This document shows, piece after piece, positions 1-47,936 of a stretch of DNA of 47,936 nucleotides (position 1 is its first letter; each line of letters opens with the position of its first letter). The stretch comes from a virus: the IMG/VR virus record IMGVR_UViG_3300020027_000001, positions 1 through 47,936 of that record; one strand, given 5' to 3'. Position numbers and translations under genes: made by a program. The notes under the pieces are model-generated. The model saw only the letters and a program-made list of their open reading frames with translations, made no database searches and had not been told where the DNA came from.

Positions 1-127
1 ATCAAGAAAGAAAGAGCCGCATTAAGCTGCAAATTCATACCTACCCCATTCCTAGTAGCTTGTTAGGAACTCCTGCTATTCTTGAGTACCGCAGAGAAAA
101 TTCCGTAACTCTTGTGGAAGCTCTTAC
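1..127. repeat. Terminal direct repeat, left copy
   Basis: These 127 bases are identical to positions 47810-47936. The reading frame of a small gene is continuous across the junction, so the window is one genome unit written with an overlap. 127 is also a common assembler k-mer length, so the repeat is more likely the overlap of a circular contig than a biological terminal repeat. It says nothing about the real packaging ends. Confidence 0.95.
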
Positions 128-188
128 TATCATTAACTACTGGCGGGACAGGAATAAGGATATTGTGCAATTCTGGGAGGAGTTATGA
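1..188 (+). CDS. Small hypothetical protein, 3' part (wraps the junction)
   Basis: This is the downstream part of an 82-residue protein that starts at 47749 and continues through the circular junction; codons here begin at position 3. I do not recognise the protein. It is mixed alpha/beta in character, with many charged residues and no obvious motif, and ends in an aromatic-rich tail (KDIVQFWEEL). Its TGA at 186-188 overlaps the ATG of the next gene (ATGA), so the two are probably translationally coupled. In a linear reading of the window it would look like a partial gene. Confidence 0.75.
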   Translation, partial: QERKSRIKLQIHTYPIPSSLLGTPAILEYRRENSVTLVEALTIINYWRDRNKDIVQFWEEL

Positions 189-622
189 GTGAATACCTCC
201 AACAACTCCAAGACGAAGATTCTGCAAAGTTTCCTACCTTGCGAGATAAGATTTATCACGCCCGCCATCTTTACCGTGTTGGACTGAAGGAACCATTCCT
301 GGAATCAGATCAGCGGCGGACAAGAAGTGGTAGGAATCCTCTTGGCTTTCGTCGATGGAGGCCCAAGTGTGATGCTGCCATCGCTATACTTTCTCGGGCG
401 GGTATTGAGGAGTATCAATTTCTGCTGCCATCGCGACTTAACCCTGTAGCGCCGATACTGAGTGTGCAGCGATTCTTCGCATTGGATGAAGCAAGATTCA
501 AGCCGAAGGGATTCTACAAAACACAACAGCTGAAATCCCGCGCAATGCTATCACGTTGGGACAGAGGCAAGCCACATTTCTGGATGTATCAAAAGATTGT
601 TCCGAAGGGGAAATTGCCATGA
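185..622 (+). CDS. Hypothetical protein, 145 aa
   Basis: Basic, Arg/Lys/Trp-rich protein of unknown function. The ATG overlaps the stop of the upstream gene and follows GGGAGGAG, a strong ribosome-binding site. The C-terminal half has repeated basic/aromatic stretches (RFKPKGFYKTQQLK, MLSRWDRGKPHFW), which could suit nucleic-acid binding, but no known domain is visible. The stop overlaps the next ATG (619-622). An opposite-strand frame of 73 codons here is taken as a shadow. Confidence 0.65.
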   Translation: MSEYLQQLQDEDSAKFPTLRDKIYHARHLYRVGLKEPFLESDQRRTRSGRNPLGFRRWRPKCDAAIAILSRAGIEEYQFLLPSRLNPVAPILSVQRFFALDEARFKPKGFYKTQQLKSRAMLSRWDRGKPHFWMYQKIVPKGKLP

Positions 623-870
623 ACGCCTACGAACGCCGTATGGAAGCCAGACGTCTCCGAAGAAATACAACTGATGCCATCCGTATTGCAGCAGCCTCCA
701 TGAGCGCGGAGCGGCTGCTTCAGGTATACGAAGGATACTTCCCGCTGTCCAAGCCAAGATTTGAAGGCGGATGGTACTTCGTTAATGGTGTCCGTAGATC
801 AAGGAATCAGATGGAAACTTCAATTCGCCGATATTGGGCAGCCTTACATGAAAGGGAGTTAGGGGAATGA
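619..870 (+). CDS. Hypothetical protein, 83 aa
   Basis: The frame is open from 556, but the ATG at 619 is preferred because it overlaps the previous stop (ATGA) and has GAAGGGG upstream. The product is Arg-rich and predicted helical (NAYERRMEARRLRRN...), followed by a segment with aromatic residues (YEGYFPLSKPRFEGGWYFVNGVRR). Function unknown. The stop overlaps the start of the following membrane-protein gene at 867. Confidence 0.7.
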   Translation: MNAYERRMEARRLRRNTTDAIRIAAASMSAERLLQVYEGYFPLSKPRFEGGWYFVNGVRRSRNQMETSIRRYWAALHERELGE

Positions 871-1025
871 GAGAAAACTTAATTCGCTTTGCATTGGCAA
901 TGCTGATTGCAAGTCCGGCGCTGTATTTTATCCTTCAACTCCAAGATAAAACATTAAAATTTCTTCTCGGTTTACTAACTGGTATTATCGCCGCCAACAT
1001 TGTCATCTATTGGAGAACAAGATGA
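867..1025 (+). CDS. Small two-helix membrane protein, 52 aa
   Basis: Short gene linked at both ends by ATGA overlaps (867-870 and 1022-1025). The protein has two hydrophobic segments, about residues 6-23 (IRFALAMLIASPALYFIL) and 30-47 (LKFLLGLLTGIIAANIVI), joined by a short charged turn (QLQDKT) and ending in WRTR. This predicts a membrane hairpin. It lies far from the lysis genes on the other strand, so an early role such as altering the host membrane or excluding superinfection is as likely as a holin role. Confidence 0.7.
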   Translation: MRENLIRFALAMLIASPALYFILQLQDKTLKFLLGLLTGIIAANIVIYWRTR

Positions 1026-1249
1026 GTGCAGTTCGGATAGAGCAAGGGTCTGCAAATGCAGATATGCTGGAGATGCATATAAGGACGCAAGCACAGAGCT
1101 TATTGACCAAGGCTGGTAGACCTGCAGAACTCCCGACATACGCAGATGCGTTGGAGATTCTGGCAGCAAGGCCGACTTATAATTTCGATAACAGTCCGCC
1201 GAGTACTACGGAAGCAGGACGGCAGGTTCAGTTAAGGAGTGTAAAGTGA
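1022..1249 (+). CDS. Hypothetical protein, 75 aa
   Basis: The ATG at 1022 overlaps the stop of the membrane-protein gene; a longer frame from 1010 lacks a better start. Residues 1-50 look helical (EMHIRTQAQSLLTKAGRPAELPTYADALEILAA), and the tail is polar. No domain recognised. Its stop is shared with the GTG of a following mini-ORF at 1246. Confidence 0.65.
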   Translation: MSAVRIEQGSANADMLEMHIRTQAQSLLTKAGRPAELPTYADALEILAARPTYNFDNSPPSTTEAGRQVQLRSVK

Positions 1250-1299
1250 AAGAACAACTCACCAGGCTGGCGGATGAGACTAACGGGGAGTCCGCATGA
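1246..1299 (+). CDS. Possible 17-aa mini-ORF
   Basis: A GTG overlaps the previous TGA and lies about six bases after AAGGAG. It opens a 17-codon frame (MKEQLTRLADETNGESA) whose TGA overlaps the next ATG at 1296. The overlap at each end follows the pattern of the flanking real genes, so it may be translated, perhaps only to carry ribosomes on to the next gene. Too short to assign a function. Confidence 0.4.
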   Translation: MKEQLTRLADETNGESA

Positions 1300-1577
1300 A
1301 AACCATATTCGACAATTATCGAGTAGAGGTTTCAGTGACTCCGCCTCAGTGGCAGCACCCGCCGGAGAACGATGTTGGCGGCAAATGGCATTCGGACAGG
1401 ATTCGCGATGCCGAGGCGGTGGCAAAGGAAATACGCCGTCACGTTGACGGCTATGACTTCATCAACGTTCAGTTCGACGCCACACACGTCTGCGAGCACT
1501 GCGGATACAGATGGGACGATCCGAAATCTCAGTTTAACGACTGCTGCGAAAAGAGCATGAACCCGGAGGAAGCGTAA
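1296..1577 (+). CDS. Hypothetical zinc-ribbon-like protein, 93 aa
   Basis: The C-terminal third contains CEHCGYRWDD and a later CC pair, a likely zinc site; the N-terminal part contains a beta-like stretch and a helix (DAEAVAKEIRRHVDG). Function unknown. From here to about 3742 the DNA is visibly richer in G+C at third codon positions than the small genes on either side, suggesting that this cluster arrived as a block. The stop and the next start share bases at 1577. Confidence 0.7.
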   Translation: MKTIFDNYRVEVSVTPPQWQHPPENDVGGKWHSDRIRDAEAVAKEIRRHVDGYDFINVQFDATHVCEHCGYRWDDPKSQFNDCCEKSMNPEEA

Positions 1578-2575
1578 TGATCTGCCAAAGAACCCCCGAC
1601 GACGGGTGGCCGTTCAAGCTCATTTCTCGTTCTGACATTCCACCAGGCCAAGTATGGATCATCTGCAATGGTGAACTGCAGGCGGTAATTGACACTGCGA
1701 ATACAGCCGTGGAGATAGCCACCCCGCCCACCGCCCGCCAGGAGGTGGAGGAATATCTGCCGGCAAGGGTTCCAGGCTGCGACGACCCTGGGTGCGGATG
1801 CGGGACGCCTGCATTTACTGAACCTATGGAAGCACTGCGATTCCTGTCAGGCCGATTCAAGCATGCCGGAGTAGGCGAGGCTGTAGCGCGATCCTATGCA
1901 CAAGACATAGATCAGATTCTCCGCCGCGAACAGGAAAGCAGCGCGGGCGATGTGGATGCCGAGCAGGTTCTTTCGTGTAGCAGCTGCCTAAAACCTTACA
2001 GCGAGTTTCCGCTGGATGTTGTTCTGCCAAATGATCAGTGGCGCGCGATCAATGGCAAAGACGGCGGTGTTCTCTGCGCATCGTGCATCGTTATGCTTGG
2101 TTCGAAGCTACCCGGCGTAACTGTGGCTCATCTTCGATTCGACCGTGCCTATGAGCAGGCCAAGGCCGAGGTGGATGCTATCGGCTGGCCAACCGCAACG
2201 CTATGTCGAAACGATACAGGCCAGTATTACTGGCAGACCACGTTGCCGGTAGGTGACATGCCGACAGGTGATTACGTATTGAAACTAAGGGATGCCGCGC
2301 CGAAGCCCGCAGGGTGCGAGGCTTACGCATGGGGCACCCCTGGCGGAGACGTATCCCGCAGCCGTATGTGGTGCTGCGAACGCACACAGGCCGGCCAGTT
2401 CCCGTTCCCTCTGTATCGGGAGCCGCAAGTCGGGGGTGTGGCGGTAACGGGTGCGCTGATAGAGCGATTCAAACAAGCGTTCCATACCAGCACCGCGCCA
2501 ACATACGACGAGCAAATTACAGACGGCCTCTTAGCAGCACTGGCACCGGGCGAAAAGGAGAATAGTCATGACTAA
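1577..2575 (+). CDS. Large hypothetical accessory protein with CxxC pairs, 332 aa
   Basis: Acidic, composite-looking protein. It has a Cys cluster near residue 70 (PGCDDPGCGCGTP), a possible zinc-binding pair in the middle (CSSCLKPYSEF ... CASC) resembling a treble-clef or ribbon, and a C-terminal region with a helical end. I do not recognise a catalytic domain. It reads like one of the modular accessory-gene products that sit in early regions of temperate and lytic phages. GC-rich codon use matches 1296-3742. It overlaps the next gene by eight bases. Confidence 0.7.
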   Translation: MICQRTPDDGWPFKLISRSDIPPGQVWIICNGELQAVIDTANTAVEIATPPTARQEVEEYLPARVPGCDDPGCGCGTPAFTEPMEALRFLSGRFKHAGVGEAVARSYAQDIDQILRREQESSAGDVDAEQVLSCSSCLKPYSEFPLDVVLPNDQWRAINGKDGGVLCASCIVMLGSKLPGVTVAHLRFDRAYEQAKAEVDAIGWPTATLCRNDTGQYYWQTTLPVGDMPTGDYVLKLRDAAPKPAGCEAYAWGTPGGDVSRSRMWCCERTQAGQFPFPLYREPQVGGVAVTGALIERFKQAFHTSTAPTYDEQITDGLLAALAPGEKENSHD

Positions 2576-2975
2576 CGTACTAATTGGAAAGACGCTCACC
2601 GGCATCAAGATTGCCGACGATAAACATGCGCTTCTTTTCCAGATGGCCGATGGCGACATCATCGCAAGGACGGATGGCGACTGTTGCTCGCATACTTGGA
2701 TAGAGAACGTAGAGCTTCCTGCTCGGGGATTCCCGTGCGTCGTTTCTGGGGTTGTCGATCTGGATATGCCGGACCTCGGCAGCCCCTCTGAATGCGAATG
2801 CATCGCTTACTACGGCTGCAAGATCATCACCGACAACGGCGATATCGTCATCGACTACCGGAACGAGTCTAACGGCTATTACGGCGGGAACCTATCGTGG
2901 CCGGGTGAGCATTACTACGGCGGCGTTAGTGGGCAGAACGAATCCACTGAAAATTGGGTCGAGGTATCTCCATGA
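2568..2975 (+). CDS. Hypothetical protein with GDCCSxTWIE signature, 135 aa
   Basis: Beta-rich protein opening with LIGKTLTGIKIADDKHALLF and carrying DGDCCSHTWIE around residue 37. This resembles a small phage/bacterial family of unknown function (I believe DUF7448), whose members share the Cys-Cys-x-x-Trp-Ile-Glu pattern; the family name is from memory. No enzymatic motif is obvious. It overlaps both neighbours, so it is part of the coupled 1296-3742 cluster. Confidence 0.75.
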   Translation: MTNVLIGKTLTGIKIADDKHALLFQMADGDIIARTDGDCCSHTWIENVELPARGFPCVVSGVVDLDMPDLGSPSECECIAYYGCKIITDNGDIVIDYRNESNGYYGGNLSWPGEHYYGGVSGQNESTENWVEVSP

Positions 2976-3742
2976 CCAACACCGCCAAGCCGAGCGATCT
3001 GCCGGTTATATGCCATCGCATCTATGCCAAGGATCAGAAGTGGTCATGGGTTGATGGGTTGCCGCACGAGCGCACTATCGAAGACGCCAAGGTCTGCGGA
3101 TGGACAATCGTTTACGCAGTGGATCGTGCAGCTATCGACTCTACCCGCCCGCCACTCTCCGAGCAGGCGGGGGATTGCTCGACGCTGATCGCTCGTCTGG
3201 AAGATTACGAGGCATGGCATCGGGAACAGTCGAAGCGTTACGACGGCGACAACGAACACGATGCGTTAGCATCTGCCTACAACGTGCAGATACTAGAAAT
3301 TCGCCGTCTATCCGCAGCCGCGCCCGCGAAGCCGTGCGATGCGGAGGACAACGATGCCGCATGCGACGCAGCTTTCAATGGCGCTATGGCTGGCCGTCAG
3401 TACGGGTTAGAAGAAACGGATACCGCCCGCGCGTGGTTTGAATGCGGATGGCGCCTCGCCCAGCCGCAGCGACAAGGTCTGATGAGTGGACAGCTTCATG
3501 ACGAAGTAGTCAATTTCATCACCGACCACGAAGAGGACGTTACACACCAGCGGTTAATCGCGATCGGGTGGACGCCGCCTACAGAGCAGCCCGCGAGCGC
3601 GGCGGTGGACCCTGCTTTAGAAGATTCGCGCAGGCTTATTGTTGGGTTCATGCTTGACTGTAACGCTATCGGACTAACTGGCGCAGCAGAGAACCTACAT
3701 AAAGGGATCAGGCTTGCCACCGCTTCGGAGAAAATTAAATGA
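2972..3742 (+). CDS. Modular accessory protein, 256 aa
   Basis: The start at 2972 is chosen because its ATGA overlaps the previous stop. The product looks mosaic: an N-terminal piece (VICHRIYAKDQKWSWVDGLP), a helix with YEAWHREQSKRYDGDNEHDA, an Ala/Cys/Asp-rich linker, then DAAFNGAMAGRQYGLEETDTARAWFECGW and a C-terminal helical segment. Such mixtures of exchangeable segments are typical of Ea22-like early accessory genes. Function unknown. Codon use is GC-rich. Confidence 0.65.
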   Translation: MTNTAKPSDLPVICHRIYAKDQKWSWVDGLPHERTIEDAKVCGWTIVYAVDRAAIDSTRPPLSEQAGDCSTLIARLEDYEAWHREQSKRYDGDNEHDALASAYNVQILEIRRLSAAAPAKPCDAEDNDAACDAAFNGAMAGRQYGLEETDTARAWFECGWRLAQPQRQGLMSGQLHDEVVNFITDHEEDVTHQRLIAIGWTPPTEQPASAAVDPALEDSRRLIVGFMLDCNAIGLTGAAENLHKGIRLATASEKIK

Positions 3743-4020
3743 TCCTGGTAAATGAGGTAATAACTATCAAAGCAGAATCTGTCGGACTGTCCTGTGATAT
3801 AGATTCTGATAGAAAGATAGATATATGTCCTGGAATTAATGGAGCTGTTCTTACCTTCCATAACGGAACCCAAAAATCTGAGTTAGGGTTAACCCAGGAA
3901 GCCTTGAATGCACTTATTGTTTTGTTAGAAGAATACTACAAGCAATTTAAATCTATTAAAGCCTATGTGTCCTGGGAGGAAAAACATGAGAATCCAAAAG
4001 ATTCTATCACAAAGCCGTAG
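3739..4020 (+). CDS. Hypothetical protein, 93 aa
   Basis: The ATGA overlap at 3739-3742 sets the start. Base composition drops sharply to A+T-rich here, marking the end of the GC-rich cluster. The protein is a small beta-then-alpha fold by appearance (VLTFHNGTQKSELGLTQEALNALIVLLEEYYKQF) with no recognised family. Its 3' end overlaps the next gene by 35 bases. Confidence 0.65.
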   Translation: MILVNEVITIKAESVGLSCDIDSDRKIDICPGINGAVLTFHNGTQKSELGLTQEALNALIVLLEEYYKQFKSIKAYVSWEEKHENPKDSITKP

Positions 4021-4201
4021 GGATTTCAGAGCAATCTACGAATGTGAACACTGCGGGCATACAGAAGAAGGCCACGGCTACGATGATGAGTATTTTCACA
4101 CGAAGGTAATACCCGAGCGTAAGTGTGTTGATTGTGGTAAAACTGCCGGAGATAATTACCAACCCCTGACAACTAAATACCCCGAGGGAATGCTTGTATG
4201 A
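3986..4201 (+). CDS. Small zinc-ribbon protein, 71 aa
   Basis: The frame opens at 3965 but the ATG at 3986 has GGGAGGA eight bases upstream and is preferred. Two CxxC knuckles, CEHCGH (about residues 17-22) and CVDCGK (about 45-50), make a classical zinc ribbon of the kind seen in many small phage proteins. No catalytic residues are evident. It may bind nucleic acid or host protein; that is inference. The stop overlaps the next ATG at 4198. Confidence 0.75.
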   Translation: MRIQKILSQSRRDFRAIYECEHCGHTEEGHGYDDEYFHTKVIPERKCVDCGKTAGDNYQPLTTKYPEGMLV

Positions 4202-4374
4202 ATCTTGATAAAAATAAGGATGGAACCATCCACAGGGAACAGGTATGGTTGTCTGCATGGATTGCAGTAGCAACATCTTCCAACTGTTCGGACATTAAGA
4301 TCGCTAACGTCTGGGCAGATAAGTGTCTTATGGAATTTGACGTAAGGTTTCCAAAGACTATCAATACCAAATAA
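4198..4374 (+). CDS. Small hypothetical protein, 58 aa
   Basis: Coupled by ATGA to the zinc-ribbon gene. The product begins with a charged EF-hand-like stretch (LDKNKDGTIHREQ) followed by a hydrophobic helix (VWLSAWIAVATSS). The D-x-N-x-D-G-T-I-x-x-E pattern resembles a calcium-binding loop, but one half-motif is weak evidence. It ends five bases before a copy of the 17-bp genome-wide palindrome. Confidence 0.65.
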   Translation: MNLDKNKDGTIHREQVWLSAWIAVATSSNCSDIKIANVWADKCLMEFDVRFPKTINTK

Positions 4375-4378
4375 GAGG

Positions 4379-4395
4379 TGTTCAAATTTTGAACA
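4379..4395. repeat. 17-bp palindrome, copy 1 (TGTTCAAAWTTTGAACA)
   Basis: Perfect odd palindrome with central T, in the 14-base gap between the stop at 4374 and a TTG start at 4389. The start codon of the downstream frame lies inside the right half of the palindrome, so a bound protein or a folded RNA here would directly affect initiation. One of eight copies in the genome. Confidence 0.9.
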
Positions 4396-4796
4396 ACACT
4401 ATAGACAGTATAAGTAGTGCGGCCGATGTCACTCATGTACAGGACCATATAAGTCGACTCATATCCGGGTATTTAAAGATGATGAATCATGCTGCAGATA
4501 ATGCACTTAAAGCATCTTGCTATGGCAATGAGTCGTTGGAGGATTTCTGGGACACCGTGGATAAGAAATGGAGTGTACGAGTAATTGAGTTAAACCATAT
4601 TGGAAAGAAGATAACAGATGCCTACGAAGAAAAAGAGAAAGTCAGCTCCAAAAGATTCAGATCGAGTCTTTCTAAGTCAGTGTGTCGGAAAGATAATGGC
4701 GTACAAGAACGTAGGCAATCTTTCGGAGGCGAAAGTGTGGGCTGGAAACCTAGTAAAAGGTCTGGAGAAAATGGGCCTGATTTCATTGGGGGTTGA
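4389..4796 (+). CDS. Hypothetical protein starting at TTG, 135 aa
   Basis: A TTG eight bases after AGAGGTG opens a 135-codon frame. Residues 1-75 look like a genuine helical protein (ADVTHVQDHISRLISGYLKMMNHAADNALKAS), while the last 60 residues are low-complexity and overlap another plausible gene in a different frame (4618-4815). Either the two genes truly overlap, or the upstream frame once ended near 4620 and has lost its stop. Function unknown. Confidence 0.5.
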   Translation: MNNTIDSISSAADVTHVQDHISRLISGYLKMMNHAADNALKASCYGNESLEDFWDTVDKKWSVRVIELNHIGKKITDAYEEKEKVSSKRFRSSLSKSVCRKDNGVQERRQSFGGESVGWKPSKRSGENGPDFIGG

Positions 4797-4815
4797 CACC
4801 CCGGCCAAACCGTGA
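4618..4815 (+). CDS. Small basic-N-terminal helical protein, 65 aa
   Basis: The ATG follows GGAAAGAAG at a usable distance. The product starts with a basic run (PTKKKRKSAPKDS) and continues as an amphipathic helix (KVWAGNLVKGLEKMGLISLG), which looks more protein-like than the overlapping part of the 4389 frame. The basic N-terminus could contact nucleic acid. A sigma-70-like promoter for downstream genes overlaps its last codons. Confidence 0.55.
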   Translation: MPTKKKRKSAPKDSDRVFLSQCVGKIMAYKNVGNLSEAKVWAGNLVKGLEKMGLISLGVDTPAKP

Positions 4816-4821
4816 TACCAT
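4793..4821 (+). promoter_or_regulatory. Sigma-70-like promoter
   Basis: TTGACA at 4793-4798, a 17-base spacer, then TACCAT at 4816-4821. The -35 is consensus, spacing is optimal, and the -10 keeps the T-A....T positions. It would drive a long leader (about 4830-5153) and the gene at 5154. It reads in the direction of the early/middle block and needs only host sigma-70. Confidence 0.6.
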
Positions 4822-5153
4822 CGCGTACCAAGTGAGAAAACTGATTAAACGGATCAAACGGAAACCAGACCAGGTGAGCATGTTTGCACCGAACTCTGCT
4901 ACAATTACCCCCATAGAATGTTTAGCGGTCGCTGTGATGGCGGCAGATTTGTTGAGTTATACTTTGAGCGTGAACAGGTAAGAGGTTGTGACAGCTGTGT
5001 GCTATGTGTGCAAGATGATGAAGGTATAAGATCGTGTCAAGTTCTAGATGGGCTAGAACCTCCCTTGCGTTGCCCCGGACTCGTTGAATTCGTCCGGTAC
5101 CATGATGTGAAACTAACCGGGCAGAACGCCCTAACAATGAAAGGTAAAAAGAA
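4822..5153 (+). other. Long leader region with two hairpins, no confident gene
   Basis: About 330 bases between the promoter at 4793 and the gene at 5154. Two perfect stem-loops are visible: GTTCTAG/CTAGAAC (5041-5047 with 5053-5059) and CCGGAC/GTCCGG (5075-5080 with 5092-5097). Frames of 62 codons (from a TTG inside the promoter) and 79 codons (4918-5157, no good ribosome-binding site) cross it, and a 33-codon frame starts at 4880 after AGGTGA. None is convincing. A regulatory RNA leader is the simplest reading. Confidence 0.45.
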
Positions 5154-5486
5154 ATGACTGCTATTAGTGCGAAGACCAAGGAACACCCCGAGTCCGTGAC
5201 CGTTGAGTATCCGATGCCGGAAGACTTGGCCGGATTGATTGAGCAGTTTGGTGAGGAAGTTGTCGCCAATGCTGCAAATGCACAGCTGACCATCTCGCTG
5301 CAGGCTTACATTCGCGGCAACATCGAGAAGTCGCAGGACGAACTGCAGGGCTTGGTTAGTTCTTGGAAGCCGGGCACTCGTTCGCCGGTCTCGAAGAAGT
5401 CTGCGTTTGAGAAGGCCACTGCTGCTCTTGGCGGCATGAGCCCGGAAGAGAAGGCCGAACTGCTGCGTCGTCTGCAGGAAGGTTGA
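5154..5486 (+). CDS. Small protein of the four-member LSxEE..LLxxLQ family, 110 aa
   Basis: Member of an in-genome paralog family with 43566-43883, 47381-47707 and, for the C-terminus only, 10535-10765. It shares a block resembling LQAYIR...DELQGLV...KPGTRS, and a terminal helix MSPEEKAELLRRLQEG. Function unknown. A GC-richer, smoother codon use and the long promoter leader suggest strong expression. It could be an abundant nucleic-acid-binding or host-takeover protein; I have no direct evidence. Confidence 0.75.
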   Translation: MTAISAKTKEHPESVTVEYPMPEDLAGLIEQFGEEVVANAANAQLTISLQAYIRGNIEKSQDELQGLVSSWKPGTRSPVSKKSAFEKATAALGGMSPEEKAELLRRLQEG

Positions 5487-5491
5487 GATTC

Positions 5492-5610
5492 CAACTGATT
5501 GAGTTGGATGGGAATAGGGCACCCTGAACGCCCGCGAAGGATTGGTCTCCTTAGCCTGTTGCACTCTATCACGCATTATCGTGGTGATTCTAACCAAATC
5601 TAGAGTGCAA
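5492..5610. repeat. Inverted-repeat-rich intergenic segment
   Basis: CCAACT/AGTTGG (5492-5497 with 5503-5508) forms a hairpin just after the stop at 5486. Further on, TTGCACTCTA (5559-5568) pairs perfectly with TAGAGTGCAA (5601-5610), and between them CACG/CGTG (5570-5573 with 5580-5583) makes an inner stem. There is no run of T after either, so intrinsic termination is unlikely. A folded 3' or 5' untranslated region, or a small RNA, fits better. Confidence 0.55.
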
Positions 5611-5647
5611 TGGGGTAAGTGACGTAACTGACAACAACGGATACAAC

Positions 5648-5944
5648 ATGACTAAGAAGGTGTACGTCTTAAACGACGGCGGACTCGATTACTCGGACGC
5701 TGAGCAATTTGGTAACATAGTTATTTGTAGCACTGGCGCACTCGGCCGGTGGGATACTTCACATATGCTACGAATCATTGAAGATGAATTGGCCGACGCT
5801 CAGGAAGATGATTTCCTGGTGGTCAATGGGCTGACTGCGTTTGTAGCAGTCGCGACGGGGTACATGGCGAGCAGGTATGGGCGTGTTAACTTCTTGATGT
5901 GGAAGGATGGGAAGTACATAGAACGTACCACGCTGTTTACTTAA
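5648..5944 (+). CDS. Hypothetical protein, 98 aa
   Basis: The ATG follows AACGGATACAAC. Alpha/beta protein with the pattern KVYVLNDGGLDYSDAEQFG ... LVVNGLTAFVAVATGYMASR ... VNFLMWKDGKYIERT. In my experience similar small proteins sit near recombination or replication genes in phages, but I cannot name a function. No catalytic signature is seen. Reverse-strand frame 5768-5977 is a shadow. Confidence 0.7.
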   Translation: MTKKVYVLNDGGLDYSDAEQFGNIVICSTGALGRWDTSHMLRIIEDELADAQEDDFLVVNGLTAFVAVATGYMASRYGRVNFLMWKDGKYIERTTLFT

Positions 5945-5966
5945 TAGAATATAACGGAGAAAACAG

Positions 5967-6263
5967 ATGAAAGTCATATATCCCCCTCAATATGAAACTA
6001 AACTATGCCATGCTCGACCTGGTGACGTCGTAGAGTATATGGGAACGCTCTGTTTAGTATCGTACTGCCCCCTTCCAGGAATGTCTAGGGATTGGAATCC
6101 TTTATTAGTGGATAAGTCTAATGGGCTGTACTCTATTGAAGATTGCATCACACTTATCTCTATTGAGTCTGGAACAGTTATAAATGGAATCCACCCATCA
6201 TTAAGTGCGTTGGTTACTATTTATAAAGATTCAGAAACGTCCTTAGGAAAGCCCTCTCGATGA
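5967..6263 (+). CDS. Hypothetical protein, 98 aa
   Basis: The ATG at 5967 lies after ACGGAG. The product looks like a small beta-barrel (HARPGDVVEYMGTLCLVSYCPL...DKSNGLYSIEDCITLISIESG), the style of many phage SH3-like or hypothetical proteins. No recognised family. Overlaps the nuclease gene by four bases (ATGA), suggesting coupled expression with the recombination genes. Confidence 0.65.
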   Translation: MKVIYPPQYETKLCHARPGDVVEYMGTLCLVSYCPLPGMSRDWNPLLVDKSNGLYSIEDCITLISIESGTVINGIHPSLSALVTIYKDSETSLGKPSR

Positions 6264-7249
6264 CTGACTTCACAGCCCAAAGTCGATACTACGACAACTC
6301 TCGATTGGCCGATTACAAAGAATGCCCCCGTAAGTACTTCATCCGTCACATGATGGGATGGACTAGGGATGGCAACGCCGTGTTTCTGAACTTCGGCTCA
6401 GCCTGGCATGATTCTATGGACGTAGTGTGGAAGCACGCTAAATCATTCCCGAAAGATGAACTCCTGAAAATGGCTATGCTTCAGTTTAACTTAACTTGGA
6501 CTGATGCTGGAATGCCAGACATGGAAGACTTCCAAGGAAATGAAATGTATTCTCCCAGGACTCCTGGTATTGCCGGAGAGATGCTTCATAACTACATAGC
6601 CGAGCGTAGCAAGATGCTGGCGGAATGTACTGTTCTGTCAATCGAACAGCCGTTCGCAATCCCACTACCCCATCTTGATAACATCTGGTACGTCGGCAGG
6701 CTTGATAAGGTAGTAGAATATGGAATCCAAACTCTTATCCTTGAACATAAGACGACGACGGCATATGCTACGGCTGGGAATTTCCGTAGTGACTGGGTGG
6801 AAATCTGGTATTCAAGCCCTCAGTGTAAAGGATACCAGTTTGGGGGAAGTCTATTCTATCCAAAGCTGGACGGAGTCTGGGTGGACGGTGCACTTGTGCA
6901 TAAGAAGATTCACGATGCCTTCAAATTCATTCCAGTTAACCACCACGTTGACTTACTCGCAGAGTGGGTGGGGTATACCAATAACTGGGTGCAGCGAGTT
7001 GCTGGAGAGGAAGAGGCATATAAGGAAGCGGGTGTACTCAAACCTGGAATGTTTCCAAAGAATGAAGATTCATGCTTCGGTAAGTACGGTACGTGTCAAT
7101 TCCTTGACATTTGCAGGACTGTGGCTGATCCCACCAGTCTGCCGGAACCACCTCCGGGATTCAAACATGAGCCGTGGGAGCCTTATTCGTTGCTCGGATT
7201 AGATAAGTTGATCAAGGAGAAGGAAGATGATCCCAGCAACTCAACCTAG
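6260..7249 (+). CDS. PD-(D/E)XK nuclease, RecB/Cas4-like, with four Fe-S cysteines
   Basis: Predicted DNA exonuclease of the PD-(D/E)XK superfamily, 329 aa. Visible motifs in order: Cys22 in YKECPRKYF, a conserved His in GSAWHD (about residue 50), an Asp in VGRLDKVVE, the E-x-K core in LILEHKTTT, a following Q-x-x-GY, and Cys272, Cys279 and Cys285 near the C-terminus. One N-terminal plus three C-terminal cysteines is the 4Fe-4S layout of Cas4/AddB-type nucleases. Placed just upstream of a Sak4-like ATPase and an SSB-like protein, it likely provides end resection for recombination-dependent replication. Confidence 0.88.
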   Translation: MTDFTAQSRYYDNSRLADYKECPRKYFIRHMMGWTRDGNAVFLNFGSAWHDSMDVVWKHAKSFPKDELLKMAMLQFNLTWTDAGMPDMEDFQGNEMYSPRTPGIAGEMLHNYIAERSKMLAECTVLSIEQPFAIPLPHLDNIWYVGRLDKVVEYGIQTLILEHKTTTAYATAGNFRSDWVEIWYSSPQCKGYQFGGSLFYPKLDGVWVDGALVHKKIHDAFKFIPVNHHVDLLAEWVGYTNNWVQRVAGEEEAYKEAGVLKPGMFPKNEDSCFGKYGTCQFLDICRTVADPTSLPEPPPGFKHEPWEPYSLLGLDKLIKEKEDDPSNST

Positions 7250-7409
7250 CTCAGGCCTGACCATTCGCTGGATGCTGATGGGGAAGACTTATTTCTGCAA
7301 GTTATTGTATCTTGAGACTCCTGTCGGCCATCTTGCAATTCCAAAAGACTTATGGGATCAGCGGTACAATTGGTTCAAACTAAATGTTCACTGGATTGAG
7401 GAGAAGTAA
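7227..7409 (+). CDS. Small hypothetical protein, 60 aa
   Basis: Overlaps the nuclease gene by 23 bases and starts after AAGGAGAAGGAAG. Contains a beta-like core (LTIRWMLMGKTYFCKLLYLETPVGHLAIPKDLW). No family recognised. Its tight placement between the nuclease and the following genes suggests it belongs to the same operon. Confidence 0.65.
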   Translation: MIPATQPSSGLTIRWMLMGKTYFCKLLYLETPVGHLAIPKDLWDQRYNWFKLNVHWIEEK

Positions 7410-7778
7410 ATGCGTCAGCGTAATTATGATGTACTACCGGAACACATGCGGGAGGGGATGCGGAAGTATCTGGAGGAGGGTGTACAGCCAGGACAGTTCC
7501 TTTACCATATCCTAATTAATGACTTCGTTCACGCTTACGGATATGCAGACATCTTCAATCAGCAGGCCTTACATATCTATGCGGTGTGGCTATATAATGA
7601 AATGCCTACTGGATCGTGGGGGAGTAGGGACAGCGTCGATGCGTGGGTTGCACATAGGGGCTGGGCAGGATTTGTTCTTGCTGCAACTACAGAACGCGGC
7701 ATCCATGAGGCAGTACAACAGACTAAAACAGACGAGGTGAGTGATGGCACGCAAGACACAGACCAAGCTGACGTTTGA
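7410..7778 (+). CDS. Hypothetical protein, 122 aa
   Basis: Starts directly after the previous stop. Helical, aromatic-rich protein (YDVLPEHMREGMRKYLEEGVQPGQFLYHILINDF ... HIYAVWLYNEMPTGSWGS), with a polar acidic tail that overlaps the next gene by 35 bases. Similar small proteins with this opening occur near phage recombination genes; function unknown. Confidence 0.7.
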   Translation: MRQRNYDVLPEHMREGMRKYLEEGVQPGQFLYHILINDFVHAYGYADIFNQQALHIYAVWLYNEMPTGSWGSRDSVDAWVAHRGWAGFVLAATTERGIHEAVQQTKTDEVSDGTQDTDQADV

Positions 7779-7938
7779 GGTAGAGATTGTACTTCCTGTG
7801 GGGAGCAATCCTCAGGTAATGGAAGATAACATTACAAAAGCTATTGGTGAGTTCTTTAGCAGCGAGAAAGTCCATCAAGCAGTAACACCAGACTCGTTCC
7901 GTGTTATCTTGAGGAAGAAGGAAACTCAGTATGGCTAA
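7744..7938 (+). CDS. Small hypothetical protein, 64 aa
   Basis: The ATG at 7744 is preferred to the GTG at 7741 because of its spacing from CGAGGTGAG. Basic N-terminus followed by a beta-alpha-beta-like region (KLTFEVEIVLPVGSNPQVMEDNITKAIGEFF). It overlaps the ATPase gene by eight bases. No function assigned; position suggests a partner of the recombination ATPase. Confidence 0.65.
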   Translation: MARKTQTKLTFEVEIVLPVGSNPQVMEDNITKAIGEFFSSEKVHQAVTPDSFRVILRKKETQYG

Positions 7939-8728
7939 TGCTCAAAATGCCCATGCAACAAGTAAGCATAAGTTCCTTCTTCTGGGAGACACTGGTAGTG
8001 GAAAGACAACCCAATTCCTTACCCTGCCAGGGAAGAAATTTGTCTACCTGTTCGACCCTAACGCAATTTTATCACTTAAGGGACACGACATTGAGTATGA
8101 AGAATTTCTACCAGACCGGCTTAACCTGTCTGTTAAGTCTCTGAGTAAGGGAACAGGCGGAGATAAAACAACCAATCTAGCCAACCAAGTTTACCTAGCA
8201 TTTGAGAAGGATTTCAATGACAAGCTTGATAAAGGATTCTTTGATAGCTTTGATGTAGTTGGATTCGATAGTGCCACAACAATGCTAGACACAATCATGG
8301 ACCGCGTACTTACTATCAATGGCCGTGCAGGTCAATGGCCTCAACAGGATGATTACGGCCCACAGATGCAAGTCTTTACAAGCCTGTGTCGCACGTTAAC
8401 TTCACTTGGTAAGACAGTCTTTATGACCGGGCATATGGAGACGAAGCAAGATGAGCTTACAAAGAAAATCTTCCGCCAGCCCATGTTTACCGGGAGACTA
8501 CGGACCAAAATTCCCTTACTATTTTCAGACATATTCGTCTGCGAAGCAGAGAATGATGGACAAGGAAAAGTCAAGCATAAAGTTCAAACCGTTCCAGACC
8601 GCATTACTACTTGTGTTAGATCTTCATTTAAGGGTCTTCAACCCTTCGAGGACCTTACCCTTGATTGGAACAAACCGTTAGAAGAACAGGGGCTAGGTCG
8701 CCTCATCAAACAGGAGAAAACAGCATGA
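7931..8728 (+). CDS. Sak4-like RecA-fold ATPase (recombination)
   Basis: P-loop ATPase of 265 aa with Walker A GDTGSGKTT (residues 19-27) and a Walker B-like strand FDVVGFDSATTML. The overall layout (AAA_24/RecA core, then the long FMTGHMETKQDE loop and a C-terminal EQGLGRLIK tail) fits the Sak4 group of phage single-strand annealing/recombination ATPases. Sak4 proteins usually work with an SSB and sit near a nuclease; both are present here. It likely promotes annealing or strand exchange during replication. Start fixed by a modest overlap with the previous gene. Confidence 0.85.
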   Translation: MANAQNAHATSKHKFLLLGDTGSGKTTQFLTLPGKKFVYLFDPNAILSLKGHDIEYEEFLPDRLNLSVKSLSKGTGGDKTTNLANQVYLAFEKDFNDKLDKGFFDSFDVVGFDSATTMLDTIMDRVLTINGRAGQWPQQDDYGPQMQVFTSLCRTLTSLGKTVFMTGHMETKQDELTKKIFRQPMFTGRLRTKIPLLFSDIFVCEAENDGQGKVKHKVQTVPDRITTCVRSSFKGLQPFEDLTLDWNKPLEEQGLGRLIKQEKTA

Positions 8729-8874
8729 CCGTCGGTGAACTGTTGAAGCAGCTCGAAGAATTCCCCCACAATACTGAAGTGGTGTTCTGGGTAGACAATG
8801 AGTATGTGGAGCTTGAAACTGTAACGCGTGATGAGAATGGTGATGTAGGTATTAACTGGTCGGAGCGCGGCTGA
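8725..8874 (+). CDS. Small hypothetical protein, 49 aa
   Basis: ATGA overlap at 8725-8728 sets the start. Acidic protein, TVGELLKQLEEFPHNTEVVFW, then DNEYVELETVTRDENGDVGIN. This helix plus beta pattern is common in tiny phage proteins of unknown role that begin with a V-x-E-L-L-x-x-L segment. Stop codon and next ATG share the base at 8874. Confidence 0.75.
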   Translation: MTVGELLKQLEEFPHNTEVVFWVDNEYVELETVTRDENGDVGINWSERG

Positions 8875-8978
8875 TGTGGCGCAGGGTTCTGTGCTGGATC
8901 GGCTGGCATGATTGGAAGTATAGTGATCATGCCGGCGAGTATATCTGCACACACTGTCACGACTGGTATGATGATTAA
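8874..8978 (+). CDS. Tiny Cys/His/Trp protein, 34 aa
   Basis: Short frame missed by length cut-offs: MWRRVLCWIGWHDWKYS, then EYICTHCHDWYDD. The CxxC near the C-terminus plus upstream His residues resembles the tiny DUF1660-like prophage proteins (an L-C-x-x-G/W-H start and a C-terminal C-x-x-C). Probably zinc-binding; function unknown. It ends four bases before palindrome copy 2. Confidence 0.7.
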   Translation: MWRRVLCWIGWHDWKYSDHAGEYICTHCHDWYDD

Positions 8979-8982
8979 CTGG

Positions 8983-8999
8983 TGTTCAAAATTTGAACA
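8983..8999. repeat. 17-bp palindrome, copy 2
   Basis: Perfect copy with central A, directly after the stop at 8978 and before the hairpin-rich leader of the SSB-like gene at 9097. Confidence 0.9.
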
Positions 9000-9004
9000 C
9001 ACCT

Positions 9005-9096
9005 GAATTGGCCGAAAGGTCGAACGCGCCCACAACCAGGAATCCTCCTGGCAGGGAGTCCACCGGAGGGTCAACCTCCACAACTGAGTAAATAAA
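9005..9096 (+). promoter_or_regulatory. Three-hairpin leader of the SSB-like gene
   Basis: Three short stem-loops follow in series: GGCC-GAAA-GGTC (9010-9021, GNRA tetraloop), CCAGGA/TCCTGG (9036-9051) and GGAGG/CCTCC (9065-9079). A short A-rich stretch then leads to the ATG at 9097 with only a weak ribosome-binding site (GAG at about 9085). A strong GGAGG is held in the third stem, 28 bases upstream of the ATG. This could be a translational control element, for example SSB autoregulation. Confidence 0.5.
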
Positions 9097-9504
9097 ATGA
9101 GAATTGGTATTGATCTAAACGAAACGCAGGAACAGAAGGCAGCCCCGAAGGGTAAGTACAACCTTCAGATCACGGGCTGTAAGGAAAAGGAAAGCGGTCC
9201 GAATTCTAAGAAGCCCGGCAGCCCGATGTTTGCGGTTACTATTGGCTTTGCAGACGAACCGAATGTGCCTAACATCACGCACTATATTTCCCTGCCTGAA
9301 ACTCACGAAGATACCTTTAAGGCACTCCTGTTGAAGCGCTTCCTTGTGTTGTTTGCTATCCCCTTCGGCAACGATCTGGATACGGAGCAGCTGGCTTTCG
9401 CGATGCTTGGCGCAACTGCCAATGCAGAGGTTGGTCACACTGAACCGAACGATGCCGGAGACGTTTATAACACGCTGGTAGTTCCGAAGATTCGCGGAGA
9501 GTAA
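9097..9504 (+). CDS. Single-stranded DNA-binding protein-like (DUF669-type), 135 aa
   Basis: Small beta-rich protein opening with RIGIDLNETQEQKAAPKGKYNLQITGCKEKES, then SPMFAVTIGFADEPNVPNITHYISLP. This matches the phage DUF669/SSB-like group, which has an OB-type fold and a typical opening about making and trimming a DNA-binding surface. Genome context (Sak4-like ATPase and PD-(D/E)XK nuclease upstream, polymerase downstream) supports single-strand DNA binding in replication and recombination. It is monocistronic: palindrome and structured leader before, strong terminator after. Confidence 0.75.
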   Translation: MRIGIDLNETQEQKAAPKGKYNLQITGCKEKESGPNSKKPGSPMFAVTIGFADEPNVPNITHYISLPETHEDTFKALLLKRFLVLFAIPFGNDLDTEQLAFAMLGATANAEVGHTEPNDAGDVYNTLVVPKIRGE

Positions 9505-9516
9505 TCTCCGTCATTG

Positions 9517-9549
9517 CCCCGGCCGCTGATATAGGGTCGGGGATTTTTT
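9517..9549 (+). terminator. Rho-independent terminator after SSB-like gene
   Basis: CCCCGGCC (9517-9524) pairs with GGTCGGGG (9535-9542, one G-U), then ATTTTTTC. A strong intrinsic terminator isolating the SSB-like transcript from the genes at 9565 onward. Confidence 0.9.
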
Positions 9550-9564
9550 CTCATCGGAGTTTCT

Positions 9565-9834
9565 ATGGAACTGTTAATTATTCAAGAGCTAAACCCAGAA
9601 CAAACCAACTTCTTTAGAATTCCTTATGGTATATGGAGTCCTCAGGACCTTGATGATTTAAATAGGATTCAAGGAAAGGCTATGAATGCTTCCGATTTTT
9701 CTGGAGTGGAAGATGCGTCCTTCTGGGCCATCAATAATGCACTAGACGGTCCTTGGAAGCAATATAAAGTAGATAACAAAACTATACTTACATTTGAAAG
9801 AGTTACTGTGTTTTATTTCTTGTTTATTATGTGA
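9565..9834 (+). CDS. Hypothetical protein, 89 aa
   Basis: Begins after CATCGGAG. Acidic N-terminal half (NPEQTNFFRIPYGIWSPQDL...), hydrophobic C-terminal end (VTVFYFLFIM). A+T-rich DNA compared with neighbours. No family recognised. It lies directly after the terminator, so it must be read through or have its own promoter; I see no clear one in the short gap. Confidence 0.6.
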   Translation: MELLIIQELNPEQTNFFRIPYGIWSPQDLDDLNRIQGKAMNASDFSGVEDASFWAINNALDGPWKQYKVDNKTILTFERVTVFYFLFIM

Positions 9835-9840
9835 GGTCAT

Positions 9841-10557
9841 ATGAATCTTCCACCAAAAGTCAACGTCATTGACTTCGAGACTACAGACAAAGACGCTAAG
9901 AAATGTCACCCTATTGAATTTGCTGCAGTGAGTGCAGATAGGGAATTTACCACCTTCATCAAGTGCCCTGTCCCGATCCCTCCGGAGACGAGTGCTATTC
10001 ATCATATTGTAGCTGCGGATATTGAAGCAGATACCTTGGCTAAAACCTGGGACGATCTCCGCATTACTATTCTAAATCCTCCTGAGGGTACGATCTACGT
10101 AGCACATAATGCTAAGTACGAACAGGGAGTTATCGGAGAAGGTTATGAAGCTCTCTCGTGGATTTGTACCTACAAAGTCGCGCTTCGGCTATGGCCGGAC
10201 GCCCCTAACCACAAGAATGAGACTCTTCGATACCATCTCGGCTTGGGACAGTTGGGAAGAAGTGCTTCGCAGCAAACGCATTCCGCACTTCATGACTGCC
10301 GAGTTACTTCTCTCATTCTTATCGAGGCCTTGCAGTACGCGACACTACAAGAAATGGTTCAGTGGACGTCCGAGCCGGCACAGTACTCTAAGATAATGTT
10401 CGGTAAGTATGCTGGTAGTAAATGGGATGCAATTGATCTTGGATACCTCCAGTGGATTTGCAAGCAAGCTGATATGGATATAGACATAGTTGCCTGCGCC
10501 GCTCGTGAAATTCAACGCCGTAGGGAGGCATCAAGTGCAACTCCTCGACCTCGTTAA
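9841..10557 (+). CDS. DnaQ/ExoX-like DEDDh 3'-5' exonuclease, 238 aa
   Basis: The exonuclease core shows DFETTD (motif I), AHNAKYE (motif II region) and HSALHDCRVT (motif III, the DEDDh His and Asp). A C-terminal domain has the pattern MFGKYAGSKWDAIDLGYLQWI, like the ExoX C-terminal/DUF3820 module (FGKYKGK..EIP..YL.WL). This combination predicts a single-strand 3'-5' exonuclease used in repair, recombination or proofreading. It is separate from the proofreading domain of the phage polymerase at 12137-14888. Confidence 0.87.
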   Translation: MNLPPKVNVIDFETTDKDAKKCHPIEFAAVSADREFTTFIKCPVPIPPETSAIHHIVAADIEADTLAKTWDDLRITILNPPEGTIYVAHNAKYEQGVIGEGYEALSWICTYKVALRLWPDAPNHKNETLRYHLGLGQLGRSASQQTHSALHDCRVTSLILIEALQYATLQEMVQWTSEPAQYSKIMFGKYAGSKWDAIDLGYLQWICKQADMDIDIVACAAREIQRRREASSATPRPR

Positions 10558-10765
10558 ACCTATCGAAGATATGTCTGATGAAGAACTTCACGAACATCTT
10601 CGACAGGTCCGTCAGCGTAGAACCATCGAACGCCCCGCCAGCAAAACTCGTGCGAAGAAAAAAGCTAAGAAGGGCAACGTAACTCGCATCAACAAAGCAG
10701 AAGACTTATTCTCATCGCTCAGTGAAGAGGAAAAGAAAGTCCTCCTCGCACAACTCCAGGGGTAA
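10535..10765 (+). CDS. Small basic protein sharing the LSEEEKKVLLAQLQ tail, 76 aa
   Basis: The GTG at 10535 with GGGAGGC upstream is chosen over a TTG at 10490, which lies within the exonuclease gene. Helical N-terminus (DMSDEELHEHLRQVRQRR), a Lys/Arg-rich middle (TRAKKKAKKGNVTRINK) and the C-terminal helix LFSSLSEEEKKVLLAQLQG shared with three other small proteins in the genome. The basic middle could bind DNA. Overlaps the exonuclease gene by 23 bases. Confidence 0.7.
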   Translation: MQLLDLVKPIEDMSDEELHEHLRQVRQRRTIERPASKTRAKKKAKKGNVTRINKAEDLFSSLSEEEKKVLLAQLQG

Positions 10766-12130
10766 ATGATGGCACAGGTACACATCGAAGGACAGCGGAA
10801 GGATAAACTAAAGCATATCAACCCCAAGGATATTACCATTGGAGAGAGGTTTCGTGAGGACCTAGGTGATATTGAAAGTCTTATTGAGTCAATCAAAGAG
10901 AAGGGGATCATCCAGCCTATCACTGTGAATGAAGCAGGCGTGCTGCTTGCCGGCGGTCGACGAACTCACGCCGCCATACAGATGGGACTCACCAGTATCC
11001 CAGCTATTGTACGCCCGTCATCTGATGAAATTGATGAGCGTGAGATTGAACTAATGGAGAATGTCCACCGGAAGGATTTCGGATGGGCAGAGAAGGCTAA
11101 GTTGGTTGACCGCATCAACACCTTGAAGAAAGAGAAAGACCCCGAATGGTCTATGCGGAAGACCGCTGCGCTAATTGACAAGAGTGTCGGTGGTGTTAGC
11201 AACGCCATTGAACTTGCCAACGCTATCCGTGTCATGCCGGAGCTTGGCAACTTGAAGACCGCAGATGAAGCAAACAAGATGCTTAAGAAACTCCACGAAC
11301 AGGCTATCGTTCAGGAGATGAGGAAGCGTCAGGAGTCCGGCATTACTAAAGCTGAAGGCGGTACTGGCAGTCAGCACGACAGGACGATTGCACAGGTCCT
11401 TCGCATGGCTGATGCTAATTACCACATCAAAGATGTCTTTGAAGGACTTGCCGGCCTGAAAGACAACGGCATGATCCACATTATTGAGTGTGATCCTCCA
11501 TACGGAATTGGCCTCAATGAACAAAAAGCCTCAAAAGACTCTGTTGATAGCACGGTCCACGGATACGAAGAAATCGAAAGGGAAAAGTATCCTGAGTTCC
11601 TTGATCGAATCACAAGCGAACTCTTTAGGGTGGCGGGTAAAGATTGTTGGCTTGTCTTCTGGTACGGACCTACTTGGCATCAGCCTGTCCTTGATAGTCT
11701 GCGACGATCTGGATGGAAAGTAGATGAAATCCCGGCCATCTGGGTTAAGGGTAGCGGTCAAACTATGCAGCCCAATATGTACTATGCTCGATGCTATGAA
11801 CCCTTCTTTCTATGTCGGAAGGGCAATCCTACCATGATTGAACAAGGCCATTCTAATGTCTTCCAAGTCAACGGAGTTGCAACTGCCGGAGCCAGTAAGA
11901 AGTACCATCCTACCCAACGGCCAGTTAAACTCATCGAGGACGTCTTCAATACCCTGGGAGCAGGTCAGCAAATTGTCTTGGTTCCTTTCCTTGGTAGTGG
12001 CGCCACTTTACGTGCCTGCTATAACCTTGGATTCAAAGGATGGGGTTACGACCTGGACGGAAAGTACAAAGACCAATTCCTCCTCGCCGTAGAAGAAGAC
12101 ACCCGCAAGCTGCTTTCCAACCCGGACTAA
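10766..12130 (+). CDS. ParB-domain/HTH fused to DNA adenine- or cytosine-N4-type methyltransferase
   Basis: 454-aa fusion. Residues about 15-110 form a ParB/sulfiredoxin-like domain (IKEKGIIQPITV, GGRRTHAAIQMG, ELMENVHRKDFG, the last like the ENxxRxD motif). An HTH-like segment follows (SMRKTAALIDKSVGGVSNAIEL). From about 215 a class-beta amino-methyltransferase has the catalytic DPPYGIG (residues about 242-248) before the AdoMet motif VPFLGSGATLRA (about 406-417). It likely methylates phage DNA for protection; the ParB-HTH half may recruit it to specific sites, possibly the genome-wide palindromes (inference). Begins directly after the previous stop. Confidence 0.88.
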   Translation: MMAQVHIEGQRKDKLKHINPKDITIGERFREDLGDIESLIESIKEKGIIQPITVNEAGVLLAGGRRTHAAIQMGLTSIPAIVRPSSDEIDEREIELMENVHRKDFGWAEKAKLVDRINTLKKEKDPEWSMRKTAALIDKSVGGVSNAIELANAIRVMPELGNLKTADEANKMLKKLHEQAIVQEMRKRQESGITKAEGGTGSQHDRTIAQVLRMADANYHIKDVFEGLAGLKDNGMIHIIECDPPYGIGLNEQKASKDSVDSTVHGYEEIEREKYPEFLDRITSELFRVAGKDCWLVFWYGPTWHQPVLDSLRRSGWKVDEIPAIWVKGSGQTMQPNMYYARCYEPFFLCRKGNPTMIEQGHSNVFQVNGVATAGASKKYHPTQRPVKLIEDVFNTLGAGQQIVLVPFLGSGATLRACYNLGFKGWGYDLDGKYKDQFLLAVEEDTRKLLSNPD

Positions 12131-12136
12131 AAGCCA

Positions 12137-13165
12137 ATGTCTTTTTTCCCAGATATGAGTCAAAAGAGATTGGTCCCTCCTGCAGGTAGTCCTTCCTCTC
12201 GCATTGCTATAGTCGGAGACTTCGTCAGTCAATATGATGCCAGGAGTCTCCGACCCTTTAATGGTCCTGACTCTGGTGTATTGGAACAGTGTCTCCACGG
12301 AGCTGGTCTGATTCGCGGGGAAGTTTACCTAACTAACCTGTTCAAGGAAGTAATGATGCCTGCACAGAAACAGCAGGTATATAAGATTCCTGGAAAACAG
12401 AAGCAGGGGAAACTCACCGAAGCTTCGCAGCCTTACGTGGCTGCGCTGCGCTCCGAGCTTGCGAAGGGGTCAGCGAACGTGGTCGTCGCCTGCGGGCCTG
12501 CGGCCTACGCGGCTCTATGCGGCCGTGGATCGATCTCGAAGCACCGCGGTTATGTCTTTTCCGCAGACCTTGGCTCGCGTAGGGTCAAGGTGATTCCGAC
12601 CTTCCATCCGCTGACGACAGTGCGGGGAGGGTACATCAATAGGCACTTGATGGTAGAGGATTTTAAGAAGGCGAAATATGAGGGTGGGTTCGCAGAACTA
12701 AAACGTCCGCAGCGCACACTGATGTGGGAGTACAACGGACTTCCAGATGTGTTGCAAGTACTGGATGCAATAGCGAAAGCTCCAGCCGTGGCTTATGACA
12801 TTGAGGTCTTGCACTATGAGACCTCGATGATTTCCTTGGCCAACAGTCCAAGCATGAGCATCGTCATCCCTTTCGATGATCGCTGGTCGGTGGAGGAGGA
12901 AGGTATTATCTGGCGGAGGGTTCAAAAGATTCTGGGAAATCCTGACACTCTGAAGATTGCACAGAATTGTATCTTCGATAATCAGTTCATGCTGACACAT
13001 GATGGGATTGTAATTAGGGGAGAGGTTCACGATACTATGATTGGACATAGCTGTATGTATCCAGACTTTCAGAAGGGGTTAGGCTTTCTTGGAAGTCTGT
13101 ATTGTGGAAGTCAGGCGTTTTGGAAGGACTCTGTGAAGTTTAACGATGTGAAGGGAGATTCTTGA
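12137..13165 (+). CDS. DNA polymerase fragment 1: UDG-like domain plus 3'-5' exonuclease (Exo I and II)
   Basis: 342 aa. Residues about 20-170 resemble a family 4/5 uracil-DNA glycosylase fold (RPFNGPDSGVLEQCL, VYLTNLFKE, VVACGPAAYAAL, IPTFHP) but the usual GEAPG catalytic motif reads GDFVS, so it is probably a non-catalytic uracil- or DNA-binding module. From about 215 a family A polymerase exonuclease starts: Exo I in VAYDIEV, Exo II in AQNCIFDNQF. The frame stops at KFNDVKGDS before the Exo III motif, which is in the protein at 13353. A GC-rich patch lies at about 12418-12620. Confidence 0.85.
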   Translation: MSFFPDMSQKRLVPPAGSPSSRIAIVGDFVSQYDARSLRPFNGPDSGVLEQCLHGAGLIRGEVYLTNLFKEVMMPAQKQQVYKIPGKQKQGKLTEASQPYVAALRSELAKGSANVVVACGPAAYAALCGRGSISKHRGYVFSADLGSRRVKVIPTFHPLTTVRGGYINRHLMVEDFKKAKYEGGFAELKRPQRTLMWEYNGLPDVLQVLDAIAKAPAVAYDIEVLHYETSMISLANSPSMSIVIPFDDRWSVEEEGIIWRRVQKILGNPDTLKIAQNCIFDNQFMLTHDGIVIRGEVHDTMIGHSCMYPDFQKGLGFLGSLYCGSQAFWKDSVKFNDVKGDS

Positions 13166-13350
13166 TGCCATCTATGTCTAGCACACAGATGAAGTACTAC
13201 GACGAGACTGGAGAACCTATTCCTCCGGAGTTTGTGCTGGCAGGGTATCACTACTGTCCTGACTGGGATATGATGTTGATAGGTCCAGGCTCTTCAGAAA
13301 TGTCCGGCTGTTCTTGCGGAAGACCTCAATGTAAAAGTTGTGAGGATTAA
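13162..13350 (+). CDS. Small Cys-rich protein inside the split polymerase, 62 aa
   Basis: ATGA overlap with the first polymerase fragment, ending two bases before the second. Starts MPSMSSTQMKYYDETGEPIPPEF and ends SGCSCGRPQCKSCED, a likely zinc site, plus an earlier YHYCPDWD. No family recognised. It is not homologous to the polymerase in appearance, so it is an added gene that interrupts the exonuclease domain rather than polymerase sequence. Its location within a translationally coupled trio would give 1:1:1 production with the polymerase halves. Confidence 0.7.
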   Translation: MMPSMSSTQMKYYDETGEPIPPEFVLAGYHYCPDWDMMLIGPGSSEMSGCSCGRPQCKSCED

Positions 13351-13352
13351 AC

Positions 13353-14888
13353 ATGCCAGACGTTAAGATGCTTGAATACAGTGCGCTTGATAGTGCGTGT
13401 ACCTTTGAAATCCATGATGGCTTCTGGCCAGACCTGGGGGATGAATTCACTCCGGCCGTCGATATGACTATGGCGATTCTTCCTGTCTTAATGTTCATGC
13501 AGACGAGGGGAGTGAGCGTTAGTCGGGACTTGCTGGAGGAGACAAAGAAAGACGTAATCCAAGCAACGAAAGAAAAGCAAGCTGAGCTAGAGATTCTCTG
13601 TGGGAGGCCGCTTAATGTTAACAGCACCAAGGATTGCCAAACATACTTTTACGATGAACTCGGAATTCCCCCATATAAGAATCAGGGTAGAATCACCTGC
13701 GATGATATGGCACTTCAGCGACTCGTTCGTGGAACTGCGACTCGCCCAGGACTGCGACAGGCTAAGCTTGTGCAGGATATTAGAGGCTTGCAAAAACTCT
13801 ACGGAACTTATCTCAATATTGAGTTCGACGCCGATGGACGTATGCGAGGGAGCTACAATCCTAGGGGTACAAAGTTTGGCCGTTTATCCTCAAGCAAGAC
13901 GATCTTCGGTACGGGAACGAACTTTCAAAATCTTCCTCAAGATTTTAAGAAGTTCCTGGTGGCAGACCATGGGTATTGCTTTCTGGAAGTCGATAAGCGG
14001 CAGGCTGAGTGGGTAGTTGTTGCTTACGCTTCTGGGGATGCTAACATGATTTCCGCCGTAGAGGAAGGAAAAGATGTTCACGTACACACTGCCGAACTTA
14101 TGTTCCATGCGTCAGCAGAAGTTATTAAGTACGAACACAAACTTGTCGGACATTTTACCGACTCCGATACCATTAGAACGCTTCGACTTAACGACGAGTT
14201 TGTATCTCAAGGTATGGTGGGATCACAATGGCCTCGTACAATGTCACTTCGTCAATGTGGCAAGAAGTCGAATCATGGTCTAAATTACGATGAAGGCTAT
14301 AAAGGCTTCGCAATGATTAATGAGATTGACGAGAAGGAAGCAAACCGTATCGTTAATATGTACCACACTATTTATCCGGGAATCAGGATTTGGTATGAGT
14401 CTATTAAAAGGAGTCTCCAGAAGGATCGTACACTTACTAATTGCTTTGGCAGAACGGTTCGGTTTCTAGACGCGTGGGATCGAGACCTTTGGCGTGCTGC
14501 CTACAGCATGATTCCACAAGCAACTGTTGTGGATTCTCTTAACAGCGGAATGGTAAAAATCTACAATGATAATGAGCTCTGTGGAACTGGAGGTTACAAT
14601 ATGGACGTGCTTGCACAAGTGCATGACTCCATCCTCCTTCAGGTTCCCATCACGTTCTTGGCAAAGTTCTATGACAGCATCACAGATAAGATCACCGACT
14701 ATACAAGCCCTATGCTCTCCTACAATGGACGTGATTTCAAGATTGCTTCTGATTATAAAGTGGGGCTGAACTGGGGAGGCTACAACAAAGACAAGAATCC
14801 CAATGGCATGGTTGAAGTAAACAACCATGAAGAATTTATGGCACAGTTAGCCGAATGGGAAAAACTTAATGGCACGGCAACTTGTTAA
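13353..14888 (+). CDS. DNA polymerase fragment 2: Exo III motif plus family A polymerase domain
   Basis: 511 aa. The first residues carry the missing Exo III motif (LEYSALDSA, Tyr9 and Asp13). Then come polymerase motifs: A (EVDKRQAEWVVVAYASGD, about residue 212), B (CGKKSNHGLNYDEGYKGF, about 302-319) and C (AQVHDS, about 420-425). This is the replicative family A polymerase of the phage. Together with the 12137 product it rebuilds one exonuclease-polymerase, so the halves must associate without covalent linkage or the split is recent. Start ATG has only a modest upstream site (GTGAGGA). Confidence 0.9.
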   Translation: MPDVKMLEYSALDSACTFEIHDGFWPDLGDEFTPAVDMTMAILPVLMFMQTRGVSVSRDLLEETKKDVIQATKEKQAELEILCGRPLNVNSTKDCQTYFYDELGIPPYKNQGRITCDDMALQRLVRGTATRPGLRQAKLVQDIRGLQKLYGTYLNIEFDADGRMRGSYNPRGTKFGRLSSSKTIFGTGTNFQNLPQDFKKFLVADHGYCFLEVDKRQAEWVVVAYASGDANMISAVEEGKDVHVHTAELMFHASAEVIKYEHKLVGHFTDSDTIRTLRLNDEFVSQGMVGSQWPRTMSLRQCGKKSNHGLNYDEGYKGFAMINEIDEKEANRIVNMYHTIYPGIRIWYESIKRSLQKDRTLTNCFGRTVRFLDAWDRDLWRAAYSMIPQATVVDSLNSGMVKIYNDNELCGTGGYNMDVLAQVHDSILLQVPITFLAKFYDSITDKITDYTSPMLSYNGRDFKIASDYKVGLNWGGYNKDKNPNGMVEVNNHEEFMAQLAEWEKLNGTATC

Positions 14889-16080
14889 CTGGATAGACTC
14901 GTATCTCCAGTATACAGATAGTACCGAAAGCCCCTTAAGTTATCACAAGTGGTCGGCACTGTCAGTAATTGCTGGAGCCTTGCAAAGGCGAGTTTATCTT
15001 AAGTGGGGATTAGGGCAGGTGATTTATCCAAACCTGTACACAGTACTAATCGGACCATCAGGGAGGACACGTAAGGGTGTAGCTATTGGTATCGCCAAGG
15101 AGTTCTTAAAAAACGTTCCTGGAATTTCAGTAGCTCCGGAATCATCGTCAGGTAGACAGGCAATGATTCTTGCGATGAAGCGGGCGTTTAATAGCTTTAA
15201 TGATCCGACAGATGGAGTGATGAAGTTTCACTGCGCACTGACAGCATTTTCAGAAGAACTCAGTGTGTTCCTCGGACAGGGCGACATTGCGTACTTGTCT
15301 AACCTGACGGACTGGTATGATAGTAAAGATGATTGGGAGTACGAGACAGTCGGCCGTGGTAAGGACTCACTTCAAGGTTTGTGTTTGAATCTGCTGGGGG
15401 GTACGGCTCCAGATTGGATTCAAAGTATGATTCCACAAGAAGCATTGGGCGGAGGATTCACTTCCCGAATCATCTTCATCGTGGAGGAAAAGAAAAGAAA
15501 GATTGTTCCTAAGCACACAGTCACCGAAGAGGAAATGGAACTTGGACGAGCCCTTGCTAACGACCTTGAAAGAGTTGCGCTGCTTACAGGAGAAGTTAAG
15601 TTCACTCCTGTTGCAGAGGAGTTATATATTAGCTGGTACATTTCCCATGACGAAGCACTGTCCAACAACCGTCCTCCAATTGACGATCCGAGATTCACAG
15701 GTTACTGCGAGCGTAGAGCTACGCACATTCGCAAACTTATGCTCATATGCAGTGCGGCGAGAGGCGATGATCTTATCATTACAGAAGAAGATTTCCACAA
15801 AGCAAAAGGATTCTTGGAAGAAGCAGAGTTAAACATGCCGAAGACCTTTGGTGGTCTTGGTAAGTCTCGGTATAGTGATGCTACGGAAGTCATTAAGAAC
15901 TACATACAAGCGATGGGAATGACAAGCAGACAAGCATTGATGACTAAGTTCTACCGAGACGTTGATCCGATTACTATGAGTACAGTGGAGCAGACGTTGA
16001 GAGATGCGAGGTTGATTAAGGTGGACATAATGCCCGAGAATGGGGATAAGATTTATAAATGGATAGGAGGAGATTCGTGA
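14869..16080 (+). CDS. DUF3987-like primase/helicase-type ATPase, 403 aa
   Basis: Starts inside the end of the polymerase gene (20-base overlap). N-terminal segment SPLSYHKWSALSVIAGALQRRVYLK, P-loop variant IGPSGRTRKGVAIG, and FSEELSVFLGQGD with TDWYDSKDDW fit the DUF3987 family of phage replicative helicase/primase-like proteins. C-terminal helices with a winged-helix-like end (SRQALMTKFYRDVDPITMSTVEQTLRDARLIKV) may bind DNA. With the polymerase it likely forms the phage replisome; whether it primes or unwinds cannot be told here. Confidence 0.82.
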   Translation: MARQLVNWIDSYLQYTDSTESPLSYHKWSALSVIAGALQRRVYLKWGLGQVIYPNLYTVLIGPSGRTRKGVAIGIAKEFLKNVPGISVAPESSSGRQAMILAMKRAFNSFNDPTDGVMKFHCALTAFSEELSVFLGQGDIAYLSNLTDWYDSKDDWEYETVGRGKDSLQGLCLNLLGGTAPDWIQSMIPQEALGGGFTSRIIFIVEEKKRKIVPKHTVTEEEMELGRALANDLERVALLTGEVKFTPVAEELYISWYISHDEALSNNRPPIDDPRFTGYCERRATHIRKLMLICSAARGDDLIITEEDFHKAKGFLEEAELNMPKTFGGLGKSRYSDATEVIKNYIQAMGMTSRQALMTKFYRDVDPITMSTVEQTLRDARLIKVDIMPENGDKIYKWIGGDS

Positions 16081-16250
16081 AGTTTCTTATAGTAACATCA
16101 TTTATTGAAGGTGAGCAATTTTTGATTAACATAGACCAGATTGTAAAGATATACCCATATGAATCTGGCACTAGAATTCAACTTACTGAAGGGCTAAATT
16201 TAGTAAAGGAGTCATACAGTGAATTAAAAGCAGCTATATTTTCTTTATAA
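16077..16250 (+). CDS. Small FlbD-like hypothetical protein, 57 aa
   Basis: GTG at 16077 overlaps the previous TGA and is preceded by ATAGGAGGAG, a strong site. The product is a short beta-rich protein (KFLIVTSFIEGEQFLINIDQIVKIYPY...TRIQLTEGLNLVKESYSELKAAI). The pattern I-D-x-I-x-x-I followed by a final helix recalls FlbD-like or LytTR-like small folds, but the match is only by eye. Confidence 0.65.
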   Translation: MKFLIVTSFIEGEQFLINIDQIVKIYPYESGTRIQLTEGLNLVKESYSELKAAIFSL

Positions 16251-16254
16251 CTAC

Positions 16255-16271
16255 TGTTCAAATTTTGAACA
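16255..16271. repeat. 17-bp palindrome, copy 3
   Basis: Perfect copy with central T, in the gap between the stop at 16250 and the ATG at 16286, immediately before the ribosome-binding site CAGGGAGAG. Confidence 0.9.
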
Positions 16272-16285
16272 CCAGGGAGAGCGCA

Positions 16286-16471
16286 ATGACTAGTGGAGAG
16301 AATGTTCTTTGGATTGTTAGAAAAACGTTTTTTCGGAATGGCGCAACTGCGGGAACTTATATATTTAGAACCAGATTTGCTGCAAGTACGTTTACTAAGA
16401 CAAAAAATAAGAAGGCTGTTAAATATTTCTATTCAGCCCCTGATCGCGCAACCTGGGGACCGGAACAATGA
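16286..16471 (+). CDS. Small basic hypothetical protein, 61 aa
   Basis: The frame is open from a TTG in the palindrome (16265), but the ATG at 16286 follows CAGGGAGAG and is the natural start. Basic, beta-like protein (NVLWIVRKTFFRNGATAGTYIFRT, then TKTKNKKAVKYFYS). No family recognised. ATGA-type overlap with the next small gene at 16468. Confidence 0.65.
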   Translation: MTSGENVLWIVRKTFFRNGATAGTYIFRTRFAASTFTKTKNKKAVKYFYSAPDRATWGPEQ

Positions 16472-16632
16472 AGTGCTTTATCTTTCGACTCGGTAGTAGT
16501 GTGTCTGATGGAGACAGGCTTGGTGTTATTGTCTGCCTTCAAACATTCCTTCACTGTTGTAAAGCCGGAGTTGTTTGGCCGGGTGAGCGTCGAGTAACCT
16601 ACCATGATGAACGAACGTTGAGGTTAGCATGA
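16468..16632 (+). CDS. Small hypothetical protein, 54 aa
   Basis: Starts within the end of the previous gene and ends overlapping the next ATG (16629-16632). Sequence opens KCFIFRLGSSVSDGDRLGVIVCLQTFLHCCKAG and ends in a basic tail. Four Cys residues are present but not in a standard zinc spacing. Function unknown. Identified by the double overlap rather than by length. Confidence 0.6.
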   Translation: MKCFIFRLGSSVSDGDRLGVIVCLQTFLHCCKAGVVWPGERRVTYHDERTLRLA

Positions 16633-17066
16633 CTACTATTGCGTGGGATGGAACTTTTTTATGTGCTGACAGGATGGCCAGTCAGGAAGGTATGTTTCGC
16701 AGTGTACAAAAGATATTTAAGATTAAGGATAATTTATACCTGGCCGCGGCAGGCTGTCATCAGGACACACTGTTAGCAGTCAAGTACCTAACTGACGGTG
16801 GCGATCTCCCGACCTTAAGCTCCGAGCACTTTGTTGGAATTATTGTCAGGGATGGAAGGGCATATCGTGTAGAAGAGAAGTTAATGGAGTCAGAAATTCT
16901 TGAGCCATTCTACGCGCTTGGAGAAGGTCGAGACTACGCAACGGCTGCAATGGCTTTGGGTAAAACTGCATACGATGGAGTAGAACTGGCAGCTAAGTAT
17001 TGTTTATATACAGGGCTTGGTATTGATAAGGTCTTTCCTGGGGGAGACGATGACATTCCCTTCTGA
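16629..17066 (+). CDS. Proteasome/HslV-like Ntn hydrolase, 145 aa
   Basis: Opens MTTIAWDGTFLCADRMAS, matching the start of HslV and proteasome beta subunits, where removal of Met exposes a catalytic Thr. LYLAAAGCHQDTLLAVKYL and the closing YALGEGRDYATAAMALG are also family features. About 145 aa is shorter than HslV (about 175). No unfoldase partner is encoded nearby. It might form a peptidase, use a host ATPase or be a non-proteolytic relative. Last gene of the + strand block, followed by a convergent terminator. Confidence 0.78.
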   Translation: MTTIAWDGTFLCADRMASQEGMFRSVQKIFKIKDNLYLAAAGCHQDTLLAVKYLTDGGDLPTLSSEHFVGIIVRDGRAYRVEEKLMESEILEPFYALGEGRDYATAAMALGKTAYDGVELAAKYCLYTGLGIDKVFPGGDDDIPF

Positions 17067-17071
17067 TAGCC

Positions 17072-17099
17072 AAAAAGAAAACCCCTCTTTCGAGGGGTT
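17072..17099 (-). terminator. Convergent intrinsic terminator
   Basis: AACCCCTC (17080-17087) pairs with GAGGGGTT (17092-17099) around TTTC. On the - strand it is followed by a T-rich run (complement of 17072-17079), making a strong terminator for the late/lysis transcript. On the + strand the tail is weaker (GTCTG) but the hairpin may also end the early block. Confidence 0.88.
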
Positions 17100-17122
17100 G
17101 TCTGAAGAAGATCAATGGGAAA

Positions 17123-17659
17123 TTATCTTTGCTTCTGCAATTCTTTTGCTGCAATATCAGCCAACCTTTTATACTCCAGCCACAGGTCCCACAAAGTTTG
17201 ATACGCTGCACTAGAAGTCAAGCAGGTGGTATTGTTTCTGAAGATGGTAACGGAAGCTTGTCGAAGTGGAATTGGTTGGGATTCAATTCCGACGGGGGAC
17301 TCGGGAAGGGGTTCACCTGACACTGAGGAATCGTAGAGCAACCTGAAACCGCCAGGCAGATCGCAAGACTCAGCGGGGATATACTCAGGGATTCTCTTGA
17401 TAATCGTATCGCCCTTTTCATGAATGATCCTCGCCGTTCCCTTAAAGTGTGTGACGAACTTAACAGTTGCGACTGATTGATTCTTCTTTAATTCATTGAC
17501 AACGGCTGTACCTCTGGCGATCGACGCTTCCCATTCAGTACGAACGTTCTTCTGTCCAGCACGATAACAGAAAAAACAGACTAACAAAAATACCCCTGTC
17601 AGCCACAACTGCCAGGGGATTTTTTTCAGCCAGCCTATTAGTAGAACAAGCCAGGTCAC
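17123..17659 (-). CDS. Rz: i-spanin (Rz-like), 178 aa
   Basis: One N-terminal transmembrane helix (about residues 15-33, LWLTGVFLLVCFFCYRAG), then a long periplasmic region with helical segments at the start (EWEASIARGTAVVNELKKN) and end (LWDLWLEYKRLADIAAKEL). This is the layout of Rz inner-membrane spanins. An outer-membrane spanin gene lies wholly inside it in another frame, the classical Rz/Rz1 nested arrangement, so the identification is firm despite low sequence recognition. It fuses the two membranes in the last step of lysis of a Gram-negative host. Confidence 0.85.
   Translation of the reverse strand: MTWLVLLIGWLKKIPWQLWLTGVFLLVCFFCYRAGQKNVRTEWEASIARGTAVVNELKKNQSVATVKFVTHFKGTARIIHEKGDTIIKRIPEYIPAESCDLPGGFRLLYDSSVSGEPLPESPVGIESQPIPLRQASVTIFRNNTTCLTSSAAYQTLWDLWLEYKRLADIAAKELQKQR
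17218..17421 (-). CDS. Rz1: o-spanin (Rz1-like lipoprotein), nested in Rz, 67 aa
   Basis: Lies within the Rz gene in a different frame. A signal peptide (SISPLSLAICLAVSGC) ends in a lipobox with Cys at about residue 28; the mature part is short and Pro-rich (NPFPSPPSELNPN, LPLPSSETIPPA), as in Rz1. It would be anchored in the outer membrane and contact Rz across the periplasm. Confidence 0.85.
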   Translation of the reverse strand: MKRAIRLSRESLSISPLSLAICLAVSGCSTIPQCQVNPFPSPPSELNPNQFHFDKLPLPSSETIPPA

Positions 17660-17919
17660 GATCCACCAGTGGTTGTATTCGGCTGCTTAACAACCCTAGC
17701 CACTGCACCTGCCGACGCGGTGAATAGTGTTCCCAATGCAAGGAAAGCCTTAACTCCATCACTGATAGCTGGCATCCAGTCTTCTGGCAGAAGTACATAA
17801 GCAGCACTGACAGAACTAAAGACCGCCGTAGCAATCATAAAGCGCATACTCCACCATTTCTTCCACTCGAAGGCATTCCAAACTAATTTACTTTTAACCG
17901 CATCTTTCATCGTATCCAT
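17656..17919 (-). CDS. Putative holin, 87 aa
   Basis: Overlaps the start of the i-spanin gene by four bases. Two hydrophobic segments, about residues 25-43 (MRFMIATAVFSSVSAAYVLL) and 54-74 (VKAFLALGTLFTASAGAVARVV), with a basic Trp-rich N-terminus. The W-S-x-R-x-M/L start of helix 1 resembles DUF7940-type holins (recalled). Position between endolysin and spanin supports a holin role. Confidence 0.8.
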   Translation of the reverse strand: MDTMKDAVKSKLVWNAFEWKKWWSMRFMIATAVFSSVSAAYVLLPEDWMPAISDGVKAFLALGTLFTASAGAVARVVKQPNTTTGGS

Positions 17920-17928
17920 TACCTACCC

Positions 17929-18492
17929 CTAGTTGAGATACTTCTTATACGCAGCCGCGAGCTTAGTATCGTACTTGTTTTCCTTATACGCGGAACCGTT
18001 ATAGCCTTCTGCGAACTTAGCCCAATTCAGATTACGAAGATGTCTATCAAGACGCTGACTCTTAACGAAGCCTATGAAGGCTTTCAACTGCTCACCTTCC
18101 GAACGATACATAGCGTTGATAAAAGCCTGCAAACTGGAGTAACCACAGAGCCTCCAGTTAAATCCCATTATCTGGAATAAACCCCAGCTTGCGGATTTGA
18201 GCGCTGCGTCACGATTGAGGGCTGATGCATTAACAAGTCTAACGTGTTCAGCGACACCCCCCTTATAAAGACGCTTGTTCCATCGGCTAGAGCTGATCGT
18301 GGGATGACTCCTGTCATATTGACCGTTGGTGAATTCCGAAAACTTGTGCGCCTCAAAGAGGATTGCTGGCTGTCCATCTGGAAGAAACCCCTTTCCGTTA
18401 GATTCAACTTCTTTAACTGCTTTAACTACAGCGACGGTACAGCCTATGGAATCGGCCGCTTCCTTAAAATCCGTATCAGTAAGTGCCTTCAT
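17929..18492 (-). CDS. Endolysin, N-acetylmuramidase (DUF3380-like), 187 aa
   Basis: The core VKAVKEVESNGKGFLPDGQPAILFEAHKF with its Glu is the signature of the DUF3380 N-acetylmuramidase family; SWGLFQIMGFNW and LKAFIGFVKS follow as in that family. No N-terminal peptidoglycan-binding domain or signal peptide is present, so holin-dependent release is expected. Followed closely by holin and spanins, giving the complete lysis cassette. Confidence 0.9.
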   Translation of the reverse strand: MKALTDTDFKEAADSIGCTVAVVKAVKEVESNGKGFLPDGQPAILFEAHKFSEFTNGQYDRSHPTISSSRWNKRLYKGGVAEHVRLVNASALNRDAALKSASWGLFQIMGFNWRLCGYSSLQAFINAMYRSEGEQLKAFIGFVKSQRLDRHLRNLNWAKFAEGYNGSAYKENKYDTKLAAAYKKYLN

Positions 18493-18788
18493 GGTTCAAC
18501 CGGTCCCAGACTGCCCTGGCTGACCGGCGGTTCATATGGTGGGAAATCCGGCACCCCGGATGCAGCAAACACGTCAGCGGGCATTGGTTGCGTCCATGGG
18601 GGTGTCTGGGAGTCCGGAACACCCCTGGCAAAGTCCTGCGGTTGGCGGGACTCCCAGTGGGGTGGACAGACGTAGTAACCCTGCCAATGTCTTTTCATCT
18701 CACTTGCTTTAAACTTACGACCACACTCAAAGCAGACTGTATTCCAGTCGCCGTGAGCATAGTAATCAGCATGACCTTTATCAGTCAT
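18489..18788 (-). CDS. Conserved small zinc-ribbon phage protein, 99 aa
   Basis: Contains GDWNTVCFECGRKFKASEMKRHWQG and YYVCPPHWESRQPQDF: two Cys pairs forming a ribbon, followed by a Pro-rich tail. This is a widespread short phage protein found near virion or lysis genes, of unknown function. It overlaps the endolysin start by four bases and the end of the giant ejection protein by eight, so it links late structural and lysis genes. Confidence 0.78.
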   Translation of the reverse strand: MTDKGHADYYAHGDWNTVCFECGRKFKASEMKRHWQGYYVCPPHWESRQPQDFARGVPDSQTPPWTQPMPADVFAASGVPDFPPYEPPVSQGSLGPVEP

Positions 18789-21700
18789 CTTGTGTCTCCT
18801 GTTTCAAGGCTTGTTCCTTTTTGATCTGCTCAACAAGGTATGGGCCAATGAATGGAAGGTAACGAATGGACTTAGGATCGCCTCTCAGCATTTCGTCAAA
18901 TATCTTATATGGTGGAACGAATTGAGAGGCGATAGCTCCAATGGGTTCTGCCTTCTTAGTGCGTGCCATCTTGTCGCCGCCCTCTCTAAGTGCTGCGGCT
19001 TCTTCCTTCGTCACACCAGCAAACTTATCCTTCACGTACTCAGAGTATCCAAAGGTCTTAAACATATTCAAAGGAATGTCGGACCACTGGAAATCAACGT
19101 CTCGACCACGCATCCAGTCCTTGACCATCTGAGTACCAGCACCGGATAGTCCCATGACTACTCCAGCCTCGACCAAGTTCTTCAGACCTTTCGCTACGTT
19201 ACCTTTCTTAATCTCGTTGTAAGAATCTCTACGAAGTAAATCCATCTGCTTCATCATAAAGGACTTAAGCCAGAGATATGACCGTGCGTTGGGATGCTTG
19301 AGATATGTCATCGGCATCTCAATGCGGGAAATGGGCTGCGTTCGGGACAACTCCATAAAGGCGTAGTCTCTTGTAAGGTCAGTGATCTTACCTGATTTAA
19401 GTTCGGAGATTAGCTTAGGGAACTCATCGCCGAACGCAGCTTGATATTTGTCAGCTATTTTCTGTATACCTTTTGTGTTCTCACCTTCAGCACCTTTCAC
19501 AAGACGTTGGGCACGGATAACTGCTGCGTTAAGCGCAGTGTTCTTGCCAAACTTATCCACACCCGCAAACAAGCTGGTTTTGAATACCTTATTAACCCAG
19601 CGAGTTGTACGAAGTTCATTTGCAAATTCTTCTGAGATATGATCTGACAGACCAAAGTCTCTCATATCCAGATGCTTACGTCCAGTCACCTGACGGATAA
19701 CCGATTGCAAGGTTGATCGCAAGTCTTGAGTATACACCTGGAGACCCACGTCCGCAAGCTGTGTGCCGGCTGACCAGAAGTTACCAAGTAAACCTATGTT
19801 ACCAATGTTCTTAACGTTGCGGATGAAATCAGCTTCACCAATCTCACCAGGGCCAAATCGAGCTTTTAGAATGTCTGAGACTTCCTTAGCATCTGGTTGG
19901 GATAGTTTGCCAGATTTAATCTCCTCCGCCATAAGATTCTGTACGCTGCGATCCACGTCCAGGAACTCATGGTCACCCTTCTTCATGTTCTTAGCATACT
20001 CTCCGAAGAATCGAGCACGCTCAATATCGGAGACAGCAGATCGAATATAGGTATGCAGAGACTCAGCCGGGCCATAGTAATACTTCAATAGCTCCGGCGT
20101 GATCTCCTCAATACCACGATCCTTAGACCAGCCCGGCTGAGTGGAACGCTTGTCAGCGAAGAGTATCTTATTAATGATAGCAGCTTCTTCAAGATTACTG
20201 ATAGGCCGTCCATTCTGCCGGAGGGATTCTACATTAGCGTCCTGCAGGGCTTGCTGGATATTGTTAGAGTCTTCCTTCCCGATAGCCTTAAACAAACCTT
20301 CCTTATCCTTCACAACTCGCGGGAAGTATTCAAAGTTGCCACGCTTAAACCGCTTCAATCCAACCAGCTTATCTCCAAGGGAATCAAGGGCACTACGAAC
20401 ATTCTTGTATCCGTTGGATAGTTTGGAATCTCCAACAGCCTCCAACACCTTCTGAATGACAGTAGGTTCACCAGTCAACAGTGCACGATTAACAACGTCC
20501 TGTGTTGCCTTATTCTTCTTATTCAAGGCAACAAGAAACTCACCAGTCTTAGCGATATTGGCGTGCGTCTCAGCAAGTGTACGCCTCTCAGCCGTCATGA
20601 TCTTCTTAAAGACCGCCGGAGACTTATTCAAGATGCGAGTACTTGAAGCACCAAGCAGACTGTCAAAACCCCTAACAAGATTCCTACCGCCTCCAGATAA
20701 TCCAAGTGCAACCAACGCTCCAGCTGCTGCTCCAATTCTCTTATCTTCATCTGCAAAGTATGCACCGGCCGCTGCTCCTATTCCACCAATGGCCGCGACT
20801 TTGCCAGCCTTGGATATAAGTTCAGAATCAACGAAACCTTCCTGACCCTTGATCTTAGGCGCATCCGCACCATAACGCTTGCGCAAGGTTTCTTGCACGG
20901 CGTTACGACCTTGAAACAAACGACTCTTAACGGTTCCGATAGGTACATTAAGTTGAGTTGCGATCTCAGCTTCAGTGAAGCCCTCCATCTCCTTCAGCAT
21001 GACAACTTGTCGTTGCGCTTCCGGGAGTTTATCCAGAGCTTCCTGAATGTTCTTCTGAACTTCATTAGCGATTGCAATATTCTCAGGAGTATCAGCACCA
21101 GTAGGATTCTTTTCCTCGACCTTCGAGGCAAGCTCTCCAACTTCTGCCATATCGTTGTCTACAGTTTTACTGAGAGTGCCGCTGGTATCAGGGCGACGAA
21201 GCCCCTTACGCGCAGCCATGTTCAGTTCGTTCTCACCAATCTTATACAGCCAGGTATAGAACTGACTATTTCCTTCAAAGCTATCTAAGTTTCGGAAGGC
21301 TTGAAGGAACGTATTCTGCGCAATATCATCAACGTCTACAGCCGCACGACGATGTGCAGACCCCATACCTTGCCGGAGATTACGCTTGAGTCGTCCGTAG
21401 TATTGATCAAACAGCTGTGAATATGCACTCTGTTCTCCAGCCTTCGCACGACGGATAATGTCAACTTCATTAGGTAGCTGAGACTCCTTAAGCACAAGCC
21501 CAGGAATGCCACCATCAAGAGAGACAGCACCAGACTGACGCATCCGGTCAAGCACCCTGCCACCAGCAGGAAGTAGTAAACCAGCCAGTCCTCCAAGGAG
21601 ACCTCCTTCGGCTTTTAGTTCTTCTGGAGCGAGTGCGAAACCTGCAGCAGCGCCGCCAGCTGCTATGCCTCCACGCAGAAGAAGTTCCTGGTCAACATCA

Positions 21701-23856
21701 CCACGTTGCCATTTGGATCTGGCAAGCTTAGCATCTTTCTGATCAGCACGATTAAGAGCCCGCTTGATTGCAGGTACGTCTTTATCATACGCAGATTGAA
21801 TAGCATCGTCTTCATCCATCCTGGCAAGGTCATCAAGATTCTTATTAATCTTGAGAGCTTCATCCCACTGACCCTTAGCTTCTGCTGAGTCTCGTGCAGT
21901 AACTGCTTCGTCGAACTGACGCTGCAACTCGGAACTGCGCGCAGCTGCCGCTCGCTCCGCTCGGGCTTGCGCGATAGAACTCCGCCGCGCATCGCGAGTG
22001 GCTGAGCGATCCGAAGCGGCCCGCTCCTCCGCGTACTGCTGGGATCGAAGGATACGTTCTTCGGCTTTGAAGGACTGGTAGTCAGCGTAGTCGGAGTCAT
22101 TCTTGAAGGCCGACTTTACATCAGCGCGACGTTGGGCGATGTACTTTTCGGTATCGGTTTTGGAAGTGATTCCGAGAGCGCGGTTGATACGAGCTTGTAC
22201 GTCTAGAGTAGTGCTGGGCATTATCTCGCCAGCGGCTGCCGCTTCCACCTCCACGTCGTACTTGGCAGCGTCTCGGAGAATGTCCTCATAAGTTCCGTTG
22301 ATCTTGGCTCGGTCCAGGTCCAGCATCTTAGCCCTAGCACCGCGAGAGAAGATAACTCCCAGCGGGCCACCGATAAGGGCGCCTGCAGCTGCGGAGAACT
22401 TCAACTCATCGGTGTTCAGAGTTGTAGAAGTGGACAACTGGTCTGCGGCCGTGATTGCAGTGTTCAAGGCAGCGCCTAACGAACCGGCATCCAAGATGGA
22501 GTCGGCAGTCTTGATCATTCGAGAAGTAGTTTCTGCACCTGTAATCAACGCTCTGGTCGCAGCAATAGGCTTAGCTCCGAAGCCTAGAGGAACAGCTAAC
22601 AACTCCGGATCGGCCATCAGACTATTGACAAGCTGTGCCCCGAACTTACCAGGGTCTTCTACAGCAGCTTGTTTCAGTGCATCCCACTGAGCTCGGATAG
22701 TAGGGTCTTGTTCCTTCTTCCGAGCCGCGATGGCAGCCTTTGCAGCATCCACAGCTACGGCTGGATACTGGTCAGGATTGGCAACAATCTTATCCTGCAT
22801 CATAGTCTTACGAGCAGACATAAATGCAGTGCGCTCATTCTCGGGAGCACTGACCAAGGATTCAACGAAGTTGGCAGGAAGGGAATCCTCCAGCATAAGC
22901 TTAACAGGATTCTCTACATTCGCAAGGAAGCCAGGTTTCTGCTCCTCGGGAGGAATAGCTGCTACATCCTTACGTGCTTGAATATCTCTACCTTCACCAA
23001 AGGGATCAGCTTCGCCCTGTCGCGGAGTGTAGTCAGGGGAATCTACAGGAACCAATCCAAGGTCAGTCATCAACCTATTCTTGATGTGCCGTGCAGAACC
23101 CTTCGCTGCTTTAGCAACAGCTTCCCCAGCATTCCCTAACGCACCTAAAGCACGCTCGGAGAAGGGCTTATCCTCAACTTCCTCAATCGACTCCGGAGTT
23201 GAACCATATAGTTCGTCCAGACTGTAGCCAGTCGGAGTATCGTCGGATACCTGCGGCTGTACGTTCCTGTCCTCATCTGTACTGCCAGTAACAATAGTTC
23301 CAGCGTCAGTCCCTCCAACCTTACCAAGAGCTTTCGCAATATCGCTCGCACGCTTGGATACGTCAGCAAGATATTGCCGAGTCTTCGCACCACGGTTACC
23401 TCCCCCAGGCCCAGCAAAGTGGGATTGAATAGCTTCTTCCACACCGCCGGCCTTCATACGCTCGGCAAAATCTTTCATCGCCGCATCAGTTGCCTGGGCA
23501 GGATCAAAGGGATCAATACCCCGAGCCTTTGCAGTCTCGGGAATATACTGGAACATTCCGCCTGCTCCGAACTCATCGTTCTTTGCGGAGGGGTTGTATC
23601 CAGATTCCTGTTGTGCTAGTGCAAGTCCATACTCCTCCGGGACTCCGTACCTCTGCGCAGCCTTGACGATCAGGTCTTGTAGTGTCTTGTCCTTGGGAAG
23701 CATACCATCTACATCGGAGCCTACCTGGTAGGTAGTCCTGGATGAAGGGCTGCTACCCCTGCGACCGCGAGGAGTGCGGTGCGCCGGAACAAGTTTGACT
23801 CCCTCAACTTCTTGTGGGCCATAGAGCTCATCAAGAGTGAACGAACCAGTTGGCAT
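18781..23856 (-). CDS. Giant ejection (internal virion) protein with transglycosylase and embedded ECF sigma factor, 1691 aa
   Basis: N-terminal lytic transglycosylase (about residues 58-165; catalytic Glu84 in QQESGYNPSAK, then GMFQYIPETAKARGID). The short motif YSLDELYG occurs at residues 6-13 in variant form and at 211-218. A long Ala/Arg helical region leads to a hydrophobic Gly/Ala module (729-767), a complete ECF-type sigma factor (796-995), a second Gly/Ala module (1024-1058) and a long helical C-terminal half of ejection-protein character (TRDYAFMELSRTQPISR, LWLKSFMMKQMDLLRRDSY). Expected to sit in the capsid, be ejected with DNA, cut peptidoglycan and reach the cytoplasm. A palindrome copy and AGGAG precede the start. 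Confidence 0.9.
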   Translation of the reverse strand: MPTGSFTLDELYGPQEVEGVKLVPAHRTPRGRRGSSPSSRTTYQVGSDVDGMLPKDKTLQDLIVKAAQRYGVPEEYGLALAQQESGYNPSAKNDEFGAGGMFQYIPETAKARGIDPFDPAQATDAAMKDFAERMKAGGVEEAIQSHFAGPGGGNRGAKTRQYLADVSKRASDIAKALGKVGGTDAGTIVTGSTDEDRNVQPQVSDDTPTGYSLDELYGSTPESIEEVEDKPFSERALGALGNAGEAVAKAAKGSARHIKNRLMTDLGLVPVDSPDYTPRQGEADPFGEGRDIQARKDVAAIPPEEQKPGFLANVENPVKLMLEDSLPANFVESLVSAPENERTAFMSARKTMMQDKIVANPDQYPAVAVDAAKAAIAARKKEQDPTIRAQWDALKQAAVEDPGKFGAQLVNSLMADPELLAVPLGFGAKPIAATRALITGAETTSRMIKTADSILDAGSLGAALNTAITAADQLSTSTTLNTDELKFSAAAGALIGGPLGVIFSRGARAKMLDLDRAKINGTYEDILRDAAKYDVEVEAAAAGEIMPSTTLDVQARINRALGITSKTDTEKYIAQRRADVKSAFKNDSDYADYQSFKAEERILRSQQYAEERAASDRSATRDARRSSIAQARAERAAAARSSELQRQFDEAVTARDSAEAKGQWDEALKINKNLDDLARMDEDDAIQSAYDKDVPAIKRALNRADQKDAKLARSKWQRGDVDQELLLRGGIAAGGAAAGFALAPEELKAEGGLLGGLAGLLLPAGGRVLDRMRQSGAVSLDGGIPGLVLKESQLPNEVDIIRRAKAGEQSAYSQLFDQYYGRLKRNLRQGMGSAHRRAAVDVDDIAQNTFLQAFRNLDSFEGNSQFYTWLYKIGENELNMAARKGLRRPDTSGTLSKTVDNDMAEVGELASKVEEKNPTGADTPENIAIANEVQKNIQEALDKLPEAQRQVVMLKEMEGFTEAEIATQLNVPIGTVKSRLFQGRNAVQETLRKRYGADAPKIKGQEGFVDSELISKAGKVAAIGGIGAAAGAYFADEDKRIGAAAGALVALGLSGGGRNLVRGFDSLLGASSTRILNKSPAVFKKIMTAERRTLAETHANIAKTGEFLVALNKKNKATQDVVNRALLTGEPTVIQKVLEAVGDSKLSNGYKNVRSALDSLGDKLVGLKRFKRGNFEYFPRVVKDKEGLFKAIGKEDSNNIQQALQDANVESLRQNGRPISNLEEAAIINKILFADKRSTQPGWSKDRGIEEITPELLKYYYGPAESLHTYIRSAVSDIERARFFGEYAKNMKKGDHEFLDVDRSVQNLMAEEIKSGKLSQPDAKEVSDILKARFGPGEIGEADFIRNVKNIGNIGLLGNFWSAGTQLADVGLQVYTQDLRSTLQSVIRQVTGRKHLDMRDFGLSDHISEEFANELRTTRWVNKVFKTSLFAGVDKFGKNTALNAAVIRAQRLVKGAEGENTKGIQKIADKYQAAFGDEFPKLISELKSGKITDLTRDYAFMELSRTQPISRIEMPMTYLKHPNARSYLWLKSFMMKQMDLLRRDSYNEIKKGNVAKGLKNLVEAGVVMGLSGAGTQMVKDWMRGRDVDFQWSDIPLNMFKTFGYSEYVKDKFAGVTKEEAAALREGGDKMARTKKAEPIGAIASQFVPPYKIFDEMLRGDPKSIRYLPFIGPYLVEQIKKEQALKQETQDD
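20683..21672 (-). repeat. Duplicated Gly/Ala hydrophobic module flanking the sigma domain
   Basis: Module 1 (residues 729-767, bases 21556-21672) and module 2 (1024-1058, bases 20683-20787) share the scheme GGI-A-rich, a short acidic turn (APEELKAEGG / ADEDKRIGAA), a second A/L/G-rich run, and a closing GGGR or AGGR. Each could insert as a membrane hairpin. The sigma domain lies precisely between them. Confidence 0.7.
20872..21471 (-). other. ECF-type sigma-70 domain inside the ejection protein
   Basis: Residues about 796-995 of the 1691-aa protein. Region 2: AYSQLFDQYYGRLKR, then DVDDIAQNTFLQAFRNLD (from residue 841) and FEGNSQFYTWLYKIGENEL, the pattern of ECF sigma region 2.1-2.4. A polar linker (PDTSGTLSKTVDND...) follows. 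Region 4: IQEALDKLPEAQRQVVMLKEM, then FTEAEIATQLNVPIGTVKSRLF (T975-V-K-S-R-L) with the classical helix-turn-helix. Length, order and motifs are those of a whole ECF factor; there is no frameshift or deletion, so it should be able to fold. Confidence 0.92.
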
Positions 23857-23869
23857 TATGTTCTCCTGG

Positions 23870-23886
23870 TGTTCAAAATTTGAACA
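23870..23886. repeat. 17-bp palindrome, copy 4
   Basis: Perfect copy between the stop of the gene ending at 23897 and the start at 23856 of the giant ejection protein, directly before its ribosome-binding site (AGGAG on the - strand). Confidence 0.9.
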
Positions 23887-23896
23887 CCTCTAATTA

Positions 23897-25054
23897 TCAT
23901 TCGACAGGAACGCCCTTAGTACCATCCCAGAGGATAGTACCCTTACCAGTTACATAGTACATACCCTTCTTCAACTTCTTATCTGCGGGAAGAGGAGCAG
24001 GCATATCAGGGGTCTTGCCGGGCTTGGGTACGAACTTTGTAGTATCATCGCTGATGGGGAATCCGAAGATTGAATAACCCTTATCGGTGTCCCAGTCTCC
24101 GTTACTCTGACTCTCAGATATAGCGCGGCTGAGGGCAGTATCCCAATCCAGCGCCTTATTGGTCCGGACAAGGGCCTTCGCCCTAGCAGCAATCGCGTAA
24201 GCACCAGTCTTGATGGCTTCCGGAGCAGCGGTAGAAGAATCTCCCTTGAATATATGTGCCTTGATTGCCGCCTCAGCAGCCTTCACATCATTAGTGTTTG
24301 GCGCACTAGCATCCGTACCAGACTTCTCTTTCAGCTTTGCAATCCGATCAGCATTATTCTGCCGCTGTTGTGCAATGTCGGCTAGGCGAGTTTGATTCTT
24401 CTTCCGAAACTCTGAATCCTCTTCCAGCCGATCCTGCTGTCTGGACTGAAAGTCCATAGTCGCACGATCCTTTGCTGACAGTGCCTGCTCATTGATGTAG
24501 GTTACAACATCAGGATCGTACTCCATCTTCTTCATTTCAGCAAGAGCTTCTGGAGGAAGTGCTTGTGCATCCTCCAACTGTTGTAAGCCCCACTCCCACT
24601 CGGATTGGTTCTGTGCGATGCCGACAGTCTGTGCCACAAGGTCTGCAGTTTTGAGAGTAGTCTCGACTATATTCTTCCGTGCAGTAATATCTGCATTCCT
24701 GATTTCATTCTCTTGCTTACGAATACCGGAGGCTGCCTTCAGATAGTCCGCACCCATCTTCGGTGCACCACCTCGCATGAAGGTATCTGCTAGCACCTCC
24801 AGCGGCACAGCATCACTGGCGTCATTAGGATCATGCTTGAACAGGGTTGACTCCCCAGAGAACGTGCCATTAGCAATCTGTTGCATCCTTTCAGACGCAA
24901 TCATTCCTAATTCATTCTCCCTCTGCAGAGTCTCATTAGACAGACGCTGTCCTTCAGATTCCACTGCTAATGCTTCTCGGTTAGCAATGGCATTGAGAGT
25001 CCGCTGTCCTGTCTCAATCCCCTCCAAACCAAATCTAGAAAAATCAACTGGCAT
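23897..25054 (-). CDS. Internal virion/ejection protein, 385 aa
   Basis: Long helical, coiled-coil-like protein (SNETLQRENELGMIASERMQQ, AKDRATMDFQSRQQDRLEEDSEFRKKNQTRLADIAQQRQNN), with a polar C-terminal region including KGMYYVTGKGTILWDGTKG. Position directly upstream of the giant ejection protein and downstream of another small ejection-type protein is the usual order of podovirus internal proteins. It likely helps build the trans-envelope channel during DNA delivery. Confidence 0.78.
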   Translation of the reverse strand: MPVDFSRFGLEGIETGQRTLNAIANREALAVESEGQRLSNETLQRENELGMIASERMQQIANGTFSGESTLFKHDPNDASDAVPLEVLADTFMRGGAPKMGADYLKAASGIRKQENEIRNADITARKNIVETTLKTADLVAQTVGIAQNQSEWEWGLQQLEDAQALPPEALAEMKKMEYDPDVVTYINEQALSAKDRATMDFQSRQQDRLEEDSEFRKKNQTRLADIAQQRQNNADRIAKLKEKSGTDASAPNTNDVKAAEAAIKAHIFKGDSSTAAPEAIKTGAYAIAARAKALVRTNKALDWDTALSRAISESQSNGDWDTDKGYSIFGFPISDDTTKFVPKPGKTPDMPAPLPADKKLKKGMYYVTGKGTILWDGTKGVPVE

Positions 25055-25062
25055 ATATCACC

Positions 25063-25656
25063 TTAATAAGTTCCAGTGCCGAAGGCAGTACCGCCTCCAG
25101 TAGCTACGCCAGGAGACCAACTTGCATTTGCGCCTGCTCCGACAGAGATATTACTGGCCGGTTGATTAAACCTACCTCCAGCAACTGTAGCAAGATTTCC
25201 CAAGTTATTCGCAACGCCGCCGATGCTGGATAGATAATTGTCTGAGCCATCCTGCCTAGCTCCCATGCCAGCAGAACTAACACCACCTGCAGTCTGAATA
25301 CCTACATCAGCACCACTTAACCGGGCAAGGTTATCAAACTCACTCTGATATGCTGAGGCGCCAGCGTCAGCAGCGGCAACGAGTGCGTTTCCGGAGCCGG
25401 TGTACCCCTGAGAAGCGACGGCCCTTTCTGCCGCCTGCATTCGCGATTTCCATACCGCGGAGTCCTTGATGGAGGATGGGTCCTTGGATAGTTTATCCAG
25501 GCGTGCAGCAGCATCTCCACGGTACTGCGCATAAGGATCAGCACCCTTCTGAGATTCTGTTACAAACTTATTTTGTTCTTTCTGTGCTTTCTTTGCTTGA
25601 TTAGCTGCATATACAGTACTTGCAGCGCCAATAGCAGCAGCAGTAATAGCGGCCAT
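25063..25656 (-). CDS. Internal virion/ejection protein, small, 197 aa
   Basis: N-terminal hydrophobic Ala-rich helix (AAITAAAIGAASTVYAANQAKKAQKEQNKF), then a helical and Gly/Ser/Asn-rich C-terminal part. This profile (short membrane-active start, low-complexity tail) matches the smallest of the three podoviral ejection proteins. The gene lies immediately before the 385-aa and 1691-aa ejection proteins, completing the expected trio. Confidence 0.78.
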   Translation of the reverse strand: MAAITAAAIGAASTVYAANQAKKAQKEQNKFVTESQKGADPYAQYRGDAAARLDKLSKDPSSIKDSAVWKSRMQAAERAVASQGYTGSGNALVAAADAGASAYQSEFDNLARLSGADVGIQTAGGVSSAGMGARQDGSDNYLSSIGGVANNLGNLATVAGGRFNQPASNISVGAGANASWSPGVATGGGTAFGTGTY

Positions 25657-26100
25657 TTATATTACCTTTGTGTAAACTCGTTCTGACAAATGGTAGCCCA
25701 TATGCTTATAGAGTTCATCTACAAATTCTGGACTCGTGGATAGAGCAACCATTACTATCTGAGAACAACCCATAGCTTTCGCTTCAGGTTCTATTGCTTT
25801 TAGTAGTTGTTTTCCAAGTCCTAACGACTGATGTTCTGGATCAATCCACCAGACAATCTCATTAGCACTTAGAAAATTCCTATTAAACATGAAGGGAAGA
25901 ACTGCCAGACCAACGGAGCCTACTACTTTCCCATCAACCTCTGCGCAGATAAGGAGTCCTGCTTCGATAAGGCCGACTGTTAGTGCATGTACTGTGTTAT
26001 AATCAAAGGGATAATTATTCACATACTCGGTGGTGGGATAGAACTTCTCATAACCCTCTATAAGCGCTGGTACGTCTTTCATAACTGCATTGCGAATCAT
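25657..26100 (-). CDS. GNAT-family N-acetyltransferase, 147 aa
   Basis: Features of the GNAT fold: IRNAVMKDVPALIEGYEKF at the start, VDGKVVGSVGLAVLPF, then the acetyl-CoA motif region EIVWWIDPEHQSLGLGKQLLKAIE (Q-x-x-G-x-G-K). C-terminal LYKHMGYHLSERVYTKVI is also typical. Similar GNATs occur near virion genes of several phages, where the substrate is unknown; modification of a virion protein or a host factor is possible. Directly follows the 2OG-oxygenase-like gene with a four-base overlap. Confidence 0.85.
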   Translation of the reverse strand: MIRNAVMKDVPALIEGYEKFYPTTEYVNNYPFDYNTVHALTVGLIEAGLLICAEVDGKVVGSVGLAVLPFMFNRNFLSANEIVWWIDPEHQSLGLGKQLLKAIEPEAKAMGCSQIVMVALSTSPEFVDELYKHMGYHLSERVYTKVI

Positions 26101-26657
26101 GATCCTTTCCTTAAGTTAAAAAATGCTACAACAATCAATCTACCTGTGACTGCATCTTCTCCGAATGCCTGAAAAGGGTATCGAGAGTGAAACAGCGAGC
26201 TTTCATATATGAGTGCGCGGTTGTATTTCAAGTGTACAAGATGGTGACGATACCACTTACTTACATCATCAAAGTCATTCTCTATCTGCCTTCGGAGCCA
26301 GTCTTCTCCTTCGAGGATACATCTTTCCTTCGTAGCTCGATGCTCCCAAAAAGCAGTGCCTCCAGGGCCATTACAAAGATACAACACAAGTGCGTGACTG
26401 CCCCAGCCAGTATCTGCATGTATTGCCTGATTGGGAAGTTCATGGTCATAGTTTAACCTATACGCCATGCCGAGGAGGTCTATCTTTCCTACGGCCTTTT
26501 CTATAGCATTAATAACAGCCGGTATTTCAACCTTGCAAATCCTCTTATACACCTGCCCATCAGGGCCAGTCCAGTCTATATAATCGGCACCGATTCCAGC
26601 CTCTCGAACGGTATATGGTTCGGGAAGAAAGTCATCAATGACGATCAGCTCTTTCAT
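26097..26657 (-). CDS. 2-oxoglutarate/Fe(II) oxygenase-like protein (DUF6445-like), 186 aa
   Basis: An H-x-D metal motif in AIHADTGWGSHALVLYL, a distal His in SSLFHSRYPF, and an Arg near the end (TGRLIVVAFFNL) match the double-stranded beta-helix dioxygenase layout (H-x-D...H...R). DUF6445 proteins are of this type and occur in tailed phages near structural genes; the family name is recalled. The substrate is unknown; hydroxylation of a virion or host protein is one idea. Flanked by a membrane protein and a GNAT gene. Confidence 0.75.
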   Translation of the reverse strand: MKELIVIDDFLPEPYTVREAGIGADYIDWTGPDGQVYKRICKVEIPAVINAIEKAVGKIDLLGMAYRLNYDHELPNQAIHADTGWGSHALVLYLCNGPGGTAFWEHRATKERCILEGEDWLRRQIENDFDDVSKWYRHHLVHLKYNRALIYESSLFHSRYPFQAFGEDAVTGRLIVVAFFNLRKGS

Positions 26658-26938
26658 GGAGTAAACTTCCTGTTGATGGTCTCTTGATCTTTCTTCACAG
26701 ACTCCATCTGTAGCTTCAATGTCAGAACATCTGATCGCATAGTCGCAATATCATTTGTCTGCATTGTTACCAAGTCAACCTTTCCCTCAACTTTGGTCAT
26801 TTGAGTGCTTAACTCATTCAGCTTATTGGCTGTAGAGTATCCCACCCACACAATGACAGCGGCACCTATACCAACAATCCACTTCTCAACAGGCCCTAGC
26901 TTCACGTGAGTCTGTCCATCTGGTGTCTGCATATCCAT
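26654..26938 (-). CDS. Membrane protein with coiled coil, 94 aa
   Basis: One transmembrane segment at about residues 19-38 (WIVGIGAAVIVWVGYST), then an amphipathic coiled-coil-like helix (NELSTQMTKVEGKVDLVTMQTNDIATMRSDVLTLKLQMESVKKDQ). It resembles small phage proteins with a membrane anchor and long helix, some acting with holins. It lies in the virion block, so it could be a lysis accessory or a virion membrane-contact protein. Confidence 0.6.
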   Translation of the reverse strand: MDMQTPDGQTHVKLGPVEKWIVGIGAAVIVWVGYSTANKLNELSTQMTKVEGKVDLVTMQTNDIATMRSDVLTLKLQMESVKKDQETINRKFTP

Positions 26939-26947
26939 TGAGATTGA

Positions 26948-27676
26948 TTAACCTACTGGAAGTGGGAGGGATGGAACTACGTATCCTGCATCACTTGCAT
27001 ATCGAGCAGCCGCGGTGTATCTTATAACTCCAAGCCTACCATTCAATTCATTAGCGTTGGTAGTACCTGACTGTGTGTTGTCTGAACCTATTGCAAGAGG
27101 GGAGTTGGAATTGAATGTCGTAGATGCATACGTTGCAGATGCCAGCATAACTCCATCTATGTAAAATCGAATTGTTGTGCCTGAGCGTTCAAGACAGAAA
27201 TCATATGGAGTCACTGCAACTGGAGCCCAATCCGCATTAATGGGAGATGTTGTACTGGCGCTTGTTCCTAAGGTAGACGCATTAACTAAAAGCTTCTTCG
27301 GAGCAACTGCGCCATTTAGGAAAACTGCCCAACCCCTATTGTTTGCAGCTGGAGCAAATGCATCATAGTGAGATGTTAAGCACTGCAACGTAGTCAGCAC
27401 GTCGAACTCTACATTGAACCACTCCCAGCAGAAGTTTCCAGTAAGTGGCCAGTCAGCAGAATCTGCGGAAGTTACCCAATCACCAGTGCCATCCAACTCA
27501 AGCAAGTTGTTTAAAATCTGAGCATTACCAACTGCTGTCATGGTGTGCGGGGCAATACTTTTATCAACAAAGGTAGTCGAGCCGTTCACCCCTCTGAACG
27601 CTACAAGCAATTTAACACTACTCCAAAATCTATCAGAGGGACTCTGCAAAACTAACTGATGTGCTAGAATGCTCAT
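26948..27676 (-). CDS. LamG/concanavalin-like appendage protein, 242 aa
   Basis: Beta-rich protein with the run ELDGTGDWVTSADSADWPLTGNFCWEWF, WAVFLNGAVAPKKL and TIRFYIDGVMLASATY, the style of LamG/concanavalin-A-type domains in phage fibres and decoration proteins. Usually such modules bind carbohydrate. Its place after the tail hub genes suits a tail fibre or receptor-binding role. Confidence 0.75.
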   Translation of the reverse strand: MSILAHQLVLQSPSDRFWSSVKLLVAFRGVNGSTTFVDKSIAPHTMTAVGNAQILNNLLELDGTGDWVTSADSADWPLTGNFCWEWFNVEFDVLTTLQCLTSHYDAFAPAANNRGWAVFLNGAVAPKKLLVNASTLGTSASTTSPINADWAPVAVTPYDFCLERSGTTIRFYIDGVMLASATYASTTFNSNSPLAIGSDNTQSGTTNANELNGRLGVIRYTAAARYASDAGYVVPSLPLPVG

Positions 27677-28140
27677 GAGTAAGCATTACCAATAGATGTC
27701 TGCCAAGAAGTACCCTGATTAAAACTTGAAATAATAATAAGATCTACCGCACCGCTGCCAGTTGATACAACGCCAGTAATACCTCCAACCCAATCAAAGG
27801 CTGCTGGGAAGGCTACTGTTCTTGGGGTGGTATCCTGTGTGAATCGAATACTAAGCGTGACGGCTGCTGGAGAGCTTGGAAGATTTGTGAATACTATGGA
27901 AGTCACATTCGCTGTCGGTGCGAGTGTGAAGTAATCCCCAAGCGCCCAATCAATAGTAACTACACCTGCGGCTGGAGTAAGGACAGTAACAACACTTCGA
28001 CCTGCTCCAGGAATGGCAAGATCAGCTACGTCTTGCGCAGTGAATTGAACATCATCACCGCCTTGCAATCCCGGTATAACCTCTGCACCTGTCAGCGGAG
28101 TGGTCGCACTTGGATTGTCTGAGAATCTACGAAGACCCAT
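27673..28140 (-). CDS. Tail fibre-like protein, 155 aa
   Basis: The start GLRRFSDNPSATTPLTGAE and FTAQDVADLA are reminiscent of tail-fibre attachment regions, followed by a beta-sandwich-like body rich in V/T/A. Overlaps both neighbours by four bases or so. Likely a structural appendage; specificity unknown. Confidence 0.65.
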   Translation of the reverse strand: MGLRRFSDNPSATTPLTGAEVIPGLQGGDDVQFTAQDVADLAIPGAGRSVVTVLTPAAGVVTIDWALGDYFTLAPTANVTSIVFTNLPSSPAAVTLSIRFTQDTTPRTVAFPAAFDWVGGITGVVSTGSGAVDLIIISSFNQGTSWQTSIGNAYS

Positions 28141-28142
28141 TG

Positions 28143-28613
28143 CTATTCGCCTATGTAAAGATCAACAAAATCTTCGGTTGAGTAAAAGTCATTACCATCC
28201 ATAGTCATGTAGTTAAAACCTCCGCCACCTCCACCGCTACCATTACTAATCTCAGTAATCTTTCCGTACTGATCCACCGTCACATCAGCGTTGGTGTAGC
28301 TGCCAGGAACTACGTCTGTTTGAACTGCATTACTGACAGCGGGATTTCCAGCAACACCATCTCCATTCTGTACTACTATATCTCCAGCATTCCCCTCGAT
28401 TTCCCTCAACAACCAAGCATTACCAAATCTAACAAGGATGCCCTGGCCGGTAAGTTGTGCAAGATTAACCAAACTCTCATTGAGAATATTAACCTTATCA
28501 CGCAACAAGATGAACCACTGCATCCAGTTGACAGTAAACTTCCGCTGTGGGTCCTTCTCATCAACCGGAGGTGTATGCTGAGGTACTGGAGGAACCTTGT
28601 CCTGGAGAGCCAT
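28143..28613 (-). CDS. Tail/virion structural protein, 156 aa
   Basis: Begins with a Pro-rich start (QDKVPPVPQHTPPVDEKDP) and a helix (NWMQWFILLRDKVNILNESLVNLAQL), then a beta-rich and Gly-rich tail (NGSGGGGGGFNYM). This form is common in phage tail-fibre or tail-adaptor proteins next to gp10-like hub proteins. No enzymatic motif. Confidence 0.6.
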   Translation of the reverse strand: MALQDKVPPVPQHTPPVDEKDPQRKFTVNWMQWFILLRDKVNILNESLVNLAQLTGQGILVRFGNAWLLREIEGNAGDIVVQNGDGVAGNPAVSNAVQTDVVPGSYTNADVTVDQYGKITEISNGSGGGGGGFNYMTMDGNDFYSTEDFVDLYIGE

Positions 28614-30034
28614 TATAAAGTTCCTATATCGTACTGAACCTCGACTGCCTGAATACGGAAGGGAGTGTTCATAGCATGACGGAATTGATAAGCCCTACGA
28701 GTGAAGGTTCCGCCATTTACAAGAGTTGGATTATTAGCACCCATATCAATATCTCGCCACTGGCTCCAACTCTCATAATCATCATCTGTACGGCGGCAGT
28801 TAATGACGCTACCTTCCGTCTTATCTCCGATGATTTTTAACAAGTTCATCTGCTTACGACGACGAGTGTTGGCATCGAATACTGGAGTGATGATATCTAC
28901 AACGATGGGATCGTTAAGGTCAGTGAATACAAGAGGGCTGATCTTATAAAGACGACCATTACTCTCATGCTGAAGGATATGCTCCCCGTTCACGCCATAG
29001 GTAGATGCAATGATTGGAAAGTAATTACCATTAGCATCTGTCCACTGGAACCACTTATCAAAGACAATATCATAGGCGAGGGTAAGGTTAATATCTTTCA
29101 GTGTGATGACATACCAGGAATGGCCGTTAGTCTTCAACTGCCAGGACATAACAATATCTACACCAACCACGTCAGCGTCTACTAGTAACTTATCAATAGA
29201 TGGCGTTGAGATAACCCGCACACCCAACTGACTCATCATGACCACTTGTAGGGATGCCGACTTATTTGTGGACAGCCAAAATAGAACATCATCAATCATC
29301 TGAACACTATCGCCATTAGCACAGCCGTAGCTAGCCTTTGATCCTTGTACTGGCGCAAGTGGACTCCCGGTCGGATTGCCGGCATCGAAGAAGACTTCAG
29401 TTGACCATTTCTTAAATGCAATGGCATAGACCAATTGCTTACTCATGAACACGCCGTCATCAGGTTCGATCTGTGCCCTGATGAAGTTGATCGGGTCCCA
29501 ATCTCCAGGGTTGGATACAGAGTTAACTGCACTTCCCCAGAGGACAGCAACTGACTGCATTACATAGATCGGACCATTCAGATAGCAAAAGCCCTTAACA
29601 GTTGTTGCTGGATAGTCACTGTCAATGACGTGTAACTCTGCACTGAGTCCTCCCGCTACGTAATATGCGTAAGCCTTATTCCCGTCCCCAAGAACCATCT
29701 TAGGAACAGCCCCAAGGATTTCATCAAACCTATACACACCATTCGCAGTGTCGAGTCCAGTACCTACTGACACACCATCCCGATAAAGAACACTACCAAA
29801 GATAGAGTATACAGAACCCCTCCACTGAAACACACCACGACCGATCTGATTATTAGCAACCAGATCAAATGAGGAAAGTCCAGGCCTCTTATAAATCCAC
29901 AACTCCCCAGACTCATCAGGCTCCATAAAACAGTTCACCAAGCGAGCATCTTTATTCGTAGTGTTATCACGATTAGATGGCTCAACTATCAGTGGGAGTC
30001 GCGGCGGCAAAGCCATGGATTCAAACTGAGGCAT
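28613..30034 (-). CDS. P22 gp10-like tail hub/DNA stabilization protein, 473 aa
   Basis: Beta-propeller-like protein starting with PPRLPLIVEPSNRDNTTNKDARLVNCFMEPD and repeated W/Y-rich blades (VFQWRGSVYSIFGSVLYRDG, GPIYVMQSVAVLWGSAVN). N-terminal NCFMEPDE and RRTDDDYESWSQWRDIDMG resemble the packaged-DNA stabilization proteins that plug the portal in P22-type tails. It follows a gp4-like gene, as in P22. Confidence 0.78.
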   Translation of the reverse strand: MPQFESMALPPRLPLIVEPSNRDNTTNKDARLVNCFMEPDESGELWIYKRPGLSSFDLVANNQIGRGVFQWRGSVYSIFGSVLYRDGVSVGTGLDTANGVYRFDEILGAVPKMVLGDGNKAYAYYVAGGLSAELHVIDSDYPATTVKGFCYLNGPIYVMQSVAVLWGSAVNSVSNPGDWDPINFIRAQIEPDDGVFMSKQLVYAIAFKKWSTEVFFDAGNPTGSPLAPVQGSKASYGCANGDSVQMIDDVLFWLSTNKSASLQVVMMSQLGVRVISTPSIDKLLVDADVVGVDIVMSWQLKTNGHSWYVITLKDINLTLAYDIVFDKWFQWTDANGNYFPIIASTYGVNGEHILQHESNGRLYKISPLVFTDLNDPIVVDIITPVFDANTRRRKQMNLLKIIGDKTEGSVINCRRTDDDYESWSQWRDIDMGANNPTLVNGGTFTRRAYQFRHAMNTPFRIQAVEVQYDIGTL

Positions 30035-30753
30035 TACGAGAAGCTCCCATATCCATATCCAGTACGTTGATCTGGAGTGAATCTTGTAGGCGCGTCTTCC
30101 ACGTCCCAGTCCTCAAGGATCGATCTGTAGGTATTAGCCCTGGCAGCGCAACGATCCATGATAGCTTGTGGCTGGCCTGTGCAAATATCATCAGCCAATC
30201 CCCAACGAAGGGCCATTCTCCACTCTTGCGGGAAGGCCATATTCTCTTCGAGATTGATTGGATTAGTTACTTGTGTTTGAATCAAGATATGTGCGACGTT
30301 GTTAGCTTCAGTAGCATCCGGAGGATTCCAGAAATACACCTGAAGCTCCGTTGCCTGCTTGTTGATGAAGTATGAAGAAATCATCCCGTTATTGCCAGTA
30401 ACTTGGGATAGTGTCATCCACTCATTCCAAGACATAACTACCAGTGGACGCCGGGCATTCCCCACAGTCTCCAGAACATACCCCTGCAAACCTCGCAAGG
30501 GCTTAGTCATATCTACATCGCCGAGCGGCCCAAGGGAGTATATGCTCTGTCCAGTTACAAGCGGGATAGGTAAATCTTCAAGCAAAAAAAGCTTCAACCC
30601 TTGGGTCTGCCAAAGGTTGATAATGTCATTTAGTCGACGCATATACTCAGACAACTGATCACTATTCGGAACATCACCTCGTTCCAGATAACCAGCATCG
30701 AACATCGCATCGTTAATGATACCGTAGACGGTATTAGAAACTGAGGCAACCAT
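30034..30753 (-). CDS. P22 gp4-like head-tail adaptor, 239 aa
   Basis: VYGIINDAMFDAGYLERGDVPNSDQLSEYMRRLNDIINLWQTQGLKLF matches the N-terminal fold of P22 tail accessory factor gp4, the ring that joins portal to hub. FPQEWRMALRWGLADDICTGQPQAIMDRCAARA is the C-terminal helix of that family. Starts nine bases after the previous stop and overlaps the next gene start by one base. Confidence 0.82.
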   Translation of the reverse strand: MVASVSNTVYGIINDAMFDAGYLERGDVPNSDQLSEYMRRLNDIINLWQTQGLKLFLLEDLPIPLVTGQSIYSLGPLGDVDMTKPLRGLQGYVLETVGNARRPLVVMSWNEWMTLSQVTGNNGMISSYFINKQATELQVYFWNPPDATEANNVAHILIQTQVTNPINLEENMAFPQEWRMALRWGLADDICTGQPQAIMDRCAARANTYRSILEDWDVEDAPTRFTPDQRTGYGYGSFS

Positions 30754-30761
30754 TTGTCACC

Positions 30762-31133
30762 TCACAGTTCAGGGTCAATGATGCCGTGTTTGGTAGCGTG
30801 GATAACGATAGTAAAATCACCAGCACTGGCACCACCATCATATAGAACGTCACCAGTCACACCAGCTCCAGCATTATTAGTTAATCCACCAAACTTATCA
30901 AAACAGAAATCCTGCTGTCCGTGAAGGCTGATAATATCTACATCAGCGGTAGCATCCCAAATCAGTTTAACAAGATCGTCTGCAGCAACGCTAAACCAAA
31001 TCTCATCAATGTTTACACGGGTACATGCAGGAACAAGGGCTGATACATCAATAGCAGTTCCTGTACCAGTAGCTACGTCATCAATCTTTACAACCACATT
31101 ACGCTTACCATCAAGAATAGTCTGGACCGGCAT
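30762..31133 (-). CDS. Virion structural protein, 123 aa
   Basis: Beta-rich protein of the pattern NVVVKIDDVATGTGTAIDVSALVP ... VNIDEIWFSVAADDLVKLIWD ... GDFTIVIHATKHG. Similar 120-130-residue proteins occur near capsid genes in podoviruses. Follows a strong terminator, so it may have its own expression or depend on read-through. Confidence 0.65.
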   Translation of the reverse strand: MPVQTILDGKRNVVVKIDDVATGTGTAIDVSALVPACTRVNIDEIWFSVAADDLVKLIWDATADVDIISLHGQQDFCFDKFGGLTNNAGAGVTGDVLYDGGASAGDFTIVIHATKHGIIDPEL

Positions 31134-31150
31134 AACACTCTCCGAAAAGT

Positions 31151-31170
31151 GGGGGACTTTTCAGTCCCCC
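31151..31170 (-). terminator. Intrinsic terminator within the late block
   Basis: GGGGGACT (31151-31158) pairs with AGTCCCCC (31163-31170) around a four-base loop. Read on the - strand it is followed by ACTTTTCGG. It lies between the 210-aa gene and the 123-aa gene, so it would reduce but not abolish transcription of the downstream tail genes, favouring capsid production. Confidence 0.8.
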
Positions 31171-31176
31171 TGATTA

Positions 31177-31809
31177 TTAGCGTTCGACGGCCGCGAAGAC
31201 ATAATCCAGTGTAGCGTTGGCAACTGCTGAACTGGCGCCTACCAGGAAGTTAACTCCAAAGTGGGTAGTCAACACCGGGGTAATACTGGTTACAGCAGTA
31301 TCATTGAAGTACGCAAGAATCTTACCGCTGGGAAGGAGTTCAACACCTACAGTGAATTGTTCTCCGGCAATGTATGCCACTGGCACCGCAGAGGTCACAT
31401 CATCCACGGTGAGGGTAAGAACGTTGCTGACAACAGTTACATATACTCCATTGGTAGGAGCAAGCAGGGTGTTAAAGAATCCAGTGATAATACTGGCAGT
31501 CAGGCCGACAGCTGCAATCTTGGTCTTAGCAAAGGCTCGCCTGCCGGCAACAAGGACGAAGGATGCCAGCGGGGTCGATACAGAACCTGCAGCAGTGATA
31601 GTTACAAGACCTCCAGGCCCTGCAACCGGAGCTGCAGTAACACCAGCCCAACCAGTGATACCTAGATTAAAATCACCGAAGACTGTCTGAAGTTTAGTGG
31701 GATCAAGCTCTCCCAAGTTTCCCAACGTTTCACCAGCATTAGCATTGGTAACGCCTGCCGGGAATCTGGTGGGAGAGTACGGGGGTTTCGCATATCCTTG
31801 AATAGCCAT
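31177..31809 (-). CDS. Virion protein, possibly head decoration, 210 aa
   Basis: Starts AIQGYAKPPYSPTRFPAGVTNANAGETLGNLGELDPTKLQTVFGDFN, then a beta-sandwich-like body (VTITAAGSVSTPLASFVLVAGRRAFAKTKIAAVG ... VTVVSNVLTLTVDDVTSA). The arrangement near the capsid genes suggests a decoration or head-associated protein, as in other phages with this start motif. Terminator follows. Confidence 0.65.
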   Translation of the reverse strand: MAIQGYAKPPYSPTRFPAGVTNANAGETLGNLGELDPTKLQTVFGDFNLGITGWAGVTAAPVAGPGGLVTITAAGSVSTPLASFVLVAGRRAFAKTKIAAVGLTASIITGFFNTLLAPTNGVYVTVVSNVLTLTVDDVTSAVPVAYIAGEQFTVGVELLPSGKILAYFNDTAVTSITPVLTTHFGVNFLVGASSAVANATLDYVFAAVER

Positions 31810-31848
31810 CTTAAAAATATCCTCTTGATGATGGTTACTAAAATTGAA

Positions 31849-31995
31849 TTACGGAGACCAACCAGCAAACAAATAAGCGAGACCACAAAGTGCCAGTCCC
31901 GCGGCAAGGAGGTTGAACTTCGAGCTGACACCGAACGTTGCAAGAATCCAACAAATCACTGCAGCGATTACAAGGAACATTGCTAAGCTAACCAT
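31849..31995 (-). CDS. Small two-helix membrane protein, 48 aa
   Basis: The ATG at 31995 (- strand) has AGGAGAAAC upstream and is preceded by palindrome copy 5; a longer frame to 32052 has no better start. Two hydrophobic segments (SLAMFLVIAAVICWILATFG and LLAAGLALCGLAYLFAGW). Placed right after the capsid gene, so it may be highly transcribed. Role unknown. Confidence 0.65.
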   Translation of the reverse strand: MVSLAMFLVIAAVICWILATFGVSSKFNLLAAGLALCGLAYLFAGWSP

Positions 31996-32008
31996 ATGTT
32001 TCTCCTGG

Positions 32009-32025
32009 TGTTCAAATTTTGAACA
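32009..32025. repeat. 17-bp palindrome, copy 5
   Basis: Perfect copy with central T on the + strand, in the gap between the capsid-gene stop at 32064 and the start at 31995, next to the AGGAG site. Confidence 0.9.
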
Positions 32026-32063
32026 GTAGGGGCCATTGCTGACCCCTACCATTGTCCAACATC

Positions 32064-32981
32064 TTACGGACCATTGCTGCCGTAGATACCACGCGGATCA
32101 GTACAACCAACCGAGAACCTCATGTACGATGCTGCCTTAGCGCTCTTCGTATCGAAGTCATTGTCCTTATCAAACTCAGGACGATTACGCCAGAACATCG
32201 TCATACCATTAGGAACATTGGTACGAGTAAACCACGCATTCGGGTTAGTGAAATAGTGGTTCAGCTTGATGCCTTCCGGGAACGCATTGGTTGCTTTCAG
32301 AACGTTGATAGCATTGTTGCCGGTGTGAGCCTGCAACACACTCTTCAAAATCCGGTTAGCGTTGTACCATTCCTGCGGTGCGATGTGAAGCGAACGCGGC
32401 ATAACAGAGATGCGGAGGCCGCGGCTCTGCGTAGCGTTCATGATCTGGATGCAGATATCTTCCAGACTTGCTTCACTCAAATCTGCACCAGGAGTCAGTG
32501 CGTTACTAAACGTACCACCAGGCGAGTTAACGTGAACGTTACTGATAAGCGGCTGTCCGTCCGGCATAGCAAAGTATGTCGTATTGAAAGCGTTGTTATA
32601 CAGGAACGCAGCGACGTTCTCCAAGGTTTGACGCATGGAGAAGGCATTAGCCTTAGCACGACGAGTGGCGACCTCCTTGTACTGATTATCGTCCAACTCC
32701 TCCTTCGTAACAATGAAGCCCAGCGCATAAGCAACATGCGCGTAGGTCTGCACCCAACCCTGCATTTCGGAATCATAGATAACAGGTGCGCCTTGCCCCT
32801 TAACCGGAGCCAGACCAAAACCAGTTACCTCAACGTCCTGCTCGTATGCACGCGTAGACGATTGCACATTATACAGGTCCGTATATTCCTCAGCGTGCTC
32901 CGCATACACCTGACCCCAAATGGCATGGATACCAGGCCAGAGTAGTTTGGGATGACTACCAGTATTGATTACACCAGGCAT
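32064..32981 (-). CDS. Major capsid protein (HK97-fold, Mu gpT-like), 305 aa
   Basis: LWPGIHAIWGQVYAEHAEEYTDLYNVQSST at the start, then VYDSEMQGWVQTYAHVAYALGFIVTKEELDDN and VMPRSLHIAPQEWYNANRILKS are typical of Mu-type major head proteins (gpT/phage capsid family) with HK97 fold. It follows scaffold-like and decoration-like genes. A 297-codon antisense frame lies across it and is rejected. Confidence 0.87.
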   Translation of the reverse strand: MPGVINTGSHPKLLWPGIHAIWGQVYAEHAEEYTDLYNVQSSTRAYEQDVEVTGFGLAPVKGQGAPVIYDSEMQGWVQTYAHVAYALGFIVTKEELDDNQYKEVATRRAKANAFSMRQTLENVAAFLYNNAFNTTYFAMPDGQPLISNVHVNSPGGTFSNALTPGADLSEASLEDICIQIMNATQSRGLRISVMPRSLHIAPQEWYNANRILKSVLQAHTGNNAINVLKATNAFPEGIKLNHYFTNPNAWFTRTNVPNGMTMFWRNRPEFDKDNDFDTKSAKAASYMRFSVGCTDPRGIYGSNGP

Positions 32982-32993
32982 TTTTTATTCTCC

Positions 32994-33566
32994 TCAAACA
33001 CCGGTAGTGGAAGTGAGTTCATCTTCGTTAATCTTGACAAGAACCTTCGCATACAAGCCGAATTCGTTGTCAACACTATCTACGATGCCCAAGATACGAA
33101 GCTGCGCAGTTGCACCGGCGGCAGTAGGAGCTGCCATAACATAGCCAGATACGAAGCCATTATTAGCGGCGGCCACAACGTCAGCATTCAGACCTACATC
33201 AGCGGCTGCAATAGCAGTACTGGCCTGGATGGTGAAGATAGTGGACGGATCATCAACTACAATTGCATACCACAGAACGCCAGGAGCTGATGGACGGACG
33301 ATACTATCGAGATTTGCAGGATTAGCCATCATGGTCGGATAGAGACCAAGACCAACTACAACACCACGAATAACTTCACCAGCAGCTGCAAGGGTAATGC
33401 CGGGATAACCACGACTATCGGAAGTACCAGAACTCTTGACAGGATCGCCAATAGCTACGGCAGTTGCGTAGTCGCCCGCGATAGAATAAATGTTCGCCTG
33501 TCCCTGGAAGGGACTGTTTAGACTCTTTACGGGAGAGAGTCCAGTCGGGCGGTTAGCGTTAGCCAT
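32994..33566 (-). CDS. Capsid-associated (decoration-type) protein, 190 aa
   Basis: Ala/Gly/Val-rich beta protein (NANRPTGLSPVKSLNSPFQGQANIYSIAGDYATAVAIGDPVKSSG ... VDSVDNEFGLYAKVLVKINEDE). This start resembles short phage head proteins located between the scaffold and capsid genes. Likely minor or decoration capsid protein. Starts 13 bases before the capsid gene. Confidence 0.68.
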   Translation of the reverse strand: MANANRPTGLSPVKSLNSPFQGQANIYSIAGDYATAVAIGDPVKSSGTSDSRGYPGITLAAAGEVIRGVVVGLGLYPTMMANPANLDSIVRPSAPGVLWYAIVVDDPSTIFTIQASTAIAAADVGLNADVVAAANNGFVSGYVMAAPTAAGATAQLRILGIVDSVDNEFGLYAKVLVKINEDELTSTTGV

Positions 33567-33580
33567 TTCACACTCCGGAA

Positions 33581-34096
33581 TTAAGATTTACGTCGGAATA
33601 GGTCAGGGGCTTTACCCTTGACATATCTATTAGCTGCATCCTGACCAGTTTCACCAGCATGACCAGCTCCATCCATACCTGCCGTGATTGCATTAGCAAT
33701 GTTATCATTGGCTTCCTGCGTCACGTCCATACTTTTCTTAAATAGATGATTGGGGCATTCCATAAGATACATACGTCCAGGTTGCCCGTTTGCACCTACG
33801 TCGTCCCCGCTGATTACGCTCACGTGGCTACCAAGGTCCGAATCTCCGGAGTTATTAGCATCACCACCCAAGTCGAAATTATTAATCTTCACGTCCTTCT
33901 TATCAACGAAGGTATAGCCAGCCTGCTTGGCACGTCCGATTCGTTCAGGAGTTCCACGAAACCAATGTCTATGGTATCCATCCCTTGCCGGAACCTGTAA
34001 GCGCAAGGTCGCGGAAGACATGGGAATATAGTTGGCAGGAGTTACCTCCTTGGGAACCTCACTGGCAGGATTGTTGTTCTTCAGTTCGTCACTCAT
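33581..34096 (-). CDS. Hypothetical virion-assembly protein, 171 aa
   Basis: Acidic and basic stretches mixed (SDELKNNNPASEVPKEVTPANYIP, then RLQVPARDGYHRHWFRGTPERIGRAKQAGYTFVDKKDV). The R-G-T-P-x-R-I-x-R-A-x-x-A-G-Y-x-F pattern occurs in a widespread small phage head-assembly protein. Located between the scaffold-like and decoration genes. Function unknown. Confidence 0.65.
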   Translation of the reverse strand: MSDELKNNNPASEVPKEVTPANYIPMSSATLRLQVPARDGYHRHWFRGTPERIGRAKQAGYTFVDKKDVKINNFDLGGDANNSGDSDLGSHVSVISGDDVGANGQPGRMYLMECPNHLFKKSMDVTQEANDNIANAITAGMDGAGHAGETGQDAANRYVKGKAPDLFRRKS

Positions 34097-34099
34097 ATC

Positions 34100-34987
34100 T
34101 TATGCTCCGTCAGCAAAGTAGGTTTCGGCGTAGTGCTTTTCCCACTCTGCCTTCGTCTTGAATAGCTTACCTTCTCCAACAAGTACTTCTAAATCAGAGT
34201 GGCACGCTTGTTTAGCATCAGCGGGGAGGTCCGAGAAGGACTTACCATTACTTCGACTTCCCCTGGTCGCACCACCTTCAACCTTTGACTCTTGCCTGCG
34301 TCGCGGTGTTTCCTCTGACGGATGTTCTTCTTCAAGACGTTTACTACATTCGTCAAAGAACGCACGACCTTTGAGATTAGGTTCTTCTCGAGCCAAATCC
34401 TCAGCGATCAGTGTAATCAGGCGGGTTCGTTTCTTATCTACGTTGAACCACGGATTCTCAGCTTCCCAGGCTTTGTAATCAGGCGTTAAACCCTTTTCAA
34501 AGTCCCCATCTTTGGGATCAACTTTCTTATCCGGGACGATCTTAACTTCTGCAAGCTCTGCTTCGGACTTGTCAAGGTTCTTCAAGTCTTTCTGAACTTG
34601 GAGTTCTGCATCTACATCATTATCTTCTCGAGCGGTTCGGTACGCACCCTCAAGGCGAGTACGTTCAGCGGCGATGCCTCGCTGGAGTTGTTCCTTATAG
34701 TGCTTCTCCATTACCCCAAGACCGGAGCGCACGTTTTCTAGTTCTTGCTGGAGTGTACCAATTTTACCATCGCGTGTCAATAGGTCTTTACGGAGACGTT
34801 CATTGTTCGCCCGCATGATCGGAATGACGTGTTGGGCCTTATCTACAAATTCGTCAGCCGGCACCCACTTATCTTCCGGGCCCTTGAACCTCTCCTTCGG
34901 CAGCCACCCCATTTCCTTTGCTTCTTTTTCTACCGATTCAATAGCTGCAATTTCTTCTTGATTCAGTTCTTCATTCTCGCCAGGCAT
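34100..34987 (-). CDS. Scaffold-like protein, 295 aa
   Basis: Highly charged, helical protein (EELNQEEIAAIESVEKEAKEMGW ... LLTRDGKIGTLQQELENVRSGLGVMEKHYKEQLQRGIAAERTRLEGAYRTAREDNDVDAELQVQ) with a long coiled coil and an N-terminal Glu-rich start. Position upstream of the capsid gene fits a scaffolding protein. It has no predicted enzyme motifs. Confidence 0.75.
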   Translation of the reverse strand: MPGENEELNQEEIAAIESVEKEAKEMGWLPKERFKGPEDKWVPADEFVDKAQHVIPIMRANNERLRKDLLTRDGKIGTLQQELENVRSGLGVMEKHYKEQLQRGIAAERTRLEGAYRTAREDNDVDAELQVQKDLKNLDKSEAELAEVKIVPDKKVDPKDGDFEKGLTPDYKAWEAENPWFNVDKKRTRLITLIAEDLAREEPNLKGRAFFDECSKRLEEEHPSEETPRRRQESKVEGGATRGSRSNGKSFSDLPADAKQACHSDLEVLVGEGKLFKTKAEWEKHYAETYFADGA

Positions 34988-35301
34988 TACTTCTCTCCAG
35001 TGATGATTGCAAAGATATCTCTATCATTAACAAAGCGATACTGCTTATCATCCAGCGGACCTCGGGCCATGTAACCAGCATAGGCAGTCACAAGAACACG
35101 ATCACCAACTGCAGCTCGGGCACCGTTCTCATCACACCAGCAGCTTGGTCCGAGTTCTACAATTGTTGCTCGCTGTTCTAGCATATGATCCCTGGATTCC
35201 ACAGCAGCTGGCATTACGATAAGACTTTCTTTGCGTTCCGGAAGATACGGTGCGATAAGAACTGCACGACCTACCGGCCTTAATCCTGATTTATTCTCCA
35301 C
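34987..35301 (-). CDS. GroES-like co-chaperonin, 104 aa
   Basis: LRPVGRAVLIAPYLPERKESLIVMPAAVESRDHMLEQRATIVELGPSCW, then VGDRVLVTAYAGYMARGPLDDKQYRFVNDRDIFAIITG, match the Cpn10 fold (K/R-P-x-x-x-R-V-L-V-x-P start, G-x-x-V-x-V-G-D-x-V-L middle, D-I-x-A-I end). Phage GroES proteins (for example T4 gp31) replace or modify host GroES so that GroEL folds the capsid protein. No GroEL is encoded. It lies between portal and scaffold, consistent with capsid folding. Confidence 0.82.
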   Translation of the reverse strand: MENKSGLRPVGRAVLIAPYLPERKESLIVMPAAVESRDHMLEQRATIVELGPSCWCDENGARAAVGDRVLVTAYAGYMARGPLDDKQYRFVNDRDIFAIITGEK

Positions 35302-35554
35302 TTTCTAACTCCGTCATTAGATCAGCATACTCAATATCTTGAATTTGTTCCAGGATGGAACACGCACCTGTAGCACCCGCATTCTTAACTGCCATCTCTA
35401 CAGTGAATGCTGCAGAGAACATTCCGTTAGCCCATTGTTCCTTAAGCGATTCCCGCTTCCGCCGCGCCCACTGGAGTAATAGCTGTGTTCCCGGATGCCG
35501 CTTCCACTCCAGGAATAGCTGCTCCTCCTCCGATAGTTCCTGTTTGTCCACCAT
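35291..35554 (-). CDS. Portal-adjacent helical protein, 87 aa
   Basis: QELSEEEQLFLEWKRHPGTQLLLQWARRKRESLKEQWANGMF, then a helix (TVEMAVKNAGATGACSILEQIQDIEY). Small proteins of this pattern occur beside portal genes in podoviruses. It overlaps the 3' end of the portal frame by 113 bases, so the Ala/Gly-rich portal tail is overprinted with coding sequence. Start not certain. Confidence 0.65.
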   Translation of the reverse strand: MVDKQELSEEEQLFLEWKRHPGTQLLLQWARRKRESLKEQWANGMFSAAFTVEMAVKNAGATGACSILEQIQDIEYADLMTELESGE

Positions 35555-37547
35555 TAGTATTCGCCTTTATCAGCATATCTATTTGACCCATAGTCTGATC
35601 GTTCTGGCTCTTCAGGATATTAGCAAGAGCATTTAACGCATTAACTCTATTCGCATCTACACGTGCATCACCACTCTTTTGTGCTGCTTCAGCCTTGGCA
35701 TATAGCTCTGCAATTTTAGCCGTATTCACACGAACATCTTCGCGCAGTGTCATAAGGAACTGTTGATTACTCTGTTGTAGCCGAGCCATCTCGGTTTGCT
35801 GAACCAGCTGTGCAATTACAATCTTGGGATCGGGAGCTGGTGGAGGACTATTAGCTATACCCTTATATAGCACTGCAGTATCCTTGACTCCGATAGCGTC
35901 CAAGAACATCAACTCTACGGCATCGGCGTCGTATCCTGACGCGGTCCGCGAAGCGTCCCGCACCGCCACCGCCTGCGAAAAGCGCACCGCGTCTGACGTT
36001 ATCGTGGGGTCAGCGACAGGAACAACCCCAGCCGCGTCGCCCGTGAAGTCTTCGCGGGCAATCCAGCCTCCGCCGTCACCGAAAGACATCTTGTCGGGAA
36101 GGTATATTCCATTCAGCACGTACAGTTTACGGAACTCTTGCTTCATCCCTCGCCAGATACGCTTGAAGATTGCAGAGTAGATTTTCTGTCCCTGCTCGAC
36201 CATTGTTCTGCCGGTTTCGGCGGGAGTGTTCTGGCCAGGATTCTCTCCTACCATCATATCGGTGCTGCCAGAGATGCGATTGGTGTACTCGATTAGGAGG
36301 CCGAGGAGGTTGAAGATAACGGCGCTGGGTTCACGGACCGGAAGAGGGAAGATATTCTTCCGGAGGTCGTCGCCAGTGGAGTCGACGCGATTCCAGCTGA
36401 AGGGGGAGAATTCATAGATGCCACCACGAATCTTAGCTCCGCGGCCGAGGAATCCTCCTGATGTATTAGAGATGGTGCCGGAGTCAAACAGCTGGTTGAT
36501 TGCACTATCCACACTCTCATTCAGTGGACCAAGGAGAACACCGAAGCCCGTATCGTAGATGCTGCCGTCAGGAGATGGGATGAAGGAGAGCTTGGTGAAG
36601 TGCTCCACCGGGCTGATGCGGATTACTTTCTGCCGAGAGTCAAATTCAATATCTTCGATACGGTCAAAGCGCGTTACGATACGCAAGGTCTGTCCGGTTG
36701 ACTCCTCTACAGAAATAATGAGAGGTTCTGCGTACCCATCTTTATCCAGGTCAAGATTGCAGTGGCACTCCAATATGGTGAAGGGGGTGTTCTCATTTGC
36801 GATGGGCGTGCTGACACCGGCCCGATTATCCTTTTCAAGCTGCAGGTGCGTCGTGCGAACCTGTGCGTCGGACTTAAACCATTCCTTATCCAAACAGTCG
36901 GCAAAAGTACCACGCCTGACACGTTCCGTTATCTCATTACGGAACAGTGGGATCACGTGGGTCTTGAAGGGGGAACTCTCGACGGTTTTAGTGTAGTAGT
37001 CCAACACTAAGTCCGTTGCCATGACCAGCGTACTGACATTGTGTCCCAGTCCGGCATCGTAGTAAGACTTCTTAAACACCGTCCCCATAATCGGCAGGGT
37101 CAGTAGTGCCCGGTCCTGGTCCGGTTCCCAACACTCATCCTGTTCTAATAGCTGCCAAGACATAAAGCCAGCAATTCGAGTGGCACGCGCCTTCTGAATC
37201 CCCTGTGGGTCTTCTCCAACAACTCGGCAGTCGACAACCTTCTTCCCGTTGATGATAGCTGGGTAAGCCCTGGCATGGAACTGCATAGCTGCAATTGTGA
37301 TCAGGGGGAACTTGATGTTGCTGCAGCCCTGCCAGGGAAAGGACTTGTCCTTCTGAATCTGCATGGCCAGGTCCATGCCAGCCTCATTTCTTTTTAACCA
37401 CTTTTGTCGGCTGAAGCAATCGCGCTTGTAACCTTCCACAACCCAGCCGCCAATCTGATCCAGCTCATCCGAAGAGAAGTGGTCGCAAAGATTAGGTGAC
37501 TTGATTGTCTCTGCATTCAGAGTGATACTGGAGTCGAGGTTTAGCAT
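35442..37547 (-). CDS. Portal protein, 701 aa
   Basis: Long portal of the podovirus type: N-terminal SRQKWLKRNEAGMDLAMQIQ and FPWQGCSNIKFPLITIAAMQFHARAYP, middle LVLDYYTKTVESSPFKTHV, and C-terminal coiled helix (KIAELYAKAEAAQKSGDARVD) with Gly/Ala tail. It forms the dodecameric ring at the packaging vertex. The GC-richer stretch at about 35935-36090 differs from neighbouring sequence. The end overlaps the 35291 gene. Confidence 0.85.
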   Translation of the reverse strand: MLNLDSSITLNAETIKSPNLCDHFSSDELDQIGGWVVEGYKRDCFSRQKWLKRNEAGMDLAMQIQKDKSFPWQGCSNIKFPLITIAAMQFHARAYPAIINGKKVVDCRVVGEDPQGIQKARATRIAGFMSWQLLEQDECWEPDQDRALLTLPIMGTVFKKSYYDAGLGHNVSTLVMATDLVLDYYTKTVESSPFKTHVIPLFRNEITERVRRGTFADCLDKEWFKSDAQVRTTHLQLEKDNRAGVSTPIANENTPFTILECHCNLDLDKDGYAEPLIISVEESTGQTLRIVTRFDRIEDIEFDSRQKVIRISPVEHFTKLSFIPSPDGSIYDTGFGVLLGPLNESVDSAINQLFDSGTISNTSGGFLGRGAKIRGGIYEFSPFSWNRVDSTGDDLRKNIFPLPVREPSAVIFNLLGLLIEYTNRISGSTDMMVGENPGQNTPAETGRTMVEQGQKIYSAIFKRIWRGMKQEFRKLYVLNGIYLPDKMSFGDGGGWIAREDFTGDAAGVVPVADPTITSDAVRFSQAVAVRDASRTASGYDADAVELMFLDAIGVKDTAVLYKGIANSPPPAPDPKIVIAQLVQQTEMARLQQSNQQFLMTLREDVRVNTAKIAELYAKAEAAQKSGDARVDANRVNALNALANILKSQNDQTMGQIDMLIKANTNGGQTGTIGGGAAIPGVEAASGNTAITPVGAAEAGIA

Positions 37548-37784
37548 TTATTTCTTTCCCTTCGGGTATACACGGCCGGCCTTGAAGCCCATCTGACTCA
37601 TCTTACCTGCAGCAGCCTTACCAGCCGGAGTACGAACTGGAGGCAGGATGCCACCTGTTGCCGGACGTTTGGCAGGACCTATCTTCACACCTTGCTTAAC
37701 CGGCTGCCCGGCACCACCAGTTACTGTCTTCCTCTGCGCCGGACGCAAGGACGTATCACGCATTTGACTTGATAGCTTTCGCAC
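37548..37784 (-). CDS. Small basic hypothetical protein, 78 aa
   Basis: The GTG at 37784 with CTGGAGAAT upstream is preferred to a TTG at 37811 inside the palindrome. Lys/Arg/Gly/Pro-rich (SLRPAQRKTVTGGAGQPVKQGVKIGPAKRPATGG), likely disordered. Between terminase large subunit and portal, a place where basic DNA-associated assembly factors can sit. Function unknown. Confidence 0.6.
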   Translation of the reverse strand: MRKLSSQMRDTSLRPAQRKTVTGGAGQPVKQGVKIGPAKRPATGGILPPVRTPAGKAAAGKMSQMGFKAGRVYPKGKK

Positions 37785-37804
37785 TTTAATTCTCCAGTCA
37801 GCGG

Positions 37805-37821
37805 TGTTCAAAATTTGAACA
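37805..37821. repeat. 17-bp palindrome, copy 6
   Basis: Perfect copy with central A on the + strand, between the terminase stop at 37826 and the gene starting at 37784. Confidence 0.9.
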
Positions 37822-37825
37822 CTCC

Positions 37826-39292
37826 TTAATAACCTGTCGCAGATCGTTGGTGTCCTTCAGAACGTCGGGCTCTGCGAGATTCCCAATCGTCCTCAATTTC
37901 TTCATCCGTGGTGAAGTCGTCTTGTTCTATCTCATTCAACTCATCGAAGCCAATACTAACGTAGGCCGTCGCATCGAACTGATCATCCAGTAGTGCGTCG
38001 GTGACGCCTGTGAATGTCAGTACCTCTGCGTAATAATTAGCCCACCATTCTGCCGCCCTGTCGTACCGCATACCTCCAGACCGATGCCGCTTCTGTAAAG
38101 ACCTGCCACGAACCGCCTTGTCCTTACTTGCAACCCTCTCAATGAAGATGATCCAAGTGTCTCGAAGTTGCATCTCACGTTCGATGAACGGCTTAACAGA
38201 GTTCCATATCTGTCCGCTTTCCACAACAAAGCAACGCGGTTTCCAACGGGCGTTGATGAGGAATATCTCCTCTAACCACTCGTCGGTCTTCCAGCGATCA
38301 ACTCGAACGTCTACCACGTGGCACAAGTTGCTGACACACTTACCACCAACTACGAAGGCCGTCCGATTGGCCGAGTCCTTCTTCGTGATGGCGAAGTCTG
38401 CACCGACTATAAAGATCTTCTCTCGCTCATGATCTTCCGTGGACATACCAATGAAGTCTTCGACACGCAAATATCTTTCATTCGAGTCAAGGGGTGTGTT
38501 GAGGAACTCCTGTGAATAACCAGGTCCGTCGCCATCCTCCTCGAATTCTATCTGCCGCTGCCGAAGATCATACGCCGTCCACCTCTCGGGCCACAAAAGC
38601 CCGGAGAAATCATTATAGGATTCGTGAGCCTTATAAAAGAGGAACTTCCAAATCTTGTTCTTCCGGAGTCGAGATAGGAGGGAATCGTCGTGTAAGATGG
38701 TGCCATGCACACGAATCTTTCCGGACTTGGAAAGGGCTTGCTTGGCGGCACGGAAGAACCATTTTCTGAACTTGGCACGGCGATCCTTATTTTCAACCTG
38801 CTCATCATCTTCCATATCGTCACAGACGATTAGGTTCGGCCGCTTACCCTTCCACATAGCGCCGCGAATTTTCTGCTCTGCTCCACGTGCCAGAATACGA
38901 AACCTGTGTCCATCTGAACAGACTACAATAATTTCAGTCTTCTGTTCCGTCTCAAACTTCTCTATCATGAACTGCTCACGCAGATCAATATTCTCAGCTA
39001 ACTCCTCACTGATGTTCGATAACTGTTCAGCAGCTTTATCTTCAGTTGAGCCGATGAGGATGACATAGTCCGAAGTACGGAAGCATACCTCTGCAAGTAT
39101 GTAGTCGAATGTGAGGCCTGTGCTCTTTGCATGATCTCGTGGTGCGACAACTCCGCACTGCTTCTCGTCACTGGCGTATAGTTTCCAAGCCTCGCGGTGA
39201 AACGCTGGAGTAGGTTTCGCATCGTCATACCTTGGACTGAGAAAAGTACCTGCGAAGGCTTCAATGAGTTCGGCGGACAGCTTGATCTTCAA
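37826..39292 (-). CDS. terL: Terminase large subunit, 488 aa
   Basis: ATPase part has the Walker A-like motif APRDHAKST (residues 50-58), GSTEDKAAEQL, and Walker B with catalytic acid LIVCDDMED. The nuclease part shows GADFAITKKDS, CFVVESGQ and DDQFDATAYVS with acidic residues of the RNase H-like fold. It packages and cuts phage DNA with the small subunit at 41905. Confidence 0.92.
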   Translation of the reverse strand: MKIKLSAELIEAFAGTFLSPRYDDAKPTPAFHREAWKLYASDEKQCGVVAPRDHAKSTGLTFDYILAEVCFRTSDYVILIGSTEDKAAEQLSNISEELAENIDLREQFMIEKFETEQKTEIIVVCSDGHRFRILARGAEQKIRGAMWKGKRPNLIVCDDMEDDEQVENKDRRAKFRKWFFRAAKQALSKSGKIRVHGTILHDDSLLSRLRKNKIWKFLFYKAHESYNDFSGLLWPERWTAYDLRQRQIEFEEDGDGPGYSQEFLNTPLDSNERYLRVEDFIGMSTEDHEREKIFIVGADFAITKKDSANRTAFVVGGKCVSNLCHVVDVRVDRWKTDEWLEEIFLINARWKPRCFVVESGQIWNSVKPFIEREMQLRDTWIIFIERVASKDKAVRGRSLQKRHRSGGMRYDRAAEWWANYYAEVLTFTGVTDALLDDQFDATAYVSIGFDELNEIEQDDFTTDEEIEDDWESRRARRSEGHQRSATGY

Positions 39293-39903
39293 TTGAAGTT
39301 ACCACGAAGGGAGAACTGCAAGCGATAATTGAGGTTGAAGGCAACCCACTGTATTGTTGGGCTGATGATTTGCAGGTTCACATCTTCGATCAACACGTAC
39401 TCAATTTCATATCGGTCTCGCTCGGCGCGGAAACAGAAATTTCCATCATGAATGTAGACCATGATAATATCTGAATTGCCAGTCTGTCTTGCCCTATGAT
39501 CATCAAGGGTGCATCGAGGGCTGGTACTGCCAGACGGCAAGTCAGATATTACGGCCTCTTCCAAGAGGGAATCATACCAATAGAATTTCGCATTCCCCTG
39601 CGTGACGAACGCAACAAAGGGACGCATGTTCTGGTCAAATGCGAGAGATACTTCTGAAACTCCGAAGGCTGAGAACAGAGATGCCTGTGGTACGTCGTCG
39701 GCAAATACAACTATCTGATCTGGAACAAGTGGGTTAGCCGACACAACAGTTGTGCAAGTCCATACCTTTACAGCAAGTCCCTGACTTGGATCATTAAGCG
39801 CAACCCCACCTAACTCCCTTGATACCAACTCACTCGGCTGAGGGTTTGGTAACAGGAGATTATCATAAACAAGGGTTGTGGATAGGCGCTCTTCAGGAAT
39901 CAT
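39289..39903 (-). CDS. Virion appendage-like protein, 204 aa
   Basis: Beta-rich protein (VALNDPSQGLAVKVWTCTTVVSANPLVPDQIVVFADD ... VYIHDGNFCFRAERDRYEIEYVLIEDVNLQIISPTIQW) of probable propeller or sandwich type. It overlaps the terminase gene by four bases. I do not recognise the family, but it belongs to a run of four beta-rich genes between the two terminase subunits. Confidence 0.65.
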   Translation of the reverse strand: MIPEERLSTTLVYDNLLLPNPQPSELVSRELGGVALNDPSQGLAVKVWTCTTVVSANPLVPDQIVVFADDVPQASLFSAFGVSEVSLAFDQNMRPFVAFVTQGNAKFYWYDSLLEEAVISDLPSGSTSPRCTLDDHRARQTGNSDIIMVYIHDGNFCFRAERDRYEIEYVLIEDVNLQIISPTIQWVAFNLNYRLQFSLRGNFN

Positions 39904-40862
39904 GGAATGGTCGCACGGCCCCAGGAGTGCCTAATTGTAATCGAAAGGGTATTAATGGTAGTCTTTGGAATGACTGGATCAACTTCAAACTGGTAGGAAC
40001 CCCAGCGCCAGGACATACGCAGGCATCTATATGAACCTATATTTGTTGCGCTGATTCCCCATATAGCAGTTCCATCCCTCTGCAAAGACCCTGGAACATA
40101 TGCAGCGCTAGAGAATCCAGTACTTGCAGCACTAGCTCCAGCAGGCTCTCCAGTAATGGCACCAAGGGCTCCTACAAAAGCTCGGTGAGCGGTTGTACCA
40201 CTCTTTATATTTGAGGATGATCCTCCAATATCCGCCTGGTTCCAACCACCACCATTAGACCCTGCGTTCTGGGATGACTGTGTAACATTAGACGCCCTGG
40301 CAGTATAGTCGTAAGTAATACCACTAATTACAAAGCTGCCAGTGGTGTCTATCTCCGGAGGGTACGTGCGGAACTCATAAGACGTCTCCAGAATCTCATC
40401 TGCAAGAATGGTGATGGTCGTGGGACTTCCACCGCCATCAAGGATGAGGGCCCGGCTAAATAGATTTGCCCCGTTAATAACCCAGCCCACACCAATCTCA
40501 GAAATATTACCAGTAGCAACTCCGGCAGCAAATTGCCATACCCGAATGTTATATCCATAGTACGGAGAGCTGGGCGCATTTGATGCTGTGTTACTCTGAA
40601 AGCTACCCGATCCGGCAAGAAATGTTTCCAGCTGTACATCGGTAAATGCGGGCGTGTCATTACCAGTACCAACCTGACAGAATGTCATCCAATCAGCATT
40701 GGCTCCCATCCGCTCCAAACCCTGATTTACAATCAAGTTTGGAAACCAGTCTGCTACAACTTCCCGCGTTCCAGGAATCTTATTCCCTTCCGCATCAGCC
40801 TTGTATTTCGCGAGTTGAAAAAAACCAGCATGCTTTGTGTGAAACTTAATAACAGCATTCAT
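39900..40862 (-). CDS. Tail fibre/appendage-like protein, 320 aa
   Basis: Starts NAVIKFHTKHAGFFQLAKYKADAEGNKIPGTREVVADWFPNLIVNQGLERMGANADW, a start seen in phage tail-fibre-like structural proteins, followed by a Ser/Gly/Thr-rich beta region. Likely an external virion protein. Overlaps neighbours by four bases at each end. Confidence 0.68.
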   Translation of the reverse strand: MNAVIKFHTKHAGFFQLAKYKADAEGNKIPGTREVVADWFPNLIVNQGLERMGANADWMTFCQVGTGNDTPAFTDVQLETFLAGSGSFQSNTASNAPSSPYYGYNIRVWQFAAGVATGNISEIGVGWVINGANLFSRALILDGGGSPTTITILADEILETSYEFRTYPPEIDTTGSFVISGITYDYTARASNVTQSSQNAGSNGGGWNQADIGGSSSNIKSGTTAHRAFVGALGAITGEPAGASAASTGFSSAAYVPGSLQRDGTAIWGISATNIGSYRCLRMSWRWGSYQFEVDPVIPKTTINTLSITIRHSWGRATIP

Positions 40863-41566
40863 ACAAGAGTTCCTGAGACTGGAGTGAAGGTGTCGAGGAT
40901 GCCTTCAGCTTTGTAATTAGAATAGATAATAAGTGTGATCTTCAAAATGCCTGATACTGGAACAAAGGCATCAACAATTCCCTCGGGAGGAATGTCGTAG
41001 AAGAACAGAATATCTTTAATGGTCCCTTCAAGAGGTTCAAATTCATCTACAATACCCTCAGGAAGCATATCATAGAACTGGAGAATATCTCTCAACGTTC
41101 CCTCCACAGGAAGAAATCCGTCAAGAATACCGTCCAAGGGAATCTGTATGAAATCTCCATCGAGAGGAGTTAGTGCATCTAGTATCCCCTCCAATGACTC
41201 AATCTGATACGGCGGAGTAGTGAAGTAGAACTGTTGGTAAATGGGCCCTGCCGGCATGTAGTCTGGGAGAACCGCTTGCAGCAGTTCAATCTCCAAGACC
41301 CTATCCGTATCGGTCGTCGCTTGGAATACCAGAACGTAAACAACACCTACAACACCCAACTTAATTCTGTGCCGAAGGACTTTCCCCTCAATGAAGATGG
41401 TCCCATCCAGCATCGCTGCCGGGGATGGATCAACTCCGGAAAACACCTGAATGAAAAGTTCCCCAACTGCAATAACCTCCCCTGGCAGTAACTGCCCTGA
41501 GAAGTCTGCTTCCACACTTACAATATCAACTCGCTTCTTGCTGGGTAGAACAATGCGGCCAGTCAT
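40859..41566 (-). CDS. Beta-sandwich protein with C-terminal EGIxDxFxPxxG repeats, 235 aa
   Basis: The N-terminal 95 residues are paralogous to the next upstream gene (41566-41898): both have IVLPSK, QLxxGE, VFSGxDPxPxA and VGVVYxLV. The C-terminal half has five tandem repeats of about 25 residues around EGIVDEFEPLEGTIKDILFFYD, ending with a partial copy. This suggests an elongated, repeat-built appendage. Function unknown. Its start overlaps the stop of the upstream gene. Confidence 0.68.
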   Translation of the reverse strand: MTGRIVLPSKKRVDIVSVEADFSGQLLPGEVIAVGELFIQVFSGVDPSPAAMLDGTIFIEGKVLRHRIKLGVVGVVYVLVFQATTDTDRVLEIELLQAVLPDYMPAGPIYQQFYFTTPPYQIESLEGILDALTPLDGDFIQIPLDGILDGFLPVEGTLRDILQFYDMLPEGIVDEFEPLEGTIKDILFFYDIPPEGIVDAFVPVSGILKITLIIYSNYKAEGILDTFTPVSGTLV

Positions 41567-41898
41567 TACACTGGGCCAGTAAAGCTACCGGGGGAGGCGA
41601 CGATTGCCTGCTTGGCATCTTTCGTGTAAATGTGACCACCGCTACCTGCCGCAGCTGCAACCAGTTGATACACTACGCCAGGCAAACCGTCTTGAATGGA
41701 CTGCAGAACATTGGTGCCAACGTGAGATGCCGCACCGAACAGTATAGCTTCCGGCGCTGGATCAATCCCACTGAACACGACGGCCGTAACTGTCTGCCCG
41801 GAAATCGTCTCACCGAAGGCAAGCTGATCCTGAAAAGGGAACGTCACCGTCACCTTCTCTTCCGGGCGCTTGGATGGAAGTATAACCACGCGAGTCAT
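41566..41898 (-). CDS. Beta-sandwich virion-like protein, 110 aa
   Basis: Short single-domain version of the N-terminal domain in 40859-41566 (TRVVILPSKRPEEKVTVTFPFQDQLAFGETISGQ ... VFSGIDPAPEAILFG ... GVVYQLVAAA). Tandem duplication is the likely origin of the pair. Found in some phages next to terminase genes as an uncharacterised structural protein. Confidence 0.65.
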   Translation of the reverse strand: MTRVVILPSKRPEEKVTVTFPFQDQLAFGETISGQTVTAVVFSGIDPAPEAILFGAASHVGTNVLQSIQDGLPGVVYQLVAAAAGSGGHIYTKDAKQAIVASPGSFTGPV

Positions 41899-41904
41899 GC
41901 GCCC

Positions 41905-42552
41905 TTACCCTTCAATGCTCGCGGAAGGCCCTTCCGACTGCCCGGACTCTTGACCGGGCTGACCTTGGAACTGGCCAATTGCTTCCTCGGAGTTATCGCG
42001 TCCGGGAAGCTGCCGAAATTCACCTTCGATCGGGGCCGCTGAAGTGCCTTCATCCCCATGTGCGATGCTCCTATTCGTACCCAACAAGTCAATGAGACGC
42101 CCAGCCAACCTTTCCAGTCTTTCATCTGCTGGCACCTGGTCTGCAATCCTGGAATTCCTCGTACCCACTCTGCCAGTAACTTCCATCTGCAGGCGGGCTG
42201 CTTTCATACGATCTGCATCTTTACCATTTGCCAGGACATCGGCAACTGCCTCCGTGGTCTGAACGAACAAGGCCTCCATCCGCGTCCCGGCAATCTCACA
42301 CAGGCGGGCAATCTCCTGCTTAATGAGGGGCTGCCGCTGGAGCATACTAACATACTCCTTCGTAACTCCCGTAACCGCTGCGATCTGAACGTTCTTGAAG
42401 CCTTGCGCCAGCAACGCACATATATCCCGGTGCTTGGGCTTCAGCTTCTTCATCACCCAGCCAGGGTTTTCGGCCTCGACAACTTCTGAGGCATCCCAAT
42501 CGTCCTGGTCCAAGTAGGGCTCCGTGCTGGGCACGGCCGTCAACGCGTGCAT
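41905..42552 (-). CDS. terS: Terminase small subunit, 215 aa
   Basis: Helix-turn-helix start: KLKPKHRDICALLAQGFKNVQIAAVTGVTKEYVSMLQRQPLIKQEIARL, the layout of small terminase DNA-recognition domains. The middle is helical (oligomerisation) and the C-terminus is acidic, Gln/Gly-rich and presumably contacts the large subunit. The ATG at 42552 (AGGTGG upstream) is preferred to the 42585 start. It is unusually far (2.6 kb, four genes) from terL. Confidence 0.82.
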   Translation of the reverse strand: MHALTAVPSTEPYLDQDDWDASEVVEAENPGWVMKKLKPKHRDICALLAQGFKNVQIAAVTGVTKEYVSMLQRQPLIKQEIARLCEIAGTRMEALFVQTTEAVADVLANGKDADRMKAARLQMEVTGRVGTRNSRIADQVPADERLERLAGRLIDLLGTNRSIAHGDEGTSAAPIEGEFRQLPGRDNSEEAIGQFQGQPGQESGQSEGPSASIEG

Positions 42553-42553
42553 A

Positions 42554-42760
42554 TCATCCACCTGATTTCTTAATGCCCTTCTCAATCTGATCGTCCGTCG
42601 CCTTCTTATAACCCTTTTGCTGATTGCCGAGGGCTTTCTTCAACTTCGGCACGGGATCATACGCATCGTTGATCTTCTTCACCCCTTCTACAAAGCGCTG
42701 CCTAAGCGGCTTCTTCGCGGTGGGAGGATTTTGTCCTGCTGACTTGGAAGAACGTGGCAT
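42554..42760 (-). CDS. Small basic hypothetical protein, 68 aa
   Basis: Lys-rich throughout (SSKSAGQNPPTAKKPLRQRFVEGVKKINDAYDPVPKLKKALGNQQKGYKKATDDQIEKGIKKSGG), probably helical and DNA-associated. It overlaps the upstream gene by 73 bases and the terminase small subunit at its end. The stop lies beside the terminase start, as in translationally coupled genes. Confidence 0.6.
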   Translation of the reverse strand: MPRSSKSAGQNPPTAKKPLRQRFVEGVKKINDAYDPVPKLKKALGNQQKGYKKATDDQIEKGIKKSGG

Positions 42761-42903
42761 GGGATTTCTCCAGCGTGGATGGCCTTGGGAGGCCGGTTGT
42801 CTAACAAGGTGGGATTCTCGGTCATCGCGTCCCGCACTAACCGCATAGCTTCTTGCTGCGCGAGTGGGTAAAGCGCCAAGATGAGGTCATGCCGTGACGC
42901 CAT
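42688..42903 (-). CDS. First gene of the late transcript, 71 aa
   Basis: ATG at 42903 with ACGAGGTC upstream, about 30 bases after the -10 of a consensus sigma-70 promoter. Helical start (SRHDLILALYPLAQQEAMRLVRDAMTENPTLLDNRP) and a basic end. Overlap with the following gene is unusually long. Function unknown. Confidence 0.6.
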   Translation of the reverse strand: MASRHDLILALYPLAQQEAMRLVRDAMTENPTLLDNRPPKAIHAGEIPCHVLPSQQDKILPPRRSRLGSAL

Positions 42904-42936
42904 GTGTGACCTCGTGGGTATAGAAGAACAGGCCTG

Positions 42937-42965
42937 ATAATACCACCATGAAGGCGGAATGTCAA
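42937..42965 (-). promoter_or_regulatory. Sigma-70 promoter of the late block
   Basis: On the - strand: TTGACA, a 17-base spacer and TATTAT. The -35 is consensus and the -10 has one difference. It reads toward the 71-aa gene at 42903 and the whole late block. Perfect host-type sequence means its timing must be controlled by something else, such as DNA structure or a repressor, if the genes are truly late. Confidence 0.75.
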
Positions 42966-43238
42966 TGCCATGTGAAAATTGAAGCTATCATCTTAGCAGG
43001 CGAAAACACTGGAAGAGTTTGAGTGCTGCGAAGATGGGATGGTGCCTTAGCCCCCCACGCGCACGCAACAGACTTTGCCCCTACCCCCAAGTTTGTGCGG
43101 CGCAACATAGATGAATGGGGGGGGGCATACACGTTATAACATAACACTACCGATGATCATTCACCTTTGTGATGATACACCCTTCACAAACATGAACAAG
43201 ATGGTTGCATACATTAGCGAATTCTTAACAAACTATAT

Positions 43239-43263
43239 TGAACCATTCCACTTTGATGGCATC
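43239..43263 (+). promoter_or_regulatory. Putative phage ECF-type promoter P1
   Basis: TGAACCATT from 43239 and GCATCCAACC from 43259. TGAACC and GCATC are 14 bases apart, exactly as in P2 and P3. The pattern fits an ECF promoter: GAACC at -35, TC in the -10. It lies 39 bases before the ATG at 43302 and is A+T-rich upstream. Confidence 0.65.
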
Positions 43264-43301
43264 CAACCTAATGTAACCCACACCAACCGAGTGATGCCAA
43301 C

Positions 43302-43466
43302 ATGACCGAAGGCCAATTGATTGCCAAGCTTGCAAAGTATTGTGCAAAGCACAATCTCCCCAAGTGGAGTGCGGATGAACTACTCCACCACTTCAACGAC
43401 ACGGTGGGCCATGAGGATCATGTGTTGTGGCTTGAACAGTTTTGTGAGGATTGGAACAACCTTTGA
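43302..43466 (+). CDS. First early gene, helical protein, 54 aa
   Basis: TEGQLIAKLAKYCAKHNLPKWSADELLHHFNDTVGHEDHVLWLEQFCEDWNNL, a compact helical protein with Trp and His residues. Start codon 39 bases after promoter P1. Ends 20 bases before P2. Function unknown; position suggests the first protein made after infection. Confidence 0.7.
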   Translation: MTEGQLIAKLAKYCAKHNLPKWSADELLHHFNDTVGHEDHVLWLEQFCEDWNNL

Positions 43467-43485
43467 TTGGTTGTTGAAAATAAAT

Positions 43486-43510
43486 TGAACCATTGTCGCC
43501 ACTGAGCATC
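43486..43510 (+). promoter_or_regulatory. Putative phage ECF-type promoter P2
   Basis: TGAACCATT from 43486, then GCATCAAACC from 43506, with the same 14-base spacing as P1 and P3 and an A+T-rich run upstream (TTGAAAATAAAT). Immediately downstream a perfect stem-loop ATTGTAACC/GGTTACAAT (43517-43525 with 43532-43540) would form at or near the 5' end of the transcript. Confidence 0.7.
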
Positions 43511-43565
43511 AAACCCATTGTAACCGCTGATGGTTACAATCCAACTGACCATAACGGAGTAACAG

Positions 43566-43883
43566 ATGAACACCAACACTTCGATCCGTACGAAAGTTAA
43601 TAAAGACGCATCGGCCGTCGAAACCAAGTTGTCGATCAACTGGGAGGGCGTGACTGAAGATGACTTGCGGGCCATGGCACAACAGGCGTTGATCGTGAAG
43701 TTGCAAGGTGCACTCCGTAGGAGTGAAGAAGGTATCCCGGCCGAACTGGCAATCAATGCCATCGATTACAAGGTCGGCACTCGTTCGGTCAAGGCCAAGG
43801 TCGATCCACTGACCGCCGTGATGAACCTGTCTACTGAAGACCGTGCTGCCTTCATCGCCCGGTTGCAGGAATCCCTCAACTGA
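43566..43883 (+). CDS. Early paralog-family protein, 105 aa
   Basis: Start after AACGGAGTAACAG. Closely related in layout to the 47381 protein (LSxxWxxxxExDLxxMA, a basic patch, PxELxINAxD) and to 5154 (the KVGTRS block), with the terminal helix LSTEDRAAFIARLQESLN. It is the only gene directly behind the P2 promoter, so it would be an early, abundant product. Function unknown. Confidence 0.78.
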   Translation: MNTNTSIRTKVNKDASAVETKLSINWEGVTEDDLRAMAQQALIVKLQGALRRSEEGIPAELAINAIDYKVGTRSVKAKVDPLTAVMNLSTEDRAAFIARLQESLN

Positions 43884-43890
43884 GAGTCCT

Positions 43891-43920
43891 GTCCCTACCC
43901 TCCTTCGGGAGGGTATGGAC
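43891..43920 (+). other. Stable cUUCGg hairpin after the early gene
   Basis: TACCCTCC (43896-43903), loop TTCG, GGAGGGTA (43908-43915), extended by GTCC/GGAC outside a mismatch. The UUCG tetraloop closed by C-G is a highly stable RNA loop. No T-run follows, so an RNA-stabilising or processing hairpin is more likely than a terminator. Confidence 0.65.
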
Positions 43921-43949
43921 GGTCACTCTTGGCCGGAGGAGAGTATATT

Positions 43950-44111
43950 ATGGAAAATGAGTTAAAACTTCTGTGCCTGTCTCAAGGAGTAAATTACACT
44001 GACCTCTGGGAGAAGGTAAGGCAGGGAATGCAGGATGCAGACTTCCCTACATTTACTGAAAAGGAATTTATGGTGATTCATGACGCACTATCAATTGCTG
44101 CAGGAGATTAA
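43950..44111 (+). CDS. Small hypothetical protein, 53 aa
   Basis: The ATG at 43950 follows CGGAGGAGAG; a longer frame from 43929 is less likely. Helical and acidic (ENELKLLCLSQGVNYTDLWEKVRQGMQDADFPTFTEKEFMVIHDALSIAAGD). Function unknown. Two bases before a GTG-start mini-gene. Confidence 0.65.
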   Translation: MENELKLLCLSQGVNYTDLWEKVRQGMQDADFPTFTEKEFMVIHDALSIAAGD

Positions 44112-44112
44112 C

Positions 44113-44202
44113 GTGAACATCAAAGACGCGCAAGACCTGTATCGTGCCTACCGTGGTCCGCTATCTGGACTGGCCCTCCTGCTGTATGTGATGGGGAAGT
44201 GA
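44113..44202 (+). CDS. Possible small protein, 29 aa
   Basis: GTG start with CAGGAGATTAAC upstream. NIKDAQDLYRAYRGPLSGLALLLYVMGK: a polar helix followed by a short hydrophobic end. Too short to classify; supported only by spacing and ribosome-binding site. Confidence 0.45.
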   Translation: MNIKDAQDLYRAYRGPLSGLALLLYVMGK

Positions 44203-44203
44203 C

Positions 44204-44377
44204 ATGCGCAATCCAAGAAGTGAATGGTCTGCCTGGGATGAGCTGAAGGACGGACAGAAGAATGTCCGGAAGGACTTACCGGTGCGACAGGAAAGGAAGC
44301 GGTCCCTGTCCTTCATGGAAGCAGTAGCAGGTCTGGCAGCAATAGGTGCGATCGTTGCTGCTCTGAGTTCTCTCTAA
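44204..44377 (+). CDS. Small tail-anchored membrane protein, 57 aa
   Basis: Charged N-terminal half (EWSAWDELKDGQKNVRKDLPVRQERKRS) and a C-terminal hydrophobic segment (FMEAVAGLAAIGAIVAALSSL), the layout of a tail-anchored membrane protein. Start one base after the previous stop. Followed by a strong terminator. Confidence 0.65.
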   Translation: MRNPRSEWSAWDELKDGQKNVRKDLPVRQERKRSLSFMEAVAGLAAIGAIVAALSSL

Positions 44378-44395
44378 TAACACTAACGTAAGGAG

Positions 44396-44426
44396 CCCTA
44401 CCAGCAATGGCAGGGTTTCTTTGTTT
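44396..44426 (+). terminator. Intrinsic terminator
   Basis: CCCTaCCA (44396-44403), loop GCAA, TGGcAGGG (44408-44415; one A-C mismatch), then TTTCTTTGTTT. Ends the first early transcript from P1 and P2. Confidence 0.82.
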
Positions 44427-44439
44427 CCAAACGAAGGAG

Positions 44440-44456
44440 TGTTCAAAATTTGAACA
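44440..44456. repeat. 17-bp palindrome, copy 7
   Basis: Perfect copy with central A, after the terminator and before the large inverted repeat and sigma-70 promoter of the next early transcript. Confidence 0.9.
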
Positions 44457-44480
44457 CCACTACCACAATAATCCAGTTAG

Positions 44481-44627
44481 TGTTGTACATGTTGGAGTGT
44501 TTACCTGTTGTATGTTTGTTGTTACCGTATATATATCCCTTCTAAAAAAACTACAAAAAAAATAAAAGAGATATATATGGGGTAACAACATTCATACAAC
44601 ACTGAAACATCACCAACATTGACAACA
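44481..44627. repeat. Large imperfect inverted repeat (possible origin)
   Basis: Left arm 44481-44541 and the complement of 44567-44627 match at about 80% with one base inserted: TGTTGT, ATGTTGG, TGTTT, TGTTGTATG, GTTGTTACC and ATATATATC are shared in order. The 25-base centre is almost pure A (AAAAAAACTACAAAAAAAAT). In RNA it would make a long hairpin; in DNA a cruciform with an easily melted centre. Confidence 0.75.
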
Positions 44628-44647
44628 TTCCATGAATGCGGGATAAT
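44619..44647 (+). promoter_or_regulatory. Sigma-70 promoter overlapping the inverted repeat
   Basis: TTGACA (44619-44624), 17-base spacer, GATAAT (44642-44647). The -35 lies inside the right arm of the inverted repeat, so DNA or RNA folding could compete with polymerase binding. Drives the gene at 44695 and the following early set. Host-type consensus strength. Confidence 0.8.
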
Positions 44648-44694
44648 GGCAATTCGTGCTGACACACGAAGTGTTCTAATTGGAGGGGTTAAGT

Positions 44695-44913
44695 ATGAGT
44701 GACAGTGTATATCCGAAACCATGGCCGGCGACCGCGAATCAGGTGCTGGAAGATATAGACATTATTATTAGCACGCTTCGCGGTATTACGGAGAGTGATA
44801 GGATTAATCTGTATTACCCGACGATGCCGGAAGTTGCGAAGGTGGCATATCAAGGGTTAGAAGATATGAAACAGCTGGTTAGGGAGACAGGCTATGCCAA
44901 GCGTAGCGATTAG
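44695..44913 (+). CDS. Hypothetical protein, 72 aa
   Basis: The ATG at 44695 has TGGAGGGG upstream. Acidic, helical protein (PATANQVLEDIDIIISTLRGITESDRINLYYPTMPEVAKVAYQGLEDMKQLVRETG). First gene of the transcript from the sigma-70 promoter at 44619. Function unknown. Overlaps the next gene by 20 bases. Confidence 0.7.
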   Translation: MSDSVYPKPWPATANQVLEDIDIIISTLRGITESDRINLYYPTMPEVAKVAYQGLEDMKQLVRETGYAKRSD

Positions 44914-45094
44914 TGCGAAGGCTGAGATTATTACGTATGTAGTGCAAGCGCAGAAGGCCTTGAATGATGGGCATTCGGCCGCGGTTAAGGCTAACTCCTT
45001 GGCCTTCGACATTGCTTGTATTCAAGACCTACAAAGGTTGTCAAAGGAGTTAGGACTGGTAATGCAGGCGATTTCTAAATTGAGGGGATTGTGA
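44894..45094 (+). CDS. Small helical protein, 66 aa
   Basis: Overlaps the previous frame. Composed of long amphipathic helices (AKAEIITYVVQAQKALNDGHSAAVKANSLAFDIACIQDLQRLSKELGLVMQAISKL). Likely a small helical bundle, for example a host-protein inhibitor or oligomer; no family recognised. Confidence 0.65.
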   Translation: MPSVAISAKAEIITYVVQAQKALNDGHSAAVKANSLAFDIACIQDLQRLSKELGLVMQAISKLRGL

Positions 45095-45375
45095 TGACTT
45101 CAGAACAACAGCCGTCACCAGACGGTTCCAATCCAGTCCCCGATACCACTATTGGAGACGAGCAGAAGTTTATGGAGGGGCAACATTATAACATACTGCT
45201 GTGCTACCTGCTGGAACAGTTAAAGGGAGAAGTTGTGATTCCACTTGCGTACTTGCAGGATAAGGTGGAAGGGAAGGCTCCGGCAGAGTTGACAGTGGTG
45301 CAGTTGGTAGATGGGAGTGTGTTGTTGAAAGTTGAGAGTCCTGATGTTAAAGGACGCATTGAGCTGCTGTCATGA
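45094..45375 (+). CDS. Hypothetical protein, 93 aa
   Basis: The ATG at 45094 is chosen over the GTG at 45091 because of its distance from GAGGGG. Acidic start (SEQQPSPDGSNPVPDTTIGDEQKFM), a helix (YNILLCYLLEQL) and a beta end (ELTVVQLVDGSVLLKVES). Function unknown. Confidence 0.65.
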   Translation: MTSEQQPSPDGSNPVPDTTIGDEQKFMEGQHYNILLCYLLEQLKGEVVIPLAYLQDKVEGKAPAELTVVQLVDGSVLLKVESPDVKGRIELLS

Positions 45376-45659
45376 ATGTAGAGAATCTTATTGCATCTGG
45401 CTATTGTAGAACCTCTAACAAGTATGGACTTGTATCCAGACTTGATAGGCCGGATTGGAAAGAATACATGGCAGCACAACATGCGCCTAGGAATCCAGAA
45501 GGTGCTGGTATGGATTGGGTTAAGTTACTTGGTCCATCAGCTGCTGCAGATCAATATAGACGTTGCTATAGTCAAGATACGCTAGAGTTAGGCAGGAGTG
45601 CTGGATTAAAGTTCCCTCCATCATCCGGCGGTATCTCAGTGTATAAGGAAAAGGTATGA
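45372..45659 (+). CDS. Hypothetical protein, 95 aa
   Basis: ATGA overlap with the previous stop. Mixed sequence (VENLIASGYCRTSNKYGLVSRLDRPDWKEYMAAQHAPRN ... QYRRCYSQDTLELGRSAGLKFPPS), with several aromatic and basic residues. No family recognised. ATGA overlap with the next gene at 45656. Confidence 0.65.
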   Translation: MNVENLIASGYCRTSNKYGLVSRLDRPDWKEYMAAQHAPRNPEGAGMDWVKLLGPSAAADQYRRCYSQDTLELGRSAGLKFPPSSGGISVYKEKV

Positions 45660-46159
45660 GAGCAGGTATTGTAGTAACAACCAGGATTAATCCAAAGGAC
45701 TGTCAGTCGGTCCTAGACTTGATGCAGTTGATAGGATTTGATCCGGCCGGGCAGTCGTTTTCACAGTTATGCGCTCTTGCAATGGCATCGCTATTGGAGA
45801 CACAGAGACAGGCAGGTATTCTTCCGGAACCCGATCCATTTAAGTTCATGGATCGCCTGCAGTATTATAAGGGATCGAAGAATACAAAGAAGCACTCAGC
45901 CGTCGCGAGGATAGTGCAGGAAACAGGGCCGAGGTTTAAGGCTCCTGTTATGCCCGCCGCGAGCAGCGCGGTCCCTACACCGACAATGGGAACTTTGCCT
46001 GTTGAGAGGGTCAGCGGCGACGTTCGAGAGGCCAGGGTTCGACTTGCGGAGTTGCATCAGAAGCTGGGATTGTCGCAGGATAATCCTACGGTAACGTGGA
46101 GTAGGACAGATCAGGAAGAGTATGATGGGTTGTATAAGGTTGTTTATCCCTATGGTTGA
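45656..46159 (+). CDS. Hypothetical protein, 167 aa
   Basis: The first 70 residues (RAGIVVTTRINPKDCQSVLDLMQLIGFDPAGQSFSQLCALAMASLLETQRQAG) look like a small alpha/beta domain, possibly ribbon-helix-helix-like; the middle is a flexible Pro/Ser/Thr-rich linker and the end a helix (EARVRLAELHQKLGL). DNA-binding function is possible but not shown. Confidence 0.6.
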   Translation: MRAGIVVTTRINPKDCQSVLDLMQLIGFDPAGQSFSQLCALAMASLLETQRQAGILPEPDPFKFMDRLQYYKGSKNTKKHSAVARIVQETGPRFKAPVMPAASSAVPTPTMGTLPVERVSGDVREARVRLAELHQKLGLSQDNPTVTWSRTDQEEYDGLYKVVYPYG

Positions 46160-46172
46160 TTAGGAGATGGTT

Positions 46173-46355
46173 GTGCAAATTACTATCACACTGCTGCTGA
46201 ATGTTAATGATGATGACTTTGCAGCGTCATACAGGTTTGCGCTGGAACAGGCTGCGTTGCGAAGTGAAGATATTGTAGCAATGCCAGTTGATGAAGTATT
46301 CCCGCTGTATGACAGATATACTAACCGTGTCGGCGATATTCAGAGAATTGCATGA
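46173..46355 (+). CDS. Small hypothetical protein, 60 aa
   Basis: The GTG at 46173 is chosen because AGGAG directly abuts the in-frame ATG at 46167, leaving no spacing for that start. Protein: beta strand start (QITITLLLNVNDDDFAASYRFALEQAALRSEDIVAMP), then an acidic/polar tail. ATGA overlap with the SLOG gene at 46352. Confidence 0.6.
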   Translation: MQITITLLLNVNDDDFAASYRFALEQAALRSEDIVAMPVDEVFPLYDRYTNRVGDIQRIA

Positions 46356-46744
46356 AAGTCATAATTGCCGGATCTCGTCATATGCCATTCTCACAATATC
46401 ACCTAATAGATAAGGCGGTAAAGCTGTCAGGATGGTGTGTTACAGAGGTTGTCTGTGGTATGGCTAGAGGTGCTGATATGATGGGAGGGAAGTGGGCCTA
46501 TGAGAATAGTATTCCTGTTAAGAAATTTCCAGCTGATTGGGATACTCATGGAAGGGCTGCTGGTCCCATCCGTAATAGTGAAATGCGAGACTATGCAGAT
46601 GCCTTAATTGTATTTATCTGGGAAGGGAGCAGAGGCAGTGTAAATATGTTAAGACAGATGCAAGATGTTAGTAAGCTTACGTGTGTATACTTTGATGGTG
46701 AGTATGATCCAGCTAATTCTTATCTATATAAGTACCTTCTTTGA
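46352..46744 (+). CDS. SLOG-family (DUF2493/YspA-like) nucleotide-binding protein, 130 aa
   Basis: KVIIAGSRHMPFSQYH at the start, EVVCGMARGADMMGGKWAYENSIPVKKFPADW and AGPIRNSEMRDYADALIVFIWEGSRGSVNM match the SLOG domain of YspA-like proteins (G-S-R, G-x-A-x-G-A-D, F-P-A-D-W, G-P-x-R-N-x-x-M). SLOG domains bind nucleotide-derived ligands, including signals in anti-phage defence. In a phage early region it may act as a sponge or decoy for such a signal (inference). Confidence 0.85.
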   Translation: MKVIIAGSRHMPFSQYHLIDKAVKLSGWCVTEVVCGMARGADMMGGKWAYENSIPVKKFPADWDTHGRAAGPIRNSEMRDYADALIVFIWEGSRGSVNMLRQMQDVSKLTCVYFDGEYDPANSYLYKYLL

Positions 46745-46753
46745 AAAATAAAA

Positions 46754-46778
46754 TGAACCATTTTGCAAACGGTGCATC
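46754..46778 (+). promoter_or_regulatory. Putative phage ECF-type promoter P3
   Basis: TGAACCATT from 46754 and GCATCCAATC from 46774, same spacing as P1 and P2, with TTGAAAAATAAA upstream (like P2). A perfect hairpin GGGACGC/GCGTCCC (46789-46795 with 46802-46808) follows at the expected transcript start, as in P2. Drives the gene at 46829. Confidence 0.7.
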
Positions 46779-46828
46779 CAATCATAATGGGACGCTGAAT
46801 TGCGTCCCCACCAACGGAGTATAACAGA

Positions 46829-47008
46829 ATGCCCCATCCAATCACTCAGATGATCGCAAACCAGTTTCGGACGTGGGATCGGTATTATTCCTTTAGTATG
46901 AATAAGAAGATTAAGAAGCCCTACAATGAAGATCGGATGCTCAACGCAAAAAATAAATCTGATCGAAAGAATGCTAAGCGCCTACTAACTTGGACAGGTG
47001 CCCGATGA
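46829..47008 (+). CDS. Small basic protein, 59 aa
   Basis: Start after AACGGAGTATAACAG, a leader nearly identical to that of 43566. Basic Lys/Arg-rich (MNKKIKKPYNEDRMLNAKNKSDRKNAKRLL). May bind nucleic acid or a host protein. First gene behind P3. ATGA overlap with the next gene. Confidence 0.7.
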   Translation: MPHPITQMIANQFRTWDRYYSFSMNKKIKKPYNEDRMLNAKNKSDRKNAKRLLTWTGAR

Positions 47009-47154
47009 TCTTCGTGGCTGGAGTTCTCATAGTAATCATGGGCTATCTTCGCTGGCTGTATTCCGGCCAGACCAAGGGATACACGATAGGTCTGGTGGGA
47101 ATGCTGATGATGTTCACATCAGTGTGTATCTGGTTGGGAGGATTTCTGCCATGA
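47005..47154 (+). CDS. Two-helix membrane protein, 49 aa
   Basis: Starts within the previous stop (ATGA). Two hydrophobic segments (IFVAGVLIVIMGYLRWLY and IGLVGMLMMFTSVCIWLGGFL). Lies directly before a lipoprotein gene with ATGA overlap, so both are made together. An early membrane pair suggests superinfection exclusion, but there is no homology evidence. Confidence 0.65.
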   Translation: MIFVAGVLIVIMGYLRWLYSGQTKGYTIGLVGMLMMFTSVCIWLGGFLP

Positions 47155-47381
47155 AGGCTTGGATTGTGCTTGCAGCCGTCCTTGGGACGGCATCATGCAG
47201 TGTCAGTAAAACTGGGTTCGTTGATGGTGAGCAGATTGCACGCCTCGCCAGTGATTCAGGTGTGTACGCAGTGCACGATCATGAGAATGGGATGATCTGC
47301 TATGTTGCGGTATCCAAGCAGATTATAAGGGCTAATAGCGTCGCCATCTCATGTAGTCCGTATTATCAGGAAGGCCGCTGA
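47151..47381 (+). CDS. Small predicted lipoprotein, 76 aa
   Basis: Signal peptide MKAWIVLAAVLGTASC with a Cys16 lipobox (LGTASC), then a mature part with three further Cys residues. A longer frame from 46998 exists but would place the signal peptide inside the protein, so the ATG at 47151 is correct. Candidate for outer-membrane exclusion of related phages, like Cor or Llp-type proteins. Confidence 0.7.
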   Translation: MKAWIVLAAVLGTASCSVSKTGFVDGEQIARLASDSGVYAVHDHENGMICYVAVSKQIIRANSVAISCSPYYQEGR

Positions 47382-47707
47382 TGGAAGAATTCAAAATCCT
47401 AACTCAGCGTAAGAAAGGTGAGGCTCACAAGGAAACGTTGGTCAAACTTTCCTGGGATGACATAAGCGAGAGGGACCTGAAGGTAATGGCAAAGGGTCTG
47501 ATCGTGTATGTAATTCAGTGTCAGATTCGCAAGTCCACAGGTCCGTTTCCGGAACTGCTAATCATCAATGCGAAGGATATGGTTCACATGGAGCCGGCGC
47601 AGGTAGCGAAGAAGTTTAACCTGCCACGACAAAAGGACTGGATGGACAAGCTCTTGGAAGGATTAACAGCGGAGCAGAAAGCGGCGTTCCTGGAATCATT
47701 GGCGTAA
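47381..47707 (+). CDS. Early paralog-family protein, 108 aa
   Basis: Paralog of the 43566 product: LSWDDISERDLKVMAKGLIV, a basic linker, PELLIINAKD, and a final helix LTAEQKAAFLESLA. N-terminus KILTQRKKGEAHKE is basic. The stop is followed five bases later by palindrome copy 8. Function unknown; being present in several early units it may be a host-takeover or DNA-binding factor. Confidence 0.75.
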   Translation: MEEFKILTQRKKGEAHKETLVKLSWDDISERDLKVMAKGLIVYVIQCQIRKSTGPFPELLIINAKDMVHMEPAQVAKKFNLPRQKDWMDKLLEGLTAEQKAAFLESLA

Positions 47708-47711
47708 GATG

Positions 47712-47728
47712 TGTTCAAATTTTGAACA
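47712..47728. repeat. 17-bp palindrome, copy 8
   Basis: Perfect copy with central T, between the stop at 47707 and the start at 47749 of the junction-crossing gene. Confidence 0.9.
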
Positions 47729-47748
47729 CCACTAATGGAATATAACAG

Positions 47749-47936
47749 ATGTCGTACAATTTTTCTAATATGGATGATGCTACCCTTGATGAATGTATAA
47801 GCGCACTTCATCAAGAAAGAAAGAGCCGCATTAAGCTGCAAATTCATACCTACCCCATTCCTAGTAGCTTGTTAGGAACTCCTGCTATTCTTGAGTACCG
47901 CAGAGAAAATTCCGTAACTCTTGTGGAAGCTCTTAC
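47749..47936 (+). CDS. Small hypothetical protein, 5' part (truncated by the window end)
   Basis: The ATG at 47749 follows TGGAATATAACAG. The protein starts MSYNFSNMDDATLDECISALHQERKSR and continues at position 3 of the window to the stop at 188, 82 residues in total. Acidic N-terminus, basic middle. Function unknown. Confidence 0.75.
   Translation, partial: MSYNFSNMDDATLDECISALHQERKSRIKLQIHTYPIPSSLLGTPAILEYRRENSVTLVEAL
47810..47936. repeat. Terminal direct repeat, right copy
   Basis: Identical to positions 1-127. Removing one copy gives a closed unit of 47,809 bp. Confidence 0.95.

Follow-up and report, generated by a model that had tools for sequence, protein, structure and literature searches.

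Does a phage lineage bring a sigma factor of its own into the host cell within the protein that ejects its genome? This question is raised by one gene in a viral DNA of 47,936 nucleotides (IMG/VR record IMGVR_UViG_3300020027_000001; the whole stretch analysed is called the window here). The original prediction proposed that a complete ECF sigma factor is embedded in a giant internal virion protein and could thereby enter the cell together with the DNA. The first 127 bases of the window recur exactly at its end (self-comparison of the sequence), and therefore the genome is complete, with a length of 47,809 bp.

1–127, no strand: direct terminal repeat, first copy (identical to 47810–47936)
47810–47936, no strand: direct terminal repeat, second copy (identical to 1–127)

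The leftward genes of the window are structural (terminase, portal, major head protein, head closure protein, and minor structural proteins), and the rightward genes are those of replication (exonuclease, Sak4, DNA polymerase A in pieces, and primase). The DNA polymerase A functions are divided among separate frames of 238 aa (exonuclease), 342 aa, and 511 aa within 9841–14888; a single 838-aa protein of the relative G026 corresponds to the latter two. The window also encodes an N6/N4 DNA methylase fused with a ParB_N domain (10766–12130) and a homologue of the HslV-family peptidase (16629–17066; PHROG 1040, E = 6e-26). The palindrome TGTTCAAAWTTTGAACA is present in eight exact copies (4379, 8983, 16255, 23870, 32009, 37805, 44440, and 47712), where chance would give none, and is not present in 176 related loci. 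Its copies are mostly intergenic, and three of them, including the one at the giant gene, are immediately upstream of a ribosome site. We regard the palindrome as a candidate operator or mRNA hairpin; a function as a promoter element was rejected, with an inconsistent −10 and copies that adjoin start codons.

The gene in question is a single uninterrupted ORF and the final large gene of the structural operon. Its parts and the two genes that precede it are as follows.

18781–23856, minus strand: giant polyvalent ejection-type protein, 1691 aa (ORF; homologues of the same architecture)
23392–23673, minus strand: N-terminal lytic transglycosylase SLT, residues 62–155 (Pfam SLT, 2e-12; T7 gp16 match)
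22348–22404, minus strand: hydrophobic glycine-rich segment, residues 485–503 (hydropathy)
21553–21684, minus strand: glycine-zipper-like hydrophobic hairpin upstream of the sigma domain, residues 725–768 (hydropathy)
20872–21471, minus strand: ECF sigma factor domain, residues 796–995 (Pfam, PHROG, PDB sequence, and fold)
21205–21414, minus strand: sigma region 2, core binding and −10 (Pfam Sigma70_r2; 2map, TM 0.77)
20902–21051, minus strand: sigma region 4, −35 helix-turn-helix (Pfam Sigma70_r4_2; 2h27, TM 0.85, 1.2 Å)
20692–20823, minus strand: glycine-rich hydrophobic segment past the sigma domain, residues 1012–1055 (alignment)
18784–20829, minus strand: C-terminal domain common to the whole family, residues 1010–1691 (alignment; 110 ORFs in related contigs)
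23897–25054, minus strand: second gene of the ejection module, 385 aa, at the place held by gp15 in T7 and gp20 in P22 (kept beside the giant gene in relatives)
25063–25656, minus strand: first gene of the ejection module, 197 aa, at the place held by gp14 in T7 and gp7 in P22 (kept in relatives, including L166)

The predicted location of the sigma domain, 20872–21471, corresponds exactly to residues 796–995, and the four motifs on which the prediction was based were located at residues 841–854, 869–878, 944–957, and 970–981. The Pfam search suggested as a check gave matches above the curated cut-offs for Sigma70_r4_2 (residues 936–985, E = 1e-16), Sigma70_ECF (799–991, 1e-11), and Sigma70_r2 (815–884, 8e-8). 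The domain also matched PHROG 1740 ‘RNA polymerase sigma factor’ (E = 1e-29) and, over its whole length, E. coli RpoE (6jbq/1or7; phmmer against the PDB, E = 7e-26), and a whole-length comparison with an enterobacterial RpoE gave 64/184 identities. These matches are far beyond chance. Regions 2 and 4 are present and regions 1.1 and 3 are absent, which is the make-up of an ECF sigma factor.

In the structure prediction that had likewise been suggested (AlphaFold2 on 16 aligned sequences), both regions fold with high confidence, with pLDDT values of about 91–93 for region 2 and about 84–91 for region 4, and the linker between them is flexible (pLDDT <50 over model residues 109–141). The fold predicted from the single sequence was poor (pLDDT 63). 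A Foldseek search matched region 2 to SigE region 2 with the −10 element (2map, TM 0.77) and region 4 to SigE region 4 on −35 DNA (2h27, TM 0.85, 1.2 Å). Whole-chain TM scores are low because the domains are placed freely relative to one another, as expected of a flexible linker without a partner. Region 4 and the part of region 2 that binds the core enzyme have the canonical form in the window, as they do in most relatives, and the region 2 motifs are eroded in L057, L066, and most of all L069. Based on the sequence matches and the modelled folds, we designate residues 796–995 as a complete ECF sigma factor, as was first proposed, with core binding and transcription start as its predicted functions. 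The domain resembles E. coli RpoE in regions 2 and 4 and, in relatives, in promoters of the GGAACT/GTCTAA type (discussed below). The phage domain differs in being part of a 1691-aa protein, with no anti-sigma partner seen.

A probable ejection role is assigned to the giant protein because of its SLT domain, its gene order, and its family. The lytic transglycosylase expected at the N-terminus was confirmed above the curated cut-off, and 96 aa of this part align with the N-terminus of T7 gp16 at 34% identity (E = 1e-6, one-sequence search). T7 gp16 shares the SLT domain but P22 gp16 does not have it; hence, it is not universal. The C-terminal ‘ejection-protein helices’ of the original prediction have no match in Pfam, the PDB, or T7 gp16, and the proven ejection proteins gave no match to the C-terminal domain. 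Beyond the SLT domain, no homology to T7 gp16 was detectable (hhalign probability 0.1% for the C-terminal part), and profile comparison found none between the 197-aa gene and T7 gp14 or between the 385-aa gene and T7 gp15. Among the described ejection proteins of the T7/P22 gp16 kind, none contains a sigma domain.

The succession of a 197-aa gene, a 385-aa gene, and then the giant gene is kept in relatives, and gp16 is likewise the last gene of a three-gene module in T7 (gp14–gp15–gp16, with 196, 747, and 1318 aa) and in P22 (gp7–gp20–gp16; PMC8954989). The part of T7 gp16 between the membrane regions is located in the host cytoplasm, where gp16-C binds DNA (PMC8954989). The giant protein has a similar framing, with hydrophobic glycine-rich segments on both sides of the sigma domain (hydropathy and alignment). 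The hairpin at residues 725–768 is also kept in L057, L069, and L064, and L061 has a weak Pfam Glycine zipper 2TM match at the position of window residues 1012–1055. By analogy with these systems, the giant protein is probably ejected into the host with the DNA. We file it as a protein that would work like T7 gp16, and not as a member, because the C-terminal parts show no detectable homology.

Relatives were collected first via the terminase and then via the C-terminal domain, which was found in 110 ORFs of related contigs. The survey of homologous ejection proteins proposed with the original prediction identified 12 other IMG/VR phages with a sigma domain in a homologous or syntenic giant protein, and the embedded sigma is therefore not an assembly quirk. 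The 13 distinct phage records include the window, 11 records with the sigma domain upstream of the C-terminal domain in the same ORF (L057, L066, L069, L064, L060, L091, L093, L094, L095, L097, and L111; L075, a near copy of L060, was grouped with it), and L166. In L166, the sigma domain is in a 1796-aa ORF with a C-terminus too diverged to match, and the upstream 197-aa gene is homologous. In per-protein scans, Pfam region 4 was above the cut-off in 12 of the 13 sigma bearers and just below it in L069. Relatives of about 930–1000 aa have no sigma domain. A free sigma-like frame of 221 aa (22238–22378) is present in G045, a relative that lacks the embedded domain.

The module slot of L158 holds the ADP-ribosyltransferase of polyvalent proteins, L059 and L065 have a module with an ELQSD motif, and the giant proteins of L093 and L094 have a PcfJ-like part. 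L069 (1769–8842, 2358 aa) contains SLT and a diverged sigma domain, together with a DNA methylase that lies beside the sigma and is flanked by two hydrophobic hairpins. Polyvalent proteins are giant and multidomain, are encoded near virion genes, and carry swappable effector modules such as ADP-ribosyltransferase and DNA methylase (PMC5512222). The window family agrees with this description, having a giant multidomain protein in the late operon and slot contents that differ among relatives. The survey of polyvalent proteins by Iyer et al. (2017) covers the N4 virion RNA polymerase and T4 Alt, and the word ‘sigma’ is nowhere in its text (PMC5512222). Sigma appears to be a new module for polyvalent proteins.

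In the tree of C-terminal domains, all 12 sigma bearers that could be placed group together in a single clade (SH-aLRT 99). This clade has just one further row, L096, a contig that starts inside the C-terminal domain, past the slot, and cannot show a sigma. Once L096 is left out, sigma presence requires one change on the tree, for which one gain and no visible loss would be the simplest reading. The tree built from the sigma domains speaks neither for nor against a single origin (74/86), and it supports an RpoE-like subclade (96/96). The dN/dS values of the sigma part in three pairs were 0.085, 0.037, and 0.035, with equal or higher values in the flanks, and the sigma domain is under strong purifying selection. 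A comparison of L093/L094 with L095/L111 revealed up to 130/131 identical residues in region 2 and the linker and about 37/70 in region 4, which is a swap of region 4 alone between close relatives (L093:6389–7000; L095:6371–7003). The idea that this exchange altered the promoter was not supported, as the only promoter that they have in common does not differ between the two types.

No prophage copy was found in 84,980 prokaryote genomes (C-terminal profile scan), and INPHARED yielded no full-length homologue, with the sigma and SLT parts matched only separately. The best named INPHARED match, OR851396.1 ‘Salmonella phage S.Kent 1-2-1’, was discarded, being an rpoE-rseA-rseB-like bacterial fragment and not a phage gene; this GenBank entry is probably a mislabelled host contig.

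Cognate promoters with an AAC-type −35 would be expected of an ECF sigma factor. Over-represented word pairs upstream of genes were sought with no motif given beforehand, and GGAAC(T)...GTCT(AA) ranked top in both the L093 and the L094 genome. Perfect GGAACT-N16/17-GTCTAA elements are present in six copies each in these two genomes, five in that of L060, two in that of L166, and one on each of the 18-kb fragments that carry L095 and L111. The element was found in 6/6 records with the RpoE-like sigma subtype, which make up exactly the supported subclade, and in 0/29 other records (22 that lack an embedded sigma and seven whose sigma is of another subtype, the window among the seven). As a control, 60 shuffles of 40 kb gave one perfect element. 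The naive odds of 6e-7 for this co-occurrence are overstated because the six records share ancestry and are not six independent events. A broader pattern, GAAC-N16/19-GTCTRA, matched many records at background level and was dropped as evidence.

Between G028 and G029, the spacers have drifted and both hexamers are unchanged. Four of the copies in G028 are directed towards the early/replication side and one towards the terminase and structural genes, and a further copy is located immediately past the giant gene. G026 has four copies directed towards the replication side and one towards the structural genes. No sigma70-type promoter of 11/12 or better was found in these near-complete genomes (G028, G029, and G026; loci L181–L186 and L189–L191), whose operons have perfect sigma-E-type promoters. 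We take GGAACT/GTCTAA to be the textbook sigma-E (host RpoE) consensus, and host sigma-E could therefore also read these sites. The ECF elements are candidate promoters that look cognate to the embedded sigma in this one subclade.

The window itself lacks the GGAACT/GTCTAA element. Its complete 47.8-kb genome contains no ECF-like pair that is repeated, and its ECF-type dyads are not above shuffles. The promoters recognized there are of another type, identified by sequence.

42937–42965, minus strand: sigma70-type promoter, TTGACA-17-TATTAT, upstream of the structural operon
44619–44647, plus strand: sigma70-type promoter, TTGACA-17-GATAAT, upstream of the early/replication operon
4793–4821, plus strand: weaker sigma70-type promoter, TTGACA-17-TACCAT

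The window's sigma70-type promoters at 42965 and 44619 occupy the same divergent control position as the ECF promoters of the relatives, and thus host sigma70 could start both operons, including the first wave. The proposal that the virion sigma sets the first wave of transcription therefore stands in part: it has support in the subclade with cognate-looking ECF promoters before the early and structural operons, but not in the window, which has sigma70-type promoters and no ECF motif. In the window phage, the embedded sigma may add to the first wave instead of launching it. A T7-like RNA polymerase (PF00940) was found in none of 27 records (the window and 26 relatives), whereas the T7 positive control was detected.

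We consider a virion-delivered sigma to be a serious hypothesis, and we infer its packaging, delivery, core binding, and timing as follows. The giant protein would be packaged in the virion and then ejected, and its transglycosylase end would open the peptidoglycan in the periplasm. The central part between the membrane-type hairpins would reach the cytoplasm, like T7 gp16-C. There, close to the DNA as it enters, the sigma domain would capture host core RNA polymerase, and transcription would begin at ECF promoters on the incoming genome. Transcription might also help to draw in the rest of the genome, in the way that host polymerase acts in T7 (PMC8954989). We lean slightly towards the view that sigma was built once into a podovirus-like ejection protein and is packaged, delivered, and initiating at ECF promoters via host core enzyme. 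More tentatively, this phage lineage might inject its own sigma via the ejection machine so that transcription on ECF promoters proceeds without prior phage protein synthesis, with polymerase recruited at the DNA entry pore.

Chief among the competing readings is an ordinary late sigma whose place in a virion protein is incidental. The late-made giant protein would then act mainly in the producing cell, redirecting host polymerase to phage promoters before packaging, as might be suggested by the ECF promoters that precede the structural operon and directly follow the giant gene in G028 and G029, and by the phiEco32-type sigma, which serves middle and late genes (PMC9965538). We judge this unlikely: it offers no reason to fuse the sigma into, and retain it within, a packaged protein; no good ribosome site for separate translation of the domain from an internal start was found in the giant gene; and four of the five or six promoters face the early/replication side, in genomes without strong sigma70-type promoters. 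The delivered domain could instead be a decoy that diverts or holds host core polymerase and turns host transcription off, leaving phage promoters unserved. The −35-binding fold retained in region 4 would be needless for such a decoy, and six relatives have cognate-looking promoters, which makes this reading quite unlikely even though the slot may hold an ADP-ribosyltransferase in relatives, matching T4 Alt (PMC5512222), and the window has sigma70-type promoters without an ECF motif.

The two other readings deny the domain a role in transcription or its arrival in the cytoplasm. A retired sigma fold might serve as a DNA-binding or structural ejectosome part that clamps the entering genome in the manner of T7 gp16-C, which contacts DNA in the cytoplasm (PMC8954989), and the eroded region 2 motifs in L069 and L057/L066 would fit such a fate. 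Nevertheless, the window and most relatives keep a canonical region 4 and a canonical core-binding part of region 2, and the strong purifying selection and the promoter co-occurrence argue against retirement, so that we regard it as very unlikely. Finally, the giant protein may not be ejected into the cytoplasm, or its sigma part may stay in the periplasm or capsid as a passenger. The unmatched C-terminal domain would allow this, but SLT, operon position, and size agree with the T7 and P22 ejection proteins and a dN/dS of 0.04–0.09 is not expected of a passenger, and we consider it highly improbable.

The statement that no described phage delivers a sigma inside an ejection protein agrees with the open-access literature searched, in which we found no precedent, and a review of ejection proteins makes no mention of sigma (PMC8954989). 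Free phage sigma factors are common, for example in phiEco32 and jumbo phages. The phiEco32/kuravirus sigma is made in the cell for middle and late genes (PMC9965538); it is phage-encoded and uses host core polymerase, but is a free protein, unlike the embedded sigma. In a Twort-like phage, a free sigma was present in virion preparations and was judged non-structural by the authors (PMC5618024). T4 Alt is packaged and acts on host RNA polymerase at once, as an ADP-ribosyltransferase rather than a sigma. The closest in design is the N4 virion RNA polymerase (Schitoviridae), in which transcription machinery in a giant virion protein is injected for early genes (PMC4496689, PMC5512222). The window family likewise has a transcription component in a giant protein that would be delivered by the virion. 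However, N4 brings an entire polymerase, and the window family only a sigma, which would need host core enzyme; the N4-type T7-like RNA polymerase domain is absent from the giant protein (PF00940 search).

If our preferred reading of a delivered sigma is correct, the virion-borne domain would be the sigma-only counterpart of the N4 virion RNA polymerase, and sigma factors would join the list of phage-injected cargo. The domain is small and testable, with predicted promoters. It would represent a new viral capture of host transcription, in which the specificity subunit alone is brought in, fixed to the ejection machine, and genome entry and transcription initiation would be joined in one protein. 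This would offer a clue to how phages that lack a polymerase of their own gain control of the cell.
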